NCBI GenBank assembly: GCA_903867185.1
Contig: CAIPQK010000171.1
Span: 21,428 to 85,427, forward strand
Length of the DNA stretch: 64,000 nt
DNA from: an uncultured Candidatus Nemicrothrix sp.
GTDB lineage: Bacteria; Actinomycetota; Acidimicrobiia; Acidimicrobiales; Acidimicrobilacustridaceae
Reading direction: 5' to 3'
A program made the translations under genes and the position numbers. This document shows positions 1 through 64,000 of the stretch, piece by piece (position 1 is the first letter of the stretch; each line of letters opens with the position of its first letter). The notes beneath the pieces are model-generated. The model ran no database searches. It saw only the letters and a program-made list of their open reading frames with translations, and was not told the origin of the DNA.

Positions 1-2
1 TG

Positions 3-365
3 ACCGACGCCGACGTCATCGACTACCTCGGGCACTTCTACGAATTCGTCGCCGTTGAAGGCGACTTCACCATCACTCCTGACTACGCATCTGAGACCGT
101 GCGCCGCTTCTTCGATACCAGCGGCCCCTACGCCGTCATGCAGAAGGCTGCGAACCTCCCCGGAAGCTTCGTGATCATTCAGCGCATCAGCCTCGGCCTC
201 TATGCGATTCTCGGAGAACTCCATGCGACCGGCGACTGGCGCAAGATCGCCGAGGAACTTTGGCCGTTCGTCGATGGCCCTCCATCAACGCCCATGGCCC
301 TCGAAATCGATGCTTGGCGACGCCTTCGCCACCCCGATGCCAAGGGTGCGATGCTGTCACGGTGA
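3..365 (+). CDS. AarF/ABC1/UbiB-family kinase-like protein, C-terminal fragment (5' end outside window)
   Basis: Open frame from the window start; C-terminus LNRI/QRISLGLYAILGELHATGDWRKIAEELWPF resembles actinobacterial AarF proteins; stop overlaps the GTG of bioA. Confidence 0.7.
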   Translation, partial: TDADVIDYLGHFYEFVAVEGDFTITPDYASETVRRFFDTSGPYAVMQKAANLPGSFVIIQRISLGLYAILGELHATGDWRKIAEELWPFVDGPPSTPMALEIDAWRRLRHPDAKGAMLSR

Positions 366-1681
366 CACCCGACGACCAGACGTCCCTGACCAGTGCCCAT
401 GATCGCTGGGTCGACCGAGACGCTGCCGTTGTTTGGCACGGCTTCACTCAGATGTCGACCTATGCCACAAATCGGCCCGTCATCGTGGACTACGCCGAAG
501 GACGAGAACTCGTCGACGTTGATGGAACCCGCTACCTCGATGCGATTTCCTCGCTGTGGGTGACAACGCTCGGCCACCGGGTACCGGAACTCGATGCGGC
601 TGCGCGTGAACAACTCGACCGAGTTGCTCACACCACGATGTTGGGCAACGGAAACCGCATCACGATCGAGTTAGCAGAAGCCCTCGCTCCTCGCGTGCCC
701 GTCAGCGAACCACATTTTCTCTTTGCCTCCGATGGCGCTGCTGCGGTTGAGCAAGCAATCAAAATCGCGTTTCAGTACTGGACGAATCAGGGCATCACCT
801 CCAGAACTCGGTATCTCGCTCTCGGCGGGGCCTACCACGGCGACACCATCGGGGCTATCTCGATCGGCGCCGGTGGATTCGGAACAGACATGTTCGATCC
901 GCTGCGCTTCGATGTTCTGCGCGCTCCCGGCTATGACGATCTCGGCTGGGCCGATACTGCCGTTGCGATGGTCGCCGCCCATGCACACGAACTCGCCGCC
1001 GTTGTCATCGAACCACTCGTTCAAGGCGCTGCGGGCATGTGGGTCACCGACCCCGAATCCGTCGAACGCGTCGGCGACGCATGCCGTGAACACAATGTCT
1101 TGCTTATTGCCGATGAAGTTGCCACTGGGTTCGGAAGAACTGGCACGTTGTTCGCGACCGAACAATGCCGAATCCGTCCCGACATCATGTGCATTGGCAA
1201 AGGTCTCACTGGCGGGTATCTCGCTATGGCTGCGACCGTGGCCTCTCGGCGCGTTTACGAGGCCTTCCTTGGCCCTGACCTCAGCGAGATGACGCTCTAT
1301 CACGGACACTCTTTTTCTGGCAATGCACTCGCTGCGGCTGTCGCGCTTCGCCACCTCCAACTCTTCGAAGAACTCGAGGTGTTGGCCAACGTTCGCGATC
1401 GCGCGGCACAACTCCACGACCGCCTTTCAACCTTGGCGGCAAACAACACCGCAATCAAGGTTGTGCGTCAACGTGGCCTAATGGTCGGCGTAGAGCTCAA
1501 TCCACCCGCCGATGATCTTCGCTGGGGTAGGCGTGTCTGCGCTGCGTCAGTCGAACGCGGTGTCCTGCTCCGACCGCTCGGTGACGTCGTCGTGATCATG
1601 CCCATCCTCACTTCTACCGCCGATGAGATCGACCGCATTGTCGATGTCTTAGCCGCATCCATTACTGAGGTGTGCTCGTAG
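362..1681 (+). CDS. bioA: adenosylmethionine-8-amino-7-oxononanoate aminotransferase
   Basis: Class III aminotransferase motifs (LIADEVATGFGRTG, GKGLTGGYLAMAAT, YHGHSFSGNALAAAVA); GTG start at 362 overlaps upstream stop; followed by bioF and bioD. Confidence 0.95.
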   Translation: MTPDDQTSLTSAHDRWVDRDAAVVWHGFTQMSTYATNRPVIVDYAEGRELVDVDGTRYLDAISSLWVTTLGHRVPELDAAAREQLDRVAHTTMLGNGNRITIELAEALAPRVPVSEPHFLFASDGAAAVEQAIKIAFQYWTNQGITSRTRYLALGGAYHGDTIGAISIGAGGFGTDMFDPLRFDVLRAPGYDDLGWADTAVAMVAAHAHELAAVVIEPLVQGAAGMWVTDPESVERVGDACREHNVLLIADEVATGFGRTGTLFATEQCRIRPDIMCIGKGLTGGYLAMAATVASRRVYEAFLGPDLSEMTLYHGHSFSGNALAAAVALRHLQLFEELEVLANVRDRAAQLHDRLSTLAANNTAIKVVRQRGLMVGVELNPPADDLRWGRRVCAASVERGVLLRPLGDVVVIMPILTSTADEIDRIVDVLAASITEVCS

Positions 1682-2829
1682 TGAGCGAGAACCAACCGAG
1701 CGATTGGCCCACGTGGCTTATTGCCGAAACAGATTCGATCAAGAGCAGCGACCGGTGGAGATCTCCACGCTCTTTTGACGCGAGTGGACCCACCGGAATC
1801 CTCAACGGTCAAACCGTTGTTTCGTTCGCCTCAAATGACTACCTCGGACTCACCTCTCATCCGGCGGTAAAGGCTGCCGCTCAAGATGCGATTGACCGCT
1901 GGGGAACTGGCTCCGGAGCGTCTCGCCTTGTCGTTGGCTCCCGACCAATTCATCACGAACTTGAACTCAACCTCGCCCGATGGCGAGGCACCGAATCGGC
2001 AGTTCTCTTCCCCACCGGATTCGCAGCAAACCTCGGACTTCTTGCGACCCTCGGCGGACGCGGTGTCGTCATTCATTCTGACGAACTCAACCATGCGTCG
2101 ATCATCGACGGTTGCCGAATGGCCCGTTCCAATGGCGCCGAGGTTCTCACCTATCCCCACCTCGATCTTGAAACACTCGCCGCAAACTTGGAATCTCATT
2201 CCGATACTCGCCAGATAGTCGTCACCGACTCTGTGTTCTCAATGGATGGCGACGTTGCGCCAATCGCTCAACTGGCAGCACTTTGTGCTCGCTCTTCGGC
2301 ATTGCTCATTCTCGACGAAGCACACTCCGTCCTCGAACCCACACCGCCGCCAAACCTCGGCGGCGCGACCATCGTCCAAGTTGGCACTCTCTCGAAAACA
2401 CTGGGCGCACTCGGAGGTTTCGTTGCGGGACCAGCCTCTGTTATCGACCTTCTCGTTAATCGTGCTCGGACCTACATCTTTACAACCGCTCCGAGTCCCG
2501 CCGATTCGGCGGCTGCACTCGCTGCAATTCAGATTCTTCAATCAGACGAGGGCGTGGCGCTGCGTGATCGCCTGCGATCATCGGTCGATCGCGTTCGACC
2601 CAATCACTCATCTCCCATCGTCCCTATTGTCCTCGGTGATGAAGTTGCCGCCCTTCGCGCATCACAACAACTTCTCGAACGCGGCCTTCTCGTCCCCGCG
2701 ATTCGCCCCCCAACCGTGCCGGTCGGATCAAGCCGCCTGCGCGTGGCGTTGTCGGCGGCCCATACTGATGAGCAGATCGATGAACTGCTCAATGCTCTGG
2801 ACACGTTGGAAACGGATACTGGCCGATGA
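1681..2829 (+). CDS. bioF: 8-amino-7-oxononanoate synthase
   Basis: AOS family: FASNDYLGLTSHPAV, DEAHSVLE, GTLSKTLGALGGFVAG; in bio operon. Start could be GTG 1672 or 1681. Confidence 0.95.
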   Translation: MSENQPSDWPTWLIAETDSIKSSDRWRSPRSFDASGPTGILNGQTVVSFASNDYLGLTSHPAVKAAAQDAIDRWGTGSGASRLVVGSRPIHHELELNLARWRGTESAVLFPTGFAANLGLLATLGGRGVVIHSDELNHASIIDGCRMARSNGAEVLTYPHLDLETLAANLESHSDTRQIVVTDSVFSMDGDVAPIAQLAALCARSSALLILDEAHSVLEPTPPPNLGGATIVQVGTLSKTLGALGGFVAGPASVIDLLVNRARTYIFTTAPSPADSAAALAAIQILQSDEGVALRDRLRSSVDRVRPNHSSPIVPIVLGDEVAALRASQQLLERGLLVPAIRPPTVPVGSSRLRVALSAAHTDEQIDELLNALDTLETDTGR

Positions 2830-3488
2830 CCTTCGACGGATTGCGACCACAACGCCTTGTCGTTGTTGTAGGAACTGGGACTGAAGTTGGAAAGACCTGG
2901 GTCGCGGCCCGCCTTCTTCGTGATCTGCGAGCCAACGGAGTCGATGTCGCTGCACGCAAACCTGTGCAATCGTTCGATCCTGACGATTCACTGACAGATG
3001 CGCATCACCTTGCTGACGCATCGGGCGAACATCCGACCGACGTCTGTCCTCGACATCGCTGGTATCCGATTGCAATGGCGCCGCCAATGGCCGCCGACGC
3101 GCTAGCTCGTCCCGCGTTCTCTGTCGAGGATCTTGCAGCGGAAATCCAGTGGCCACTGCCAGCTCCCGATGTCGCCTTTGTTGAAACCGCGGGTGGTATC
3201 CGTTCACCAATAGCAAGCAATGGCGATGCGATTTCGCTCATTGAACTTCTGCAGCCCGACATTGTGCTTCTCGTCGCTGACGCCGGGCTCGGCACCATCA
3301 ACTCCATTCTTCTTAGCCTCGAAGCAATCAATAGTGGCGCCCATGTCGCCACCCCTATTGTTGTTTTAAATCGATTCGATCCTGCCGATGATTTACATCG
3401 TCGCAATCGCGACTGGCTCACCAAGCATCTCGACGTCGACGTACTTTCAAGCGTCCCAGCAGTACTGGCAAAAATCAAAGCAACCTGA
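2826..3488 (+). CDS. bioD: dethiobiotin synthase
   Basis: VVVGTGTEVGKTWVAARL P-loop, VETAGGIRSPI, overlaps bioF by 4 nt. Confidence 0.93.
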   Translation: MTFDGLRPQRLVVVVGTGTEVGKTWVAARLLRDLRANGVDVAARKPVQSFDPDDSLTDAHHLADASGEHPTDVCPRHRWYPIAMAPPMAADALARPAFSVEDLAAEIQWPLPAPDVAFVETAGGIRSPIASNGDAISLIELLQPDIVLLVADAGLGTINSILLSLEAINSGAHVATPIVVLNRFDPADDLHRRNRDWLTKHLDVDVLSSVPAVLAKIKAT

Positions 3489-3561
3489 GAATTTCCGCCC
3501 GATCAGGTCCTAGGTTCTCGTCGCCGGTACCGTCTCATACAGAACATCGCAAGAACTACTG

Positions 3562-4440
3562 GTGAGGGGTGGGGAGATGATCAAAGAATCGAAGTCCTCG
3601 CAACCTACCGATCCAACGTTGACCCTCACCGAAGCAGCGGATCTTCTCGGCGTGCATTACATGACGGTGTATCGCTATGTCCGCACCGGTCGTCTTCCAG
3701 CAGTGAAAGCCGGGGGCGGCTGGCTCGTCAACAAATCCGCAATCGATGACTTCGCTTCGACCCCGCCGACTACCAAATCTGAGGGAAATGTCGACTGGCC
3801 GGCTCGGCTCGGTGACCGACTGTTGGCAGGGGACGAAGCCGGCGCGTGGAACGTGATCGAGGCATCGATGACCTCGGGGCTCGAACCTTCAGAGGTGTAC
3901 CTCGACGCGCTTGCTCCTGCTCTTGCCGCTATCGGAAGTGCTTGGGCGGCCGGCGAAATTTCGATCGCCGATGAACATCGCGCGACTGCAGTCACAAACC
4001 GCCTGATCGGTCGTCTCGGTCCACGTTTTCACCGCCCTGGACAAACTCGCGGAACAATCGTTCTTGGGGCAGTAGCGGGCGACCATCATGCTGTTCCGAC
4101 AGCGATCGCTTCGGACTTACTTCGCGGCAATGGATTCACTGTCTTCGACCTTGGCGCCAATTCGCCGGTTGAATCGTTCCTCGACACGGCGGGGAGCGCC
4201 GACCGATTGATCGCAGTTGGAATCACTTCAAGCGCTGCCGGCACCGATGATCAAATGATCGCCACTGTCGCCGCCATCAAGGAAGAACTTCAGTGCCCGG
4301 TCGTCATCGGTGGCCACGGGATCGGTTCCAAAGCACGCGATGCCCATCCCGACGCCATCACAGCATCAGCCACCGAGATGCTTCTTGCATTTAACGAAAT
4401 TGCAGAATTAGCAATCTCCGCTCGCACAAAAACCGCCTAA
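3562..4440 (+). CDS. HTH (excisionase-type) / cobalamin-binding transcriptional regulator, CarH-like sensor module
   Basis: N-terminal LTLTEAADLLGVHYMTVYRYVRTGRLPAVKAGGGWLVNKSAIDDF (HTH_17-like); central W-AAGEISIAD-EH (Wx9EH); GDHHAVP (DxHxx) and VVIGGHGIG of a B12-binding Rossmann domain. Confidence 0.85.
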   Translation: MRGGEMIKESKSSQPTDPTLTLTEAADLLGVHYMTVYRYVRTGRLPAVKAGGGWLVNKSAIDDFASTPPTTKSEGNVDWPARLGDRLLAGDEAGAWNVIEASMTSGLEPSEVYLDALAPALAAIGSAWAAGEISIADEHRATAVTNRLIGRLGPRFHRPGQTRGTIVLGAVAGDHHAVPTAIASDLLRGNGFTVFDLGANSPVESFLDTAGSADRLIAVGITSSAAGTDDQMIATVAAIKEELQCPVVIGGHGIGSKARDAHPDAITASATEMLLAFNEIAELAISARTKTA

Positions 4441-4444
4441 GTGG

Positions 4445-5410
4445 TCAGGCGGGCACCGGCGTAAGCGCTGGCCTACCGGCGAGTACGGCACTGACGTTCT
4501 CGCAACACAGTCGCACCATGTCGCCGCGTGCCAACGTCGATGCTGAACCCAAGTGCGGTGCCAGCACAACATTGTCAAGACTTAACAAGCCTTCAGTGAT
4601 TTTTGGTTCGAATTCATACACATCGAGACCGGCAGCAGCGAGACGCCCATCACGAAGCGCAGCAACTAGCTCAACTTCATCGATCAGTGCACCGCGGGCC
4701 GTATTCACCAGCACTGCAGTGGACTTCATCAACTGAAACGTTTGTTGATTAAACAGGTGTCGGCTGTGCTCATTCAGTGGCGCATGCAGCGAAAGAAAGT
4801 CCGAGCGACGTAGCAACTGATCAAAAGAAACAAATTCAGCACCAAGCGATGACTCGATTTCAGGAGCAACACGATTGCGATTGAAGTAGATGATCTCCAT
4901 TCCGAAACCCTTACCCCGCCTAGCGACTGCTTGACCGATTGCACCCATTCCAACAATGCCCAGCGTTCGCCCCTGCAGCGGTTCGCCAAGTAACTGCATC
5001 GGACCCCAACCGGTCCACTCCCCCGAACGCACCATTCGCTCGCCGGCCCCAAGGTTCCGCGCCGCGGCAAGAAGTAGCGCCCACGCAAGATCGGCAGTGG
5101 CTTCGGTAAGCACCCCAGGCGTGTTCGTGACCTCGATGCCGCGTTTTCGGGCTGCGCCGACATCGATGTTGTCGTACCCAACCGCATAGTTGGCGATGAC
5201 CTTTAACGCCGGTGCCGAATCGAGCAGTTCGACATCGATTCGATCACTCAGCATGCAGATCAGTGCATCGGCTTCGCGAACCCCATCGAGTAATTCCTCT
5301 CGGCTGAGCGGCCGATCTTCGGGATTCGATCGCACGGCAAATCCGGAATCATTTAGAAGATCAATCCCCGGAGCGGGCAGTGGGCGCGTAACGAAGATGT
5401 GAGAAGCCAT
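4445..5410 (-). CDS. D-2-hydroxyacid dehydrogenase, glyoxylate/hydroxypyruvate reductase type
   Basis: IFVTRPLPAPGIDLL start, NYAVGYDNIDVGAARKRGIEVTNTPGVLTEATADLA, GIVGMGAIGQAVARRGKGFGM, VNTARGALIDE. Confidence 0.88.
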   Translation of the reverse strand: MASHIFVTRPLPAPGIDLLNDSGFAVRSNPEDRPLSREELLDGVREADALICMLSDRIDVELLDSAPALKVIANYAVGYDNIDVGAARKRGIEVTNTPGVLTEATADLAWALLLAAARNLGAGERMVRSGEWTGWGPMQLLGEPLQGRTLGIVGMGAIGQAVARRGKGFGMEIIYFNRNRVAPEIESSLGAEFVSFDQLLRRSDFLSLHAPLNEHSRHLFNQQTFQLMKSTAVLVNTARGALIDEVELVAALRDGRLAAAGLDVYEFEPKITEGLLSLDNVVLAPHLGSASTLARGDMVRLCCENVSAVLAGRPALTPVPA

Positions 5411-5432
5411 AGGACACCGTGCCACAACTGAC

Positions 5433-6272
5433 TCAGTTGATGGTGCTTCCTGTTTCCGCTGGAACAAACGTCACTGGGGCCTCGAACGCCGCTCGGCGGG
5501 CCACCCTTCGCAGTGCACCAAGTACTGGTCGTCCGGCGACGACGAGAAACAACGCGGTAAACGCGGCGCGGGGAATATCAAACCCGAATGACGTGGTGAC
5601 GTGGAAACCCCAAAACCGGCGAAGGTTCTCGGCCACCGAATCACCAGCGACATAGGAAACGGTCGTGTCACCTGAACTCACAAATGGCCAGAACCAAAGG
5701 TTCATGACCAATCCATAAGCGAGAGCGGCTACGGCCCCATACGTCGCAAGCAGGGCAATCTCAATGCGTCCACGTGCCGGAGGGAGACAGCCGGCGAAGA
5801 ACCCGATCCATGCCGCACCGAACATCTGGAACGGGAGCCATGGGCCGACGCCGCCTGTAATGAGTGCACTGACCAAGAGTGTCAGTGCACCAAGAACAAA
5901 ACCAAAGCCCCGACCAAATACTCGGCCTGCCGGGATAAGGAGGAAGAACACCGGCTCGAAGCCCGCCACTCCTCCACTTGGGAGTCGCAACACCGCCCCA
6001 CTCGCGGCGAGCACACCGAGCAGCGCTACCGATTTTGCGTCGAGAGAGCCATCGGCCAACTCGGCAAGTATCACTCCGATCAAAAGCGGAATGAGGATCA
6101 CAAAAATCCAAGGAGCGTCGGCGCTATGTGAAGCATCAAGCGCAGAGTTTGCGGAGGCGAAGAGGGGCCAAGCAAAAGCGACGACACCCAGAGCGAACGC
6201 GGCAATGAGCAATGCCCACGATGTCGGCCCTAAACGAACTACGTCGATCCGATGCAGTCCGGATCGTTTCAT
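5433..6272 (-). CDS. ECF transporter S component (substrate-binding membrane subunit), CbrT-like
   Basis: Multi-TM protein with GFGFVLGALTLLVSALITGGVGPWLPFQMFGAAWIGFFAG; overlaps the EcfA gene; downstream of EcfT. Confidence 0.8.
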   Translation of the reverse strand: MKRSGLHRIDVVRLGPTSWALLIAAFALGVVAFAWPLFASANSALDASHSADAPWIFVILIPLLIGVILAELADGSLDAKSVALLGVLAASGAVLRLPSGGVAGFEPVFFLLIPAGRVFGRGFGFVLGALTLLVSALITGGVGPWLPFQMFGAAWIGFFAGCLPPARGRIEIALLATYGAVAALAYGLVMNLWFWPFVSSGDTTVSYVAGDSVAENLRRFWGFHVTTSFGFDIPRAAFTALFLVVAGRPVLGALRRVARRAAFEAPVTFVPAETGSTIN

Positions 6273-7903
6273 GAGAAGGGAAGATCCCCAACCGAGGCAA
6301 GAGCGAGTTCGACTTCGTGCACTGTCAGCAGCGGTAACGGAGCAAGAACTTTCGCTACTTGCGGCGCAAACACTGGTGAATGGATCACAACATCACGAGC
6401 AGGACCATCGGACACGACCTCGCCTTCGGCAAGCACTACACATCGGTCGGCGACCGCTGCAACCACTTCGACATCGTGCGTCGCGATAACGACTGCGTGA
6501 CCTTTAACGGCCAATTGACTGAGAACCGCAACCAGTCGTTGCTTCGCTCCGTAATCAAGTCCTCGCGTCGGTTCGTCAAGCAGCAATAACGGCGGCTCTG
6601 ACGCCAAAACAATTGAGAGAGCCAGCCCTAGACGTTGCCCCTCTGAAAGATCACGGGGATGAGCAGTCGCCTTGATGTCTGGAACAATTTGATCAAGTAC
6701 CGAACGTGTCGTTCCAGCGGTGAGGCCCGCGTCGCGATCAGACGCACTGCATTCGGCGGCAACCGTGTCGTGATACAGCAAGACACCACTATCTTGCGGA
6801 ACCAACCCAGCGACACGAACGACGTCATGAGCCGAAAGCCGGTGCGGCTCCGCGCCCATCACTCGCACCGTGCCCGAAGCGGGTTCGCGCAGCCCAACCA
6901 GATGATTCAGCAAAGTGGACTTTCCTGCGCCGTTGCGACCCATCAGCGCAACAACCTCTCCAGCCCGGAACTGCAGTTCGATGCCGCGCAGTGCAGTGAC
7001 TGGCCCATATGAAGCTTGAAGCCCGTCGGTTATCGCAACAACCTCACCGACCACGCGCGGGGTTCGTCGAAACGCAGACAGTTCAACTTCGGCGAGTCGC
7101 TCACGCAACGGGCCCGCAAGACGGCGGGCATCTCGCACCGAAAGAGGAAGTGGCGACCAACCAGCTAAACGACCGAGTTCGACTACCGGTGGCGCAACTG
7201 ATGATTGACCAAAAACTTCGGCAGGCGTACCCACGATGACAGGGCGGCCATCGCCAGGAACCATCACGATCCGATCGGCATACTGAACGACTCGTTCGAG
7301 CCGATGCTCCGCGATAAGCACCGTGATTCCGAGGTCATGGACCAAACGAGTGAGCGCGGCGAGCACCTCCTCGGCTGCTGCTGGGTCGAGGGCAGACGTT
7401 GGTTCATCGAGAACGAGTACTCGCGGACCAGCCGTGAGTACCGCTCCAATCGCTACTCGTTGCTGCTGTCCACCCGAAAGTGATGCCAAAGGCCGGTATC
7501 GAATTTCGTGCAGACCAAGTAGATCGAGAATGTCTTCAACGCGACGGCGCATGACCTCAGGCGCAACACCGAGGTTTTCCATTGCATAGGCCAGTTCGTC
7601 TTCGACGTAATCGGTGACGAATCCAGCGGCCGGATCTTGACCGACGACTCCAACGACGTCGGCGAGATCTCGAGGCGGAAGATCAGCCGTGCTCTTCCCG
7701 TCAATGACGACTGATCCAGCGAGCACGCCACCAGAAAAGCGCGGAACTAAACCGTTGACGGCACGCAACAAGGTGGACTTCCCGGAACCGGTGACGCCAA
7801 CAACAAGACACAACTCGCCTTCGGGAACTTCGAAAGAGACATCCACCAACGTCGGAGCGTCGGCTTCGGGATAGGTGATCGTCACATGTTCAAACCGAAT
7901 CAT
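6269..7903 (-). CDS. ECF transporter ATPase, two fused ABC domains
   Basis: Two Walker A motifs (GVTGSGKST, GRNGAGKST), two signature/Walker B sets (LSGGQQQRVAIGAV...LVLDEPT; LSEGQRLGLALSIV...LLLDEPT); ATG at 7903 overlaps EcfT stop. Confidence 0.9.
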   Translation of the reverse strand: MIRFEHVTITYPEADAPTLVDVSFEVPEGELCLVVGVTGSGKSTLLRAVNGLVPRFSGGVLAGSVVIDGKSTADLPPRDLADVVGVVGQDPAAGFVTDYVEDELAYAMENLGVAPEVMRRRVEDILDLLGLHEIRYRPLASLSGGQQQRVAIGAVLTAGPRVLVLDEPTSALDPAAAEEVLAALTRLVHDLGITVLIAEHRLERVVQYADRIVMVPGDGRPVIVGTPAEVFGQSSVAPPVVELGRLAGWSPLPLSVRDARRLAGPLRERLAEVELSAFRRTPRVVGEVVAITDGLQASYGPVTALRGIELQFRAGEVVALMGRNGAGKSTLLNHLVGLREPASGTVRVMGAEPHRLSAHDVVRVAGLVPQDSGVLLYHDTVAAECSASDRDAGLTAGTTRSVLDQIVPDIKATAHPRDLSEGQRLGLALSIVLASEPPLLLLDEPTRGLDYGAKQRLVAVLSQLAVKGHAVVIATHDVEVVAAVADRCVVLAEGEVVSDGPARDVVIHSPVFAPQVAKVLAPLPLLTVHEVELALASVGDLPFS

Positions 7904-9000
7904 GCGGCGACCGCCATCGGTGTTGACAGCGTTGCGAGTGTCGGGGGCGTTGGAGCGAACCATGCCGGAAGCGTCGCAACCAGAAGGCCGACGACCGCAA
8001 CTATTGGAACCGCAGGCACCTCGAGCGGGTTCGTCGACGGAGTGAGCGCGTCGCCCATTCTCCCTGCCAGAACAAACGATGCAAGAGCTATCAGGCCAGC
8101 GAGCGAAACGATCCATTCCGGTTTCACCCACGGATCAGGTCGATAGCGAGTCCGCTCGGCGGAACGACCGCTAGCGGCGAGAGAACCCACCAAAGCGACC
8201 ACCCCTAGAGCGAGCGCGGGGATCCGGAACATCGTGGGTGCCCCTGGGTCAAGGAGTCCATACGAGCCAATCGCAATGGCGACGAGGCCCACCAGAACCA
8301 AACCAACCGAACGACGACGCTGGGAGACCGACGCTCCACCTCGTCGGCCGTAACCACGACTGTCCATTGACGCAGCGAGAGCAACAGCCCGATCGAGCGC
8401 GCCTTCAAGTACCGGCAAGGCTGACGCCGACCATGCTCGAAATCCACGATCGGAACGTCCACGAAGGCGACGCGCTTCACGAACTTGGCGAGATGCGACA
8501 ATTGCCTGCGGCGCAAATGTAAATGCCACTGTCACCGCTACCCCTGCTTCATAAAGCACTGTGGGAAGGGCTCGCAGCATTCGATAGGGACTGCATAACG
8601 AGGTCGCTGCCCCGAAACAGGCCAACACCGTCGCAAGCCGAAGTCCTTGGTAGAACGCCGCCATCAATGATTCGATCGTGACTGGTCCACCCAGACTCAC
8701 TCCAGCTGCCCAGGACGGAAGGGTGACCTCGGGGATGGAAAAGAGTGTCGTGCCAGGAACTCGAACCCCGAAAAGGATCTGGAACACAAGTCGGACAGCA
8801 ATCACGATGAGTCCGAGTCGCAAGAAACTTGCGAATGATCGCGACCACGGAACATCGGTTCGACGGGAAACCACAACCCATCCGGTGACAGCAATGATGA
8901 GGCAGAGCAACACCGGATTCGTCGTGCGCAATGCGCATGCAGCGAGTGCCACCGCCCACAACCACCATGCTCCCGGATGCAGCAGTCGCGGCGCAGTCAT
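7900..9000 (-). CDS. ECF transporter transmembrane T component
   Basis: Multi-TM; AxxSMDSRGYGRR and VREARRLRGRSDRGFRAW motifs typical of CbiQ/EcfT coupling helices. Confidence 0.87.
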   Translation of the reverse strand: MTAPRLLHPGAWWLWAVALAACALRTTNPVLLCLIIAVTGWVVVSRRTDVPWSRSFASFLRLGLIVIAVRLVFQILFGVRVPGTTLFSIPEVTLPSWAAGVSLGGPVTIESLMAAFYQGLRLATVLACFGAATSLCSPYRMLRALPTVLYEAGVAVTVAFTFAPQAIVASRQVREARRLRGRSDRGFRAWSASALPVLEGALDRAVALAASMDSRGYGRRGGASVSQRRRSVGLVLVGLVAIAIGSYGLLDPGAPTMFRIPALALGVVALVGSLAASGRSAERTRYRPDPWVKPEWIVSLAGLIALASFVLAGRMGDALTPSTNPLEVPAVPIVAVVGLLVATLPAWFAPTPPTLATLSTPMAVAA

Positions 9001-9863
9001 CGAGACCTACGAGTCTGCACCCACGCGCCGCTCGCCATCATGGCGATGAGAACAAACACCGCAGCAATAGCGAACCACCGACCGGTGGTTGAGTCATCCG
9101 CACGTGATGACGCAAGTGCAATACCTTCCACGGCGACCGGTTCAAGCGTTGTCGTCGCCATCGAAACGACATCGGGTGAACCGGAAGTTGGTTCAGGAGC
9201 AACATCGATCGTTGTCGAAGAGCTCAACGACGATGCGTTTCCACTCGCTACTACTGGCTGTTCGACAACAACTGGGGCGTTGGGAGCGAGCGCTGGAACA
9301 AGCGCCGGAAAGAGTGACTGTGATGGCGCGATCCGCGGCGGCGGATCCTGCGCAGAACCTTTTCCTCCACGGACGTAACGCCAGCCCTCGATGTCACCAT
9401 CGGAAAGTCGTCGCGTGAATGGGTTGATATTGCCGTAGGCCCAACTTCCTGATGGAGCGCTGAAATATCCCCAATAGTCAAAGCCGCCGGCATTGTGGTC
9501 GCCGCATCCAGTTGCGGGCATCCCATCAATCGCACAGAGCAAACCACTCGACCCATAACGAGCAGAACCAGTTCCGAGTTCTGCACTGCGTCGGGCCAAT
9601 AACTGCGAACCCGTGGTCCCCGTCGGGACAACAAGGCAGGTCGCCGAAGATCCACCGCCGAAATCGACAGCATCAACAACAATCACGACACGGATTTCTC
9701 CGTCCGGAACTGGACCAGAGCACGACGAAGCCTCGGCGCGCCCGCTCGTCGTCACAATCACACCCGTGAGTGCGATCGCAGCCACACAACACACAGCCAT
9801 CGCTCGACACGAGCGTGACAATCGTGCACGCAGCATTGCGGAGGAGGTACGGCTGATGCTCAC
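8997..9863 (-). CDS. Secreted, C-terminally membrane-anchored protein with SCO2322/DUF4430 (transcobalamin-beta-like) domain
   Basis: Sec-like signal peptide, IRVVIVVDAVDFGGGSSATCLVVPTGTTGSQLLARR...GLLCAIDGMPATGC...FDYWGYFSAPSGSWAYGNINPFTRRLSDGDIEGWRYV, low-complexity spacer, C-terminal TM then RRSR; GTG start. Confidence 0.72.
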   Translation of the reverse strand: MSISRTSSAMLRARLSRSCRAMAVCCVAAIALTGVIVTTSGRAEASSCSGPVPDGEIRVVIVVDAVDFGGGSSATCLVVPTGTTGSQLLARRSAELGTGSARYGSSGLLCAIDGMPATGCGDHNAGGFDYWGYFSAPSGSWAYGNINPFTRRLSDGDIEGWRYVRGGKGSAQDPPPRIAPSQSLFPALVPALAPNAPVVVEQPVVASGNASSLSSSTTIDVAPEPTSGSPDVVSMATTTLEPVAVEGIALASSRADDSTTGRWFAIAAVFVLIAMMASGAWVQTRRSR

Positions 9864-10029
9864 GGGGTGCGGTTACTCGGTTCTTTTCTGGTCTGATTTC
9901 AGGTCTTCCACAGGCGCCTACGTGTACCGGTCTATGGGTGCGAGACCCGACCGGACCACGGACCAAGGCCGCCGACCGAACCGAGCCCCACCTCCCGTAA
10001 TCCGACGACGGTCTGTGATGGAGCAATCC

Positions 10030-10160
10030 CCTCGAAGCAGGCAGTCCGGCTCGTGGCCGCCCGGAGAATCTCCCCAGAGGCCACCTACGGTTGCGGGTCA
10101 GCGCCGGAATCAGACCGGCTTCCCCTGCTGCGGTGGGTCAAGTTGTGGTGACACCCCACC
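10030..10160 (-). promoter_or_regulatory. Cobalamin (adenosylcobalamin) riboswitch in the 5' leader of the ECF operon
   Basis: Minus strand reads CAGCAGGGGAAGCCGGTCTGATTCCGGCGCTGACCCGCAACCGTAGGTGGCC...GGCCACGAGCCGGACTGCCTGCTTCGAGG, matching the GGGAA-CCGGT-AATCCGG-GCTGACCCGCAACCGT core and GAGCCGGANTGCC B12 box of actinobacterial cobalamin riboswitches; boundaries approximate. Confidence 0.9.
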
Positions 10161-10242
10161 ACATGGGGTGGTCCCCGTCAATCACCGAAAGCGATACTCG
10201 TCCGACCGGCGGTTTCGCGCCCCCGAGTCCTATCCTCAACTC

Positions 10243-11160
10243 ATGACCTCCGAGCCAAATCTGCCTCCGGGGCTGACCGCTATCGCTGAAGCGATCGGTT
10301 CGGCACTCGGCGATGTCCGTTTGCGACTGGGTCGAGAACTTCGCACGCTGATCTCCGGAGACAACCCTCCAGTTCGAGATCTCACCAAACCCCTCGAGGG
10401 CGACCCTGGCCTTTTCGGACCCGACAGTGTCACTTGGCGAGTCCATTCCGACGGGTCGATGCTCATCGGCGGATTGCGCGCCCTTCTCGTGCAGTTGATG
10501 CACCCGCTCGCTATGGCCGGTGTCGCCGAACATTCCGATTACCGACGCCATCCCCTCGATCGCCTCAGCGCAACAAGCCAATTTGTTGCCGCCACCACAT
10601 TCGGCACTACCGAACAAGCCACTGCAGCATTCGAAATGGTGACTCGAGTGCATCAACGAGTCGTCGGCCTCGCACCTGATGGTCGCGAGTACTCCGCCAA
10701 TGACCCGCATCTTCTTTCATGGGTCCACCATGCAGAAGTCGATTCATTCCTCCGCGCGTACCAACGCTACGGAGCAACAACCCTGACTGCCGCTGAAGCC
10801 GACCGCTACGTCGATGAAATGGCAATCATTAATGACCGACTCGGGGGCAACGAGTCAGCACATTCGGTCGCCGAACTCGACCAATGGATGCAAAAGATTC
10901 GTCCGGAACTCGAGGCCGGCCAGCAGGCTCGCGACGCTGCTCGTTGGCTCATGCTCGCTCCCCTTCCGCTTGCGGCCCGCACCGCATATGGCGTGATTGC
11001 GCCGGCTGCCGTGGGCATGCTCCCCACGTGGATGCGCGAAGACCTCAAGCTGCCATTGGTCCCGGCGCTTGATCCTCTGATCGTTCAACCAGCAGCACGG
11101 GCGCTGATCCGAACTCTTACATGGGCTATCGAAGGTGTTATCGAGGCCGACGCGGCCTGA
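10243..11160 (+). CDS. Oxygenase MpaB family protein (DUF2236)
   Basis: DSVTWRVHSDGSMLIGGLRALLVQLMHPLAMAGVAEHSDYRRHPLDRLSATSQFV; ATG 10243. Confidence 0.82.
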   Translation: MTSEPNLPPGLTAIAEAIGSALGDVRLRLGRELRTLISGDNPPVRDLTKPLEGDPGLFGPDSVTWRVHSDGSMLIGGLRALLVQLMHPLAMAGVAEHSDYRRHPLDRLSATSQFVAATTFGTTEQATAAFEMVTRVHQRVVGLAPDGREYSANDPHLLSWVHHAEVDSFLRAYQRYGATTLTAAEADRYVDEMAIINDRLGGNESAHSVAELDQWMQKIRPELEAGQQARDAARWLMLAPLPLAARTAYGVIAPAAVGMLPTWMREDLKLPLVPALDPLIVQPAARALIRTLTWAIEGVIEADAA

Positions 11161-11175
11161 CGCCAACCTCGTTTT

Positions 11176-11946
11176 CTAGATGCCGTAGCCGCCATCGATA
11201 TCGAGCATCTGGCCTGTAATGAAATCGGCTCGGTCGGACGCGAGAAAACAGACAGCCTCGGCGATATCGACAGCATCACCGAACTTCCGCAAAGGAATGT
11301 TCCGCATTGTCACTTCAAGCGCAGCGTCATCAAGATCACCCGATGCCATAAGCCGCGCTGCCATTCCGTCAGTGAGCATTCCTGGCCCAACGCAATTCGC
11401 GCGAACACCGAATCGTCCTTCTTCAGCAGCGAGCGCCCGGACCACGGCTTCAACTGCGCCCTTTGTCCCAGATGACAGGCCATCGCGAACTGGGTAGCGA
11501 CGAGTCGCTGCAGTCGTTACCGCAACAATGCTGCCTCCCGCTTTTCGCAACTCCTCAAGCGCTGGCTGCACAACATTGAAAAAGGCAATCGCTTCGCCTT
11601 CGATCTGAGCTCGATACGCCGAAGGTTCAACACGACTCAGGTGCATCTGCGTGACATGCGGACCTGCCGCATGCACAAGCGTGTGAATGCCTCCAAACTC
11701 TGCGACCGCGACGTCACTCACGGATGCAGCGACCGACTCGTCGACAAGATCAGCGGGCATCGCCACAACTCGAACATCAAGCGATGAAAGTTCAGCAATG
11801 ATCGCATCGGCTGCATCGCGATTTGCTCGATAGGTAAAAAGCACATCACTGCCGCGTTCGACCAACATGCGCACGATCGCCGCGCCAATACCACCGCTGC
11901 CACCTGTCACCACTGCTGTCCCGCTTCGGCCTGCAAAATCTTCCAC
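11176..11946 (-). CDS. SDR family oxidoreductase
   Basis: TAVVTGGSGGIGAAIV, S...K region, FITGQMLDIDGGYGI C-terminus; GTG start at 11946. Confidence 0.88.
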   Translation of the reverse strand: MEDFAGRSGTAVVTGGSGGIGAAIVRMLVERGSDVLFTYRANRDAADAIIAELSSLDVRVVAMPADLVDESVAASVSDVAVAEFGGIHTLVHAAGPHVTQMHLSRVEPSAYRAQIEGEAIAFFNVVQPALEELRKAGGSIVAVTTAATRRYPVRDGLSSGTKGAVEAVVRALAAEEGRFGVRANCVGPGMLTDGMAARLMASGDLDDAALEVTMRNIPLRKFGDAVDIAEAVCFLASDRADFITGQMLDIDGGYGI

Positions 11947-12129
11947 GTGTGCTCCCCAATCGAGACCTGCCGGGTAACGGTACCTTCCTCCAACACTCAG
12001 ACCGGCCGCTTCTCCGCGACAAGAGTTGCCGGGCTCAAATTGCGCTGAACTCGCCCGATCAAATGCCATCTGCACAACGAGACCCCATCCGCCCTCGCGA
12101 CCAAAGATCGCCGCCGTAGTATCCACGTC

Positions 12130-13962
12130 GTGACGGGATCGCTATCAGCCACCACTACAGCTGATGAACCGTCGATGATTGTCATTGATGACGACCCGCA
12201 GCCGCCTGTCGACCGCCGTTTGGTCTATGCCGTTGTTGCATTGCTCGCGATCATCATCGGGTGGCTCCTTTTTCGCCTCCTGACCTCTGACTGGTTACCC
12301 ATCGGCGACTACCGAACGCTCCAATTGCGCGTTGCTGATGTGGGCGGCTCGGAGACGCCGATTATCGGCGTGTACTCGCGCTATCAGTGGAACCATCCCG
12401 GACCATTGTTGTTCTGGGCGCTTGCGCTCCCGTATCGACTCTCGGGGTCTTCGCCAATCGGATTGCTCATTGGTGCACTCATCATCAACCTTGGCGTTAT
12501 CGCTTTGACACTTTGGATAGCAGCGCGCGCTGGAACACGGGCCTTCGTTCTTGTCGGATTTTTCATCACGTTGCTCTGTCTGGGAATGAATCCAGCAGGT
12601 CTTGCCGATCCTTGGAACCCAACGTTCGTCATTCTTTCGGTATTCGCAGCTGCAGTTGCATGTTGGCGAGTCGTATTCGGCGACCGAGTTGGCGCCATTG
12701 CGCTCGTGTTCGTCGGATCATTTGCCATCCAGTGTCATATCGGGAGCGCGCTTCCCATCGCGGTACTCGTAGTCATCGGCGCAGTGGCGCTTGTGAGCCG
12801 ATCGATCCGCGGCAACAACCTCCACCACAACCGCCGCACTGCCCTTATGGCGCTTGCGGTTGCGGTGGTTTGCTGGATCCCACCAGTTATTGAGCAGCTC
12901 ACACATTCGCCTGGGAATCTTCGGTTGATCTATCAATTCCTCCGCAACCCTCCCCTCGCAACGACTGGCATCGCTACTGCGATCCGCATCACCTTTCGAT
13001 TCCTTTCGATTCCCGGAAACTGGGTGCGAGGAGCAGAACCATCATTTGCTACTTCGGCGATCAATACATCGGGTTGGGCTATTCCATGGGCTCTTTTTGC
13101 CCTCTGCGTCGCATCGTGGTGGGCGTGGCGCCGACGTTGGCGAAGTGAGCTTGCCCTCTGCGGAGTCGCTGGTGCCCTTGTCGTCACCGGAACGATTGCA
13201 GCGTCTCGAATCGTTGGCGCACCAGCGCCCTATCTGCTGCGCTGGATGTGGGCCATCGCCGCATTCGCATGGCTTGCAGTTGCAGCCGTTGCACTTCGCC
13301 AGATTGCACTCACAACGATTGGCCGCCGTTACGCATCCAACCTTGTTGTCGTAGCCACAATTCTCGTGCTGCTCGCCACACTCGTGCGCGGAGTCAACCT
13401 CACGCCGCTTCGACTCTCAAATAGTTGGACAAAAGCGATCGCTGCCCTCACTCCGCCCACTCTTGCCGCAATCAAAAGCGTTCCCGGTCCGATCTATCTT
13501 GCCGACGGTTACGGCCTCGATGGTTCCGCAGGACTCGACCTCCTCGCTCGCGCTGAAGAAGCCGGGATTGAAGTTCGTCGCGGTCCCAGTTGGGCCTACA
13601 TCTATGGCGACAAGCGAACAATTGAACGATCCGATGCCGCCACAGAACTGCTTTTTCTCACCGGATCAACGCGCCTGATGTTTGAAGCTGACCCCTACTA
13701 CCGAGAAATTTTCACTTATGACCCGTTGACACCTGATCAACGAGCCGAATTCGATGCGATTGTTATCAGCCACACAGGAATCTTCGACCAGTCCTTCAAA
13801 TCGCCGGCCGACGAAGCTCTTGCCCGCGAAGAGATTCTTCGGCAGTGGGTCACCACTGAACTGTCGAGCTCAACGCAATCGCAGGACTTCAAGCACTACA
13901 TGAAACTGCTTCTCGACGGCGAGGTCGTTTCCGTCTTCATCTCAAACGGTCCTCCTCGCTGA
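12130..13962 (+). CDS. Multi-TM membrane protein, putative GT-C-like glycosyltransferase
   Basis: About 10 hydrophobic segments in the N-terminal two thirds, soluble C-terminal domain. Confidence 0.55.
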   Translation: MTGSLSATTTADEPSMIVIDDDPQPPVDRRLVYAVVALLAIIIGWLLFRLLTSDWLPIGDYRTLQLRVADVGGSETPIIGVYSRYQWNHPGPLLFWALALPYRLSGSSPIGLLIGALIINLGVIALTLWIAARAGTRAFVLVGFFITLLCLGMNPAGLADPWNPTFVILSVFAAAVACWRVVFGDRVGAIALVFVGSFAIQCHIGSALPIAVLVVIGAVALVSRSIRGNNLHHNRRTALMALAVAVVCWIPPVIEQLTHSPGNLRLIYQFLRNPPLATTGIATAIRITFRFLSIPGNWVRGAEPSFATSAINTSGWAIPWALFALCVASWWAWRRRWRSELALCGVAGALVVTGTIAASRIVGAPAPYLLRWMWAIAAFAWLAVAAVALRQIALTTIGRRYASNLVVVATILVLLATLVRGVNLTPLRLSNSWTKAIAALTPPTLAAIKSVPGPIYLADGYGLDGSAGLDLLARAEEAGIEVRRGPSWAYIYGDKRTIERSDAATELLFLTGSTRLMFEADPYYREIFTYDPLTPDQRAEFDAIVISHTGIFDQSFKSPADEALAREEILRQWVTTELSSSTQSQDFKHYMKLLLDGEVVSVFISNGPPR

Positions 13963-14021
13963 ACCAGCGTCGTTCCTTGCTCCGAAGTCGACGCCACTCT
14001 CGGAAGTAGCATCAACACGTC

Positions 14022-15314
14022 GTGACTGCTGCTCCCAACCCCGCTTCTGCAACAGGCCCAGCCAAGAATCTGCGACCCCGCGCGCGGCTCGCCGTTACTG
14101 CCGGTCGTGTTGTTGCTTGGGCCTCGCGCAACGTCCGATTCGGGACTGGTTCCGTGATCGGCGGACGCGTGTCATTACTTATTGACCCGAACCTTCTGTC
14201 GGAACTGACTGCATCTCGAGATGTCGTCATCGTGAGTGCAACCAACGGAAAGACAACAACCACAAAACTTCTTTCGAGCGCACTCGGAACCAGCCGACCA
14301 GTTGTGTCCAATTGGCTGGGCGCGAATATGACTCCAGGAATCGTCGCTGCTCTGGCCGCCGCCAACGCAACTGATACCGCGGTTCTTGAAGTCGATGAAC
14401 GTTGGGTCGATTCGGTGCTGCGTGCCACCAACGCAAACACAGTGGTGCTACTCAACCTCAGTCGTGATCAACTAGACCGAACACAAGAGGTACGAAAACT
14501 CGCAGAGCAGTGGCGTATTGCACTTCAAACAACTCCACCTCGTACCGTCGTCGCTAACGCCGATGATCCACTCGTGACGTGGGCGGCACTCGCCGCTCCA
14601 AACGTTGTGTGGGTTGGCACTGGTCAAGAATGGACTGCCGACGCCGCCGGTTGTCCCGCTTGCTCAGGTCGCATCGATTTCACCGACACGGGTTGGGCCT
14701 GCTCCGGCTGCGACCTTCGGCGCCCTTCGGTCGACGTGGTGCTCACCAACGGCGTCATTGCTATGAATGGCAGAACGATGAGCGGAGAACTCGCGCTTCC
14801 TGGTCGCGTCAACCGTGTCAACGCTGCGTTCGCACTCGCCGCCGCGTCGGCGATGGGGACTGACCTCGACCAAGCATTCGATGGACTCGACGATGTTCGC
14901 GAAATTGCAGGTCGATATCGGGTGGCCCAACTTGGCGACACGCGCATCCGGCTCCTCTTGGCCAAAAATCCCGCGGGCTGGCACGAGGCGCTCGAACTCC
15001 TTGAAGGGCCATCGACACCTCTCATCATTGCCATCAATGCTCGAATCGCCGACGGTCATGACCCCTCGTGGCTATGGGATGTTGCCTACGAGCGCATTGG
15101 TCAACGCTTTGTCGTCGCTATCGGCGAACGACGGCACGATCTGGCTGTTCGATTCCGTTACGGCAACATCAATCACATTGTCGCCGACGATCTTGAATCA
15201 GCCATTGAATTAGTGCGTCAGTCGCCCGCCTACGACCCAACGATGCCAATCGATGTTGCATCGAACTACACCGCTTTCCAAGATCACCTTGAGCATGTAG
15301 GCGGTGTGCTGTGA
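14022..15314 (+). CDS. murT: Lipid II isoglutaminyl synthase, MurT subunit
   Basis: Mur ligase P-loop VSATNGKTTTTKLL, Cys4 zinc ribbon CPAC...CSGC, C-terminal DUF1727-like part; overlaps gatD. Confidence 0.93.
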   Translation: MTAAPNPASATGPAKNLRPRARLAVTAGRVVAWASRNVRFGTGSVIGGRVSLLIDPNLLSELTASRDVVIVSATNGKTTTTKLLSSALGTSRPVVSNWLGANMTPGIVAALAAANATDTAVLEVDERWVDSVLRATNANTVVLLNLSRDQLDRTQEVRKLAEQWRIALQTTPPRTVVANADDPLVTWAALAAPNVVWVGTGQEWTADAAGCPACSGRIDFTDTGWACSGCDLRRPSVDVVLTNGVIAMNGRTMSGELALPGRVNRVNAAFALAAASAMGTDLDQAFDGLDDVREIAGRYRVAQLGDTRIRLLLAKNPAGWHEALELLEGPSTPLIIAINARIADGHDPSWLWDVAYERIGQRFVVAIGERRHDLAVRFRYGNINHIVADDLESAIELVRQSPAYDPTMPIDVASNYTAFQDHLEHVGGVL

Positions 15315-16117
15315 CATCACCACTCACGTCTCGACCGATCGATTCAGCGGTGCGGATTGTTTCGCTCTACCCCGACCTTCTCGGCACATACGGCGACGGA
15401 GGAAACGCTCTCGTGTTGTCTCGTCGCCTCGAATGGCGCGGAATTCCAGTCGAACACATCACGGTCGACGCGGGAGAACCAGTCCCCGATTCTGCCGATT
15501 TGTACCTTGTTGGCGGTGGCGAAGATGGGCCGCAGGTTCAAGCGACTCGAGAGCTTGAACAAAGCCAAGGCCTGCATCGTGCAGTGGGTAACGGTGCCGT
15601 CGTTCTTGCCATCTGCGCTGGGATGCAGATCCTCGGGCACAGGTTCCCTGATGCCAAGGGAACGAGTCGCCCCGGGCTGGGGCTCCTCGATTGCGAAACC
15701 ATTCGCGTCGACCGACCTCGGGCCGTTGGTGAACTGCTGACAGCGAGCGCTCAACTCACGACACCCGAAGGGATCATCGAACTCGGTCAACTCACCGGAT
15801 TCGAAAATCACGCTGGTCGAACAATTCCCGGCAGTCGTTCTCAAACACTTGCTTCGGTTGACGTCGGAGAAGGTAACGGCGATGGAACCGAGGGTGTCGT
15901 AACCGGAAAAATCGTAGGCACCTATCTGCACGGCCCGGCGCTGGCTCGTAACCCGTTACTCGCCGACGCACTTCTGGGTTGGATCGTCGGTGCTTCAGCG
16001 ATGACTCCACTTGATGACGTTGACGTTGCGTCATTGCGTACCGAACGGATTCACGCTGCTCGCCATCACGAACTCGCACCTCGGCGGTCTTGGCGCGACA
16101 TCCTGCGACGATCATGA
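15311..16117 (+). CDS. gatD: Lipid II isoglutaminyl synthase, GatD glutaminase subunit
   Basis: YPDLLGTYGDGGNALVL, LAICAGMQILG (nucleophile Cys), GTYLHGPALARNPLLAD (catalytic His). Confidence 0.94.
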   Translation: MTSPLTSRPIDSAVRIVSLYPDLLGTYGDGGNALVLSRRLEWRGIPVEHITVDAGEPVPDSADLYLVGGGEDGPQVQATRELEQSQGLHRAVGNGAVVLAICAGMQILGHRFPDAKGTSRPGLGLLDCETIRVDRPRAVGELLTASAQLTTPEGIIELGQLTGFENHAGRTIPGSRSQTLASVDVGEGNGDGTEGVVTGKIVGTYLHGPALARNPLLADALLGWIVGASAMTPLDDVDVASLRTERIHAARHHELAPRRSWRDILRRS

Positions 16118-16611
16118 CCTCCGAACTCAACCGATCACGCCACACGGTAGGTTCCATCGCTCAAATTGTGCTGATCACGCTCACACTCGCATTCTTGGTG
16201 CTCGGCGATGTTCTTGCGTTCAACCAAATAGCGACACAATCTGCGACTGATGCCATCGTGCAGTTGATCGTGTTTTCAATCGGCGGCGCAGGCTTCGTTG
16301 AGTTCATTCGACAAGCAGTTTTCGGCAGCACGATGAGGGAACGTCTTTTCGCTCTTGTCCCTGGCGCAGTGAGCGCCGCAGCGCTGATCGGATGGAAGCT
16401 GCAGTTCCCCGTTAGTTGGTCAATCATGGTCACCGCGATCGCAGCAACGGCCCTTGCCCGCGTGGTCGTGCGGAAACTCTGGCGCCCCTCGACCGAAAAG
16501 GATGGAGACACCGCGCAATTTCTTGGCCTGCTCTGCCTCGCCCAAACGATCGTGTTTGTCTACGTAGCGGTGCTCGCTGCCGCCGATGCCAGCTCCAACC
16601 TGTTCGGATAA
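16114..16611 (+). CDS. Small multi-TM membrane protein
   Basis: Open frame overlapping gatD stop; four predicted hydrophobic segments. Confidence 0.55.
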   Translation: MTSELNRSRHTVGSIAQIVLITLTLAFLVLGDVLAFNQIATQSATDAIVQLIVFSIGGAGFVEFIRQAVFGSTMRERLFALVPGAVSAAALIGWKLQFPVSWSIMVTAIAATALARVVVRKLWRPSTEKDGDTAQFLGLLCLAQTIVFVYVAVLAAADASSNLFG

Positions 16612-16690
16612 TCCACGACGCAGAGAACTCAGGCCGTTGAATCTGCGCCCGAACAAGCACAGCCCATCGCCGAAACCGTAATGTGTCCGC

Positions 16691-17173
16691 ATGACAATCA
16701 ACGTTGGAGACACAATCCCCGCCATCGATCTGTTCATCATGGGCGCGGCCGGACCCGAAAAGGTCAACACCGCCGATGTGCTCGGATCAGGCAAAGTCGT
16801 ACTCTTCGCTGTTCCCGGAGCATTTACGCCGGGCTGCTCGAAAGTTCATCTTCCTGGTTTCGTCCAGCAAGCGAATGAACTCACCGGCAAAGGCGTCGAT
16901 CGCATCGCTTGCATCTCCGTCAATGACGCGTTCGTCATGGGCGCTTGGGGTGACGACCAGCAGGTCGGCGAATCGATCACAATGCTGGCCGACGGCAATG
17001 GCGAATTCACCCAGGCCATGGGCTTAGTCATGGACGGAACCGGTTTTGGTCTTGGCGTACGATCAAAGCGCTATGCCGCCATCATCGAAAACGGCGTTGT
17101 CACCAATCTCGATGTCGATGAAAACGGTGGCGTCGAAGTCAGTTCGTGCTCAGCGGTGATCGGGCGACTGTAA
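16691..17173 (+). CDS. Peroxiredoxin, Prx5 family
   Basis: PGAFTPGCSKVHLPGFVQQANELTGKGVDRIACISVNDAFVMGAWG. Confidence 0.9.
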   Translation: MTINVGDTIPAIDLFIMGAAGPEKVNTADVLGSGKVVLFAVPGAFTPGCSKVHLPGFVQQANELTGKGVDRIACISVNDAFVMGAWGDDQQVGESITMLADGNGEFTQAMGLVMDGTGFGLGVRSKRYAAIIENGVVTNLDVDENGGVEVSSCSAVIGRL

Positions 17174-17207
17174 GACCGCTTACGTCGCTGACTGAAACAT
17201 TCTCTGC

Positions 17208-17238
17208 AATCGGGTCTGGGACACACCCAGACCCGATT
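17208..17238. terminator. Bidirectional hairpin terminator between convergent genes
   Basis: Perfect 13-bp inverted repeat AATCGGGTCTGGG-ACACA-CCCAGACCCGATT between stops at 17173 (+) and 17250 (-). Confidence 0.75.
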
Positions 17239-17249
17239 TGCGTTCAAGT

Positions 17250-19355
17250 TCAGATCGAACGCGCAGCAAGATAGCCAGTTCGAACCGCACCTTCGATGTA
17301 ACCCACACTTGCGGCATCGCCCACGACGCGAACATCGAAACCATCGGCACGAAGTTGTTCCGCAATCGATTCATCGGCATGCACGCCACTGGCGATGACA
17401 ACAGCGTCGGAACGAACCGTATGAGTCTCTTCTCCGACAAGGTAGGAAACACCGCTCTCGGTGACTCCAGTGAGTTGCGCTCCGGTAATGAATGAAACTC
17501 CGTGATTGCGTGCCTCGAACAAGGCGCGAGCTCGGCGAGGGTGCGCCATTTCCACACCCAATTTGTCGCCTTCTTCGAGCACAGTGACGCTTCGGCCGCG
17601 CTCGGCGAGGTATTCGGCCAATTCGACTCCGACCAGTCCCCCGCCGACAACAACGACTCGCTTGCCGATCGGCATCCATCGCTTCGACATTGATCGAACA
17701 CGATCCATGCTCGACATGAACCCAAGCGATCGACCAGCCGACACCATCAGACGTCGATGAATGGGCAGCCGAGAAGCCGCTGCTGAGTCATCGCCCGTGA
17801 GGAGTCCTCGCAGATCGTCTCCGGAAAACACATGGGGAAGGCCAGCACCTGGAATTTCCGGACGTTCTCTGCGCGCCCCTGTCGCAACCACGACAACGTC
17901 GGCGTGCAATTCCCGGAGCAATCCGGCAGTGACGGGAGTCGAGGTGCGAACGTCGACATCGAGAAGTGAGATTTCGGTGCTCAAGTAGCGAACAAGTTCA
18001 GCGTTCATGGGAGTGGTCAGCGACGAGAACCGAGCCGTGCCTCCGAGATGGGGCGATTTTTCCAACAGCGTGACGGAATGACCGCGAACTGCAGCGACAC
18101 GAGCAGCTTCCATTCCTGCTGGGCCACCACCAACGACCACAACCTTGCGGCGTTCAGTTGCCGGACGAAGTGGGCCTTCGTCGTAGTGCCCGAGTTCAGC
18201 ATTTACGGCGCAGATGGGCGCACCGTCCCAGAAATTCTGGGCCACACAAACGAAACAGTTAATGCAGGTGCGAACCCGTTCAGGTTTTCCCGATAACAAC
18301 TTCGCCGGAAGATCAGGATCGGCTAACAGTTGTCGACCCATCGAAACAAAATCGCAATCGCCGTTCTTCAGATGAGTTTCTGCCGCGTCGGGGAAGATGC
18401 GACCTACTGCGATCACGGGAACCGATACTGCCCGCTTAACGACCGCAGCCAGCCCTAGGTACTGATCGGGCTGCCATGGAAGCGGACCATTTGTAAACCC
18501 AACACCCATTGAATTGGGCCCAGACGCCGTTACGTGTATTGCATCGGCTCCTGCCGATTCCGCGAGCACCGCGTATTCAGCAGAAAGTTCCGGGGTGATT
18601 CCACCTTCAACATATTCACGCCCATCAAGTCGCACGATGATTCCAAAATCGGAACCGCAACGTTTGCGAATTGCGGTAACGACTTGGACGAGCAAACGGG
18701 CACGGTTTTCGACCGAGCCTCCGTATTCATCGTCACGAAGATTGTAATGCGGAGACAGGAACGTCGAAATCAGATACCCATGCGCGGCATGAACTTCGAT
18801 GCCATCGAGCCCGGCCTTCTGCACGCGCTCGGCTGCATCAGCAAACTGATCGACAACCCAAGCGAGATCCTCAGTGCTGGCCGCTCGCTGTTGAGCCCGC
18901 TTCCCCCCGGTAAGCCCCGCCATCTTCATCAACTCATCCATCGTGACGGAACTGAGATCGTTCTCGTCGACTGGCAACGGGACCGACGGAACAAGTTGCT
19001 CACGATCCTGCATCGCGTCAACGCCGGCGGTTTTGCCGTGATGACACATTTGCACGAACATTTTCGAGCCATGGCGATGCGCCACTTCAGCCAACCGCTG
19101 TAGTCCAGGAATGAATCGATCATCGGAGAGTGCGGGCTGGTGGAGCGAGGTTGCGCCAATGGGCCAGGCCACTGCCGAAGTTTCAAGTATGAGGAGCCCT
19201 ACTCCCCCGCGGGCTCGCGCCTCATAATGCGCGACGTTGAGTTCGGTGATCTCCCCGTCCTCGCAACTGTTTTGGTCCATGGCGGGCAAGACGATGCGGT
19301 TGCGAGTTTCAACCGAACCGATGCGACCCTGCGTGAGAAGTGTGGGATGCGGCAC
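17250..19355 (-). CDS. NADH:flavin oxidoreductase / 2,4-dienoyl-CoA reductase-like FAD/FMN fusion protein
   Basis: OYE-type N-terminal barrel, CINCFVCVAQNFWDGAPICAVN Fe-S cysteines, VVVVGGGPAGMEAARVAAVRG FAD domain, second GGG motif. Confidence 0.88.
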   Translation of the reverse strand: MPHPTLLTQGRIGSVETRNRIVLPAMDQNSCEDGEITELNVAHYEARARGGVGLLILETSAVAWPIGATSLHQPALSDDRFIPGLQRLAEVAHRHGSKMFVQMCHHGKTAGVDAMQDREQLVPSVPLPVDENDLSSVTMDELMKMAGLTGGKRAQQRAASTEDLAWVVDQFADAAERVQKAGLDGIEVHAAHGYLISTFLSPHYNLRDDEYGGSVENRARLLVQVVTAIRKRCGSDFGIIVRLDGREYVEGGITPELSAEYAVLAESAGADAIHVTASGPNSMGVGFTNGPLPWQPDQYLGLAAVVKRAVSVPVIAVGRIFPDAAETHLKNGDCDFVSMGRQLLADPDLPAKLLSGKPERVRTCINCFVCVAQNFWDGAPICAVNAELGHYDEGPLRPATERRKVVVVGGGPAGMEAARVAAVRGHSVTLLEKSPHLGGTARFSSLTTPMNAELVRYLSTEISLLDVDVRTSTPVTAGLLRELHADVVVVATGARRERPEIPGAGLPHVFSGDDLRGLLTGDDSAAASRLPIHRRLMVSAGRSLGFMSSMDRVRSMSKRWMPIGKRVVVVGGGLVGVELAEYLAERGRSVTVLEEGDKLGVEMAHPRRARALFEARNHGVSFITGAQLTGVTESGVSYLVGEETHTVRSDAVVIASGVHADESIAEQLRADGFDVRVVGDAASVGYIEGAVRTGYLAARSI

Positions 19356-19399
19356 GCCGAGATCCTACGGCCCAATCCTTCGGCAAGCCTCGAGACGCG

Positions 19400-19427
19400 C
19401 CGGTGCCCCGCCGAAGCGGGGCACCGG
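19400..19427 (-). terminator. Hairpin terminator downstream of the SHOCT-domain gene
   Basis: Minus strand CCGGTGCCCCG-CTTCGG-CGGGGCACCGG, 11-bp perfect stem with C(UUCG)G loop. Confidence 0.6.
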
Positions 19428-19464
19428 AACAACACAATGGCAACACCTAGGTGCTGCGGGGAAT

Positions 19465-19860
19465 TCAGCTAACGACCTTGGACTTCAGCTTGTCGAATTC
19501 GGCCTGATCGATAACGCCACGATCCTTAAGGTCGGCGAGACGATGAAGCTCGTCGGCCGGCGTGGTGCCTGCTGCGTTGCGGATGTAGTTCTGCATCGCT
19601 GCATCTTGCGCCTTCGCAGCTTCGATCTCATGCTCGTGCATCTTGCCGCCACGAACGATGAGGTAGGCGAGAATGCCGAAAAGGTTGAAGGCGATGATCG
19701 CAACAACCCACACAGCCTTGTGGAGCCCACCCATGTCACGGCTGCGGAAGATGTCAATGAAGACACTGATCGCTAACCAGATCCAGATGAAGAAACAGGT
19801 GAAGTACAGCATGGCCCAAAGAACCTCGCCGAGACCCCAATTCGTGCTCGCTGCAAACAT
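19465..19860 (-). CDS. PLD nuclease N-terminal-like / SHOCT domain membrane protein
   Basis: DMGGLHKAVWVVAIIAFNLFGILAYLIVRG followed by ELHRLADLKDRGVIDQAEFDKLKSKVVS (SHOCT). Confidence 0.8.
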   Translation of the reverse strand: MFAASTNWGLGEVLWAMLYFTCFFIWIWLAISVFIDIFRSRDMGGLHKAVWVVAIIAFNLFGILAYLIVRGGKMHEHEIEAAKAQDAAMQNYIRNAAGTTPADELHRLADLKDRGVIDQAEFDKLKSKVVS

Positions 19861-19980
19861 TTCTTGCCTCCTGTGTGCCACGAGTGACACGTCGATCCTC
19901 GCGGGACGAACTCCCGCGACCGGCAAAGACTACAGAGTGCTGGATCAAAGATGACGCATCTCTGACAGCAACTTCTTGGT

Positions 19981-21504
19981 TCAGGGCGTTATCGCAGTCC
20001 GAGAAACCGGCTCCGGAGTTGCTTGGCGGCGATAGATGGCCCGCTGCAACGCATCAAGCAAAACATCGCGGGTCTCTCGGGGATCGATGAGTTCATCAAA
20101 CCCGAGGTTCTCGGCTGACCGATATGAGGCCTGCAACTCGGCGTCTCGCAACATCGCCGCTTCATCTGCGTCGGCGTTTGTCGCTCGACTCATTGCGTTC
20201 GCGCCCATCGCTCCCATCGTCGCTCCCGGGTAGGCAAACGTTGCCGACTGATGATCAAAACCAACAAGGGACATCACCATCGATCCGAATCCGTAGGCCT
20301 TGCGCAACGTGAGATGCAGCTTCGGACTCGATGCCTGGGTTTGCGCCGCGAACATTCGCGCGCCGGAGCGCAGAACTCCATCGCGTTCTGATGCGCTTCC
20401 CGGCAACATCCCTGGGTTGTCAGCGAGGAAGACCAACGGGAGGTGAAACGAATCGGCAACCATGATGAAATGCGCGGCCTTATCGGCAGCGGCCGCATCA
20501 ATTGAACCTGCCATCACGGTCGGCTGGTTCGCGATCACTGCAACGGATTCACCACCGAGACGAGCGAGCCCGCAGATCATCGACTGACCAAAGCTCGGTT
20601 GCACTTCAAACCAAGACCCATCGTCAACCACCACATCGAGCACTGCACGCATGTCATAGGCCCGACGCGAATCACTCGGGATGATCGAAAGCAGTTCGTC
20701 GGTCGGTCGGAATCCTTGGTCAACGCTCTGTTCGGCGGGGAGATGCGGCGCAAAACTCCACGCGCTCGATGGAAAGAACGACAGATAGACGCGCAACATA
20801 TCGAGAGCGGTCTGATCGTCGGGCGCAACGTTGTGAATGAGTCCGCTTGGAACAGCAACAGAAGGTCCGCCAAGATCCTCCTTGGTTATGTCTTCACCAA
20901 GTGATTCACGAACAACAGGCGGCCCAGCGGTGAACACTGCTGCGTCTTGCGTCATCACGCTGAAATCAGACATCGGGACGATCAGCGCGCCATGCCCCGC
21001 TGATGGCCCCATGACAGCACTTAAGACGGGGATCTTGCCGGAACACTGCGCTTGAATAAGCAGATCAGTCGGCGCTCGTCCGCCGCCCCCTCCGCCGCGA
21101 TGTCCGGCACCTTCAAGCAACATGATGAGCGGGATACGTTCGGCCAACGCGAGTTCTGCAAGCCGGTATCGCTTCGACGAACTGCCGGGTCCGATCGAAC
21201 CCGCCAGCACCGTGAAGTCCTCAGCGCCGATCATCACTGGTCGACCGTCTATGCGGCCAGCGCCAGCAACGATGCCATCGCCCGGAACCTCGCCTACCAG
21301 CGTTCCAAGCTCTCGGAAGGTTCCCGGATCAAGGAGGTACTCGACGCGCGCACGAGCATCGAGTTGGCCTTTTGCGTGTTTCTTCGCGAGGCGTTCTTCG
21401 CCACCCATCGCTCGCGCCGTAGCGCGGCGTTGCGCGAGATCATCAAGGGCCGGGCCCCACCCACCGGGAAGTTCAGATGGATTCGATTCGACACTCTCGC
21501 TCAC
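19981..21504 (-). CDS. Acyl-CoA (propionyl-CoA type) carboxylase beta subunit
   Basis: KHAKGQLDARARVEYLLDPGTFRELG, DNPGMLPGSASERDGVLRSGARMF, KAYGFGSMVM. Confidence 0.9.
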   Translation of the reverse strand: MSESVESNPSELPGGWGPALDDLAQRRATARAMGGEERLAKKHAKGQLDARARVEYLLDPGTFRELGTLVGEVPGDGIVAGAGRIDGRPVMIGAEDFTVLAGSIGPGSSSKRYRLAELALAERIPLIMLLEGAGHRGGGGGGRAPTDLLIQAQCSGKIPVLSAVMGPSAGHGALIVPMSDFSVMTQDAAVFTAGPPVVRESLGEDITKEDLGGPSVAVPSGLIHNVAPDDQTALDMLRVYLSFFPSSAWSFAPHLPAEQSVDQGFRPTDELLSIIPSDSRRAYDMRAVLDVVVDDGSWFEVQPSFGQSMICGLARLGGESVAVIANQPTVMAGSIDAAAADKAAHFIMVADSFHLPLVFLADNPGMLPGSASERDGVLRSGARMFAAQTQASSPKLHLTLRKAYGFGSMVMSLVGFDHQSATFAYPGATMGAMGANAMSRATNADADEAAMLRDAELQASYRSAENLGFDELIDPRETRDVLLDALQRAIYRRQATPEPVSRTAITP

Positions 21505-21526
21505 GGATTCTCCTGCTGCAGTTCGA

Positions 21527-22309
21527 TCAGGGCCGGGGTGGACGCATGTCCGGCATAGCCCGAAGCGTATGGCCCCCGTCGACCGTGAGATGTTGACCGG
21601 TCACCCAGCTCGATTCGGGACCAGCAAAATACCGAATGGCATGGGCAATATCGTCGGCTTCACCACCGCGATCAATCGCCTGTTGCTCAAGGAACCGGGA
21701 CAGAAGTTCGGGGCTTTCAAACATTCGAGCCGTTGACTCGGTACGCGTCAGGCCGGGTCGGACCGAGTTCACGCGGATATTGCGCTCTCCGAGTTCGTCG
21801 GCGGCGACGTCGACCAGCGCATCGACAGCAGCCTTTCCAGCGCGATATGACGCAAGTCCTCGAGTGGAAAACACGGCCGCCGTCGAAGAAACCGCGACAA
21901 AGGATCCGCCATTGGTCATCATCGGAGCGGCGTAGTGCAACAACATGTACACGGGACGCACGTTCTTATCGACCTCGGCACTAAACGCATCGCATTCGTA
22001 GTCGAGAACGTTCATTGGCGTTCCCCCACCCGGCACCGTTACTGCGATATCAAGTCGCGCGCCTTCACTGGCCACGTCAACAGCATGGGCAATGTCTTCT
22101 TCGACCATCGTGTCGCATGCGACCCATGCAACCGATAATCCCTCCGCCGCGAACATCGCGACCGCTGAAGCCATTCGCTCTTCGCCTCGAGCAGCAATCG
22201 TGACTCGGCAACCATCAGCAGCGAGTAGCCGCGTCGTAGCCAGGCCAATTCCACTACTGCCGCCCACTACGACTGCGCGAGTCCCCGCAAGAGTTGATCC
22301 TGTCGCCAT
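21527..22309 (-). CDS. SDR family oxidoreductase
   Basis: TRAVVVGGSSGIGLATTRLL, YRAGKAAVDALV, WVTGQHLTVDGGHTL. Confidence 0.9.
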   Translation of the reverse strand: MATGSTLAGTRAVVVGGSSGIGLATTRLLAADGCRVTIAARGEERMASAVAMFAAEGLSVAWVACDTMVEEDIAHAVDVASEGARLDIAVTVPGGGTPMNVLDYECDAFSAEVDKNVRPVYMLLHYAAPMMTNGGSFVAVSSTAAVFSTRGLASYRAGKAAVDALVDVAADELGERNIRVNSVRPGLTRTESTARMFESPELLSRFLEQQAIDRGGEADDIAHAIRYFAGPESSWVTGQHLTVDGGHTLRAMPDMRPPRP

Positions 22310-22393
22310 GCGTCGTTTCTAGCAGTCTCATCATGACTGCGGCGGTGCCACCGAAGCCGACCGACTACCGTTCCACCGATACCGGGGGGCCAC

Positions 22394-23554
22394 ATGACAA
22401 CTGCTGTCGATCCACTTCTTGCACAAGCGAGTGAACTCACAGGAGGACTCGCCAATTTCGGCGACGACTCATTTCGCGATGGGCTCGAAGTCTTTCTCGA
22501 TTCCGGAGCGAATGAGGGTCAACTCACAGAGATTGGCAAGGCTGCGCTCGAAGGAATGGCACTCAGCAATCTGGTGAACCGACTGAATGTTGTGGAGTGG
22601 CACCGCACTCACCCGGAACTCGCGACTTCGCTGATCGACTCCCCGATCTTCCTCATCGGGTTGCCACGAACAGGAACAACAGCGCTCAGCCATCTCCTCT
22701 CTGTCGACCCAGCGAATCGCTCCTTACTCGGTTGGGAAATCAGCCAGTCGGTTCCGCCACCGACCACTGCCACCTATCGCACTGATCCACGGTTCGTCGC
22801 GGCCATGGAAGCGCCCGACATGCTCGGCATGATCAATCCCGAGTTCAAAGCGATCCACCATGATCCACCCGACATGCCACTCGAATGCGCAACCGTTCTT
22901 GGCCAGCACTTCTCAAGTCTCCATCTCTCCACCACGTTCAATCTCCCGTCCTACATGGACTGGATCAGAACTAACGATCACACGCAGGCCTACCAGTGGC
23001 ATCGCACTGTTCTGCAGGTCTTGCAATCGCAATGTCCAGGACAGTGGCAGTTGAAGTCACCGGTGCATCTCATCGACCCGTCCGCGATCGCCGCCGTCTA
23101 TCCCGATGCACGATTCGTTCTGACGCATCGTGATCCAGTGAACGTCATCGCGTCGGTTTGCAGCCTCGTGCGATCTCTTGCGGGGACATTTACCAGCGCC
23201 GATTGGCAGGACTACATACGCGAGACATGGCCTGAAGTCGTTGGCAGCCTCTTAGACAACCAGAACGCGTTCCGAGACGCACAGATTGCAGCGGGTAGAG
23301 GTGATGCATTCGTTGATATCGCATATAGCGATCTCGTGGGCGACCCCATAACAACAATCGCGTCGCTCTACGACCAACTCGGTGAAACGTTCACAGCCGA
23401 AGCTGAATCGGCGATGCGCGCTCATAGCGCCGAGCACAAGAAGGATCGTTTCGGATCGCATTCCTATTCGTTAGAAGAATGGGGACTTGACCGCGATGCA
23501 TTAACGGAGCGCGTGCAGCCCTACCTCACCCGTTATGCCGAATATCTGGAGTAG
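22394..23554 (+). CDS. Sulfotransferase family protein
   Basis: FLIGLPRTGTTALSHLLSVDP (PAPS loop), ARFVLTHRDPVNVIASVCSL. Confidence 0.88.
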   Translation: MTTAVDPLLAQASELTGGLANFGDDSFRDGLEVFLDSGANEGQLTEIGKAALEGMALSNLVNRLNVVEWHRTHPELATSLIDSPIFLIGLPRTGTTALSHLLSVDPANRSLLGWEISQSVPPPTTATYRTDPRFVAAMEAPDMLGMINPEFKAIHHDPPDMPLECATVLGQHFSSLHLSTTFNLPSYMDWIRTNDHTQAYQWHRTVLQVLQSQCPGQWQLKSPVHLIDPSAIAAVYPDARFVLTHRDPVNVIASVCSLVRSLAGTFTSADWQDYIRETWPEVVGSLLDNQNAFRDAQIAAGRGDAFVDIAYSDLVGDPITTIASLYDQLGETFTAEAESAMRAHSAEHKKDRFGSHSYSLEEWGLDRDALTERVQPYLTRYAEYLE

Positions 23555-23556
23555 CT

Positions 23557-25002
23557 ATGTCTGAGTACGAACGACTTCTTGATGAGAACGACACAGTTGG
23601 CCTTGCTTCGCTCGTAGCAGCAGGTGAAGTGAGCAGTGTTGAGCTGGTTGAAGCATCGATCTCGAGAATCGAAGAACGTAACCCCACCCTCAATGCTGTC
23701 GTTGCGAAGCGGTATGAAGAGGCGCTCGCAGAAGCAGCCCGTGTCACATCAACTTCACCCATTGCTGGTGTTCCATTCCTCGTCAAGGACCTCAACTGCG
23801 ATGTCGCTGGGCTTCCATCAACAAAGGGAAGTCGGTTATTCGCAGACGTCATTGCTACGAACGACAGCGAGCTGACAAAACGCTTCAAAGCTGCCGGACT
23901 TCTCATTCTTGGAAACACGAATACACCCGAAATGGGCAAAGCACCCGTCACCGAATCGGTGTTATTCGGTCCAGCCCACAACCCTTGGCGCACTTCGCAT
24001 TCCACCGGCGGCTCATCGGGCGGTTCATCCGCAGCCGTTATTGGCGGCATGGTTACTGCCGGACACGCGAACGATGGCGGTGGATCCATCCGAATTCCTG
24101 CATCGGAGTGCGGCTTGTTCGGGCTGAAACCCAGTCGGGGTCGTACGCCAACTTGGCCCGCCGCCGCAGCATTCTCCTACCCAATGGGCATTGGACATGC
24201 CGTCACCCGAACAGTCCGGGATAGTGCGGCCATCCTCGATGCGATCTCAGGAGCACTCGCAGGCGACCCCTACCCGTCGGCGCCTGCGCCGGCGGCTGGA
24301 TCATTCCTTGCTGCCCTCGAACAGGAAGCTCCGACCCTCCGCATCGGCTTCAGCACAATCTCGCCAAACGGAAACGAGATCCATCCCGCAGCGGTCGAAG
24401 CAATCTTGCGGACCGCTCGAATGCTTGAATCGCTGGGACACGAAGTCACCGAAAGTTCGCCGACTTGGGACTACGCGATGCCCGCGAATTCTCTCGCAAT
24501 GGTCATGGGTGCCGCGGGAGCAAAAACTGTTGAAGACCGACTCGCTGAACTTGGCCGCGAGATCCGGGACGACGACATCGAACCGTTTACGCGTTTCCTC
24601 CACGACCGAATGCTCGCAATAAGCCCACTCCGTCTTGTTGAAGCACTCCAGCAAATCGAAATTGTCAGTCGCGATATTGCTCGTTTTTACGACACACACG
24701 ACGTTTGGCTTACGGCGACGCTTCCCGTTCCCGTTCCCGAACTCGGCGTGATTGATACAACCAATGTCGATTCAGTGTTCGCCCACGCTGGTCGATTCGC
24801 TGAGCTCACTGCAGTATTCAACGTCACCGGCCAGCCGGCTGCATCAATCCCGGCCGGATTCGACCCCAACGGTCTTCCCGTTGGTGTGCAAATCGTTGGC
24901 CGACATTCCTCTGAAGAGATACTCCTGCAACTCGCCGCTCAGATCGAGCGAGAGTCACCATGGCCGACGATCGCTCCGTGGCCGCCGCCGAGCGAACGAT
25001 AA
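23557..25002 (+). CDS. Amidase (amidase signature family)
   Basis: GVPFLVKDLN, GGSSGGSSAAVIGGMVTAGHANDGGGSIRIPASECGLFGLKPSRGR. Confidence 0.93.
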   Translation: MSEYERLLDENDTVGLASLVAAGEVSSVELVEASISRIEERNPTLNAVVAKRYEEALAEAARVTSTSPIAGVPFLVKDLNCDVAGLPSTKGSRLFADVIATNDSELTKRFKAAGLLILGNTNTPEMGKAPVTESVLFGPAHNPWRTSHSTGGSSGGSSAAVIGGMVTAGHANDGGGSIRIPASECGLFGLKPSRGRTPTWPAAAAFSYPMGIGHAVTRTVRDSAAILDAISGALAGDPYPSAPAPAAGSFLAALEQEAPTLRIGFSTISPNGNEIHPAAVEAILRTARMLESLGHEVTESSPTWDYAMPANSLAMVMGAAGAKTVEDRLAELGREIRDDDIEPFTRFLHDRMLAISPLRLVEALQQIEIVSRDIARFYDTHDVWLTATLPVPVPELGVIDTTNVDSVFAHAGRFAELTAVFNVTGQPAASIPAGFDPNGLPVGVQIVGRHSSEEILLQLAAQIERESPWPTIAPWPPPSER

Positions 25003-25050
25003 TCATTCCGCGGAAGCCAAATTCATCATTCTCGTGATAGAACCGGAGTC

Positions 25051-25647
25051 ATGTCCGGGGGGAATGCTGATCTAAAAACTGCCGACCTTGTCCTTCCAAA
25101 GATTCCTGCGACGGCGTGGGCGGTGCTTGGAATCCTCAGTTTTGGCCGTGAACTCACCGGCTACGACATCAAAAATTGGTCCGATGCAATCCTCCATTTC
25201 TTTTACTGGAGTCCCGCAACGAGCCAGATTTACACCGAACTTCGCCGTCTCGAAGCGCTTGGACTCGTCACCAGTCGAACGATTGCTCGCGACGACGTTC
25301 GCGAAAAAACCGTTTACGCAATCACCGAAAATGGGGTGGCTGCCCTTCAGAATTGGCAGGCAGACGTCAACGCCGAAGCCCCCGTCCTCAAGCATGGAGT
25401 GCTCCTGCGGGTCTGGCTCGGCCATCTCGCTCAGCCCGACCGACTCCGCGAACAAATACTCGATCACCGGTTACGTCTCGTCGAGGAGTTAGACGCAGCC
25501 AAAGACTCCAGCACCCAAGCCGACGCCCAGCCAGACTGGGCCTACCCGGCACTTGTCGCATCGTGGGCAGTTCGGCGTATCGAAAGTGAAATCGAACTCA
25601 CTGATGCAATGCTCGTCGACCTTGATCGACTCGCCCAACAACGCTGA
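25051..25647 (+). CDS. PadR family transcriptional regulator
   Basis: WAVLGILSFGRELTGYDIKNWSDAILHFFYWSPATSQIYTELRRLEALGLVTSR plus C-terminal Vir_act_alpha-like region. Confidence 0.9.
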   Translation: MSGGNADLKTADLVLPKIPATAWAVLGILSFGRELTGYDIKNWSDAILHFFYWSPATSQIYTELRRLEALGLVTSRTIARDDVREKTVYAITENGVAALQNWQADVNAEAPVLKHGVLLRVWLGHLAQPDRLREQILDHRLRLVEELDAAKDSSTQADAQPDWAYPALVASWAVRRIESEIELTDAMLVDLDRLAQQR

Positions 25648-25669
25648 CTCTCCACAACAAAGGAACATC

Positions 25670-26422
25670 ATGAGCCCTACCTCTGCAGTCATCGTTACCG
25701 GCGGCGCGTCAGGAATTGGCCGAGCATCAGCGGAAGCCGTCGCCGCACAAGGCCGAGCTGTCGCGGTCTGGGATCTCAACGCAGACGGCGCGCTCGCAGC
25801 CGCGCAGGAGATCGCGAATGCTTATCGTGTTACTACCTTCGGGCTCGGCATCGACGTCACGAAAACGAGTGAACTCACCGGCGCGGTCGATGCGAGTCGC
25901 AACGTTGTCGGACCAATCGGTGGCCTCGTCCATGCCGCCGGCACTGTTCGGAGCCAGAGCATCGGCGACCTCGACGATGAGGGCTGGGATTTCGTCCTCA
26001 ATGTCAATCTTCGAGCCTTCCCCATGCTCGTACAGGCAATGCATGCAGACCTTGTCGCCGCCGAGGGCGCAGCCGTCGTCGGGATTGCGTCCATTGAGGG
26101 TTGGGTCGGCAACGCCGCAATCCCCGCCTATTGCGCGTCGAAAGCAGGCATGCTTGGCGCTGTCCGATCGATGGCTGATCGGCTTGGCCCCGACGGCATC
26201 CGCGTCAACGCGATCTGCCCAGGCTTTATCGAAACCGCAATGTTGGGACTCACCCTGGAGATGCCTGGAGTTCGCCAGCGTTTCGAAGAAAGTTCCGTAC
26301 TGAAGCGAATCGGTCAGCCATCTGAAATTGGCGAACCGGCGGCATTCCTTCTCAGCGATAAAGCATCGTTTATCACCGGACAATCCATCATTGTCGATGG
26401 CGGCGTGCTCGCTACTGCGTAG
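25670..26422 (+). CDS. SDR family oxidoreductase
   Basis: VIVTGGASGIGRASAEAVA, YCASKAGMLG, FITGQSIIVDGGVLA. Confidence 0.9.
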   Translation: MSPTSAVIVTGGASGIGRASAEAVAAQGRAVAVWDLNADGALAAAQEIANAYRVTTFGLGIDVTKTSELTGAVDASRNVVGPIGGLVHAAGTVRSQSIGDLDDEGWDFVLNVNLRAFPMLVQAMHADLVAAEGAAVVGIASIEGWVGNAAIPAYCASKAGMLGAVRSMADRLGPDGIRVNAICPGFIETAMLGLTLEMPGVRQRFEESSVLKRIGQPSEIGEPAAFLLSDKASFITGQSIIVDGGVLATA

Positions 26423-26434
26423 TTCAGCGCAGAA

Positions 26435-27979
26435 TCAAAGCGGACAGACTGCGACATCGCGGCGCCACACGCTCAAGCCGTCGACAACTCGGTCGACGTT
26501 GTAGCAACGGTCAAGCCATTCCCCGACAGGAAACGACTGAGGCCCGTACATTGCCCAGTCCGTATCGGGACGGGCTGCATCGATAACGACGACAGGCGGA
26601 TGCGCAGCGACGTCTTCGAAGAACATGTTCCAACGAGTTCGGAATGGTTCTGCACCTATCACGCTCTCGCTAAGCGGATGATCTCGACTGGCCCAATTCC
26701 CGGTGAGATAGCCATCGTGTAAAAAAATGCCCGTCGGGAGTCGATCAGCGGCGACGTAAACGTCGGGAAGCGCTCCCCAAACCAGGATTCGTTGATCGGC
26801 ATCAGTCGTGCTCTGCACATATCGACCAAGTGCAGTGAAGTTCGTGAGGTCGGGACGATGGATCACTGCCAACGCCACCATCACAACAAGAAGTCCAACC
26901 GTTATCGCAGTCAGTGTTTGCCAAACACGCCGTCCGGCGATGACAAGCGCGCAACCCGTGAGAACAGCTAATGGCGGGACCACCTGTTGGTAGTAATGGC
27001 CAAAGAATCGCAAACCGATTGGAATGACCAGTGCCGAAACGACAAGCCATACGAGCACTGTCGGATCTGCACGGAAGCGTCGCGCAACTGCGGCCCACAC
27101 CCCATAGAACAGCGGAAGATGTAAGACAACAAAAGAAAGTGTGAGAGCAGCTCCAATCGCTGTCGCCCTACCGATTGAAACTCCACCGCTGATGTAGTCG
27201 CTGTTGTCGGTCCAGACCCATCGGATCATTGTTGAACGGCCGAAGAACACAAAGATCGGAAGCGCAGCTGCTACAGCTCCAAACGCTGTCGCGCCAATCG
27301 TCAGACTCTTATCATTCGCCCGACGCACCGCCTCAAAAAGCACCACGATGCCGACCACGATGTATGGCTGTTTGCAATTGGCAGCGAGAACAACACATGA
27401 GCCGGCGAGCGCGAACCAAAGCGCAGGGGTTCGCTTCGACTCTCGAGCCACAACAACACAAAGGACGGCAGCTGAAGCGGGCAAGAGCCCCCACAATTCG
27501 AAATTTGCTGCCTGCGCATCCGGCGGCAAGAACAACGCCGTTCCGATAATGGCCAAGACCCCGGCGAATAGCGCGGCACGACGAGACGTCGAGAGTCGTC
27601 GAACAAGTTCAGCGACAACCACACCATTAAGGAAGATCAACAACGCCAGAACAATCCGAACGGCGCGCATGTCGACGCTCCATTCGCGAATGAGCGAATA
27701 CATCACCGGGGCCACCGGGGGTTTGCGGTCAATAACGTCGACATAGAGCCGACCGCCATTGCGGAGTACGTCACCGGTGACAGCCAGATACGACTCGTCG
27801 CGGTCAAACATTCCGTTAGAGAGAATTCCAGGTGCACGCGAAACAACGGTTGCTAGGCCGAGGACACTCACCATCCACGCGCCCCACGACATACGCGAGC
27901 GAACAGGCTCAATGGCCTCGCTACATCGACGAGCGACCTTCGCCCATCGCTGCTTGGTCAGATCGACTGTGGTGGTCAC
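26435..27979 (-). CDS. Multi-TM ArnT/PMT-like (GT39-type) glycosyltransferase
   Basis: Many TM helices, early acidic loop MFDRDESYLAVTGDVLRNGGRLYVDVIDRKPP; GTG start at 27979. Confidence 0.7.
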   Translation of the reverse strand: MTTTVDLTKQRWAKVARRCSEAIEPVRSRMSWGAWMVSVLGLATVVSRAPGILSNGMFDRDESYLAVTGDVLRNGGRLYVDVIDRKPPVAPVMYSLIREWSVDMRAVRIVLALLIFLNGVVVAELVRRLSTSRRAALFAGVLAIIGTALFLPPDAQAANFELWGLLPASAAVLCVVVARESKRTPALWFALAGSCVVLAANCKQPYIVVGIVVLFEAVRRANDKSLTIGATAFGAVAAALPIFVFFGRSTMIRWVWTDNSDYISGGVSIGRATAIGAALTLSFVVLHLPLFYGVWAAVARRFRADPTVLVWLVVSALVIPIGLRFFGHYYQQVVPPLAVLTGCALVIAGRRVWQTLTAITVGLLVVMVALAVIHRPDLTNFTALGRYVQSTTDADQRILVWGALPDVYVAADRLPTGIFLHDGYLTGNWASRDHPLSESVIGAEPFRTRWNMFFEDVAAHPPVVVIDAARPDTDWAMYGPQSFPVGEWLDRCYNVDRVVDGLSVWRRDVAVCPL

Positions 27980-28075
27980 TGAGGTCTCCTGCACCGACCC
28001 GAGGGTCGGGCCATGGACCGCCCTGGACGCCGAGAGGTCGCCCAAGATGATGACAGACACGTAGCCTCGGCGGGA

Positions 28076-28618
28076 ATGAGCCTTGCACCCATCAACCCAG
28101 GAACTCCAGACCCTGCATCGCTTGCCGATCGCCAGGCAATCAGCGATGTCCTCCTCGCCTATTGCCGGGGCATTGATCGCTTGGACCGTGAACTCGTCGC
28201 CAGTTGCTTCCACAGCGATGCCACCGACACCCACGGATCATTTCAAGGAACAATCGGCGAATTCATCGACTGGGCCTTCGGCCTTTTAACCAAGTACGAC
28301 GCCACGATGCATATGGTCGCCAACCACCTCGCAACCATCCACGGCGATGCTGCCGTCGCCGAAACCTACGGAATTGCCTACCACCGCTCTTCTGAGCCTG
28401 ACCCGCGCCGTAATCTCACCGTTGGCTTCCGCTATCTCGACCGACTCGAACGACGAGAAAACGGGCCGTGGCGAATCGCTCGGCGCATCGCGACCACAGA
28501 ATGGGTCAACGCCCCCGGTGCCGGTTCTGAGTGGCCGATTCCGGCAGACTCCGCTGTAGGAAAACGCGATCACACCGATCCGCTCTATCAGTTGCTAGAA
28601 GATCTCACGAACGATTAG
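28076..28618 (+). CDS. SnoaL-like / NTF2 family protein
   Basis: AISDVLLAYCRGIDRLDRELVASCFHSDATDTHGSFQGTIGEF. Confidence 0.82.
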   Translation: MSLAPINPGTPDPASLADRQAISDVLLAYCRGIDRLDRELVASCFHSDATDTHGSFQGTIGEFIDWAFGLLTKYDATMHMVANHLATIHGDAAVAETYGIAYHRSSEPDPRRNLTVGFRYLDRLERRENGPWRIARRIATTEWVNAPGAGSEWPIPADSAVGKRDHTDPLYQLLEDLTND

Positions 28619-28663
28619 TCACAATGCGATGGCTCCAGCCCATCGCACACCCCAGGGAGAACC

Positions 28664-29599
28664 ATGCGCGCAGTTCGTTGTCCAGAAGGAATACCAACCG
28701 TTGTCGATGTTCCTGAGCCGACAGGCGACGGAGTACTTGTCACGGTGGCGTCGGCCGGAATTTGTGGTTCCGACCTTCACCTCTTGAGTTTCAGTCTTCC
28801 TGCCACGTTTGGACACGAGTTCGCCGGCACGCTCGCCGACGGCACCCCTGTAGCGGTTGAACCGATTGATCCCTGCCACGTGTGCGATGCCTGCATCGAC
28901 GGCAACACGCAACTCTGCGTCCGCGGACCATCGATGGCGTTCGGAGTTGGACGCGATGGAGGCATGGCCGAGAAGGTTCTCGTGCCCACGTCATCGATTG
29001 CACGACTTCCGGTCGGAGTCGAAGCATCGAATGGCTGCCTGGTGGAACCTCTTGCGGTTGCCGTCCATGGTGTCCGACGCGGAAACATTCGTGGCAGCCA
29101 CCGCGTCGCCGTCATTGGTGGCGGAACAATCGGACAAACCGCACTCGTCGTTGCTCAGCAAACAGGCGCAAAGGTCGACCTCTCCGCTCGCCATGAACGT
29201 CAGATCGAAGCCGCCACTCGCCTTGGGGCTGGTTCTCTCGACGGAAACGGCTACGACGTCGTCATCGAAGCGGCAGGGACTGCATCGGCACTCGCAGAGG
29301 CCGCTGACCGCTGCCGGCCCGGCGGAACCATCGTTTTGTTGGGCAGTTACTGGGACGGAACCGTCGAGATGCCAGGCATGGCCATCGGCATGAAAGAGCT
29401 CACGCTTGTTCCTGCTGTCATGTACGGCCGCAGCGGGCCTTCACGCGATGTCGACGTGGCCGCCACGATCCTTGCCCAGCGGCCCGAGATATCCGACATC
29501 ATCGTCACGCATCGATTCCCACTCGATGCAGCAGCAGAAGCATTTGCGGTTGCTGCCGATCGATCGGCTGGCGCCATCAAGGTTGTCCTCGAACCCTGA
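28664..29599 (+). CDS. Zinc-binding alcohol dehydrogenase (MDR superfamily)
   Basis: SAGICGSDLHLLSF, FGHEFAGTLADG, CHVCDACIDGNTQLC structural-zinc-like cysteines, GGGTIGQ. Confidence 0.9.
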   Translation: MRAVRCPEGIPTVVDVPEPTGDGVLVTVASAGICGSDLHLLSFSLPATFGHEFAGTLADGTPVAVEPIDPCHVCDACIDGNTQLCVRGPSMAFGVGRDGGMAEKVLVPTSSIARLPVGVEASNGCLVEPLAVAVHGVRRGNIRGSHRVAVIGGGTIGQTALVVAQQTGAKVDLSARHERQIEAATRLGAGSLDGNGYDVVIEAAGTASALAEAADRCRPGGTIVLLGSYWDGTVEMPGMAIGMKELTLVPAVMYGRSGPSRDVDVAATILAQRPEISDIIVTHRFPLDAAAEAFAVAADRSAGAIKVVLEP

Positions 29600-29614
29600 T
29601 CACACAGGTCGTCG

Positions 29615-29866
29615 TTACTTATTTGCCTCGCGTACGACGGCCATTAATTCAGTGATGGACGGATTCACGAGAATCTCATCGCCAACCAACACGCTCGGAA
29701 CGGTTTCGCTTCCGATGCGTTGATTCAAAAGCGCGCGCGCTTCATCGTCTTCCCAGATGTTGCGCAATTCAACTTCGAGCCCGTGTTGTTCGATGCCCGA
29801 AAACAACATGCGACAAAACGGGCAATGGGGTCGCCAGAGAACAACCGGAATGATCGGGTCGGCCAT
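29615..29866 (-). CDS. Glutaredoxin / mycoredoxin-like protein
   Basis: VVLWRPHCPFCRMLFSGIEQHGLEVELRNIWEDDEARALLNQRIGSETVPSVLVGDEILVNPS. Confidence 0.82.
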   Translation of the reverse strand: MADPIIPVVLWRPHCPFCRMLFSGIEQHGLEVELRNIWEDDEARALLNQRIGSETVPSVLVGDEILVNPSITELMAVVREANK

Positions 29867-29873
29867 GGAGAAC

Positions 29874-30530
29874 TCAGTCGAACGAAAGTGGATCGCGCAG
29901 CGAACGCTTGAGTTCAGCGAAACCTGGCGTGCGCGCAAGGGTCTGCACCGCGTCCCAGAGTTCAACCGCAGCAGCGCCGCGAGGAATCGAAGAAATCACG
30001 GGACCGAACAACGAGGCTTCGCGATCGGTGCCTGGAGCAAACGTAAGGATCGGCGTTCCGACGTCACGACCAGTGCGGCTGAGTGAGAGTTCGGTTTCTT
30101 CGCGAAGAAGCACATCCCACGACTCGTCATCAGCGGCAGCAGCCAGTGACGCATTAAGCCCAGCAGCAGCGACAACCTCGGCAACGAGATTCTCAGGGAT
30201 TGGCTCGCCACCGAACACGGCCACAGAAACGCCGTCGTGATGCATGCGTTCACCGGCAGCGGTGTAGAGCGCAGCCACTGCGTCATTGCCACCCTCAGCA
30301 CGTGCCGCTGCAGCTACACGCAGCAGACGGCGTCCAAGCCCATGCAACGACGGATAGGCCGGCGGAAACTTTGAGTAATCAGTGTCTTCGTTGACGATCG
30401 CCAATGCGATGAACTTCCATTCGATCGAAACGTCACGTTGTTGCGCGACCTCAACCACCCAACGGCTGGTGACCCAGGCAAATGGGCAGATGGGATCGAA
30501 AAAGAATTCAAGATCAGAAGAAGAAGCCAT
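29874..30530 (-). CDS. DsbA family protein, Rv2466c-like
   Basis: LEFFFDPICPFAWVTSRWV, VGTPILTF, FGPVISSIPRGAAAVELWDAVQTLARTPGFAELKRS. Confidence 0.8.
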   Translation of the reverse strand: MASSSDLEFFFDPICPFAWVTSRWVVEVAQQRDVSIEWKFIALAIVNEDTDYSKFPPAYPSLHGLGRRLLRVAAAARAEGGNDAVAALYTAAGERMHHDGVSVAVFGGEPIPENLVAEVVAAAGLNASLAAAADDESWDVLLREETELSLSRTGRDVGTPILTFAPGTDREASLFGPVISSIPRGAAAVELWDAVQTLARTPGFAELKRSLRDPLSFD

Positions 30531-30576
30531 AACGACACGATAGGTCGGCATTCGCTCTTCCGTCAGACCAATAGTT

Positions 30577-30921
30577 TTAGAATGCTGACTCGATCACAGT
30601 CACTTCCCTGCCAACCACACAGGCCACGTCGAAGCGCAGTGAGCCAGCAACCACGCCACAGGCGTTGAGCCACATCAGTGACAGCTTTCGTAATCGTGCT
30701 TGTTTCGCCGGTGTCACCGCTGCAGCGGGTGAACCGTAAGCGTCGCTTGAACGAGTCTTGACCTCACAGAACACCACCAACCGATCACGTACGAGCACGA
30801 GGTCTATTTCACCCTCTCGGCAACGCCAGTTGCGATCGACAACGACATAGCCGCGTTGCTCGTACCACCGTGCGGTCAAGTTTTCGCCGTGGGACCCGAG
30901 AGCCCGACGACCGGCGGTCAA
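30577..30921 (-). CDS. YraN family protein (UPF0102)
   Basis: ALGSHGENLTARWYEQRGYVVVDRNWRCREGEIDLVLVRDRLVVFCEVKTRSS; probable TTG start at 30921. Confidence 0.88.
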   Translation of the reverse strand: MTAGRRALGSHGENLTARWYEQRGYVVVDRNWRCREGEIDLVLVRDRLVVFCEVKTRSSDAYGSPAAAVTPAKQARLRKLSLMWLNACGVVAGSLRFDVACVVGREVTVIESAF

Positions 30922-30934
30922 CCGAGTTGGACCT

Positions 30935-31237
30935 TCACGGGAGTCGCAGCTCTTCGCGTGGCAACTCTTCGATATTGACGTCTTTGAATGTGACCACTCG
31001 GACGTGAGAAACGAATCGGTTCTGTCTGTACATATCCCAAACCCACGCGTCACGAAGTTCGATCTCAACCCGAGAGCGACCGTTTTCATTCACAACGCTC
31101 TGATTGACCTCGTTCGCCAAGTAGAACCGTCGCTCAGTTTCAACAACGAACCGGAACATGGGACAGACATCTTTGTACTCGCGGTAAAGCTGCAATTCGA
31201 CGTCGGACTCGTACTCTTCGAGATCCTCAGCACTCAT
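30935..31237 (-). CDS. DUF2469 domain-containing protein
   Basis: MSAEDLEEYESDVELQLYREYKDVCPMFRFVVETERRFYLAN typical of the actinobacterial family, next to yraN. Confidence 0.92.
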   Translation of the reverse strand: MSAEDLEEYESDVELQLYREYKDVCPMFRFVVETERRFYLANEVNQSVVNENGRSRVEIELRDAWVWDMYRQNRFVSHVRVVTFKDVNIEELPREELRLP

Positions 31238-31310
31238 GAGCAACTCCCACCGAAAGAAATGCGACCAGCGTTGGTCACGGCTGACCAGTGGCCAGCGCGA
31301 GGCGCGACAC

Positions 31311-31655
31311 TCAGTCGCGCTTCTCCTTGATCTTGGCAGCCTTGCCGACACGATCACGCAAGTAATAGAGCTTGGCTCGACGAACATCGCCTCGGCTCAC
31401 AACTTCGATCTTGGCCACGATTGGGGAATGAATCGGGAAGGTGCGCTCGACGCCAACGCCGAAACTCACCTTGCGGACGGTGAAGGTCTCTTGAAGCCCA
31501 CCGCCCTGACGGCGGATAACTGCGCCCTGAAAGAGCTGCACGCGCTCGCGGGTTCCTTCGACCACTCGGACGTGGACTTTGAGCGTGTCGCCGGGGCCGA
31601 ACTGAGGCACGTCGTCGCGGAGGCTCTGGGCGTCGATGAGGTCGATGGCGTTCAT
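31311..31655 (-). CDS. rplS: 50S ribosomal protein L19
   Basis: [56 protein letters not shown]. Confidence 0.97.
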
Positions 31656-31788
31656 TGAAGTGTCCTGGCTGCGATGCCCACCCGAAGGTGGGTCAAGAAG
31701 TGAAATCGGGACCGGGATCGGTAGCCCGAGGGAATGGTCATGCTAGGCGGAGCGCTCCCCGAACGGCAAAGCGCCGAATGGCCCTTAC

Positions 31789-32520
31789 TCAGGCCCGCAG
31801 GTCGGGATCAGCCAACAAGGCCTGTTCATCATCGGAAAGCCCACCGCGGGCCTCGATCAAGTCGGGCCGAGAGGCCAGCGTCCGCTCGAGGGCCCGGGCC
31901 CGACGCCATCGGGCGATTCGGCCGTGATCGCCAGAGCGCAGGACCTCAGGAACGTCCATCCCCCGAAATTCCGCCGGCTTGGTGAACTGCGGATATTCGA
32001 GCAGGCCCTCGCTAAAGGACTCATCGCCCGCTGAAGCGGAATTACCCATCACCCCAGGCACCAGCCGTCCTACGGCCTCTAGGACCACCATGGAGGCCAC
32101 CTCGCCGCCACCGAGGACGTAGTCGCCAATCGAAAGTTCCCCATCACAGAGATCTGTCCGAACTCGATCGTCAACGCCTTCGTAACGACCGCACAAAAGC
32201 GAGAACCCACCGGAGCTCGCTAAGTCCTGCGCCATGGCCTGATCGAGACGACGCCCACCGGGTCCGAGCAGGAACAGTGGTCGAGGCGGATCGGCAGCTT
32301 CGACAGAGGCATAGATCGGTTCGGGACGAAGCACCATGCCTGCTCCCCCACCAAATGGTGAGTCATCCACTGTGCGATGAACATCGGTGGTGTGTTCGCG
32401 CAAATCGTGAACGCGGACATCGAGCAGACCCTTCGCCGTCGCACGGCCCAGAAGACTTTGTCCCGCAAATCCCGACACCATGTCAGGGAAGATTGTGAAG
32501 ACGTCGATGCGCACGGGCAC
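31789..32520 (-). CDS. trmD: tRNA (guanine-N1)-methyltransferase
   Basis: IDVFTIFPDMV, LLCGRYEGVDDRV, ELSIGDYVLGGGE. Confidence 0.96.
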   Translation of the reverse strand: MPVRIDVFTIFPDMVSGFAGQSLLGRATAKGLLDVRVHDLREHTTDVHRTVDDSPFGGGAGMVLRPEPIYASVEAADPPRPLFLLGPGGRRLDQAMAQDLASSGGFSLLCGRYEGVDDRVRTDLCDGELSIGDYVLGGGEVASMVVLEAVGRLVPGVMGNSASAGDESFSEGLLEYPQFTKPAEFRGMDVPEVLRSGDHGRIARWRRARALERTLASRPDLIEARGGLSDDEQALLADPDLRA

Positions 32521-33003
32521 TTACTCCTCGTCGAGAAGTTCGAAGAGACCGTCAGGAACATCAACAACAAGGCGACCTTGCTCGTCGCGTCCTTCAAGAA
32601 AGCGCAACGGGACTAGTGCCCCCGTGTCGAGAACAAGCAGATCGCTGGCGGGGTTGTCCTGCACTGCTTGCACAACACCGCGATCGGTGCCGTCGGGCTC
32701 TACGACAGGTGACCCGATGAGTTCATGCACCCACAACGCGTCGGGATCGTCGTTTTCCAAAACTTCGGCCGAAAGTACGAGACCAGAAATTGCTTCGGCC
32801 CCTTCACGTCCGGACACACCTTCGAAGGTCACGATCCAACGATGCTGATGTGGACGTGATGCCGTGATCAGAAATTCACGATCGCCAGAAAACAGACGCG
32901 TGCCGGGAGCGACGCGACCCTTCTCGGTCGTGGTGAGAGCAACGACGACATCGCCGCGCACTCCATGCGGTTTGTCGATTCGGCCGACCTCGAGGAGGTT
33001 CAC
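32521..33003 (-). CDS. rimM: Ribosome maturation factor RimM
   Basis: LLEVGRIDKPHGVRGDVVV, PRC-barrel-like C-terminus; GTG start at 33003. Confidence 0.92.
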   Translation of the reverse strand: MNLLEVGRIDKPHGVRGDVVVALTTTEKGRVAPGTRLFSGDREFLITASRPHQHRWIVTFEGVSGREGAEAISGLVLSAEVLENDDPDALWVHELIGSPVVEPDGTDRGVVQAVQDNPASDLLVLDTGALVPLRFLEGRDEQGRLVVDVPDGLFELLDEE

Positions 33004-33007
33004 CGGA

Positions 33008-33295
33008 TCAGTCGAGGAACTCGACCTCGACATCGCCACCGTCACGGGCAGCGGCGGCGCGCACGACGGTGCGGATCGACTGCGCAACACGACCGCGCTT
33101 GCCGATGACGCGACCCATGTCGCCAGGACCAACGCGTACGTTGAGCACTGACTTACGGCCGCGAGCGTCGAGTTCGATTTCGACGGCGGAAGGATCCTCG
33201 ACGAGTTGCTGAACGACGTAGGTCAACACAGCCTTGGCTGTGGTGTAGTCGGGAGTTTCTTCCGACGCGTCGACGGTTTCGGCGACGTCGCTCAC
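33008..33295 (-). CDS. KH-domain RNA-binding protein (KhpA/YlqC-like)
   Basis: [28 protein letters not shown]; between rpsP and rimM. Confidence 0.92.
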
Positions 33296-33555
33296 GATGC
33301 TGCGCCGGTGAACTGCTCCCAAGCGCCAGAGATCTTCAGAAGCTTCTCGACAACTTCAGTGGGCTGCGCGCCCTTCTGAAGCCAGGCAACGGCCTTGTCA
33401 TTGTCGATGGTGATCTCAGATGGCTCGGTACGAGGGTTGTAGTGACCCACGATTTCGATAAAACGGCCGTTGCGCGGCGAGCGCGCATCGGCGGCAACGA
33501 CGCGGTACGTCGGCTGCTTGGTCTTTCCCATCCGCATGAGGCGGAGCTTCACCAC
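33292..33555 (-). CDS. rpsP: 30S ribosomal protein S16
   Basis: [44 protein letters not shown] start. Confidence 0.96.
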
Positions 33556-33678
33556 GAGGTTTCTCTCTTCTGCTGGTCGTGCAAGAACGGAACTGCGAAC
33601 GTTTTCGGCCGAACCCATCGGGACGGCTGAGCGGCCTTCAATCGTGGCCCGCAATGCCGTCGCGGGCAAGTTGAGAAC

Positions 33679-35181
33679 TCAGCCGAGGCCGAAGGGGTCA
33701 CTTTCGGGACCACCGGGAAGGCCGGGAAGGCGCAATCCGCCGCCCGGCTGAGCCCCGCCTAAACCGGCTTCAAAATCGGGTAATCGCAGCGGGGCCTTGC
33801 CCTTTGGGGCGACTCGACCGCCCCCGGTGGAGCGGCCACCCGGCCCCTTCGCTTTGCCTTTGGCAACTTTGCGACGTGACTTGGTGAGCCGCTTGGTTCC
33901 GGCCCCACCCATGCGCTTCATCATCTTCGACATCTCTTTGAACTGTTTGATGAGCTCGCCCACCCGAGCTGGTTCCGTACCCGAACCAGTCGCAATTCGG
34001 ACTCGACGGGACTGATCGATGAGATCGGGATCGACCCGTTCGGCCGGGGTCATTGAGCGAATGATGGCTTCGACTCGCGCGATTTCACGGTCGTCGATCT
34101 GCGCGTTCTTCACTTCTTTGGGGATGCCCGGCATCATGCCGAGTACTCCCGAAAGCGGGCCCATCTTTTTCAGTTGCTGCATCTGATCGAGAAAATCTTC
34201 GAGGGTGAATTGGCCCTCAAGTAGTCGTGTCGCCGCAGCTTCTGCCTGATCCTTTTCGAAGACTTCTTCGGCCTTTTCAATAAGCGTGAGCATGTCGCCC
34301 ATGCCCAAGATTCGACCAGCGAGACGATCCGGATGAAAGAGGTCGAAGTCGCGAAGTTTTTCACCCGTCGATGTGAACGCGATCGGACGACCGACGACTT
34401 CCTTAACACTGAGTGCCGCACCACCGCGCGCGTCACCATCGAGTTTGGTCAGGATGACGCCATCGAGTTCGAGAGTTGCATGAAATGCTTCGGCAGTGTT
34501 GACCGCGTCTTGACCAGTCATCGCATCGATGACAAGGAACGTGTAATCGGGATCGACTGCTTCTGAAATGCGACGAACTTCGTCCATCAAATCAGCGTCG
34601 ATAGCAAGCCGACCAGCAGTATCGACGATCACAATGTCGCGGCCGGTCTTACGAGCTTCAGTCAGCCCGCTTTTCGCAACCTGCACTGGATCGGTGTCCT
34701 CGGAGAAAACGGGAACTTCGATCTGGCGTCCGAGCGTGCGCAACTGCTCGACCGCTGCTGGACGTTGAAGATCGGCGCCAACGAGAAGCGGATGACGTCC
34801 TTGACTTTTGAACCATCGAGCCAACTTCGCCGAGTTTGTTGTCTTACCCGAACCCTGCAAACCCGCCATTAGGACAACAGTTGGAGGCTTTGAGTTATAG
34901 GTAATGCGAATGGTTTCGCCGCCGAGAGTGGCAGTGAGTTCATCGTTGACGATCTTGACCATCTGCTGGCCAGGATTCAGCGCTTTCGAAACTTCTTCAC
35001 CAACCGCTCGGTCGCGGATTCGCGCACAGAAATTCTTGACAACGTTGAAGTTGACGTCGGCTTCGAGGAGCGCAAGGCGGATCTCGCGCAGCGCTTCATC
35101 GACGTCGGCTTCGGAGAGTTTCCCTTTGCCCTTGAGTTTTCCGAGGACAGACTCAAACCTGTCTGAAAGTGACTCGAACAT
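33679..35181 (-). CDS. ffh: Signal recognition particle protein
   Basis: MFESLSDRFESVLGKLKGKGKLSEADVDEALREIR, GLQGSGKTTNSAKLA, Met/Gly-rich C-terminal M domain. Confidence 0.97.
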   Translation of the reverse strand: MFESLSDRFESVLGKLKGKGKLSEADVDEALREIRLALLEADVNFNVVKNFCARIRDRAVGEEVSKALNPGQQMVKIVNDELTATLGGETIRITYNSKPPTVVLMAGLQGSGKTTNSAKLARWFKSQGRHPLLVGADLQRPAAVEQLRTLGRQIEVPVFSEDTDPVQVAKSGLTEARKTGRDIVIVDTAGRLAIDADLMDEVRRISEAVDPDYTFLVIDAMTGQDAVNTAEAFHATLELDGVILTKLDGDARGGAALSVKEVVGRPIAFTSTGEKLRDFDLFHPDRLAGRILGMGDMLTLIEKAEEVFEKDQAEAAATRLLEGQFTLEDFLDQMQQLKKMGPLSGVLGMMPGIPKEVKNAQIDDREIARVEAIIRSMTPAERVDPDLIDQSRRVRIATGSGTEPARVGELIKQFKEMSKMMKRMGGAGTKRLTKSRRKVAKGKAKGPGGRSTGGGRVAPKGKAPLRLPDFEAGLGGAQPGGGLRLPGLPGGPESDPFGLG

Positions 35182-35495
35182 CAGGCTGCGACCTCGGTGT
35201 CGGCGCCATCAAACGCGAAATCGGCGTCGTGGTCATGGCCGTGATCATGGTCGTGACTGCGCGACATCAGTCCGATCTGTCGGCCGATGACAATGCCGAT
35301 CACGACTCCAACGGTGACGGCGCCAACGATTTTCCAACCAAGGGCACGCGTGACCACCGCGCTTCCCTTCACCGGCAGCGCTCCAACTTTGAACCCAGCA
35401 CGAAAGGTAAGCCCCAGTGACGCAACCAGCACCTTCATGGGAAGGGCAATTGCTCGCCACGCAATATGCACCGGAAATGTTACGAGTTTTTTCAT
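35181..35495 (-). CDS. Small membrane protein with His/Asp-rich C-terminal tail
   Basis: Open frame filling the ffh-ftsY gap with overlapping stops/starts; TM IVGAVTVGVVIGIVIG; tail RSHDHDHGHDHDADFAFDGAD. Confidence 0.7.
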   Translation of the reverse strand: MKKLVTFPVHIAWRAIALPMKVLVASLGLTFRAGFKVGALPVKGSAVVTRALGWKIVGAVTVGVVIGIVIGRQIGLMSRSHDHDHGHDHDADFAFDGADTEVAA

Positions 35496-36667
35496 GCGAA
35501 CAATGCCTCCACAAATTCATGTGCATCGAATGAAACAAGGTCTTCGGCACCTTCGCCAAGTCCGACCAACTTCACAGGAATGCCAAGCTGATCGTGAATT
35601 GCAATAACGATCCCACCCTTGGCTGATCCATCAAGTTTGGTGAGCACCACGCCCGTGAGTTCAACAGCTTCAGTGAACTGCTTGGCCTGAACCAGACCGT
35701 TCTGGCCAGTGGTCGCATCGATCACGAGAAGAACTTCGGTGACTGTCCCATCGCCCTTATCGGCAACACGACGCACCTTGCTGAGCTCTTCCATGAGGTT
35801 CACATTGTTATGAAGGCGTCCAGCAGTGTCGGCAAGAACAAGGTCAATACTGCGGGCACTTGCGGCTTCGACGCCGTCGAAAATCACAGCACTTGGGTCT
35901 CCACCCTCGTTCCCTCGAACGAATTCGGCTCCTGCGCGTTCGGCCCACATTCCAAGTTGTTCCGCGGCCGCCGCACGGAACGTATCGCCCGCCGCCATCA
36001 GAACAGTTCGACCTTCTCGTACCTCGCGAACCCCAACCTTTCCGATTGTGGTCGTCTTTCCAACCCCATTAACGCCAACAAAAAGCCACACAGTTGGGCC
36101 GGAATCACTCGAGATCTTGAGTTCGCGATCAAAGCCACTCAATCGATCGGCCATCTCATTTTTGAGCGCACCAAGAAGTTCCTCGCCATTCGAAAGACCA
36201 TCGGCTTTCACCCGCGCGCGCAGGTGATCGAGAAGTTCTTGAGTCGATCCGACACCCACATCGGCAAGGATGAGCGCCTCTTCGAGTTCATCCCACGTCT
36301 CGGCATCGATCTTTGATCGGCCTGCGATCGAACCCATTGCACCAGAAAGCGCTGCACGGGCTTTTCCGAGACGATCACGGAATCGAGGACGTTCAGCAGT
36401 CTCTTCGGCGTCCGCTTCTTCGGCGACCTCGCCTTCGGCAACAACGTCATCGACGGGAACATGGGTCGCAAGATCAGCAGCGACCTCGGCTTCGACCAGT
36501 GCAGCGCGCTCTACTTCTTCAGCAGGAACAACACGGTCGTCGACCAGAGTGCGGCGCTTCGACGGCGGTTCCAACGTCCCACGGCGATTCCGAGGGGCAA
36601 TGAATCCGAGTCCGACAATCAGGCCAAGGACGATGACGACGGCAACGATGATGAGAATCACAGTCAT
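35492..36667 (-). CDS. ftsY: Signal recognition particle receptor FtsY
   Basis: GVNGVGKTTTIGKVG, DTFRAAAAEQLGMWAERAGAEFVRG, LTKLDGSAKGG; N-terminal TM anchor and acidic A domain. Confidence 0.96.
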   Translation of the reverse strand: MTVILIIVAVVIVLGLIVGLGFIAPRNRRGTLEPPSKRRTLVDDRVVPAEEVERAALVEAEVAADLATHVPVDDVVAEGEVAEEADAEETAERPRFRDRLGKARAALSGAMGSIAGRSKIDAETWDELEEALILADVGVGSTQELLDHLRARVKADGLSNGEELLGALKNEMADRLSGFDRELKISSDSGPTVWLFVGVNGVGKTTTIGKVGVREVREGRTVLMAAGDTFRAAAAEQLGMWAERAGAEFVRGNEGGDPSAVIFDGVEAASARSIDLVLADTAGRLHNNVNLMEELSKVRRVADKGDGTVTEVLLVIDATTGQNGLVQAKQFTEAVELTGVVLTKLDGSAKGGIVIAIHDQLGIPVKLVGLGEGAEDLVSFDAHEFVEALFA

Positions 36668-36755
36668 GGGCTGGCAAGCCTAGTGGGCTGCCCTTCCGGC
36701 CCATCCGGGCGACGCGGTCCGCCCCTTGAGGCCCTCAACGCCAGCCCCAGCGCGT

Positions 36756-36782
36756 CGATGGCCGCCCTTGGAGCGGCCATCG
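36756..36782 (-). terminator. Hairpin terminator downstream of the HtrA-like gene
   Basis: CGATGGCCGC-CCTTGGA-GCGGCCATCG, 10-bp perfect stem between stop 36809 and ftsY. Confidence 0.5.
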
Positions 36783-36808
36783 ATCGAAACCCGTTGTGGT
36801 GCCGCTTG

Positions 36809-38065
36809 TTACTTCAGCGTGCCCAGCGTGACGTCGACATCGAGAACCTTGCCGTCTCGATTGATCTCAACGACAACCTTGTCGCCAGGGTTATAGCCAC
36901 TGGCCATGCCCCTTAGTTCATCAAAACTGCGCACCGGCACCCCGTCGACAGCAACGATGAGGTCGCCCGACTTAATGCCCGCCTTGTCGGCGGCGCCGCC
37001 GCTTGTGACGCTCTGGACATAAGCACCAGCGCTACCCGATGGTGTCGTGCTCGGACCACTGAGCCCGAGTCCCGCTCGAGCCACGGTCTTGCCTGCAGCA
37101 AGTTGGTCCGCAACACGCTTGGCGGTCGAGATCGGAATGGCAAAACCGATGCCAGTGTTCTCGCCCGTCTGGCTATAGATCGAAGAGTTGATGCCCATGA
37201 TCTCGGCGTTGCGATTCGCAAGCGCACCACCCGAGTTGCCGGGGTTGATGGAAGCATCGGTCTGGATCATGTTGATCACGACGCTCTTCTCATTGGGCAC
37301 CGGACGGTTCACCGCTGAAACGATGCCCGAGGTCACCGTCTGTTCAAGGCCATACGGGCTACCAACGGCAACGGCAATCTGCCCAACGTGGGGCTTCTCC
37401 TGCGCCAACTTCGCCGGCGGAGCTTGAAGGCCAGCAGCGCGAACAACCGCTATATCGGTACCGGTGTCGGCACCAAGAACCTGGCCCTTCACCGCTGTTC
37501 CGTGCGAATCGCGAACTGTCACCGTCGCCGAAGTTCCGACGACATGAGCATTAGTAATGAATAAATCGGTGTCGTATGCAACGCCAGAACCAAGGCCATC
37601 GCTGGTTTCAATCTGCACGACCGACGGACTCACTGTCGCCGCAACATAGGCAATTGGTTCTGAGCCGGGATCAATGGTGACGGCAGTCGTGGTGACTTGA
37701 CCATTGGCACTCGAGCTACGAACCACAGTCGTCTTGTTGTTATCGATGAGTGATCGAATGCCGAAGCCAAGGCCGAACAGGCCGACGACAACAACGAGAG
37801 CAACAACGAGAGCAACGACAACGCGAAGGAACGGATTCGAGCGACGCGGACCAGACGAGTTCGCAGGGCGATCCGGAGGAGGTGTCGGTGCACCGCCCCA
37901 TGCGTCGTTCGCTGGAATCGGCGCGGCTGGAATCGGCGCGACTGGCGCGGCACTTTCCCACGACGGAGGCATCGGAGCGGGCGTCCAACCACTCGGCGGC
38001 GCGGGTGGCGTCGGAGGGGACGGAGGCTGAGGTGGCATTGCGGGGGGCTGGTTATCCCAGGTCAT
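36809..38065 (-). CDS. HtrA/DegP-like trypsin-fold protease with PDZ domain, membrane anchored
   Basis: GSGVAYDTDLFITNAHVV, TDIAVVRAAGL, TDASINPGNSGGAL; C-terminal PDZ; Pro-rich cytoplasmic N-terminus. Confidence 0.93.
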   Translation of the reverse strand: MTWDNQPPAMPPQPPSPPTPPAPPSGWTPAPMPPSWESAAPVAPIPAAPIPANDAWGGAPTPPPDRPANSSGPRRSNPFLRVVVALVVALVVVVGLFGLGFGIRSLIDNNKTTVVRSSSANGQVTTTAVTIDPGSEPIAYVAATVSPSVVQIETSDGLGSGVAYDTDLFITNAHVVGTSATVTVRDSHGTAVKGQVLGADTGTDIAVVRAAGLQAPPAKLAQEKPHVGQIAVAVGSPYGLEQTVTSGIVSAVNRPVPNEKSVVINMIQTDASINPGNSGGALANRNAEIMGINSSIYSQTGENTGIGFAIPISTAKRVADQLAAGKTVARAGLGLSGPSTTPSGSAGAYVQSVTSGGAADKAGIKSGDLIVAVDGVPVRSFDELRGMASGYNPGDKVVVEINRDGKVLDVDVTLGTLK

Positions 38066-38206
38066 AGAAATCGGCTCCTGCAGCGGGTTCGGAAGAGATC
38101 GTACGGACGCCGGGCGGCGAACGTGTGGGCAACGTACCGATGGGTAGCGAAAGAGGAACGAAAGTCAAAAAAATCGTGCGCTGGCGCGCGACCTCCACGA
38201 GATCGC

Positions 38207-39496
38207 TCAACTCCCTGGTGAGGGCGGTGACGATTGCGGCGGGGCGAGCGCCGGAAGCCAAAGAGCAAAGGCCGAGCCGTGATCTACCTGCGAAACGAGC
38301 TTGACTTCGCCTCCATGGGCTTCGGCGATCTGACGAACAATCGTCAAACCCAGTCCACTGCGTCCTTGTTCGCGCCCCTCTCGTGAGTCGCCTCGCCAGA
38401 AACGCTGGAACACCCGATCTTGGTCAACCAGATCAATCCCTGGGCCTTGATCTTCAACGGCCATCCACGCCCATGGACCTTCGAGGCCGCCGCGAAGCCG
38501 AACCGTGGTGCCTTCGGGTGAATACCGGATGGCGTTGGCTAAAAGATTGCCAAGCGCCTGGCGCAGAGCAAGGCGATCGCCCACTACCCACAAACCACTG
38601 GGTGCATGGTGAACAAGATGAACACCTGCCGCCATTGCGGGTGCGGTGAATTCCTCAGCGGCCTCGTTGATGAGCAACGCGAGGTCAACCGGATCACGTT
38701 CAAGCGAAAGCGTTCCCTTGCGCGCGTAGACAAGCAGGTCATCGACCAATCGCGCCATGCGTTCAGATGATCGCTCCACCACTTCGGCCGCGTGTCGAAG
38801 TTCCCCAGCGCTTGCATCGGGGTCAGCCAGGGTTACTTCGAGATTTGTCCGGATAACGGCCAGTGGGTTTCGCAATTCATGGCTTGCTTCATGGATGAAC
38901 TGTCGCTGCCCTTCGAACGCTTCATCGAGCCGGCCGAGCATGTCGTCAAACGTGTCTGCCAGTTGTCGCAGTTCATCGTTCGGACCGCCAAGATCAATTC
39001 GTTGTTTGAGATCGCTCGCTTGAATCTCACGAACCGAATTTGAGATTTCACCAAGAGGACGGAGTAATCGACCGCTCACGATCCAACCAACAATGAGACT
39101 GAGAAAGAAGAGTGCCAACAAGGCCCAGAACGAATAGACCCGCAACGCATCGAGCGCTCGTTCGTTGACCGCCCGCTGAACCAATTGCGCCTGATCAGGC
39201 TGGATGAATGTGATGCCGCCAACTTGAAACGCCGTCGCCGAAATCTTTTGATTTTTCAGCGAATATTGCAGGCCTAAATAGATGCCGCCGACAACAAGAG
39301 CAGCAAGTCCGAAGACAAGAATCGACCACACCGCGGTAAGCCGGAACCGAATCGAACCCATCCACGAAGGAAGGCGATTCGATGTTCGGTGCGAACGTGA
39401 ATGCAGACGCGTCCGAACCGTGCTCGTCACACGCGTTTGGTCAATCTTGACCTCGAGCTCATCTTCGACTGGCGGCGGAAGGTGCGGATCAATCAC
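38207..39496 (-). CDS. Sensor histidine kinase
   Basis: Two TM, HAMP, FIHEASHELRNPLAVIRTNLEV (H-box), LLANAIRYSPEG (N), GPGIDLVDQDRVFQRFWRG, GLGLTIVRQI. Confidence 0.95.
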   Translation of the reverse strand: MIDPHLPPPVEDELEVKIDQTRVTSTVRTRLHSRSHRTSNRLPSWMGSIRFRLTAVWSILVFGLAALVVGGIYLGLQYSLKNQKISATAFQVGGITFIQPDQAQLVQRAVNERALDALRVYSFWALLALFFLSLIVGWIVSGRLLRPLGEISNSVREIQASDLKQRIDLGGPNDELRQLADTFDDMLGRLDEAFEGQRQFIHEASHELRNPLAVIRTNLEVTLADPDASAGELRHAAEVVERSSERMARLVDDLLVYARKGTLSLERDPVDLALLINEAAEEFTAPAMAAGVHLVHHAPSGLWVVGDRLALRQALGNLLANAIRYSPEGTTVRLRGGLEGPWAWMAVEDQGPGIDLVDQDRVFQRFWRGDSREGREQGRSGLGLTIVRQIAEAHGGEVKLVSQVDHGSAFALWLPALAPPQSSPPSPGS

Positions 39497-40167
39497 GGGT
39501 CGAGTAACCGGTATCCAGAACCGATGAGCGTTTCGAGAAGCGGAGTTTCGCCATCAAGCGAAACTTTGCGACGAAGCGTTCCGACGGTGACGCGCACGGT
39601 ATTCGTAAACGGATCTGCGTGTTCATCCCATACATGCTCAAGCAATTCTTCTTGTGAAATGACTTCACCGGCGTGGAGCATGAAATAGCGGAGTAACGAG
39701 AATTCTTTGGCAGTGAGGTCGAGGCGACGCATTCCACGCTTTGCTTCGTGTCGTGCATCGTCGAGTTCGAGTTCGCCAACGACCGTCACCGCAGAAACTG
39801 CCCGAGAATCACGACGAAGCAACGACCGCACTCGGGCGAGGAGTTCAGGGAATGCAAACGGTTTGACCAAATAATCATCAGCACCGTCATCAAGGCCCGA
39901 CACTCGATCGTCAAGACCATCGCGAGCAGTAAGCATCAGGATGCGTGGCTGAGGGTCAGCTTGCTCTCGGACCTTTCGGCAAACCTCGCGCCCGTCTATT
40001 CCGGGCATCGTGATATCGAGACACAGCAAGTCGTAGGTATTGATCATGACTTTGTCGAGTGCATCGGCCCCATCGTTCGAGACGTCGACCGCGTAACCCT
40101 CACGGCGCAAACCACGGGCCACCGCCTCCGCCAGCTCTACTTCGTCATCAACCACGAGCACTCGCAC
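39493..40167 (-). CDS. OmpR-family response regulator
   Basis: MRVLVVDDEVELAEAVARGLRREGYAVDV, LLCLDITMPGIDG, winged helix C-terminus. Confidence 0.96.
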   Translation of the reverse strand: MRVLVVDDEVELAEAVARGLRREGYAVDVSNDGADALDKVMINTYDLLCLDITMPGIDGREVCRKVREQADPQPRILMLTARDGLDDRVSGLDDGADDYLVKPFAFPELLARVRSLLRRDSRAVSAVTVVGELELDDARHEAKRGMRRLDLTAKEFSLLRYFMLHAGEVISQEELLEHVWDEHADPFTNTVRVTVGTLRRKVSLDGETPLLETLIGSGYRLLDP

Positions 40168-40352
40168 GGTGTTGACGGTACCGCCCCCGACTCCCCCACC
40201 CCTTGCACTCGGGGGACGTCATCGCCCCAAACGGCCAACGACAACGTCTCCGCTCCGCTTTATGGTGTCCTTCGGTCCGATGTGGTCCCCTTCCCACCAT
40301 GACTGCCACCCATAACGCCCCAACGTCCACGAATCCTTTCCAGGAGCCCCCG

Positions 40353-41396
40353 ATGTCAGATCAGCCCTTCCCCCCAGCTTCCAACGAACCCGTGGCCGCG
40401 ACCGCCACCGAGGCCGCTCTTCTTGAATCGGCGCTCATGGAAATGAAGAAAGTCATCGTGGGCCAAGACCGTGCCATCGAACGCCTCTTCGTGGGGCTCC
40501 TCGCTCGGGGCCACGTGCTTCTTGAGGGTGTTCCTGGTCTGGCCAAGACACTTGCGGTCGAAACACTCGCGACAGTGATCGGGGGCGATTACAACCGACT
40601 GCAGTTCACGCCCGACCTTCTCCCCGCCGATCTCGTCGGCACACGAATTTTCCGTGCGTCGAACGAATCGTTCGATATCGAATGGGGTCCGGTGTTCGCC
40701 AACATCGTATTGGCCGATGAAATCAACCGCGCTCCAGCGAAGGTGCAGTCAGCACTTCTCGAGGTCATGGCTGAGCACCAGGTTTCAATCGCCGGAACCA
40801 CGAAGAAGGTTCCCGAACCGTTCTTGGTACTCGCCACACAGAACCCCATCGAGAGCGAAGGCGTCTATCCACTCCCAGAGGCACAGCGCGATCGATTCCT
40901 CATGAAGGTTGTTGTCGGTTACCCAACAGCAGCAGAGGAAGCACAGATCGTGGCCCGCATGAGCGCGGGAGCACCAAAGGCTCAGCAAATTCTGAGTCTC
41001 GAACAACTCATCGAACTGCAGAAATCCTGCGACGCCGTGCATATTGCGCCTGCCGTTGCCGATTACGCGGTTCGCCTTGTCCTCGCCACTCGCGAACCGG
41101 CTGCATACGGGCTTCCGGAACTTGCCGAACTCATCTCTTGGGGCGGAAGTCCGCGAGCATCGCTCGGTCTCGTCGCTGGCGGACGGGCCCTCGCTCTCAT
41201 GAGAGGTCGCGGCTATGTCTTGCCTCAAGACATTTTCGATATCGCTCCCGACGTGCTGCGTCACCGTGTGGTGCCGTCCTATGAAGCGCTGGCACAGGGA
41301 CTCTCTGTCGAGCAGATCCTCGCCCGCCTTTTGTCGACCGTTCACGCGCCAGTCATTGCGCCGTCGCAGAACCCGACCGCTGTCGCCGGCCGGTGA
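40353..41396 (+). CDS. MoxR family AAA+ ATPase
   Basis: HVLLEGVPGLAKTLAVETLA, VLADEINRAPAKVQSALLEVMAEHQVSI, LATQNPIESEGVYPLPEAQRDRF. Confidence 0.95.
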   Translation: MSDQPFPPASNEPVAATATEAALLESALMEMKKVIVGQDRAIERLFVGLLARGHVLLEGVPGLAKTLAVETLATVIGGDYNRLQFTPDLLPADLVGTRIFRASNESFDIEWGPVFANIVLADEINRAPAKVQSALLEVMAEHQVSIAGTTKKVPEPFLVLATQNPIESEGVYPLPEAQRDRFLMKVVVGYPTAAEEAQIVARMSAGAPKAQQILSLEQLIELQKSCDAVHIAPAVADYAVRLVLATREPAAYGLPELAELISWGGSPRASLGLVAGGRALALMRGRGYVLPQDIFDIAPDVLRHRVVPSYEALAQGLSVEQILARLLSTVHAPVIAPSQNPTAVAGR

Positions 41397-42394
41397 GCGC
41401 CAAAAAAACGGCGGCCCCCTCAATCGACGGAACCCCCGCCGCGGAAATCCTCCGCCGACTCGAAATCACTGTCACCCGCCGACTCGACGGACTCTTACAA
41501 GGCGACCATCGCGGGCTCACCCCCGGTCACGGTTCGGAGCCTGGCGAGATCCGCGCCTATCAACCTGGTGATGACGTTCGTCGTATCGATTGGAATGTGA
41601 CCGCCCGACTCGGCGAGACCCATGTACGCGACAGCGTCGCCGATCGCGAACTCGAAACGTGGATCCTCGTCGATGCATCGGCTTCGCTCGCATTCGGCAC
41701 CGCAACCTGCGAAAAGCGCGACCTTGCGCTTGCTGGAGTTGCGGCAACAGGATTCCTCACCGCCCGCACGGGTAACCGAATTGGAGCGATGACCATCGGA
41801 CCCGATGGCGCATCTCCACCCATTCCAGCTCGATCGGGCCGCGTCCACATGCAAGCGCTCCTACGCCGCGTGCTCGGTGCGCTCGATAACCCGCAGCCGG
41901 GTCGTACCGATCTCACCGCTGGGTTGCGCCGCATTGCCGGCACCGCAAAGCGACGAGGACTCATTGTCGTTATTTCCGATTTCCTCGACCCAGGCCTCTG
42001 GGATACAGCTTTGCGAACTCTGGCGCTTCGCCATGATGTTCTTTGCATCGAAGTCGTTGACCCAGTAGAGCTTGAACTTCCTGATGTCGGAATGCTTGTT
42101 CTCCATGACGCCGTCACCGGTCATGAAATTGAAGTTCCGACAGGCAATGCAAAGTTCCGCGAACGTTACGCACTTGCTGCAGCCGAACAACGGGCAGTAA
42201 TCGCATCACGAATTCGCACCACAAGTGCCGACCACCTCGTGCTTCGCACTGACCGAGATTGGTTACTCGACCTCGCCCGTTTCGTATCTCGTCGCCGTGA
42301 TCGCATCGATTCGCAGTCACGTTCTGCCGCGCATGGCTCTGGAAATGTCGGAGCAATTGCCGGAGCGACCCTCACCACTGGAGCCGTCCGATGA
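41393..42394 (+). CDS. DUF58 domain-containing protein
   Basis: YQPGDDVRRIDWNVTARLGETHVRDSVADRELETWILVDASASLAFG. Confidence 0.93.
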   Translation: MSAKKTAAPSIDGTPAAEILRRLEITVTRRLDGLLQGDHRGLTPGHGSEPGEIRAYQPGDDVRRIDWNVTARLGETHVRDSVADRELETWILVDASASLAFGTATCEKRDLALAGVAATGFLTARTGNRIGAMTIGPDGASPPIPARSGRVHMQALLRRVLGALDNPQPGRTDLTAGLRRIAGTAKRRGLIVVISDFLDPGLWDTALRTLALRHDVLCIEVVDPVELELPDVGMLVLHDAVTGHEIEVPTGNAKFRERYALAAAEQRAVIASRIRTTSADHLVLRTDRDWLLDLARFVSRRRDRIDSQSRSAAHGSGNVGAIAGATLTTGAVR

Positions 42395-43350
42395 TGGGTA
42401 TTTCGTTTCTCAGTCCATGGCGACTGTTGTTACTTTTTGTCGTCGTCGCCCTAGGCATCACTTACGCCATGTTCCAAAAGCGGCGTTCCAAGTACGCAGT
42501 GCGATTCACAAATCTCGCATTGCTCGAATCGCTCGCCCCGAATCGACCAGGTTGGCGCCGACATATCGCCGCGGCGGTGCAGCTGTTTGCACTCGCTGCA
42601 CTTGTGCTCGCATTTGCCCAGCCAGTGCACGATGTAAAAGTTCCTCGTGAACGCGCCACGGTCATGCTCGCCCTTGACGTTTCGTTGTCGATGGAAGCAA
42701 CCGACGTGAAGCCCAGTCGGATCGAAGCAGCAAAGGCCGCTGCCACCGCCTTCCTTGATGATGTTCCAAAGCAGTTCAATGTGGGCCTCGTCACTTTTGC
42801 GGGTAGCTCGAAAATTCGAGTCGCCCCGACGACCGATCGCCAACAAGTTGCGAATGCGATCCAGAATGCTCAATTAGCCGATGGGACGGCAATTGGAGAC
42901 GCGATCGATTCGAGCCTCGATGCACTCGGCGATGTTCCGCCAGCACCCGATGGCGCAGCAGTTCCGGCGGCGATCGTGTTGCTCTCTGACGGCACCACCA
43001 CGATGGGCACAGCGAATGCAACGGCAACACAACGCGCCTCAGATGAAGGCGTACCGGTTTCAACGATCGCTTTCGGAACAGCGACCGGCACCGTCACCCT
43101 TCCAAATGGTCAGAGTGTCAGCGTTCCTGTCGATGCACCTGCGCTGAAAACAATTGCGCAGGAAACAGGCGGCAACTCCTACGAAGCAACCACACAGAAC
43201 CAGTTGACCGACGTCTATTCAAAGATCGGTTCTTCAATTGGATTCGACGATGGGCAGTCGTCACTCACCCAGTGGTTCATTGCGGCCTCGTTCCTCACCC
43301 TGGCTATTACGTCAGGGCTGGCACTGGCTTGGTCGAACCGACTGCCATAA
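42391..43350 (+). CDS. Membrane-anchored VWA domain protein
   Basis: VMLALDVSLSMEATDVKPSRIEAAKAA (MIDAS), TM segments at both ends. Confidence 0.92.
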   Translation: MMGISFLSPWRLLLLFVVVALGITYAMFQKRRSKYAVRFTNLALLESLAPNRPGWRRHIAAAVQLFALAALVLAFAQPVHDVKVPRERATVMLALDVSLSMEATDVKPSRIEAAKAAATAFLDDVPKQFNVGLVTFAGSSKIRVAPTTDRQQVANAIQNAQLADGTAIGDAIDSSLDALGDVPPAPDGAAVPAAIVLLSDGTTTMGTANATATQRASDEGVPVSTIAFGTATGTVTLPNGQSVSVPVDAPALKTIAQETGGNSYEATTQNQLTDVYSKIGSSIGFDDGQSSLTQWFIAASFLTLAITSGLALAWSNRLP

Positions 43351-43359
43351 GTCGGACGC

Positions 43360-46300
43360 TTACGAAGACACCTTTTCGCTGACGACCTTCGACGAACCAC
43401 CCGACTGCATGGACACGCCATAAAGGCAATCGGCTGCTTCCATCGTGCGCTTCTGATGGCTCACGATGACCAGCTGAGCGTCGTTACGGAATTCGGCAAC
43501 AAGGCCAAGGAACCGACTGAGGTTCATGTCATCGAGGGCAGCTTCGACTTCGTCCATTACGTAGAACGGCGACGGTCGACTGCGGAACACCGCGAACAAA
43601 TAGGCCAACGCAGTAAGCGAACGCTCACCACCCGAAAGCAATGACAGCTTCCGGACGTTTTTACCTGAGGGCTTGGCCTCGACTTCGATGCCGGTGAGCA
43701 GCAGGTTGTCGGGCTCGGTGAGCTTCAGTCGACCCTGGCCACCTGGGAACAGGGTCTGGAACAATGATTCGAAGTTCGCAGCGACATCGGCGAAGGCCGC
43801 CGCGAAAACGCTAACGATTTCACCGTCGATGGCACGAATCACCTTCGCAAGTTCACGACGGCTTTCTTTAACATCTTCGAGTTGCTGTTCGAGGAACGTA
43901 TGACGTTCTTGCAACGCATCGAATTCTTCAAGAGCCAGCGGATTGATTGGCCCCATCAGACGTAGGTCGCGTTCAAGTTCGCGTGCTCGACCAGCAGCAG
44001 TCGCACCTTCGGCAAGTTCCGGGCATTCGCTGGCGATCGCGACATCGGGTTCGCAATCGAGATCGCGGCGTAGTGCTTCCACCGCGGCTTCGATGCGCAT
44101 TTCGATTTCGGCATGATCGATTTCGGCTCGCTGCAAACGCTCGCGAACTTCGCCAAGACCGCGTTCTTGTTCAGAACGCTGGCGGCGCAGACCATCGAGA
44201 CGACCAGCAACCCCGCGTGCGGCTTCGGACTGCTGACGGCGACGCTCGCGGAAGTCGGAAAGCCGCCCTTCAATAAGAGAAGAACGATTCTGGACGAGCG
44301 CCGACAAACGATCGAGTGCAGTCTGGGTCCGATCGAGTTCCAAACGACGCGCTTCGGCAGCTTCGCGTTCTGCCGCAGCGCCATCGAGGCGGGTTTCGAC
44401 CTCGGAGAGGCGACCGGTCAGGAACTGACGACGTTCGACAACCGCAACACTGCGTACTTCAAGATCGCTCCGACGGGAACCAACTTCGGCAGCTTGCTCT
44501 TCAAGCCGCGAACGAGACTCGGCCATGCGGCGAGCCGAAGCAGCTAATTCGTTGTCGGCCGCTTCGAGTTCGGGGAGCATTCCCTCGAGTTCTGCGATTC
44601 GGGCGTCTTCACGTGTGACGCGTTCGGAGAGTTCAACGAGGTGATCGTTCAGCGCTTCGGCTTCTGTCGCCGCATCACGGCGATCGGTTTCCGCCCGCTG
44701 AAGGCGATCGCCTGCAGCAGTAAGTCGCGAATCGTTGACGTCGAGTTCGCGAGCAAGAGCTGCTTCGACCGCTGCCGCTTCAGAAAGTTCCTTTCGAGCG
44801 GCTTCGAGTACCAATGCCGCGTCCGACGCACGAACTTCGGCCTCTTCGGCACGGCGAGTTGCATCGTCAAGCGCAGCACCTGTGGCACCGGCGCCAGAGG
44901 AGCCGACACGCCAACCACTCATTCCGAATCGATCGCCGGTATTGGTGACCACGATGGCATCTGGGTACGCGAGCGATGCATCGACGGCCTGGACCCATCC
45001 GCCATCGATGACAACGGCTGACCCAAGGAGTGCATCGAGCAGTGGCTCGACATCGGGACGACGAGCACGCACATGCCCCCGCAACGGAGCACCGATCGGA
45101 GGCGCGGTTCGGGCGGATCGTTCGGCACCGAGGGCCAGCACCGCGCCGCTCAAAGATTCGGCGCTAAGCGCTTCAAGCGCCCGACGACCAGAAGCGACAC
45201 CATCGACGACTACCGCAGCAAGCGCTTCGCCCACGGCGGCTTCAAACGCGGATTCCCAACCAGCATCGATTTCGACGAGATCGAGGACTGTGCCTAGAAC
45301 GCCATCGATACCGGCAAGGCGTTCGGTGCCTGCACGAGAGCGGGCTTCATCGAGCGCAAGAGCCAAAGCTTCAACACGGGCACGCCACGCATGCTGTTCG
45401 CTTTCCGCTGAACGATGAACCGACTCGGCCGCTTCAACAGCCGATTCCGCCTGTGAGCGACGAGACTCCGCTGATTCCATCGATTCGACGAGCGGAAGTT
45501 CTGCTGATTCAAGTTCGATCAATTGACCGCGCAGAGATTCTGTTTCGGTGAGTAATTGCGCAGCCTTTTCGGCGAGCGCCGTTGCGCGAGTCGCGATGCG
45601 ATCTCGTTCTTCACGAGCCCGACCGGATGCCGTGCGCAACGCAGCGAGTTCGCCACGAACTTCGGCCGCGGCGCCAGTAGGCGCGGGGATTCCAGTGGAC
45701 CACTGTTCTTCGAACGCCAAACGTTCAGCAGCGAGCAATTCCTCGGCGTCTGCAAGTTCGGCAACCAACGGCGCGAACCCTTCGGCCTCGGCTTCAACCT
45801 CGGAAAGTTCCGTGGCCAATCGGGCCGCTTCCGCCTCGAGCGAGGCGACAACGCCCTGATCGACTGACGCACCGCGTAAACGATCAAGACCGCGGCGACG
45901 TTCTGTGAGAACTGCCGACAAACCACGAGCTTGCTGGAACAACGATTCGTACGATGCGAGTCCGTCGCCGAGGTCATCGCCACCCATGGCGGTGAGTTCA
46001 GCTTCAACCGACATGATCTGTGCGTCGAGTTCCGCCAATGAACGGCGCAGACGTTCTTCTTCTGACGAAAGTTCAGCGCGGCCACGCATGCCGTTTTCGA
46101 GACGAGTGCGCAAACCCGCAAGTTCGCGACCGGCGATGAAGATCCGCAATGCGGTGAGTTCGGAGACGACGCCAGCATGACGACGGGCAGCATCGGCTTG
46201 ACGCTCAAGAGGACGCAACTGGCGACGAACTTCGCGAAGAAGGTCCTGCAGGCGAGTGAGATTGCCCTCGGTGGACATCAGGCGACGCTCAGACTTTTCC

Positions 46301-46821
46301 TTGCGGCGGCGGTACTTCAAAATGCCAGCGGCTTCTTCGATAATCGCCCGACGCTCTTCTGGTCGAGCGTTGAGCACCGCATCGATTTGGCCCTGCGAAA
46401 TGATCACGTGCTGTTGGCGACCAACGCCGCTGTCGGAAAGAAGATCCTGGATGTCGAGGAGTCGACAAGGAACGCCGTTCAGCGCGTATTCGCTGTCGCC
46501 GGAACGGAACAAGGTACGAGTGATCGTGACCTCATTGAACTCGATAGGGAGCATCCCCGACGCGTTGTCGATAGTCAGGCTGACTTCAGCACGCCCGAGA
46601 GCAGCGCGCTTTGTCGTGCCAGCAAAAATCACATCGTCCATTTTTTGTGAACGAACAGCCGAGGGTGCTTGCGCGCCAAGCACCCAGCCGATGGCATCGA
46701 CCACGTTAGATTTACCCGAACCGTTCGGACCCACCACAACGGTGACGCCTGGTTCAAGATCAAGAGCTGTCGTATCGGCGAAGGACTTGAAGCCCTTCAT
46801 CGTGAGTCGTTTCAGATACAT
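43360..46821 (-). CDS. smc: Chromosome segregation ATPase SMC
   Basis: MYLKRLTMKGFKSFADTTALDLEPGVTVVVGPNGSGKSNVVDAIGWVLGAQ, LLSGGERSLTALAYLFAVFRSRPSPFYVMDEVEAALDD. Confidence 0.97.
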   Translation of the reverse strand: MYLKRLTMKGFKSFADTTALDLEPGVTVVVGPNGSGKSNVVDAIGWVLGAQAPSAVRSQKMDDVIFAGTTKRAALGRAEVSLTIDNASGMLPIEFNEVTITRTLFRSGDSEYALNGVPCRLLDIQDLLSDSGVGRQQHVIISQGQIDAVLNARPEERRAIIEEAAGILKYRRRKEKSERRLMSTEGNLTRLQDLLREVRRQLRPLERQADAARRHAGVVSELTALRIFIAGRELAGLRTRLENGMRGRAELSSEEERLRRSLAELDAQIMSVEAELTAMGGDDLGDGLASYESLFQQARGLSAVLTERRRGLDRLRGASVDQGVVASLEAEAARLATELSEVEAEAEGFAPLVAELADAEELLAAERLAFEEQWSTGIPAPTGAAAEVRGELAALRTASGRAREERDRIATRATALAEKAAQLLTETESLRGQLIELESAELPLVESMESAESRRSQAESAVEAAESVHRSAESEQHAWRARVEALALALDEARSRAGTERLAGIDGVLGTVLDLVEIDAGWESAFEAAVGEALAAVVVDGVASGRRALEALSAESLSGAVLALGAERSARTAPPIGAPLRGHVRARRPDVEPLLDALLGSAVVIDGGWVQAVDASLAYPDAIVVTNTGDRFGMSGWRVGSSGAGATGAALDDATRRAEEAEVRASDAALVLEAARKELSEAAAVEAALARELDVNDSRLTAAGDRLQRAETDRRDAATEAEALNDHLVELSERVTREDARIAELEGMLPELEAADNELAASARRMAESRSRLEEQAAEVGSRRSDLEVRSVAVVERRQFLTGRLSEVETRLDGAAAEREAAEARRLELDRTQTALDRLSALVQNRSSLIEGRLSDFRERRRQQSEAARGVAGRLDGLRRQRSEQERGLGEVRERLQRAEIDHAEIEMRIEAAVEALRRDLDCEPDVAIASECPELAEGATAAGRARELERDLRLMGPINPLALEEFDALQERHTFLEQQLEDVKESRRELAKVIRAIDGEIVSVFAAAFADVAANFESLFQTLFPGGQGRLKLTEPDNLLLTGIEVEAKPSGKNVRKLSLLSGGERSLTALAYLFAVFRSRPSPFYVMDEVEAALDDMNLSRFLGLVAEFRNDAQLVIVSHQKRTMEAADCLYGVSMQSGGSSKVVSEKVSS

Positions 46822-47657
46822 CAGACCTGACAGACCTCGCAGTAGAAGGTGGACCGGCTCGCAACCTTTGTCTTGACGATGTCGTTACGACGACACCGAC
46901 GACATGGCTGCTTGTCGCGGTCGTACACCTGATGATGGCTTTGGTAATCGCCGGCCTTCCCGAACAGATCGACATATTGCCCATCGCCCAGGGTGGAACC
47001 GTTGTACTTAATTGCTTCGTGCAGAATCTCTACTAATGAGCGATAAAGGCGACGAATTTCCTGCGTCGTAAGTGAGCCGGTTTCACGATCGAAACGAAGG
47101 CCCGAATCGAAGAGGATCTCGTCGGCGTAGATATTTCCGATACCAGCGATCATTGACTGATCGGTGAGGAATGCCTTGAGTGACTGGCTCTTCGAGCGAA
47201 GGAGGTGACCGAAGTCGACCCACGACATGGGTGTTTCGACGGGATCAACCCCGAGGTTCGAAAGCTCCTCGATTTCAGACGTGATTTCGTCTGGAGTCGC
47301 AAGAAACATTTCGCCAAATGTCCGAGGATCGACGAATCGAAGTTGGCCACCTTGTGTGAACGTGATCGTCACGTGCGTGTGCTTCTCGACTGGATCCTTG
47401 ATTGCGTTACGACGCAATTGACCTGACATACGCAGATGCACCACAAGCACCTGCCCGTTGTCGAGCGGCATCAGGAGATATTTTCCTTTGCGCTGCGAAC
47501 CGGTGATTTTGGCGCCTTCGAGCCCCGCAACAAATTCTGCAGGAGTCTGACGTTTGATCGACTTTTTCCCGACCGTTTCGACGGTCTTCACCTTCCGACC
47601 GACAACTTCTTTTTCAAGTTCGCGGCGAATGGTTTCTACTTCGGGCAATTCAGGCAT
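46821..47657 (-). CDS. mutM: Formamidopyrimidine-DNA glycosylase
   Basis: MPELPEVETIRREL start, IGNIYADEILFDSGL, C-terminal zinc finger CRRCRRNDI...FYCEVCQ. Confidence 0.95.
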   Translation of the reverse strand: MPELPEVETIRRELEKEVVGRKVKTVETVGKKSIKRQTPAEFVAGLEGAKITGSQRKGKYLLMPLDNGQVLVVHLRMSGQLRRNAIKDPVEKHTHVTITFTQGGQLRFVDPRTFGEMFLATPDEITSEIEELSNLGVDPVETPMSWVDFGHLLRSKSQSLKAFLTDQSMIAGIGNIYADEILFDSGLRFDRETGSLTTQEIRRLYRSLVEILHEAIKYNGSTLGDGQYVDLFGKAGDYQSHHQVYDRDKQPCRRCRRNDIVKTKVASRSTFYCEVCQV

Positions 47658-48375
47658 CGTGCTGCCCACTCTCATGGTTGGGGACGGTCACCGTTGACAG
47701 ATAGTTGAGCGCGGCCTGCGCTGCGGCCTGTTCGGCGACCTTCTTTGATCGACCTTCGCCCTCACCGATGACGTTGCCGTCGATCGAAACGCGAGCAGAA
47801 AATCGTTTCTCGTGATCGGGACCTTCGGCCCCGAGTTCATAGATCGGCGCAGCGGAGAAACGCCGCGCTGTGAGTTCTTGAAGTTGCGACTTGAAATCGC
47901 CATCGCCGGGTTCCTGCGCCGCAGCAGCAATGGATGCTCCGAAGAGACCGAGGACCACATCTCGAGCGGCATCAATTCCGCCATCGACATACACAGCGCC
48001 GATGATGGCCTCCAAGGCATCGGACAGGATGGATGCTTTCGACCGACCGCCACTGGCATCTTCACCTTTGCCGAGGCGAACCGCCTCGCCCACGCCGAGG
48101 TCGCCGGCGATTTTGGCCAATGTTGGTTCGCTCACAACTGCTGACCGAACTTTGGCCAGGAGCCCTTCGGGCATCTCGGGGTGAGTGGTGAAGAGGTAAT
48201 CAGTCACCACAACACCAAGAACAGCATCGCCAAGGAATTCAAGTCGTTCATTCGATGCTGTGTGGCCGGTCTCGTAACACCAGGACCGATGCGTGAGCGC
48301 GAGCGTTAAAGGCCCGGGATCGGAGAACCCGTAACCCAGACGTTCGACCAGCTCGGCAACTGCGTCGGTGCTCAG
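47650..48375 (-). CDS. rnc: Ribonuclease III, probable CTG start
   Basis: Manual extension of the track ORF (48210) reads STDAVAELVERLGYGFSDPGPLTLALTHRSWCYETGHTASNERLEFLGDAVLGVVVTDYLF; the RNase III signature lies upstream of the first ATG/GTG/TTG. Confidence 0.9.
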   Translation of the reverse strand: MSTDAVAELVERLGYGFSDPGPLTLALTHRSWCYETGHTASNERLEFLGDAVLGVVVTDYLFTTHPEMPEGLLAKVRSAVVSEPTLAKIAGDLGVGEAVRLGKGEDASGGRSKASILSDALEAIIGAVYVDGGIDAARDVVLGLFGASIAAAAQEPGDGDFKSQLQELTARRFSAAPIYELGAEGPDHEKRFSARVSIDGNVIGEGEGRSKKVAEQAAAQAALNYLSTVTVPNHESGQHDA

Positions 48376-48379
48376 GACC

Positions 48380-48670
48380 TCAGCCCAGTTTCGCCATGAC
48401 GTAATCGATGGCGTCGCGCACGGTCTTCAGATCGGCGAGATCTTCGTCCTCGATGCGGAATCCGACGCTGCGCTCGCCCAGTTCTTCTTCAAGGGCTTCG
48501 ACCAACTCAATGAGCGCAAGGCTGTCGGCATCGAGGTCATCGGCGAAGGAATCACCCTCGTTAATGGCAGTGGGCTCGGTCTCGAGGATGTCGGCTAACC
48601 GGTCTCGGACCAGATTCAGGACGAACTCTCGGTCGATGGGGCCTTGTTCGACATGGGTCTCAGCGGGCAC
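48380..48670 (-). CDS. acpP: Acyl carrier protein
   Basis: FADDLDADSLALIELVEALEEELG (phosphopantetheine Ser in DSL). Confidence 0.93.
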   Translation of the reverse strand: MPAETHVEQGPIDREFVLNLVRDRLADILETEPTAINEGDSFADDLDADSLALIELVEALEEELGERSVGFRIEDEDLADLKTVRDAIDYVMAKLG

Positions 48671-48778
48671 AACGGTCTCCTCGGACGAAAACGGAACGTC
48701 CGGATCGTACCGGAATCAAACTTTGCCCGCTTGTGAAAACCGCAGGTCGGAACCGCATCCGACCAGCACCACTTCAGG

Positions 48779-49774
48779 TCAGTCAGCGGGACGGACGGTG
48801 GCCGCAATATGGCCGACCACATTGGCGGTCACCATGTCGGCAGCAACACGAATGGCGTTCACCATCGCTCGGTCTGATGAGGAGCCGTGGCTAATGATGC
48901 ACACACCATCAACTCCGAGAAGCATCGCTCCCCCGGTGTTCTCTGGGTCGAGAGAGTCATACAACGGAAGAAGTGACGGCCACAGAACTGCTGCAGCCGC
49001 GCGTGCTTCGTCAGAAGATTCGAATGCAGCAAGAAGCGAGTTGATGATCGACTTCAGCGAACCTTCAAGAGTCTTTAGTGCAACGTTTCCGGTGAAGCCA
49101 TCGGTGACGACAACGTCTACATCGTCGGTCATGATGTCGCGACCTTCGACATTGCCGATGAATTGAGCGCCGGTTGCACCGATCCAAGAACCTTCGGCCA
49201 ACAACTTGTGCGTCTCTTTGACGAGCGGATTGCCCTTCGTGGGCTCTTCGCCAATCGAGAGCAGACCAACACGTGGCGAAGCGATCCCGAACCGTTGTTT
49301 CGCGAACACCGCACCCATTTGCGCGAACTGAACAAGCCACTCAGCGCTGCACTCGGCATTCGCTCCGGCATCGAGTAACACCGTGGGAGTGTCGGCGCCA
49401 GGAACAGGAATCGGCGTTGCAATTGCAGGTCTTTGCACGCCTTTAATGCGCCCCATACGCAACAACGCGCTCGCCATTGTGGCGCCAGTATTTCCTGCAC
49501 TCACCATCGCTGATGCTTTTCCATCGCGCACTGCTTCGGCAGCGCGAACAAGCGATGAATCTTTCATCTTGCGAACACTTGATCCGGCGTCGGCATCCAT
49601 TTCGATGACTTCGGATGCTTCGATGACTTCTAAACCGCCTGTGTCGCCAAGCTCAGCAGCGCGTCCGACTAAGACAACGGGAATACCAAGTTCCTCGACA
49701 GCACGGCGCGCGCCGGCGACGATTGCACCGGGAGCGTTGTCGCCCCCCATGGCATCAACAGCGATGGGAAGCAT
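48779..49774 (-). CDS. plsX: Phosphate acyltransferase PlsX
   Basis: IAVDAMGGDNAPGAIVAGA, SAGNTGATMASALLRMGRIKGVQRPAIATPIP. Confidence 0.96.
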   Translation of the reverse strand: MLPIAVDAMGGDNAPGAIVAGARRAVEELGIPVVLVGRAAELGDTGGLEVIEASEVIEMDADAGSSVRKMKDSSLVRAAEAVRDGKASAMVSAGNTGATMASALLRMGRIKGVQRPAIATPIPVPGADTPTVLLDAGANAECSAEWLVQFAQMGAVFAKQRFGIASPRVGLLSIGEEPTKGNPLVKETHKLLAEGSWIGATGAQFIGNVEGRDIMTDDVDVVVTDGFTGNVALKTLEGSLKSIINSLLAAFESSDEARAAAAVLWPSLLPLYDSLDPENTGGAMLLGVDGVCIISHGSSSDRAMVNAIRVAADMVTANVVGHIAATVRPAD

Positions 49775-49789
49775 GAAGACCCCTCGGGA

Positions 49790-49969
49790 TCAGTCGACGT
49801 TGAGAGCCTGGCGGCCGTTGTACCAACCGCAGTTGCCACACACGACGTGCGGACGCTTTACGGCACCACAACGCGGGCAGGTGCTACGAGCCGGGGTGAC
49901 GATGCGCCATGCTGAGGCACGACGACTGCGGCTCTTGGACTTCGAGGTCTTCTTCTTGGGTACGGCCAT
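49790..49969 (-). CDS. rpmF: 50S ribosomal protein L32
   Basis: MAVPKKKTSKSKSRSRRA...CPRCGAVKRPHVVCGNCGWYNG. Confidence 0.96.
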   Translation of the reverse strand: MAVPKKKTSKSKSRSRRASAWRIVTPARSTCPRCGAVKRPHVVCGNCGWYNGRQALNVD

Positions 49970-50044
49970 GGTCGTTCCTGATTCGGGGGGCGGCACACAG
50001 AGCCGCTCGCGGGACCGGGGGATGCCCCGGGCAGACGGAGGACT

Positions 50045-50587
50045 CTACTCGCCGGACTCGTCTGGCTCGAAGTCCAGATCTGCGAGGGCCGCCCAGCGGG
50101 GGTCCGAGACGGGCCCGGGCCCAGTGTCGTCCTCAGTTTCCTCCACCTCAATCACACTGCCGGTGGGGAACGTTTCAGGGGCTGGACCACGACATTCCTC
50201 GTCGCACAATGGCGCCAAGGGCAGGGCCAGGAGGACCGCGTCGCGCACCATTGGCTCCAAATTCACCATGTCATCAGCCATCGCATAGGTCTCGCCCTCA
50301 ACCGGTCGAGGTTCAAAAATTTCACGCACTTTGGCCACAGAGCGACTTTGCACTGGCTGCAGGCAACGCCGGCACTCCCCTTCCCAAGGGGTCGTGATGG
50401 TGCCCGTGGCAACCAGGCCATTACTCAGCGACTCGAGTTCAAGATCGACATCGATCGACGCGCCTTCAGGAACTGAGGCCGACGAGATTGCCAGTCCCGA
50501 GAGCTCGACAGATTCCGTGAACTGACGACGAGTCCCTGGATTTCGACGGAGATCGGCGATGCCGACCACCAGCGGCCGAAAGGTCAT
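50045..50587 (-). CDS. DUF177 (YceD) family protein
   Basis: CRRCLQPVQSRSVAKVREIFEP, C-terminal LALPLAPLCDEECRG; upstream of rpmF. Confidence 0.9.
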   Translation of the reverse strand: MTFRPLVVGIADLRRNPGTRRQFTESVELSGLAISSASVPEGASIDVDLELESLSNGLVATGTITTPWEGECRRCLQPVQSRSVAKVREIFEPRPVEGETYAMADDMVNLEPMVRDAVLLALPLAPLCDEECRGPAPETFPTGSVIEVEETEDDTGPGPVSDPRWAALADLDFEPDESGE

Positions 50588-50590
50588 CGA

Positions 50591-51481
50591 CTACGAGTAA
50601 TCCTGATCAAAGAAATTCGCGGCAGCGTCGCGGATCGTTTGAGTCGGATGATTCGATGACGGCGGCGGAGGAAGATCGGAATAACGGTCGTCGACGACGG
50701 TGAGGCGCGGACGTTCTTCGTACTCATCGTCGAAGGGAAGAGACCCTTCAGCCCACGAGTCAGCATCGGCATTGACGACGCCTTCTTCGTCGTACAGCGC
50801 GGGTGCACCGTCGAGTTGAGAAAGTTCGTCGTAGACCGAAGACGGCGCCGACGGCGCACTGAAGTCATCAGACATGACGCTGTCATCGTCGTAACCCACC
50901 GGAGGTCCTTCGACCCCATGTTCCGCTGCAGCTGCTGCCTCGGCGAGGAGATTGGTTCCCTGCAACTTGGCCCGACCAGCACCAACAAGTTTCTGAGTGC
51001 GTTCCAACACGATTTCGAAACTGGCAAGTTTCTGATCGCAGAAATCTTCGACCTCATGGCGAAGGCGCCGGGCATCGGCCTGAGCGGCATCGACGATGTC
51101 ATAGGCCCTTTGTTCTGCGGCCTTTACTACCTCGGTACGTTGCACCATTCGCTCTGCTCGGGTGCGGGCTTGTTCAATGAGGTCATCGGCCTCGTGCCGA
51201 GTCCTAGCCAGGAATTCTTCACGCTCTTTGAGCAGCCAGCGCGCCGCACGAAGCTCTTCGGGAAGCGATTCGAGTGCTTCATCGACGAGCCTGAGTACTT
51301 CGTCTTTCGAGATCATTGACGATGCTGACAACGGAACATCGCGCGCGTTTTCAATCATGTCGCGCAGTGTCAGCAGCAGGTCTTCGGTTTCGGCCGGGTG
51401 ATACTGCGCACCCACCGAGGGAGGCGTGAGATCGATCTCAATGTCGTGATCGTCGAATGTGGGATTGTCGTAGTGACTCAC
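50591..51481 (-). CDS. DivIVA/SepIVA-like coiled-coil protein
   Basis: Long helical region EEFLARTRHEADDLIEQARTRAERMVQRTEVVKAAEQRAYDIVDAAQADARRLRHEVEDFCDQKL; located between coaD and DUF177. Confidence 0.7.
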   Translation of the reverse strand: MSHYDNPTFDDHDIEIDLTPPSVGAQYHPAETEDLLLTLRDMIENARDVPLSASSMISKDEVLRLVDEALESLPEELRAARWLLKEREEFLARTRHEADDLIEQARTRAERMVQRTEVVKAAEQRAYDIVDAAQADARRLRHEVEDFCDQKLASFEIVLERTQKLVGAGRAKLQGTNLLAEAAAAAEHGVEGPPVGYDDDSVMSDDFSAPSAPSSVYDELSQLDGAPALYDEEGVVNADADSWAEGSLPFDDEYEERPRLTVVDDRYSDLPPPPSSNHPTQTIRDAAANFFDQDYS

Positions 51482-51957
51482 GATCGATACTTCTCCTGAA
51501 GTCGTTTGGCCACGGCGGGCGGCACCATGGCCGTCACGTCGCCACCGAAGCGGGTGATCTCTCGCAACAACTTGGACGCAAGGAACGAATTCCCCGAGGC
51601 CGATGGAATGAACAGTGTGTCCACTCCTGAAATTTTGTGATTCATCTGTGCCATCTGGAGTTCGCTCTCGAAATCCGAAACGGCACGGAGGCCCTTCACG
51701 ATGAAATCAGCATCCATCTCTTTGGCAAGGTCAACAACAAGCGATGCGAACATCGTGACCTTCACATTGCCAAGAGGAGCAACAGATTCCTCGAGCATCT
51801 CGCGCCGTTCTTCAAGAGAGAACAGTGGCTCGCCCTTTTGCGGATTACGCATGGCGGCGACGATGACTTCGTCAAAGAGGCGCGACGCAGTCGCGATGAT
51901 CTCAAGGTGACCGTTATGGATCGGGTCAAAAGATCCCGGGTAAAGCACTCGGGTCAC
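51478..51957 (-). CDS. coaD: Phosphopantetheine adenylyltransferase
   Basis: VTRVLYPGSFDPIHNGHLEII, VKGLRAVSDFESELQMAQMN. Confidence 0.96.
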   Translation of the reverse strand: MTRVLYPGSFDPIHNGHLEIIATASRLFDEVIVAAMRNPQKGEPLFSLEERREMLEESVAPLGNVKVTMFASLVVDLAKEMDADFIVKGLRAVSDFESELQMAQMNHKISGVDTLFIPSASGNSFLASKLLREITRFGGDVTAMVPPAVAKRLQEKYRS

Positions 51958-52529
51958 GGAGACTCCGGACTGTCGGGGGGCAGTAGGACGCTTACGAGCG
52001 TACCCCCGTACCTCTTCTCCTTTTGTGCATCCCACCCTTTTGGAACTGCGATAGGACGCGCCGATTCGGTAACAACCACTCCTCCCGCAGCAATGACGCC
52101 AACAAAGCTGAGGACTTCTGACCAGAGGTCATCTTCGGCGGCGTAGGGCGGATCGATAAGAACGAGATCAAATCGCGAATGTTCGAAACCTGCAGAAGTG
52201 GAGGCCTGACGCAGCCAAGTCACCGCGTCTTGCGGCGCCACAATTGACTGGTCGACAAAACCGGTTGTCACAAGGTTGGTCGCGATCGCCTTCCGCGCAT
52301 CACGTCCAGTATCAACAAACACGCAAGAGCCAGCACCTCTCGACAAGGCTTCGATCCCGAGAGCTCCTGAACCCGCATAGAGGTCGAGCACCTTTGCGCC
52401 ATCGACCGCGCCAAGACTCACAAGTGAATTGAACATGGCCTCACGCACACGATCGAGCGTGGGACGGGTATCGCTCCCTTCCGGAGCGATCAATCGACGT
52501 CCTCCAGCTTCACCGGCCACAACCCTCAT
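51954..52529 (-). CDS. rsmD: 16S rRNA (guanine966-N2)-methyltransferase RsmD
   Basis: MRVVAGEAGGRRLIAPEGSDTRPTLDRVREAMFNSL, DLVLIDPPYA. Confidence 0.95.
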   Translation of the reverse strand: MRVVAGEAGGRRLIAPEGSDTRPTLDRVREAMFNSLVSLGAVDGAKVLDLYAGSGALGIEALSRGAGSCVFVDTGRDARKAIATNLVTTGFVDQSIVAPQDAVTWLRQASTSAGFEHSRFDLVLIDPPYAAEDDLWSEVLSFVGVIAAGGVVVTESARPIAVPKGWDAQKEKRYGGTLVSVLLPPDSPESP

Positions 52530-52552
52530 GACGGCGACCGTACCCTGTGATC

Positions 52553-52729
52553 ATGGAAGCCGAACTCGGAATGACCTGCGTCGACTGCGGAGGCACCCTT
52601 CACCCCTTGTCCTACCCACCCGAAGAGGGTTGGGAGCCTGGCGATGTGGTGGCGTACCGATGCCCCGACTGCAATGAACGATTCGACATCGTTCTCGGCG
52701 ATCCCCCCGACGACGACGATCGCTACTGA
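52553..52729 (+). CDS. Small Cys4 zinc-ribbon-like protein
   Basis: CVDCGG...YRCPDCNERFDIVLGDPPDDDDRY. Confidence 0.6.
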   Translation: MEAELGMTCVDCGGTLHPLSYPPEEGWEPGDVVAYRCPDCNERFDIVLGDPPDDDDRY

Positions 52730-52743
52730 CCTACGGTCGCGCA

Positions 52744-53178
52744 ATGGGCATCGACGCTGACGTTCACAACCTTGTTGGTCGCTACTGCGACGCAGTACTG
52801 CGCGTTGACATTGCTGAATTCGCCAACGCGTGGACTGACGACGCTCGTTGGCTCATTCCCGGCGACGGAGTCATCGAAGGACGCGACGCCATCACCGCAA
52901 CCTTCAAAAAGATCCGTCCCTCGTATCGACAATGCATACAAGAAGTTCTTAATGGCACCATTTCATACGTCGACGGCGACAACGCAAGCGCTCGCTGGCA
53001 GATCCGCGAACTTCAGTGGCGTGAAGATGGATCGGTGAGTGAACTCATCGGCGTCTACCACGACGTCATGGTCCGAGGCCTCGACGGCTCACTGCGATTT
53101 AGTGAGCGCGATTTCGAATTGATTTACAGCGGTCCGATTGATGGAAGCGGAAAACTGCGTTCGCCCCGCACGTTGTAA
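52744..53178 (+). CDS. SnoaL-like / NTF2 family protein
   Basis: VHNLVGRYCDAVLRVDIAEFANAWTDDARWLIPGDGVIEGRDAI. Confidence 0.85.
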   Translation: MGIDADVHNLVGRYCDAVLRVDIAEFANAWTDDARWLIPGDGVIEGRDAITATFKKIRPSYRQCIQEVLNGTISYVDGDNASARWQIRELQWREDGSVSELIGVYHDVMVRGLDGSLRFSERDFELIYSGPIDGSGKLRSPRTL

Positions 53179-53196
53179 TCAGTCGTCGTCAAGCGT

Positions 53197-53862
53197 TCAA
53201 TCAAGAATTGCCACGAGGATGTCGGCGAGTTCTGCGGGACGAGCCACCATCGGCGAATGGTCGCCTGACATCTCGACCACATCGGCACCCATGCGTTTGG
53301 CCACCGCTCGCTGGCCATCGACAAGAAGAATCGGATCGTCTTTGCATACGACATAGGTCGCCGGCGTTGTGCGCCATGCTGCCTTTTCAACGACGACATT
53401 TCCGCCCGTATTTCCGGACCGAAGTTTGGTCGCCCATTGGGCGGCCTCTTCGGGATCAATGTCGGGGTAGAAAACCTGCGCCGCGAACTCCGGGTCGATG
53501 AACGGAAGTCCGTCGTCATCAACGCGCATGGTGGTGAGGAATTGCTCGCCGATCGTCATTGGACCGCCGCTGCCCAACTCGCCCGCGTCTGGGCCGAGTG
53601 CAGTGAGATACACCAACCGTTCCACCGATGAGTGATTACCAGCGACCGTGACTACTGCCCCACCGTAGGAATGACCAAGCAAAATGACGGGGCCATCGAG
53701 GCCATCAAGCACCGCAGTGACGGCGGCAGCGTCTTCGGTGAGATCAGTGAGCGGAAGATCTACGAGCGCGGTTTTCACCCCGCGAGCGTCGAGCTCTGTA
53801 ACCAGAGTCTCGAAACACCAACTGCCGTGAAATGCCCCATGAGTAAGAACGATCGTTGTCAT
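53197..53862 (-). CDS. Alpha/beta hydrolase
   Basis: TTIVLTHGAFHGSWCFETLV, VILLGHSYGGAVVT. Confidence 0.9.
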   Translation of the reverse strand: MTTIVLTHGAFHGSWCFETLVTELDARGVKTALVDLPLTDLTEDAAAVTAVLDGLDGPVILLGHSYGGAVVTVAGNHSSVERLVYLTALGPDAGELGSGGPMTIGEQFLTTMRVDDDGLPFIDPEFAAQVFYPDIDPEEAAQWATKLRSGNTGGNVVVEKAAWRTTPATYVVCKDDPILLVDGQRAVAKRMGADVVEMSGDHSPMVARPAELADILVAILD

Positions 53863-53885
53863 GGCCGCACATTAGGGCCGAACGC

Positions 53886-56042
53886 TCAACTTTTCATGAG
53901 GAAGTCGATGTCGTCTGCTTTCAGCAAGAGGTCAACCTCTTCGGCCAATAATTCGTGCTTGACGAGGTCGGGGTCAGCGTCGAGAAGTTCTATTGCGACC
54001 TCACGAGCGATGACCACCCATTCACGATCTCGACGGAGCGAGGCCAGCTTCAAGTCGTTCTGACCTTTCTGCCGCTCCCCCATGATCGTTCCTTCACCAC
54101 GAAGGTCAAGATCGACTTCGGCAAGTTCAAAGCCATCGGTACTTCGAACCAACGCTTCGAGACGGGCCTCACCATCGGGAGTTTTTGATTCGCCAACGAG
54201 CCAACAAAAAGACTTTGCTGCACCTCGACCGACACGACCACGCAACTGATGCAGTTGGGCGATGCCAAATCGTGTGGCATCAAGAATGACCATGACCGTC
54301 GCGTTCGGAACATCGACACCGACTTCGATCACGGTTGTCGATACAAGGGCATCGAGTTCGCCGGCACGGAACTGAGTCATGACGAAATCTTTTTCATCGG
54401 ACTTGAGTCGCCCGTGCAACAGACCCACACGTAATCCCGCAAGCTCGCCGTGGGTGAGTTCTTCGAAGGTTTCCTCCGCTGAGCGAACCTCAAGCTTTTC
54501 GCTCTCTTCGATCAGGGGACATACGACATAGACCTGTCGACCCGCGGCGATCTCGTCGCGAACTTGTTGCCATACCGCGAGTTCATCCATGTCACTTTGC
54601 GCCCACTTGGTCACAATCGGCGTTCGACCGGGAGGAAGTTCGTCGAGAACAGAAACATCGAGATCGCCGTAAACCGTCATAGCTGCAGTGCGCGGAATTG
54701 GTGTTGCGGTCATCACGAGCACGTCGGGCATGGCATCGCCAGCGCCCTTGTCGCGCAATGCAGCGCGTTGTTCAACACCAAAGCGATGCTGTTCATCGAT
54801 CACCACAACGCCAAGCGACTTGAACTCGATACCTTCAGAGATCAACGAATGCGTGCCGATGACGATGTCGAGATTTCCCGCCGCCATATCTTCAAGAATC
54901 TTTCGACGATCAGGTGCCGATATTCGATTCGTAAGCAGTGCAACACGCAGCGAACGATCCATGCCCGCACCACCGAATAAATTGCCTTCGTCGGTATCGG
55001 GAACCGTGAAATCTTCCAGCAGTTGTTTGATGCCGAGATGATGCTGCTCGGCAAGAACTTCTGTGGGCGCCATCAGAGCGGCCTGATGCCCACCTTGCAC
55101 GGCAACCAACATCGAGCTCACGGCAACCACGGTCTTTCCGGAACCAACATCACCCTGCAACAAGCGATGCATCGGGTGACCCTTGGCAAGATCTTCATTG
55201 ATCTCGCTAATTGTTTTTGCTTGCGCTCCCGTCAGTTCATACGGAAGCACGTCGTGGAATCGCTTCACCAACGGACCACCGCCATCACCGACCACATGGG
55301 CAATGCCAACAGCCGTCCGTTCGAGTTCTCGTTTGCGACGAACAAGCTCGACCTGAACGCGCAACAACTCGTCGAATACCAGTCGCTTTCGGGCAGCAGC
55401 TGATTCCGCCATCGATTCGGGCATGTGGATGGCACGAAACGCTTCAGTCCGCGCAACGAGGTCGAGTCGGTCGAGCAATTCTTCGTCGAGCGGTTCGGCG
55501 AAATCACCCGCTCGGCGCAACGTCTCCTCACAGAACCTGGCGATATCCCAAGACGCAATCCCCGCTTTTTCAGACTGCCCATAGACAGGGAGAATTCGGC
55601 CGGTGCGATTGCCGATCAGGTCGACAACCGGGTTCGTCATCTTTCGCTTTCCGCCATAAAGCTCAAGCTTTCCGAAGAAGACGGCGTCGAGTCCCGGTTG
55701 CAATTGCTTCTCGCGAAATGGTTGTCCAAAGAACGTGACATCCATCGACGCGGTGCCGTCGGTAACGGTGACGATCACCATCGACTTGCCCTTGCCTGTG
55801 CGGCGCTGCGTCGACCGCTTCACGTTGACCAGAATTGCTGCCTCTTCGCCTACCTCAAGATCAGCGATCTTCGCTTCCTTGGTGCGATCGATGTAGCGGC
55901 GCGGGTAATGCATCAGCACGTCGAGTACCGAACGAATGCCCATCTTCCCAAGCGAAGCCGCTTTTGTCGCGCCAACACCTTTGAGTTCGCTTGCCGGCAA
56001 GTTGGCGAGCTGCGCCAGCCGACGACCCACGATCTCGCTCAC
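53886..56042 (-). CDS. recG: ATP-dependent DNA helicase RecG
   Basis: LLQGDVGSGKTVVAVSSML, VVIDEQHRFGVEQR, ATRFGIAQLHQLRGRVGRG. Confidence 0.97.
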   Translation of the reverse strand: MSEIVGRRLAQLANLPASELKGVGATKAASLGKMGIRSVLDVLMHYPRRYIDRTKEAKIADLEVGEEAAILVNVKRSTQRRTGKGKSMVIVTVTDGTASMDVTFFGQPFREKQLQPGLDAVFFGKLELYGGKRKMTNPVVDLIGNRTGRILPVYGQSEKAGIASWDIARFCEETLRRAGDFAEPLDEELLDRLDLVARTEAFRAIHMPESMAESAAARKRLVFDELLRVQVELVRRKRELERTAVGIAHVVGDGGGPLVKRFHDVLPYELTGAQAKTISEINEDLAKGHPMHRLLQGDVGSGKTVVAVSSMLVAVQGGHQAALMAPTEVLAEQHHLGIKQLLEDFTVPDTDEGNLFGGAGMDRSLRVALLTNRISAPDRRKILEDMAAGNLDIVIGTHSLISEGIEFKSLGVVVIDEQHRFGVEQRAALRDKGAGDAMPDVLVMTATPIPRTAAMTVYGDLDVSVLDELPPGRTPIVTKWAQSDMDELAVWQQVRDEIAAGRQVYVVCPLIEESEKLEVRSAEETFEELTHGELAGLRVGLLHGRLKSDEKDFVMTQFRAGELDALVSTTVIEVGVDVPNATVMVILDATRFGIAQLHQLRGRVGRGAAKSFCWLVGESKTPDGEARLEALVRSTDGFELAEVDLDLRGEGTIMGERQKGQNDLKLASLRRDREWVVIAREVAIELLDADPDLVKHELLAEEVDLLLKADDIDFLMKS

Positions 56043-57703
56043 TCGATACCGAAGAGATAGGGGTAAAGCGGCTGCCCGCCATGATGCACTTCGACCTCAC
56101 AACCAGGACGGTTGTCGTGCACCCAAACTTCCAGATGCCGAGTAGCAGCCGGCGTTGCGCCTTCGCCTTCGATGATCGTCACAATTTCATGGTCGTCGCT
56201 CACCAGGTGCGAAAGCAGACTCGCAGCTGCATCGGCAAGGTCCGGGTTGATCGCGATGATTCCGTCGCGAGCAATACCCAGCCAGTCGCCTTCACTAATC
56301 GAACCGGCGTCACTACTTGAATCGCGCACGGCGCGGGTGAGTTCGCCGGCAACAACGTGAGCTGCCGCTTCGGTCATCGCATCGGCATTGGAAGAAGCGG
56401 TGCCTTCTGGGTCGTACGCCAGCAACGACGCAAAGCCTTCGGCTACCCCACGTGTGGGAACCACGCGCACGTTCTTCGTGGTCATCGCGTCAACCTGTTC
56501 GGCCACCGGGATGATGTTCTTGTTATTTGGCAACAAGACAACGTCGTTGGCCGGTGCGGCTTCAACCGCTTCAAGAAGTTGTGCAGTCGACGGGTTCATC
56601 GTTTGGCCACCGGTGACGATTACTTGCACACCGAGCGAATGGAAGATCCGGCGAATGCCATCGCCAACCGAAACAGCAACAACCGCGCAAGGAACGGGGT
56701 CGTGGGTTGTTGCCGGTTCAGGGTTCATGGGTTCGGCTTCACGCACCCAACGTTCTTCTTCAACTTCTTCAAGAAGATCAGTGACACGAATGGAACGCGG
56801 ACGACCAATCTCGACGGCGGCGTCGATAGTGGCGCCAATGTCGTCGGTGTGAATGTGGCAATTCCAAATTCCGTCGCCACCTACAACAACGATTGAATCA
56901 CCAAGGGTCGACCAGACATCTTTGAAACCGGGCACCGCTTCATCGGGCGCTTCAAGGAAGTACATGACTTCATAACGAAGACTGGCGAGTGATCCATCGT
57001 GAGAGCCGTCGCCGTGTGCAGCATCGAAGGCATCAAGAAATTCTGCCGACGCGCCAGCAGGGTCTTCGGCTGCTTCCGGAATCGGTCGACCACTCACAAT
57101 GTTGAGGGCAACGTCGAACAACAGCATGAGGCCGGTGCCACCGGAATCGACAACACCTGCATCGGCTAAAACCTGCAACATCTCAGGTGTGCGCGCAAGT
57201 GCATCGGTGCCTGACGCGTGGGCGGCTTCAAGAACACCCACAAGATCCGCACCAGCATCGGCCGCAGCGCGACCACCTTCGGCAGCAACACGCACAACAG
57301 TAAGGATCGTTCCTTCGACTGGTTTCATCACCGCGCCATAGGCAGCAGTAGCAGCAGCATCGAGTGCAGTTGCGAAGGTTGCGCCGTCGATAACCGCAGC
57401 GGAACGGAACTCAGCCGACAGTCCGCGCAGGATCTGCGAAAGGATCACGCCCGAATTTCCGCGTGCCCCCATAAGTGAGCCATGTGAGATCGCCTGACAT
57501 GTGGAATCAAGATCGGCTTCAGCGCCATCGAGCTCGGCAACCACCGACGCCAGCGTGAGCGCCATGTTCGTTCCGGTGTCACCATCGGGTACGGGATAGA
57601 CATTGAGCCGGTTGATGGTCTCGCGATGGGCCGCCAAGGCGTCGGCGTAGCCCCGGAGAAGGATCCGGAGGTCATCGGCGGTCAGGCTGGAGGCGATAGA
57701 CAT
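56039..57703 (-). CDS. DAK2/DhaL domain protein (FakA-like)
   Basis: [42 protein letters not shown]. Confidence 0.93.
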
Positions 57704-57851
57704 CGGCCGAGAGACTACCGAGGCCTTTGCTCTTGGGCGCAGGACACAGAAATCGGGGCGATTCAGGCCGGTCAGACGCCGAATTGGGCCCTCGGGGGCT
57801 CGCTGCTACCATTCGCCGTTCGAATCTTCTGACGTCCCGGAGTGTGTTGTC

Positions 57852-58046
57852 ATGGCAGCTGTATGCGAGGTGTGCGGAAAGCACCCATCGTTCGGTATGG
57901 CGGTAAGCCACTCCCATCGCCGCACGAAGCGCCGTTGGAATCCGAACATTCAGCGAGTTCGAGCCATCGTCAACGGTTCGACCAAGCGCGTCAATGTGTG
58001 CACGTCGTGCCTTAAGGCCGGCAAGGTCGTCAAGGCAGTTCGCTGA
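57852..58046 (+). CDS. rpmB: 50S ribosomal protein L28
   Basis: [32 protein letters not shown]...[10 protein letters not shown] (zinc C+ form). Confidence 0.96.
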
Positions 58047-58048
58047 CC

Positions 58049-58336
58049 GTGTCTGCCGGTCCTTTGCAGGGAGTCGTCAAGTCCTATGACCCGGTTTCGG
58101 GCGTGGGCACAATCATCTGCGACACGGATCTCAACGATTACGAGTTCACCCGTAGCGCCCTCGAGGGTTCGATTTTCCGTTCCTTACGCCAGGGCCAGCG
58201 AGTGGTCTTCGATCTCGACGGTGGGTCTCTCGCCACTCGTCTTCGCATGGGCTCAGAAGCCGATATGGGAACACCCGGATTCGAACCGGCCCACCCCGGC
58301 AATACGCAACACCCTCAAGGCGGCGGCGAGGGCTGA
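58049..58336 (+). CDS. Cold-shock-domain-like small protein
   Basis: GVVKSYDPVSGVGTIICDTDLNDYEFTRSALEGSIFRSLRQGQRVVFDLDG; GTG start 2 nt after rpmB stop. Confidence 0.65.
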   Translation: MSAGPLQGVVKSYDPVSGVGTIICDTDLNDYEFTRSALEGSIFRSLRQGQRVVFDLDGGSLATRLRMGSEADMGTPGFEPAHPGNTQHPQGGGEG

Positions 58337-58489
58337 GTGCCACACGGCACACCTAGCGTTTCGACGACAGAGGGTGTCGTTGAATCCTCTACGCTTCGCT
58401 GATTCACCAGACGTTCACCCAGCGGCAATTGTCTGCGGGGGAAACATCCACACGTGCAACTCGCATTCGACAATGACGTCGGAGGAAAC

Positions 58490-60280
58490 ATGGCCGGTCA
58501 GACAACCAACCAAAAGCTGATCGACTGGGTCGAACAGTGGCGCGAAATTCTGCAACCCGATGATGTCTATTGGTGTGACGGTTCGGCCGAAGAGTACGAG
58601 CGCCTTTGCGCACAACTCGTCAAAGGTGGCACCTTCCGCACGCTGAACGAAGCGAAGCGCCCGAATAGTTACCTCGCACTCTCCGACCCCGGCGACGTTG
58701 CTCGCGTTGAAGACCGCACCTACATCTGCTCCGAGCGCGAAGTCGATGCAGGCCCCACGAACAACTGGCGTCCGCCGGCAGAAATGCGCGCCGAGATGAC
58801 CAAGCTTTACGCCGGCGCCATGAAGGGCCGCACGATGTATGTCGTGCCGTTCTCTATGGGCCCGCTCGGTTCGCCGATCGCACACATTGGTGTGCAGCTC
58901 AGCGACTCGGCCTATGTCGCAGTGAACATGCGCATCATGACTCGTATGGGTCAGGGCGCACTCGACGTACTTGGTAATGGTGAATGGGTTCCGTGTGTGC
59001 ATTCGGTTGGCATGCCGCTCGCTGCAGGTCAGGCCGATGTTGCGTGGCCGTGCGATGCCGAGAACAAGTACATCGTGCACTTCCCTGAGACCAGCGAGAT
59101 CTGGTCCTACGGCTCGGGCTACGGCGGCAACGCACTGCTCGGCAAGAAGTGCTTCGCTCTGCGTATCGCTTCAACGATGGCTCGTGACAACGGTTGGATG
59201 GCCGAGCACATGCTCATCCTCGGCCTCACCTCGCCTGAAGGCGTGAAGAAGTACGTCGCTGCTGCGTTCCCGTCGGCGTGCGGCAAGACCAACATGGCCA
59301 TGCTCATCCCCACTCTTCCGGGCTGGAAAGTCGAAACCGTTGGTGACGATATTTCCTGGATGAAGTTTGGTGCCGATGGCCGTCTCTACGCCATTAACCC
59401 CGAAGCAGGTTTCTTCGGTGTTGCTCCTGGCACCTCAGCCAAGTCGAACTTCAATGCGCTCGAATCAGTAAAGGGAAATTCGATCTTCACCAACTGCGCA
59501 CTCACCGACGATGGCGACATCTGGTGGGAAGACCTTTCCGATGAAGCACCTGCGCATCTCATCGACTGGAAAGGCAATGACTGGACTCCAGCCTCGGACT
59601 CCCCCGCTGCTCACCCGAACGCTCGCTTCACCGCTCCGGCAGAACAGTGCCCATCGATCGCACCGGAATGGCAAGACCCCGCCGGTGTGCCGATCTCGGC
59701 AATCCTTTTCGGCGGCCGTCGTGCCACCAACGTTCCGCTTGTGACCGAATCATTCGACTGGCAGCACGGCGTGTTCCTGGGTTCGATCATGAGCTCGGAA
59801 AAGACCGCAGCGGCTGCTGGTGTCGTCGGCGAACTTCGTTTCGACCCCTTCGCCATGCTTCCGTTCTGTGGCTACAACATGGGCGACTACTTCAAGCATT
59901 GGCTTGAGATCGGCGAAGCTACCGACGTATCGAACCTCCCCAAGTTGTTCTGGGTGAACTGGTTCCGTAAGGGCGACGATGGTTCGTTCCTGTGGCCCGG
60001 CTTTGGCGAGAACTCCCGAGTTCTCAAGTGGATCGTCGAGCGCCTTGAAGGCACTGCCGGCGCCAACGACACCGCCATCGGCCGTGTTCCGAGCGCTTCA
60101 GACCTCGACCTTGCCGGCCTCGACATCGACGATGCGACGATCTCCACGTTGCTGTCGGTCAACAACGACGCATGGCGAGCTGAGATCCCCCAGATCGAAG
60201 CACATCTCGACACCTTCGGCTCCGAACTTCCGTCCGAATTGCGTGACGAACTTCGCGAACTCGAAAAGCGTCTCGGCTAG
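58490..60280 (+). CDS. pckG: Phosphoenolpyruvate carboxykinase (GTP)
   Basis: [62 protein letters not shown]. Confidence 0.97.
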
Positions 60281-60305
60281 TTCCGATTCGCTACACGAAC
60301 TGAAC

Positions 60306-60331
60306 GAGGGCGGGGCTTCGGCCCCGTCCTC
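60306..60331 (+). terminator. Hairpin terminator after pckG
   Basis: GAGGGCGGGGC-TTCG-GCCCCGTCCTC stem (one G-U) 25 nt after stop. Confidence 0.7.
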
Positions 60332-60408
60332 TTCGCGTCTGGCCACGACGAGTGGCGGCGGACCGTTCTGTCGGCAACGATCACAGTCACGCTTTTCGAG
60401 GGGGACTC

Positions 60409-60936
60409 GTGGACGTTGATCGTCGTCTGACACATGTTGAGTTGTTGTACGCGCCCGGCGAGCGCGCGCTGGCCATTCGAGTCTTTGAGTTACTGGGTTG
60501 CACAGTGTCCGATAGTGGTGGTCACTGGTTCACCGCATTTATCGACTCAAACCTTCGCGATTACGCCAACAATTCGTTCTATGCCTCTGAAGCGCCAGCC
60601 GAACAGCTTGTGATTGAAGCCTCACTTCCCAATTCTGTAGACGCTTGGGTCGAAATGATCCGCGCCACACCACAGAAGTCGCCTCACTTTGGCCTGCGTG
60701 TGGGAACGATTGAGGCACATCGAGAGATCATCGAACGCATCCTCAATGCATCGACAAACGATCCGGAACTGCGCGACCGCATTGAAGTACTCGGGGTGTT
60801 CCCGCACGACGCTCCCGATGCCATCGCCAACAACATGGATCAAGCATTCATCTGGACGAACGTGATTGCGTCAGGTCCACTTCGGCTTGGTCAAGTGATC
60901 GAAGTGCAATGGCACCTCAACCGAGAACCCGCCTGA
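60409..60936 (+). CDS. Hypothetical protein, weakly glyoxalase/VOC-like
   Basis: Open frame from GTG 60409; VDRRLTHVELLYAPGERALAIRVFELLGCTVSDSG. Confidence 0.55.
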   Translation: MDVDRRLTHVELLYAPGERALAIRVFELLGCTVSDSGGHWFTAFIDSNLRDYANNSFYASEAPAEQLVIEASLPNSVDAWVEMIRATPQKSPHFGLRVGTIEAHREIIERILNASTNDPELRDRIEVLGVFPHDAPDAIANNMDQAFIWTNVIASGPLRLGQVIEVQWHLNREPA

Positions 60937-60939
60937 AAC

Positions 60940-61305
60940 TCAGCTGGCTGCGCCGACGATCATTGCGCGGATACCGAGGCCCATGATGAACAGCCCGCCC
61001 AATCCGTAAAGCAAGTACTTCTTATGCGACAGCTGATGGCGGTAGCTGTAGATGAGGCCAACAGCAATGATCGCAACGAAGCCATAGAACATGTGGAACT
61101 TCGGTGCCTTGAGGCCTTGACCGGCAACCATGCTGACACCGAGGCCAACCTGCACAAACACGCTGAGTTCAACAATCACGATGAACCACCACAGAGCGCG
61201 AGTGCGCAGTGATTCGATCCAATTCGCGGCTAACGCCCAACTACCGGCAAGGGCGTTGCCGATAATGACAAACCACGCAAACGACTCATGAATGTTGACA
61301 AGCAT
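60940..61305 (-). CDS. Four-TM membrane protein, His-containing
   Basis: MLVNIHESFAWFVIIGNALAGSW...PKFHMFYGFVAIIAVGLIYSYRHQLSH; directly downstream of the MhuD-like gene. Confidence 0.7.
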   Translation of the reverse strand: MLVNIHESFAWFVIIGNALAGSWALAANWIESLRTRALWWFIVIVELSVFVQVGLGVSMVAGQGLKAPKFHMFYGFVAIIAVGLIYSYRHQLSHKKYLLYGLGGLFIMGLGIRAMIVGAAS

Positions 61306-61320
61306 TCGATTCGACCCGAA

Positions 61321-61698
61321 CTACTTCGCCGGGCCGACAGAGACGACAGGTTCATACGCCCACATCTCGGCACCCACGCCAACTGGTCGTTCTCCACCAG
61401 CACCACCGGGATGTCCTCCTGGATGGCCACCGGGATGTCCACCTGCAGCAGGAGCGCCATCGGTTCCCCGATGACCGTCAGCGAATGCTGGAGAAGCAAC
61501 CCACGCATTGAACGCGTCTTCGTCGCGCCAGCGGGTGATGACCAGCCATTGGTCACGGCCGTCGGTCGGCTTGAGAAGTTCAAATCCTTCAAACCCTTCA
61601 GCGCCATTGACTGCACCCGCACGGGCAGCGAATCGGTGAGCGAGTTCGTCACCGGCCTGAGCCGGGACGGTGATGGCATTGATACGGATAATCGACAT
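61321..61698 (-). CDS. Antibiotic-biosynthesis-monooxygenase fold protein, MhuD-like heme-degrading enzyme with GGHP repeats
   Basis: IIRINAITVPAQAGDELAHRFAARAGAVNGAEGFEGFELLKPTDGRDQWLVITRWRDEDAFNAWVASPAFADGH resembles MhuD including Asn, Trp and His active-site positions. Confidence 0.82.
   Translation of the reverse strand: MSIIRINAITVPAQAGDELAHRFAARAGAVNGAEGFEGFELLKPTDGRDQWLVITRWRDEDAFNAWVASPAFADGHRGTDGAPAAGGHPGGHPGGHPGGAGGERPVGVGAEMWAYEPVVSVGPAK
61403..61443 (-). repeat. 12-nt in-frame tandem repeat encoding GGHP units
   Basis: Minus strand GGTGGACATCCCGGTGGCCATCCAGGAGGACATCCCGGTGG = GGHPGGHPGGHPGG. Confidence 0.9.
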
Positions 61699-61761
61699 GG
61701 CCTTTCATGGTTGCCGCCCCCAGCCGGTCGCGCCAGTCCAGCCCACCCGTAGACTCAGCCT

Positions 61762-62682
61762 GTGCTCAAGGCAAACGATCCCTGTTGGTGTGGCAGCGGC
61801 CAGAAATTCAAACGCTGCCACCGCGATGCCAAGCAACAACTACAACCGGGAACCATCAGCCCGTGGCGAACGGTTCCTGCAGAGATTCCGCGCCCCGAGT
61901 ATGCCGACACCGGTCAGGTAACTCGGCGTCCCGAGGACCGAGTGAAGAGCCCAGAATTCATCGAGCGCATGCGTCGAGCCGGCAACGCCGCCGCGGAAGT
62001 ACTCGCTATCGGTGCGGCGGCGATCGCGCCTGGCGTCACCACCGACGAGATCGATGCCGTTGTACATCAGGCCTACATCGATCGTGGCGGCTACCCGAGC
62101 ACACTCAACTACCGCGGCTATCCAAAGTCGCTCTGCACCTCCGTAAATGAAGTCATCTGCCACGGCATCCCCGACGATCGCCAACTGCAAGACGGCGACA
62201 TCGTCAACCTTGATGTCACCATCTGGCTCGATGGCGTGCACGGCGATACCAATGCCACCTTCGGCGTGGGCACCGTCGACGATGCGTCGAAGCGACTCAT
62301 CGATGTCACACGACAGTGCCTCGACCGCGGCATTGAAGCCGTTGCCCCTGGCCGGCCCTTCTCCGACATTGGTCGCGCTATCGAAACGCACGCGGTCGCC
62401 AACGGGTACGAGGTTGTGCGCGCGTTTGTTGGCCACGGAATCGGCGAGCAGTTCCACACCGATCTGCAAATCCCTCACTATTACGAACCCCGCATGACCA
62501 CGATCATGGAACCGGGGATGGTGTTCACGATTGAACCCATGATCTCCATGGGAACTGGCTTGCACAAAATTTGGGACGATGACTGGACCGCAGTGACCGC
62601 CGATGGAAGCCGCACCGCCCAGTTCGAGCACATGCTTGTGGTGACTGATACCGCCGTAGAAATTCTCACCGCTGCAAACTGA
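61762..62682 (+). CDS. map: Type I methionine aminopeptidase with N-terminal SEC-C motif
   Basis: DPCWCGSGQKFKRCH; YPSTLNYRGYPKSLCTSVNEVICHGIPD, GHGIGEQFHTDLQIPHY. Confidence 0.95.
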   Translation: MLKANDPCWCGSGQKFKRCHRDAKQQLQPGTISPWRTVPAEIPRPEYADTGQVTRRPEDRVKSPEFIERMRRAGNAAAEVLAIGAAAIAPGVTTDEIDAVVHQAYIDRGGYPSTLNYRGYPKSLCTSVNEVICHGIPDDRQLQDGDIVNLDVTIWLDGVHGDTNATFGVGTVDDASKRLIDVTRQCLDRGIEAVAPGRPFSDIGRAIETHAVANGYEVVRAFVGHGIGEQFHTDLQIPHYYEPRMTTIMEPGMVFTIEPMISMGTGLHKIWDDDWTAVTADGSRTAQFEHMLVVTDTAVEILTAAN

Positions 62683-62683
62683 T

Positions 62684-62995
62684 ATGAAGTCGATCAACGT
62701 CACCCTCGAGTCGATGGCGGTGAACGGCGATGACCTACCATTGCTCTCTGCCGACTTAGTCGTCGTCCGCCGGTCCGAAACCGATCGACTCGATTGGGAA
62801 TGCGTTGCCTTCACGCTCCTGATGGATCCTTTTCCGCAGGAACCCTGTTTTTTAGAAATGGTCGATGTCGTCGAAAGCCGAACCCTTTCGGGTCACGCAC
62901 TCGTCGTTCGATCTGACCACAACCGCCACGTCTTTCGAGGCGGCGGCGAACTCAGCGGACTTACCGCCGAAGACGGACTGGAAAGCGAAACATGA
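62684..62995 (+). CDS. Hypothetical protein
   Basis: Open frame tightly packed between map and the ABC ATPase. Confidence 0.5.
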   Translation: MKSINVTLESMAVNGDDLPLLSADLVVVRRSETDRLDWECVAFTLLMDPFPQEPCFLEMVDVVESRTLSGHALVVRSDHNRHVFRGGGELSGLTAEDGLESET

Positions 62996-63957
62996 CAGCA
63001 AGCGCAACGACAGAAGAAGTCATTGTCACCGAGAATCTCACCAAGGTGTACCCCGGCGACATCTTGGCGGTCGACGGTCTCGACCTCAGCGTTCATCGCG
63101 GAGAGATCTTTGGTCTTCTCGGCCCGAATGGTGCCGGCAAGAGCACCACTGCAGGAATGCTCACCACACGCGTGTTGCCCACAAGTGGGCGGGCGATCGT
63201 CGGCGGTGTCGACGTCGTCGCCCATCCCGCCCAGGCCAAGCGTTTGATCGGTGTCGTTCCACAAACAAACACACTCGACCGAGCGCTCACGGTGTACGAA
63301 AACCTTTATTTTCACGGCCGCTTTTTCGGGATGTCATCGAAACAGTCCAAAGCCGAATCTCTGCGTCTTCTCGATCAGTTCCGTCTTTCTGAACGAGCTA
63401 AATCACCAGTCCTCGCTTTGTCTGGCGGAATGGCCCAGCGTTTGATGGTTGCCCGTGCTGTTATGCATCGCCCATCAATTCTGTTTCTCGACGAACCCAC
63501 AGCGGGTCTCGATCCGCAGAGCCGCATTGCGTTGTGGGAAATCCTGAGCGAGTTGCATGGCGAAGGACAAACGATCCTGCTCACCACGCATTACATGGAA
63601 GAAGCCGACCAGCTCTGCCACCGCCTCGCCATCATTGACCACGGTCGCATGCTTGCCCTCGATACTCCAGAACGACTGAAGGCTTCGGTTGGCGCCGACA
63701 CCATCGTCACGATCAGTACCGATACGCCTGACCGTGAAGCGTTCGCTGCCCGCCTCCGTTCTGCCATTCCCGGCGCCACTGGTGCCGCTCCAATCGAAAC
63801 CGGCGTACGCCTCGAAGTGCAGGGATCTCATGGCGTGCTCCCTGCCGTCGTCGCTGTCGCCGACGAGGCCGGTATCGCCATCAGCGACCTTCGCCTCGAC
63901 GAGCCCTCACTTGAAACTGTCTTCATCAATCTCACCGGTAAGGACCTGCGCGAATGA
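62992..63957 (+). CDS. ABC transporter ATP-binding protein (DrrA/CcmA-type exporter)
   Basis: GLLGPNGAGKSTTAGMLTTRVLPTSG, LSGGMAQRLMVARAVMHRPSILFLDEPTAGLD, TTHYMEEADQLCHRLAI. Confidence 0.94.
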   Translation: MTASATTEEVIVTENLTKVYPGDILAVDGLDLSVHRGEIFGLLGPNGAGKSTTAGMLTTRVLPTSGRAIVGGVDVVAHPAQAKRLIGVVPQTNTLDRALTVYENLYFHGRFFGMSSKQSKAESLRLLDQFRLSERAKSPVLALSGGMAQRLMVARAVMHRPSILFLDEPTAGLDPQSRIALWEILSELHGEGQTILLTTHYMEEADQLCHRLAIIDHGRMLALDTPERLKASVGADTIVTISTDTPDREAFAARLRSAIPGATGAAPIETGVRLEVQGSHGVLPAVVAVADEAGIAISDLRLDEPSLETVFINLTGKDLRE

Positions 63958-64000
63958 CCACGATCGAAACTCCCCTTCTCATTCCGAATCGTTCGGCCCG
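63954..64000 (+). CDS. Partial CDS running off the window, probably ABC permease
   Basis: ATG overlaps the ATPase stop (ATGA); only about 15 codons visible; identity inferred from position. Confidence 0.5.
   Translation, partial: MTTIETPLLIPNRSA

Follow-up and report, generated by a model that had tools for sequence, protein, structure and literature searches.

What does a surface protein contribute when its gene stands between a cobalamin riboswitch and the genes of an ECF importer? The question is raised by a locus in a 64,000-nucleotide stretch of DNA (the window) from an uncultured Candidatus Nemicrothrix sp., in which a first-pass annotation had proposed that such a protein, here called beta, binds corrinoids and hands them to the importer. 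In fresh water and in soil, the scavenging of B12 shapes communities of auxotrophs.

The genome itself was searched for its B12 physiology. CbiC, the sole corrin-ring gene searched for, was not found in the genome, which is rated 100% complete, and no FecCD-type permease scored above cut-off in it. Three B12-binding proteins are encoded. As CbiC is absent yet B12-binding proteins are present, the organism probably needs B12 and must import it, and the ECF system is probably its evident B12 importer. One of the three proteins lies in the window about 1 kb from the EcfS gene (3562-4440, plus strand) and combines HTH_17, B12-binding_2 and B12-binding domains; judging from these it may be a CarH-like B12-dependent regulator, possibly a local B12/light sensor.

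The riboswitch and the ECF operon

Beta had been described as the first gene after a B12 riboswitch, in an operon with ECF genes, and this was confirmed (Table 1). The aptamer upstream of the operon scores 36.3 bits, above the RF00174 gathering score of 31.5, and lies about 155 nt from the beta start codon. A terminator-like site was sought in the leader (9850-10019) and none was found, while the predicted fold of the same leader pairs the GUG start region (z -2.09). Together these two observations suggest that the riboswitch acts by translational control.

Table 1 Features of the beta operon (positions in the window)
Feature	Position	Strand	Basis or remarks
Cobalamin riboswitch aptamer	10019..10181	(-)	Rfam RF00174, model 1-189 complete
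Beta protein, transcobalamin-beta/DUF4430-like (SCO2322-like) surface protein	8997..9863	(-)	288 aa, GTG start
Secreted beta-like domain, residues ~54-172	9348..9704	(-)	Alignment and hhalign to DUF4430
C-terminal TM anchor then TRRSR tail, residues ~261-284	9012..9083	(-)	Hydropathy
EcfT, CbiQ-like transmembrane component	7900..9000	(-)	Pfam CbiQ, 8.8e-07
EcfA, two fused ECF ATPase domains	6269..7963	(-)	TIGR04521/TIGR04520, two stretches
EcfS-position membrane protein, presumed substrate component	5433..6272	(-)	Position and conservation only

The beta, EcfT, EcfA and EcfS frames overlap or abut, so that EcfT, an EcfA pair and EcfS, the last assigned by position and conservation, are encoded together. 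EcfA matches ECF ATPases at 2.6e-90 (NCBIfam); its ORF extends to 8131, and the protein has 564 aa if it starts as do its close relatives in L017-L019 (564 aa). The EcfS-position protein has no Pfam, NCBIfam or PDB match, CbrT structures included. It carries an invariant His49 and the motif GPWLPFQM.

A scan of the phylum with the SCO2322 profile gave matches in 54 of 397 actinobacterial genomes. Forty neighbourhoods picked by their beta match alone, together with the window, made up a set of 41 loci from 40 actinobacterial genomes, and operon profiles were built from the window's four proteins. Profile searches found the EcfT family in 49 loci and the EcfS-position family in 46. EcfT, EcfA and EcfS adjoin beta in 40 of the 41 loci (in L070 the ECF genes run divergently, and contig ends truncate two loci). 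The gene order is near-strict, with beta directly before EcfT-EcfA-EcfS in nearly all of them. A genome-wide RF00174 search placed a cobalamin riboswitch on the same strand at the first alpha (toroid, see below) or beta domain in 35/41 loci, several of these matches scoring below gathering. The riboswitch lies 30-232 nt upstream of the domain, apart from one overlap (-80) in L082, which is due to a predicted ORF extension.

In L092 (G231, 5989-8473) a beta-alpha-beta cluster follows a cobalamin riboswitch and no ECF genes were found nearby. A membrane protein of NicO/HupE appearance is encoded upstream of this cluster. In L082 (G087) a stand-alone beta protein with a lipoprotein-like N-terminus (3155-3664) lies directly behind a cobalamin riboswitch of its own and adjoins a complete operon on the opposite strand. 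The genomic tie of beta to B12 uptake is far stronger than could be seen from the sequence of the window alone.

The beta protein and its domain

The ORF contains the peptides quoted in the first-pass annotation, as well as the four cysteines, the spacer and the C-terminal TM anchor that it had listed. A signal-like N-terminus leads into a domain some 120 residues long, which a spacer rich in Ser, Thr, Pro and Ala connects to the C-terminal TM segment. Kyte-Doolittle maxima over 19 residues are 2.26 for the N-terminal and 2.29 for the C-terminal segment, and a strongly hydrophobic C-terminal segment is kept in 46 of 56 beta-family ORFs. The tethered surface location that had been proposed is supported. 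The mature protein has cysteines at C48, C76, C110 and C120, the last three within the beta domain, which also bears the motif YWGYF...W.YG...DGDIEGWRY. An alignment of 22 family sequences shows no variation at C110 and C120 and at least 90% conservation of C76, whereas C48 is confined to the closer relatives.

MAGs of freshwater Acidimicrobiia contain close relatives (58-87% identity) that retain both the reading frame and the operon, so that the ORF is not a chance one. Two public MAG records that carry the Acidimicrobiia operon at about 86% identity (L015 and L016) are titled Bifidobacterium breve, labels that look wrong.

The resemblance to SCO2322/DUF4430 proteins that had been noted was borne out in part. 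The beta protein matches the SCO2322 family (NCBIfam NF040672) with E = 2.4e-16, but its 60.4 bits are below the 85-bit cut-off and the match consists of two stretches in swapped order. Pfam DUF4430 (PF14478) gave no direct match to the protein with E up to 1, and a search of the genome was likewise negative. A profile of 43 beta domains was then aligned by hhalign with one of 28 DUF4430 domains, both sets taken from actinobacterial genomes. The score was 42.4 (E 1.8e-06 for one comparison, probability 89.8%) over 104 aligned columns, which span the first strand, the helix at TGSQLL, the C-x-I-D-G strand and the DGD-x-x-x-W end. Sixty column-shuffled DUF4430 controls reached 18.0 at best (mean 11.5) and the reversed profile 9.7; the EcfT, EcfA, EcfS and alpha profiles, used as further controls, scored 11.7-19.8. 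DUF4430 corresponds to the C-terminal region of transcobalamins (PMC4350170). Homology of the predicted beta domain to DUF4430 and the transcobalamin beta domain is thus supported at the level of profiles.

The split match below cut-off is explained by the Streptomyces-type proteins (L053-L063 and L023), whose domain is circularly permuted relative to the DUF4430-like order, its halves having changed places. In their natural order they give two separate matches (model 111-174, then 34-103), the better of which scores 44-49 bits, whereas after rotation they give a single match of 70-80 bits.

Structure prediction and structural databases added little. AlphaFold gave pLDDT 42.8 for the beta domain with nine close relatives, and 49.4 when two pieces of the permuted L023 homologue were added, both values from shallow alignments and too low for the models to be interpreted. 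Foldseek of the second model against the PDB found nothing with E < 0.001, and the beta sequence had no meaningful match in the PDB.

The alpha toroid and its location

In 33 of the 41 loci a gene for a secreted toroid protein (alpha) lies beside beta on the same strand. All ten alpha examples tested match SCO2321 (NF053823; E 2.4e-23 to 6.2e-179), and the same ten show similarity to squalene-cyclase/prenyltransferase toroids, three of them passing Pfam cut-offs. Against structures of squalene-hopene cyclases the alpha family profile reaches 4.5e-28. Pfam Cobalamin_bind (PF01122) was matched only by the alpha of L067, at E 0.0058, which is below cut-off. From these profile matches the predicted toroid fold is well supported; a relation to the transcobalamin alpha domain in particular is not, the likeness to Cobalamin_bind being weak.

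Many of the related alphas are anchored by a TM segment, an LPXTG-like motif or cell-wall repeats. Fused forms occur in three genomes (L067, L068 and L069): there the toroid and one or two beta domains share a chain with CWB2 cell-wall repeats, and alpha precedes beta as it does in transcobalamin. Transcobalamin holds B12 between its two domains. As an alpha-like partner is here encoded by a separate gene, it is unlikely that a lone corrinoid-binding beta is the whole device.

In the genus of the window and in the closest members of its family, no alpha lies beside beta. The window's own genome does contain one SCO2321-like gene, on a separate contig (C101:55656-56816, minus strand). Only two RF00174 matches were found in this genome, one in the window and the other at C101:56900-57076, 84 nt before the alpha gene. 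The latter scores 28.9 bits as RF00174, below gathering, and 45.1 bits (E 4.5e-07; gathering 50) as RF01482. The encoded alpha has a signal peptide and no evident C-terminal anchor; it gave no direct match to Pfam DUF4430 or Cobalamin_bind, and PF01122 found nothing in the genome at E up to 10.

The same pattern recurs in four relatives (G023, G083, G035 and G047), in which an alpha lies 110-160 nt behind a further riboswitch. A coincidence of this kind has a probability of about 1e-4 in any one genome; the cases are phylogenetically related and hence not fully independent. In G190 an extra alpha follows a riboswitch at a distance of 720 nt, and in G145 the alpha match stops at a contig edge. 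In G256 beta and the ECF genes are present and a genome search found no alpha. Misbinning of contig C101 was considered as the source of the alpha gene and is unlikely, the arrangement being repeated in G023, G083, G035 and G047. Two of the alpha matches, G023:C13:69628-70731 and G047:C78:38302-39318, contain one in-frame TGA each, which may be a sequence error, a pseudogene or an overrun of the match.

A proposed split capture module and its alternatives

Beta is probably one of two proteins that together form a transcobalamin-like module for corrinoid capture, in the service of an ECF importer specific for B12; it would be the beta half. What leads to this reading was computed: homology of beta to DUF4430, operon conservation, riboswitch placement, co-occurrence of alpha at the frequencies given above and the absence of CbiC. 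To these are added the alpha-beta fusions, the own-genome alpha behind a second riboswitch with four relatives alike, the lack of a FecCD permease above cut-off and the three B12-binding proteins. Counted against it are the low-pLDDT models, the missing direct matches to Pfam DUF4430 and Cobalamin_bind, G256 without alpha and L092 without ECF genes. A further count is that the S-component of ECF-CbrT, the characterised ECF cobalamin importer of Lactobacillus delbrueckii, binds B12 alone with nanomolar affinity (PMC5997447).

In the mechanism that we infer, the anchored beta and the secreted, SCO2321-like alpha/alpha-toroid would close around cobalamin outside the membrane. In contact with each other they would pass the corrinoid to EcfS at the cell surface, and EcfT and EcfA would power uptake of B12 as the presumed cargo. 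When B12 is plentiful the riboswitches would shut off both transcription units, that of the beta operon and that of the alpha on C101. More speculatively, the receptor might be assembled in trans: the freely secreted toroid could perhaps act as a releasable cobalamin scavenger, its cargo being returned to the tethered beta and hence to the ECF importer, with the two riboswitches co-regulating the parts.

The near-strict order beta-EcfT-EcfA-EcfS would also suit an accessory structural or docking subunit, comparable to CbiN or NikK/NikL, that stabilises or orients EcfS and binds no corrinoid, and metal ECF importers with additional subunits are known (PMC2667541). This is nevertheless unlikely, as beta is homologous to a domain of animal cobalamin carriers, is fused elsewhere to alpha and cell-wall repeats, stands alone behind its own riboswitch in G087 and occurs in L092 without ECF genes. 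It is quite improbable that beta binds corrinoid alone and that the toroid, with no need to contact beta, is an enzyme or some other surface protein under B12 regulation. G256, with no detected alpha, and the cyclases, which are the closest solved relatives of alpha, would fit that proposal, but alpha adjoins beta in most loci, the two are fused in three genomes and in five a separate alpha follows a second cobalamin riboswitch.

The captured ligand might instead be a corrinoid precursor, a cobalt complex or a B12-protein complex, the riboswitch merely reflecting the cobalt/B12 economy. Cobalt importers too can follow B12 riboswitches (PMC2667541), and EcfS is not recognisably related to CbrT. 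A genome without CbiC, however, would have little use for cobalt imported to make corrins, and the anatomy of alpha and beta speaks for corrinoids. This alternative is very improbable.

The split capture module may be compared with known systems. The animal carriers transcobalamin, intrinsic factor and haptocorrin are likewise secreted and consist of an alpha/alpha-toroid and a DUF4430-like beta domain. In contrast to these single chains, the window protein comprises beta only and alpha is encoded on C101; beta is membrane-anchored and the parts are associated with riboswitches and an ECF importer, all of this as predicted from sequence. Streptomyces SCO2322 and SCO2321 share the operon position, the beta domain and the toroid neighbour, and differ by the permuted beta domain. 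ECF-CbrT shares the importer type and the presumed ligand, cobalamin or cobinamide; unlike it, the system described here has a dedicated EcfT, a fused EcfA and putative surface capture proteins encoded together, and its EcfS family matches no PDB entry, CbrT included.

No report on SCO2321/SCO2322 or on the split arrangement was found in the open-access literature searched. If the split module is correct, SCO2321 and SCO2322, two families widespread among Actinobacteria and named by locus tag only, would gain a function, and the architecture of animal transcobalamin would have a split bacterial counterpart tied to ECF import. It would also run counter, in one concrete case, to the view that ECF importers do without an extracellular capture protein.

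Annotation has already anticipated a link between DUF4430-type domains and ECF importers of cobalamin. A proteomic study of Lactobacillales gives the label 'additional lipoprotein component of putative cobalamin ECF transporter' and, in a separate place, a DUF4430 protein (PMC9963975). If the two entries are one protein, it would share with beta an extracellular domain related to DUF4430 and an assignment to an ECF importer of cobalamin. It would differ in being a Firmicutes protein annotated as lipid-anchored, with no toroid partner reported in that study, and beta has no direct Pfam DUF4430 match. In a Streptomyces-type genome, G297, a DUF4430 match (C8:26603-26728 and 27247-27369) lies just behind a weak cobalamin riboswitch, which speaks independently for a B12-related function of DUF4430.
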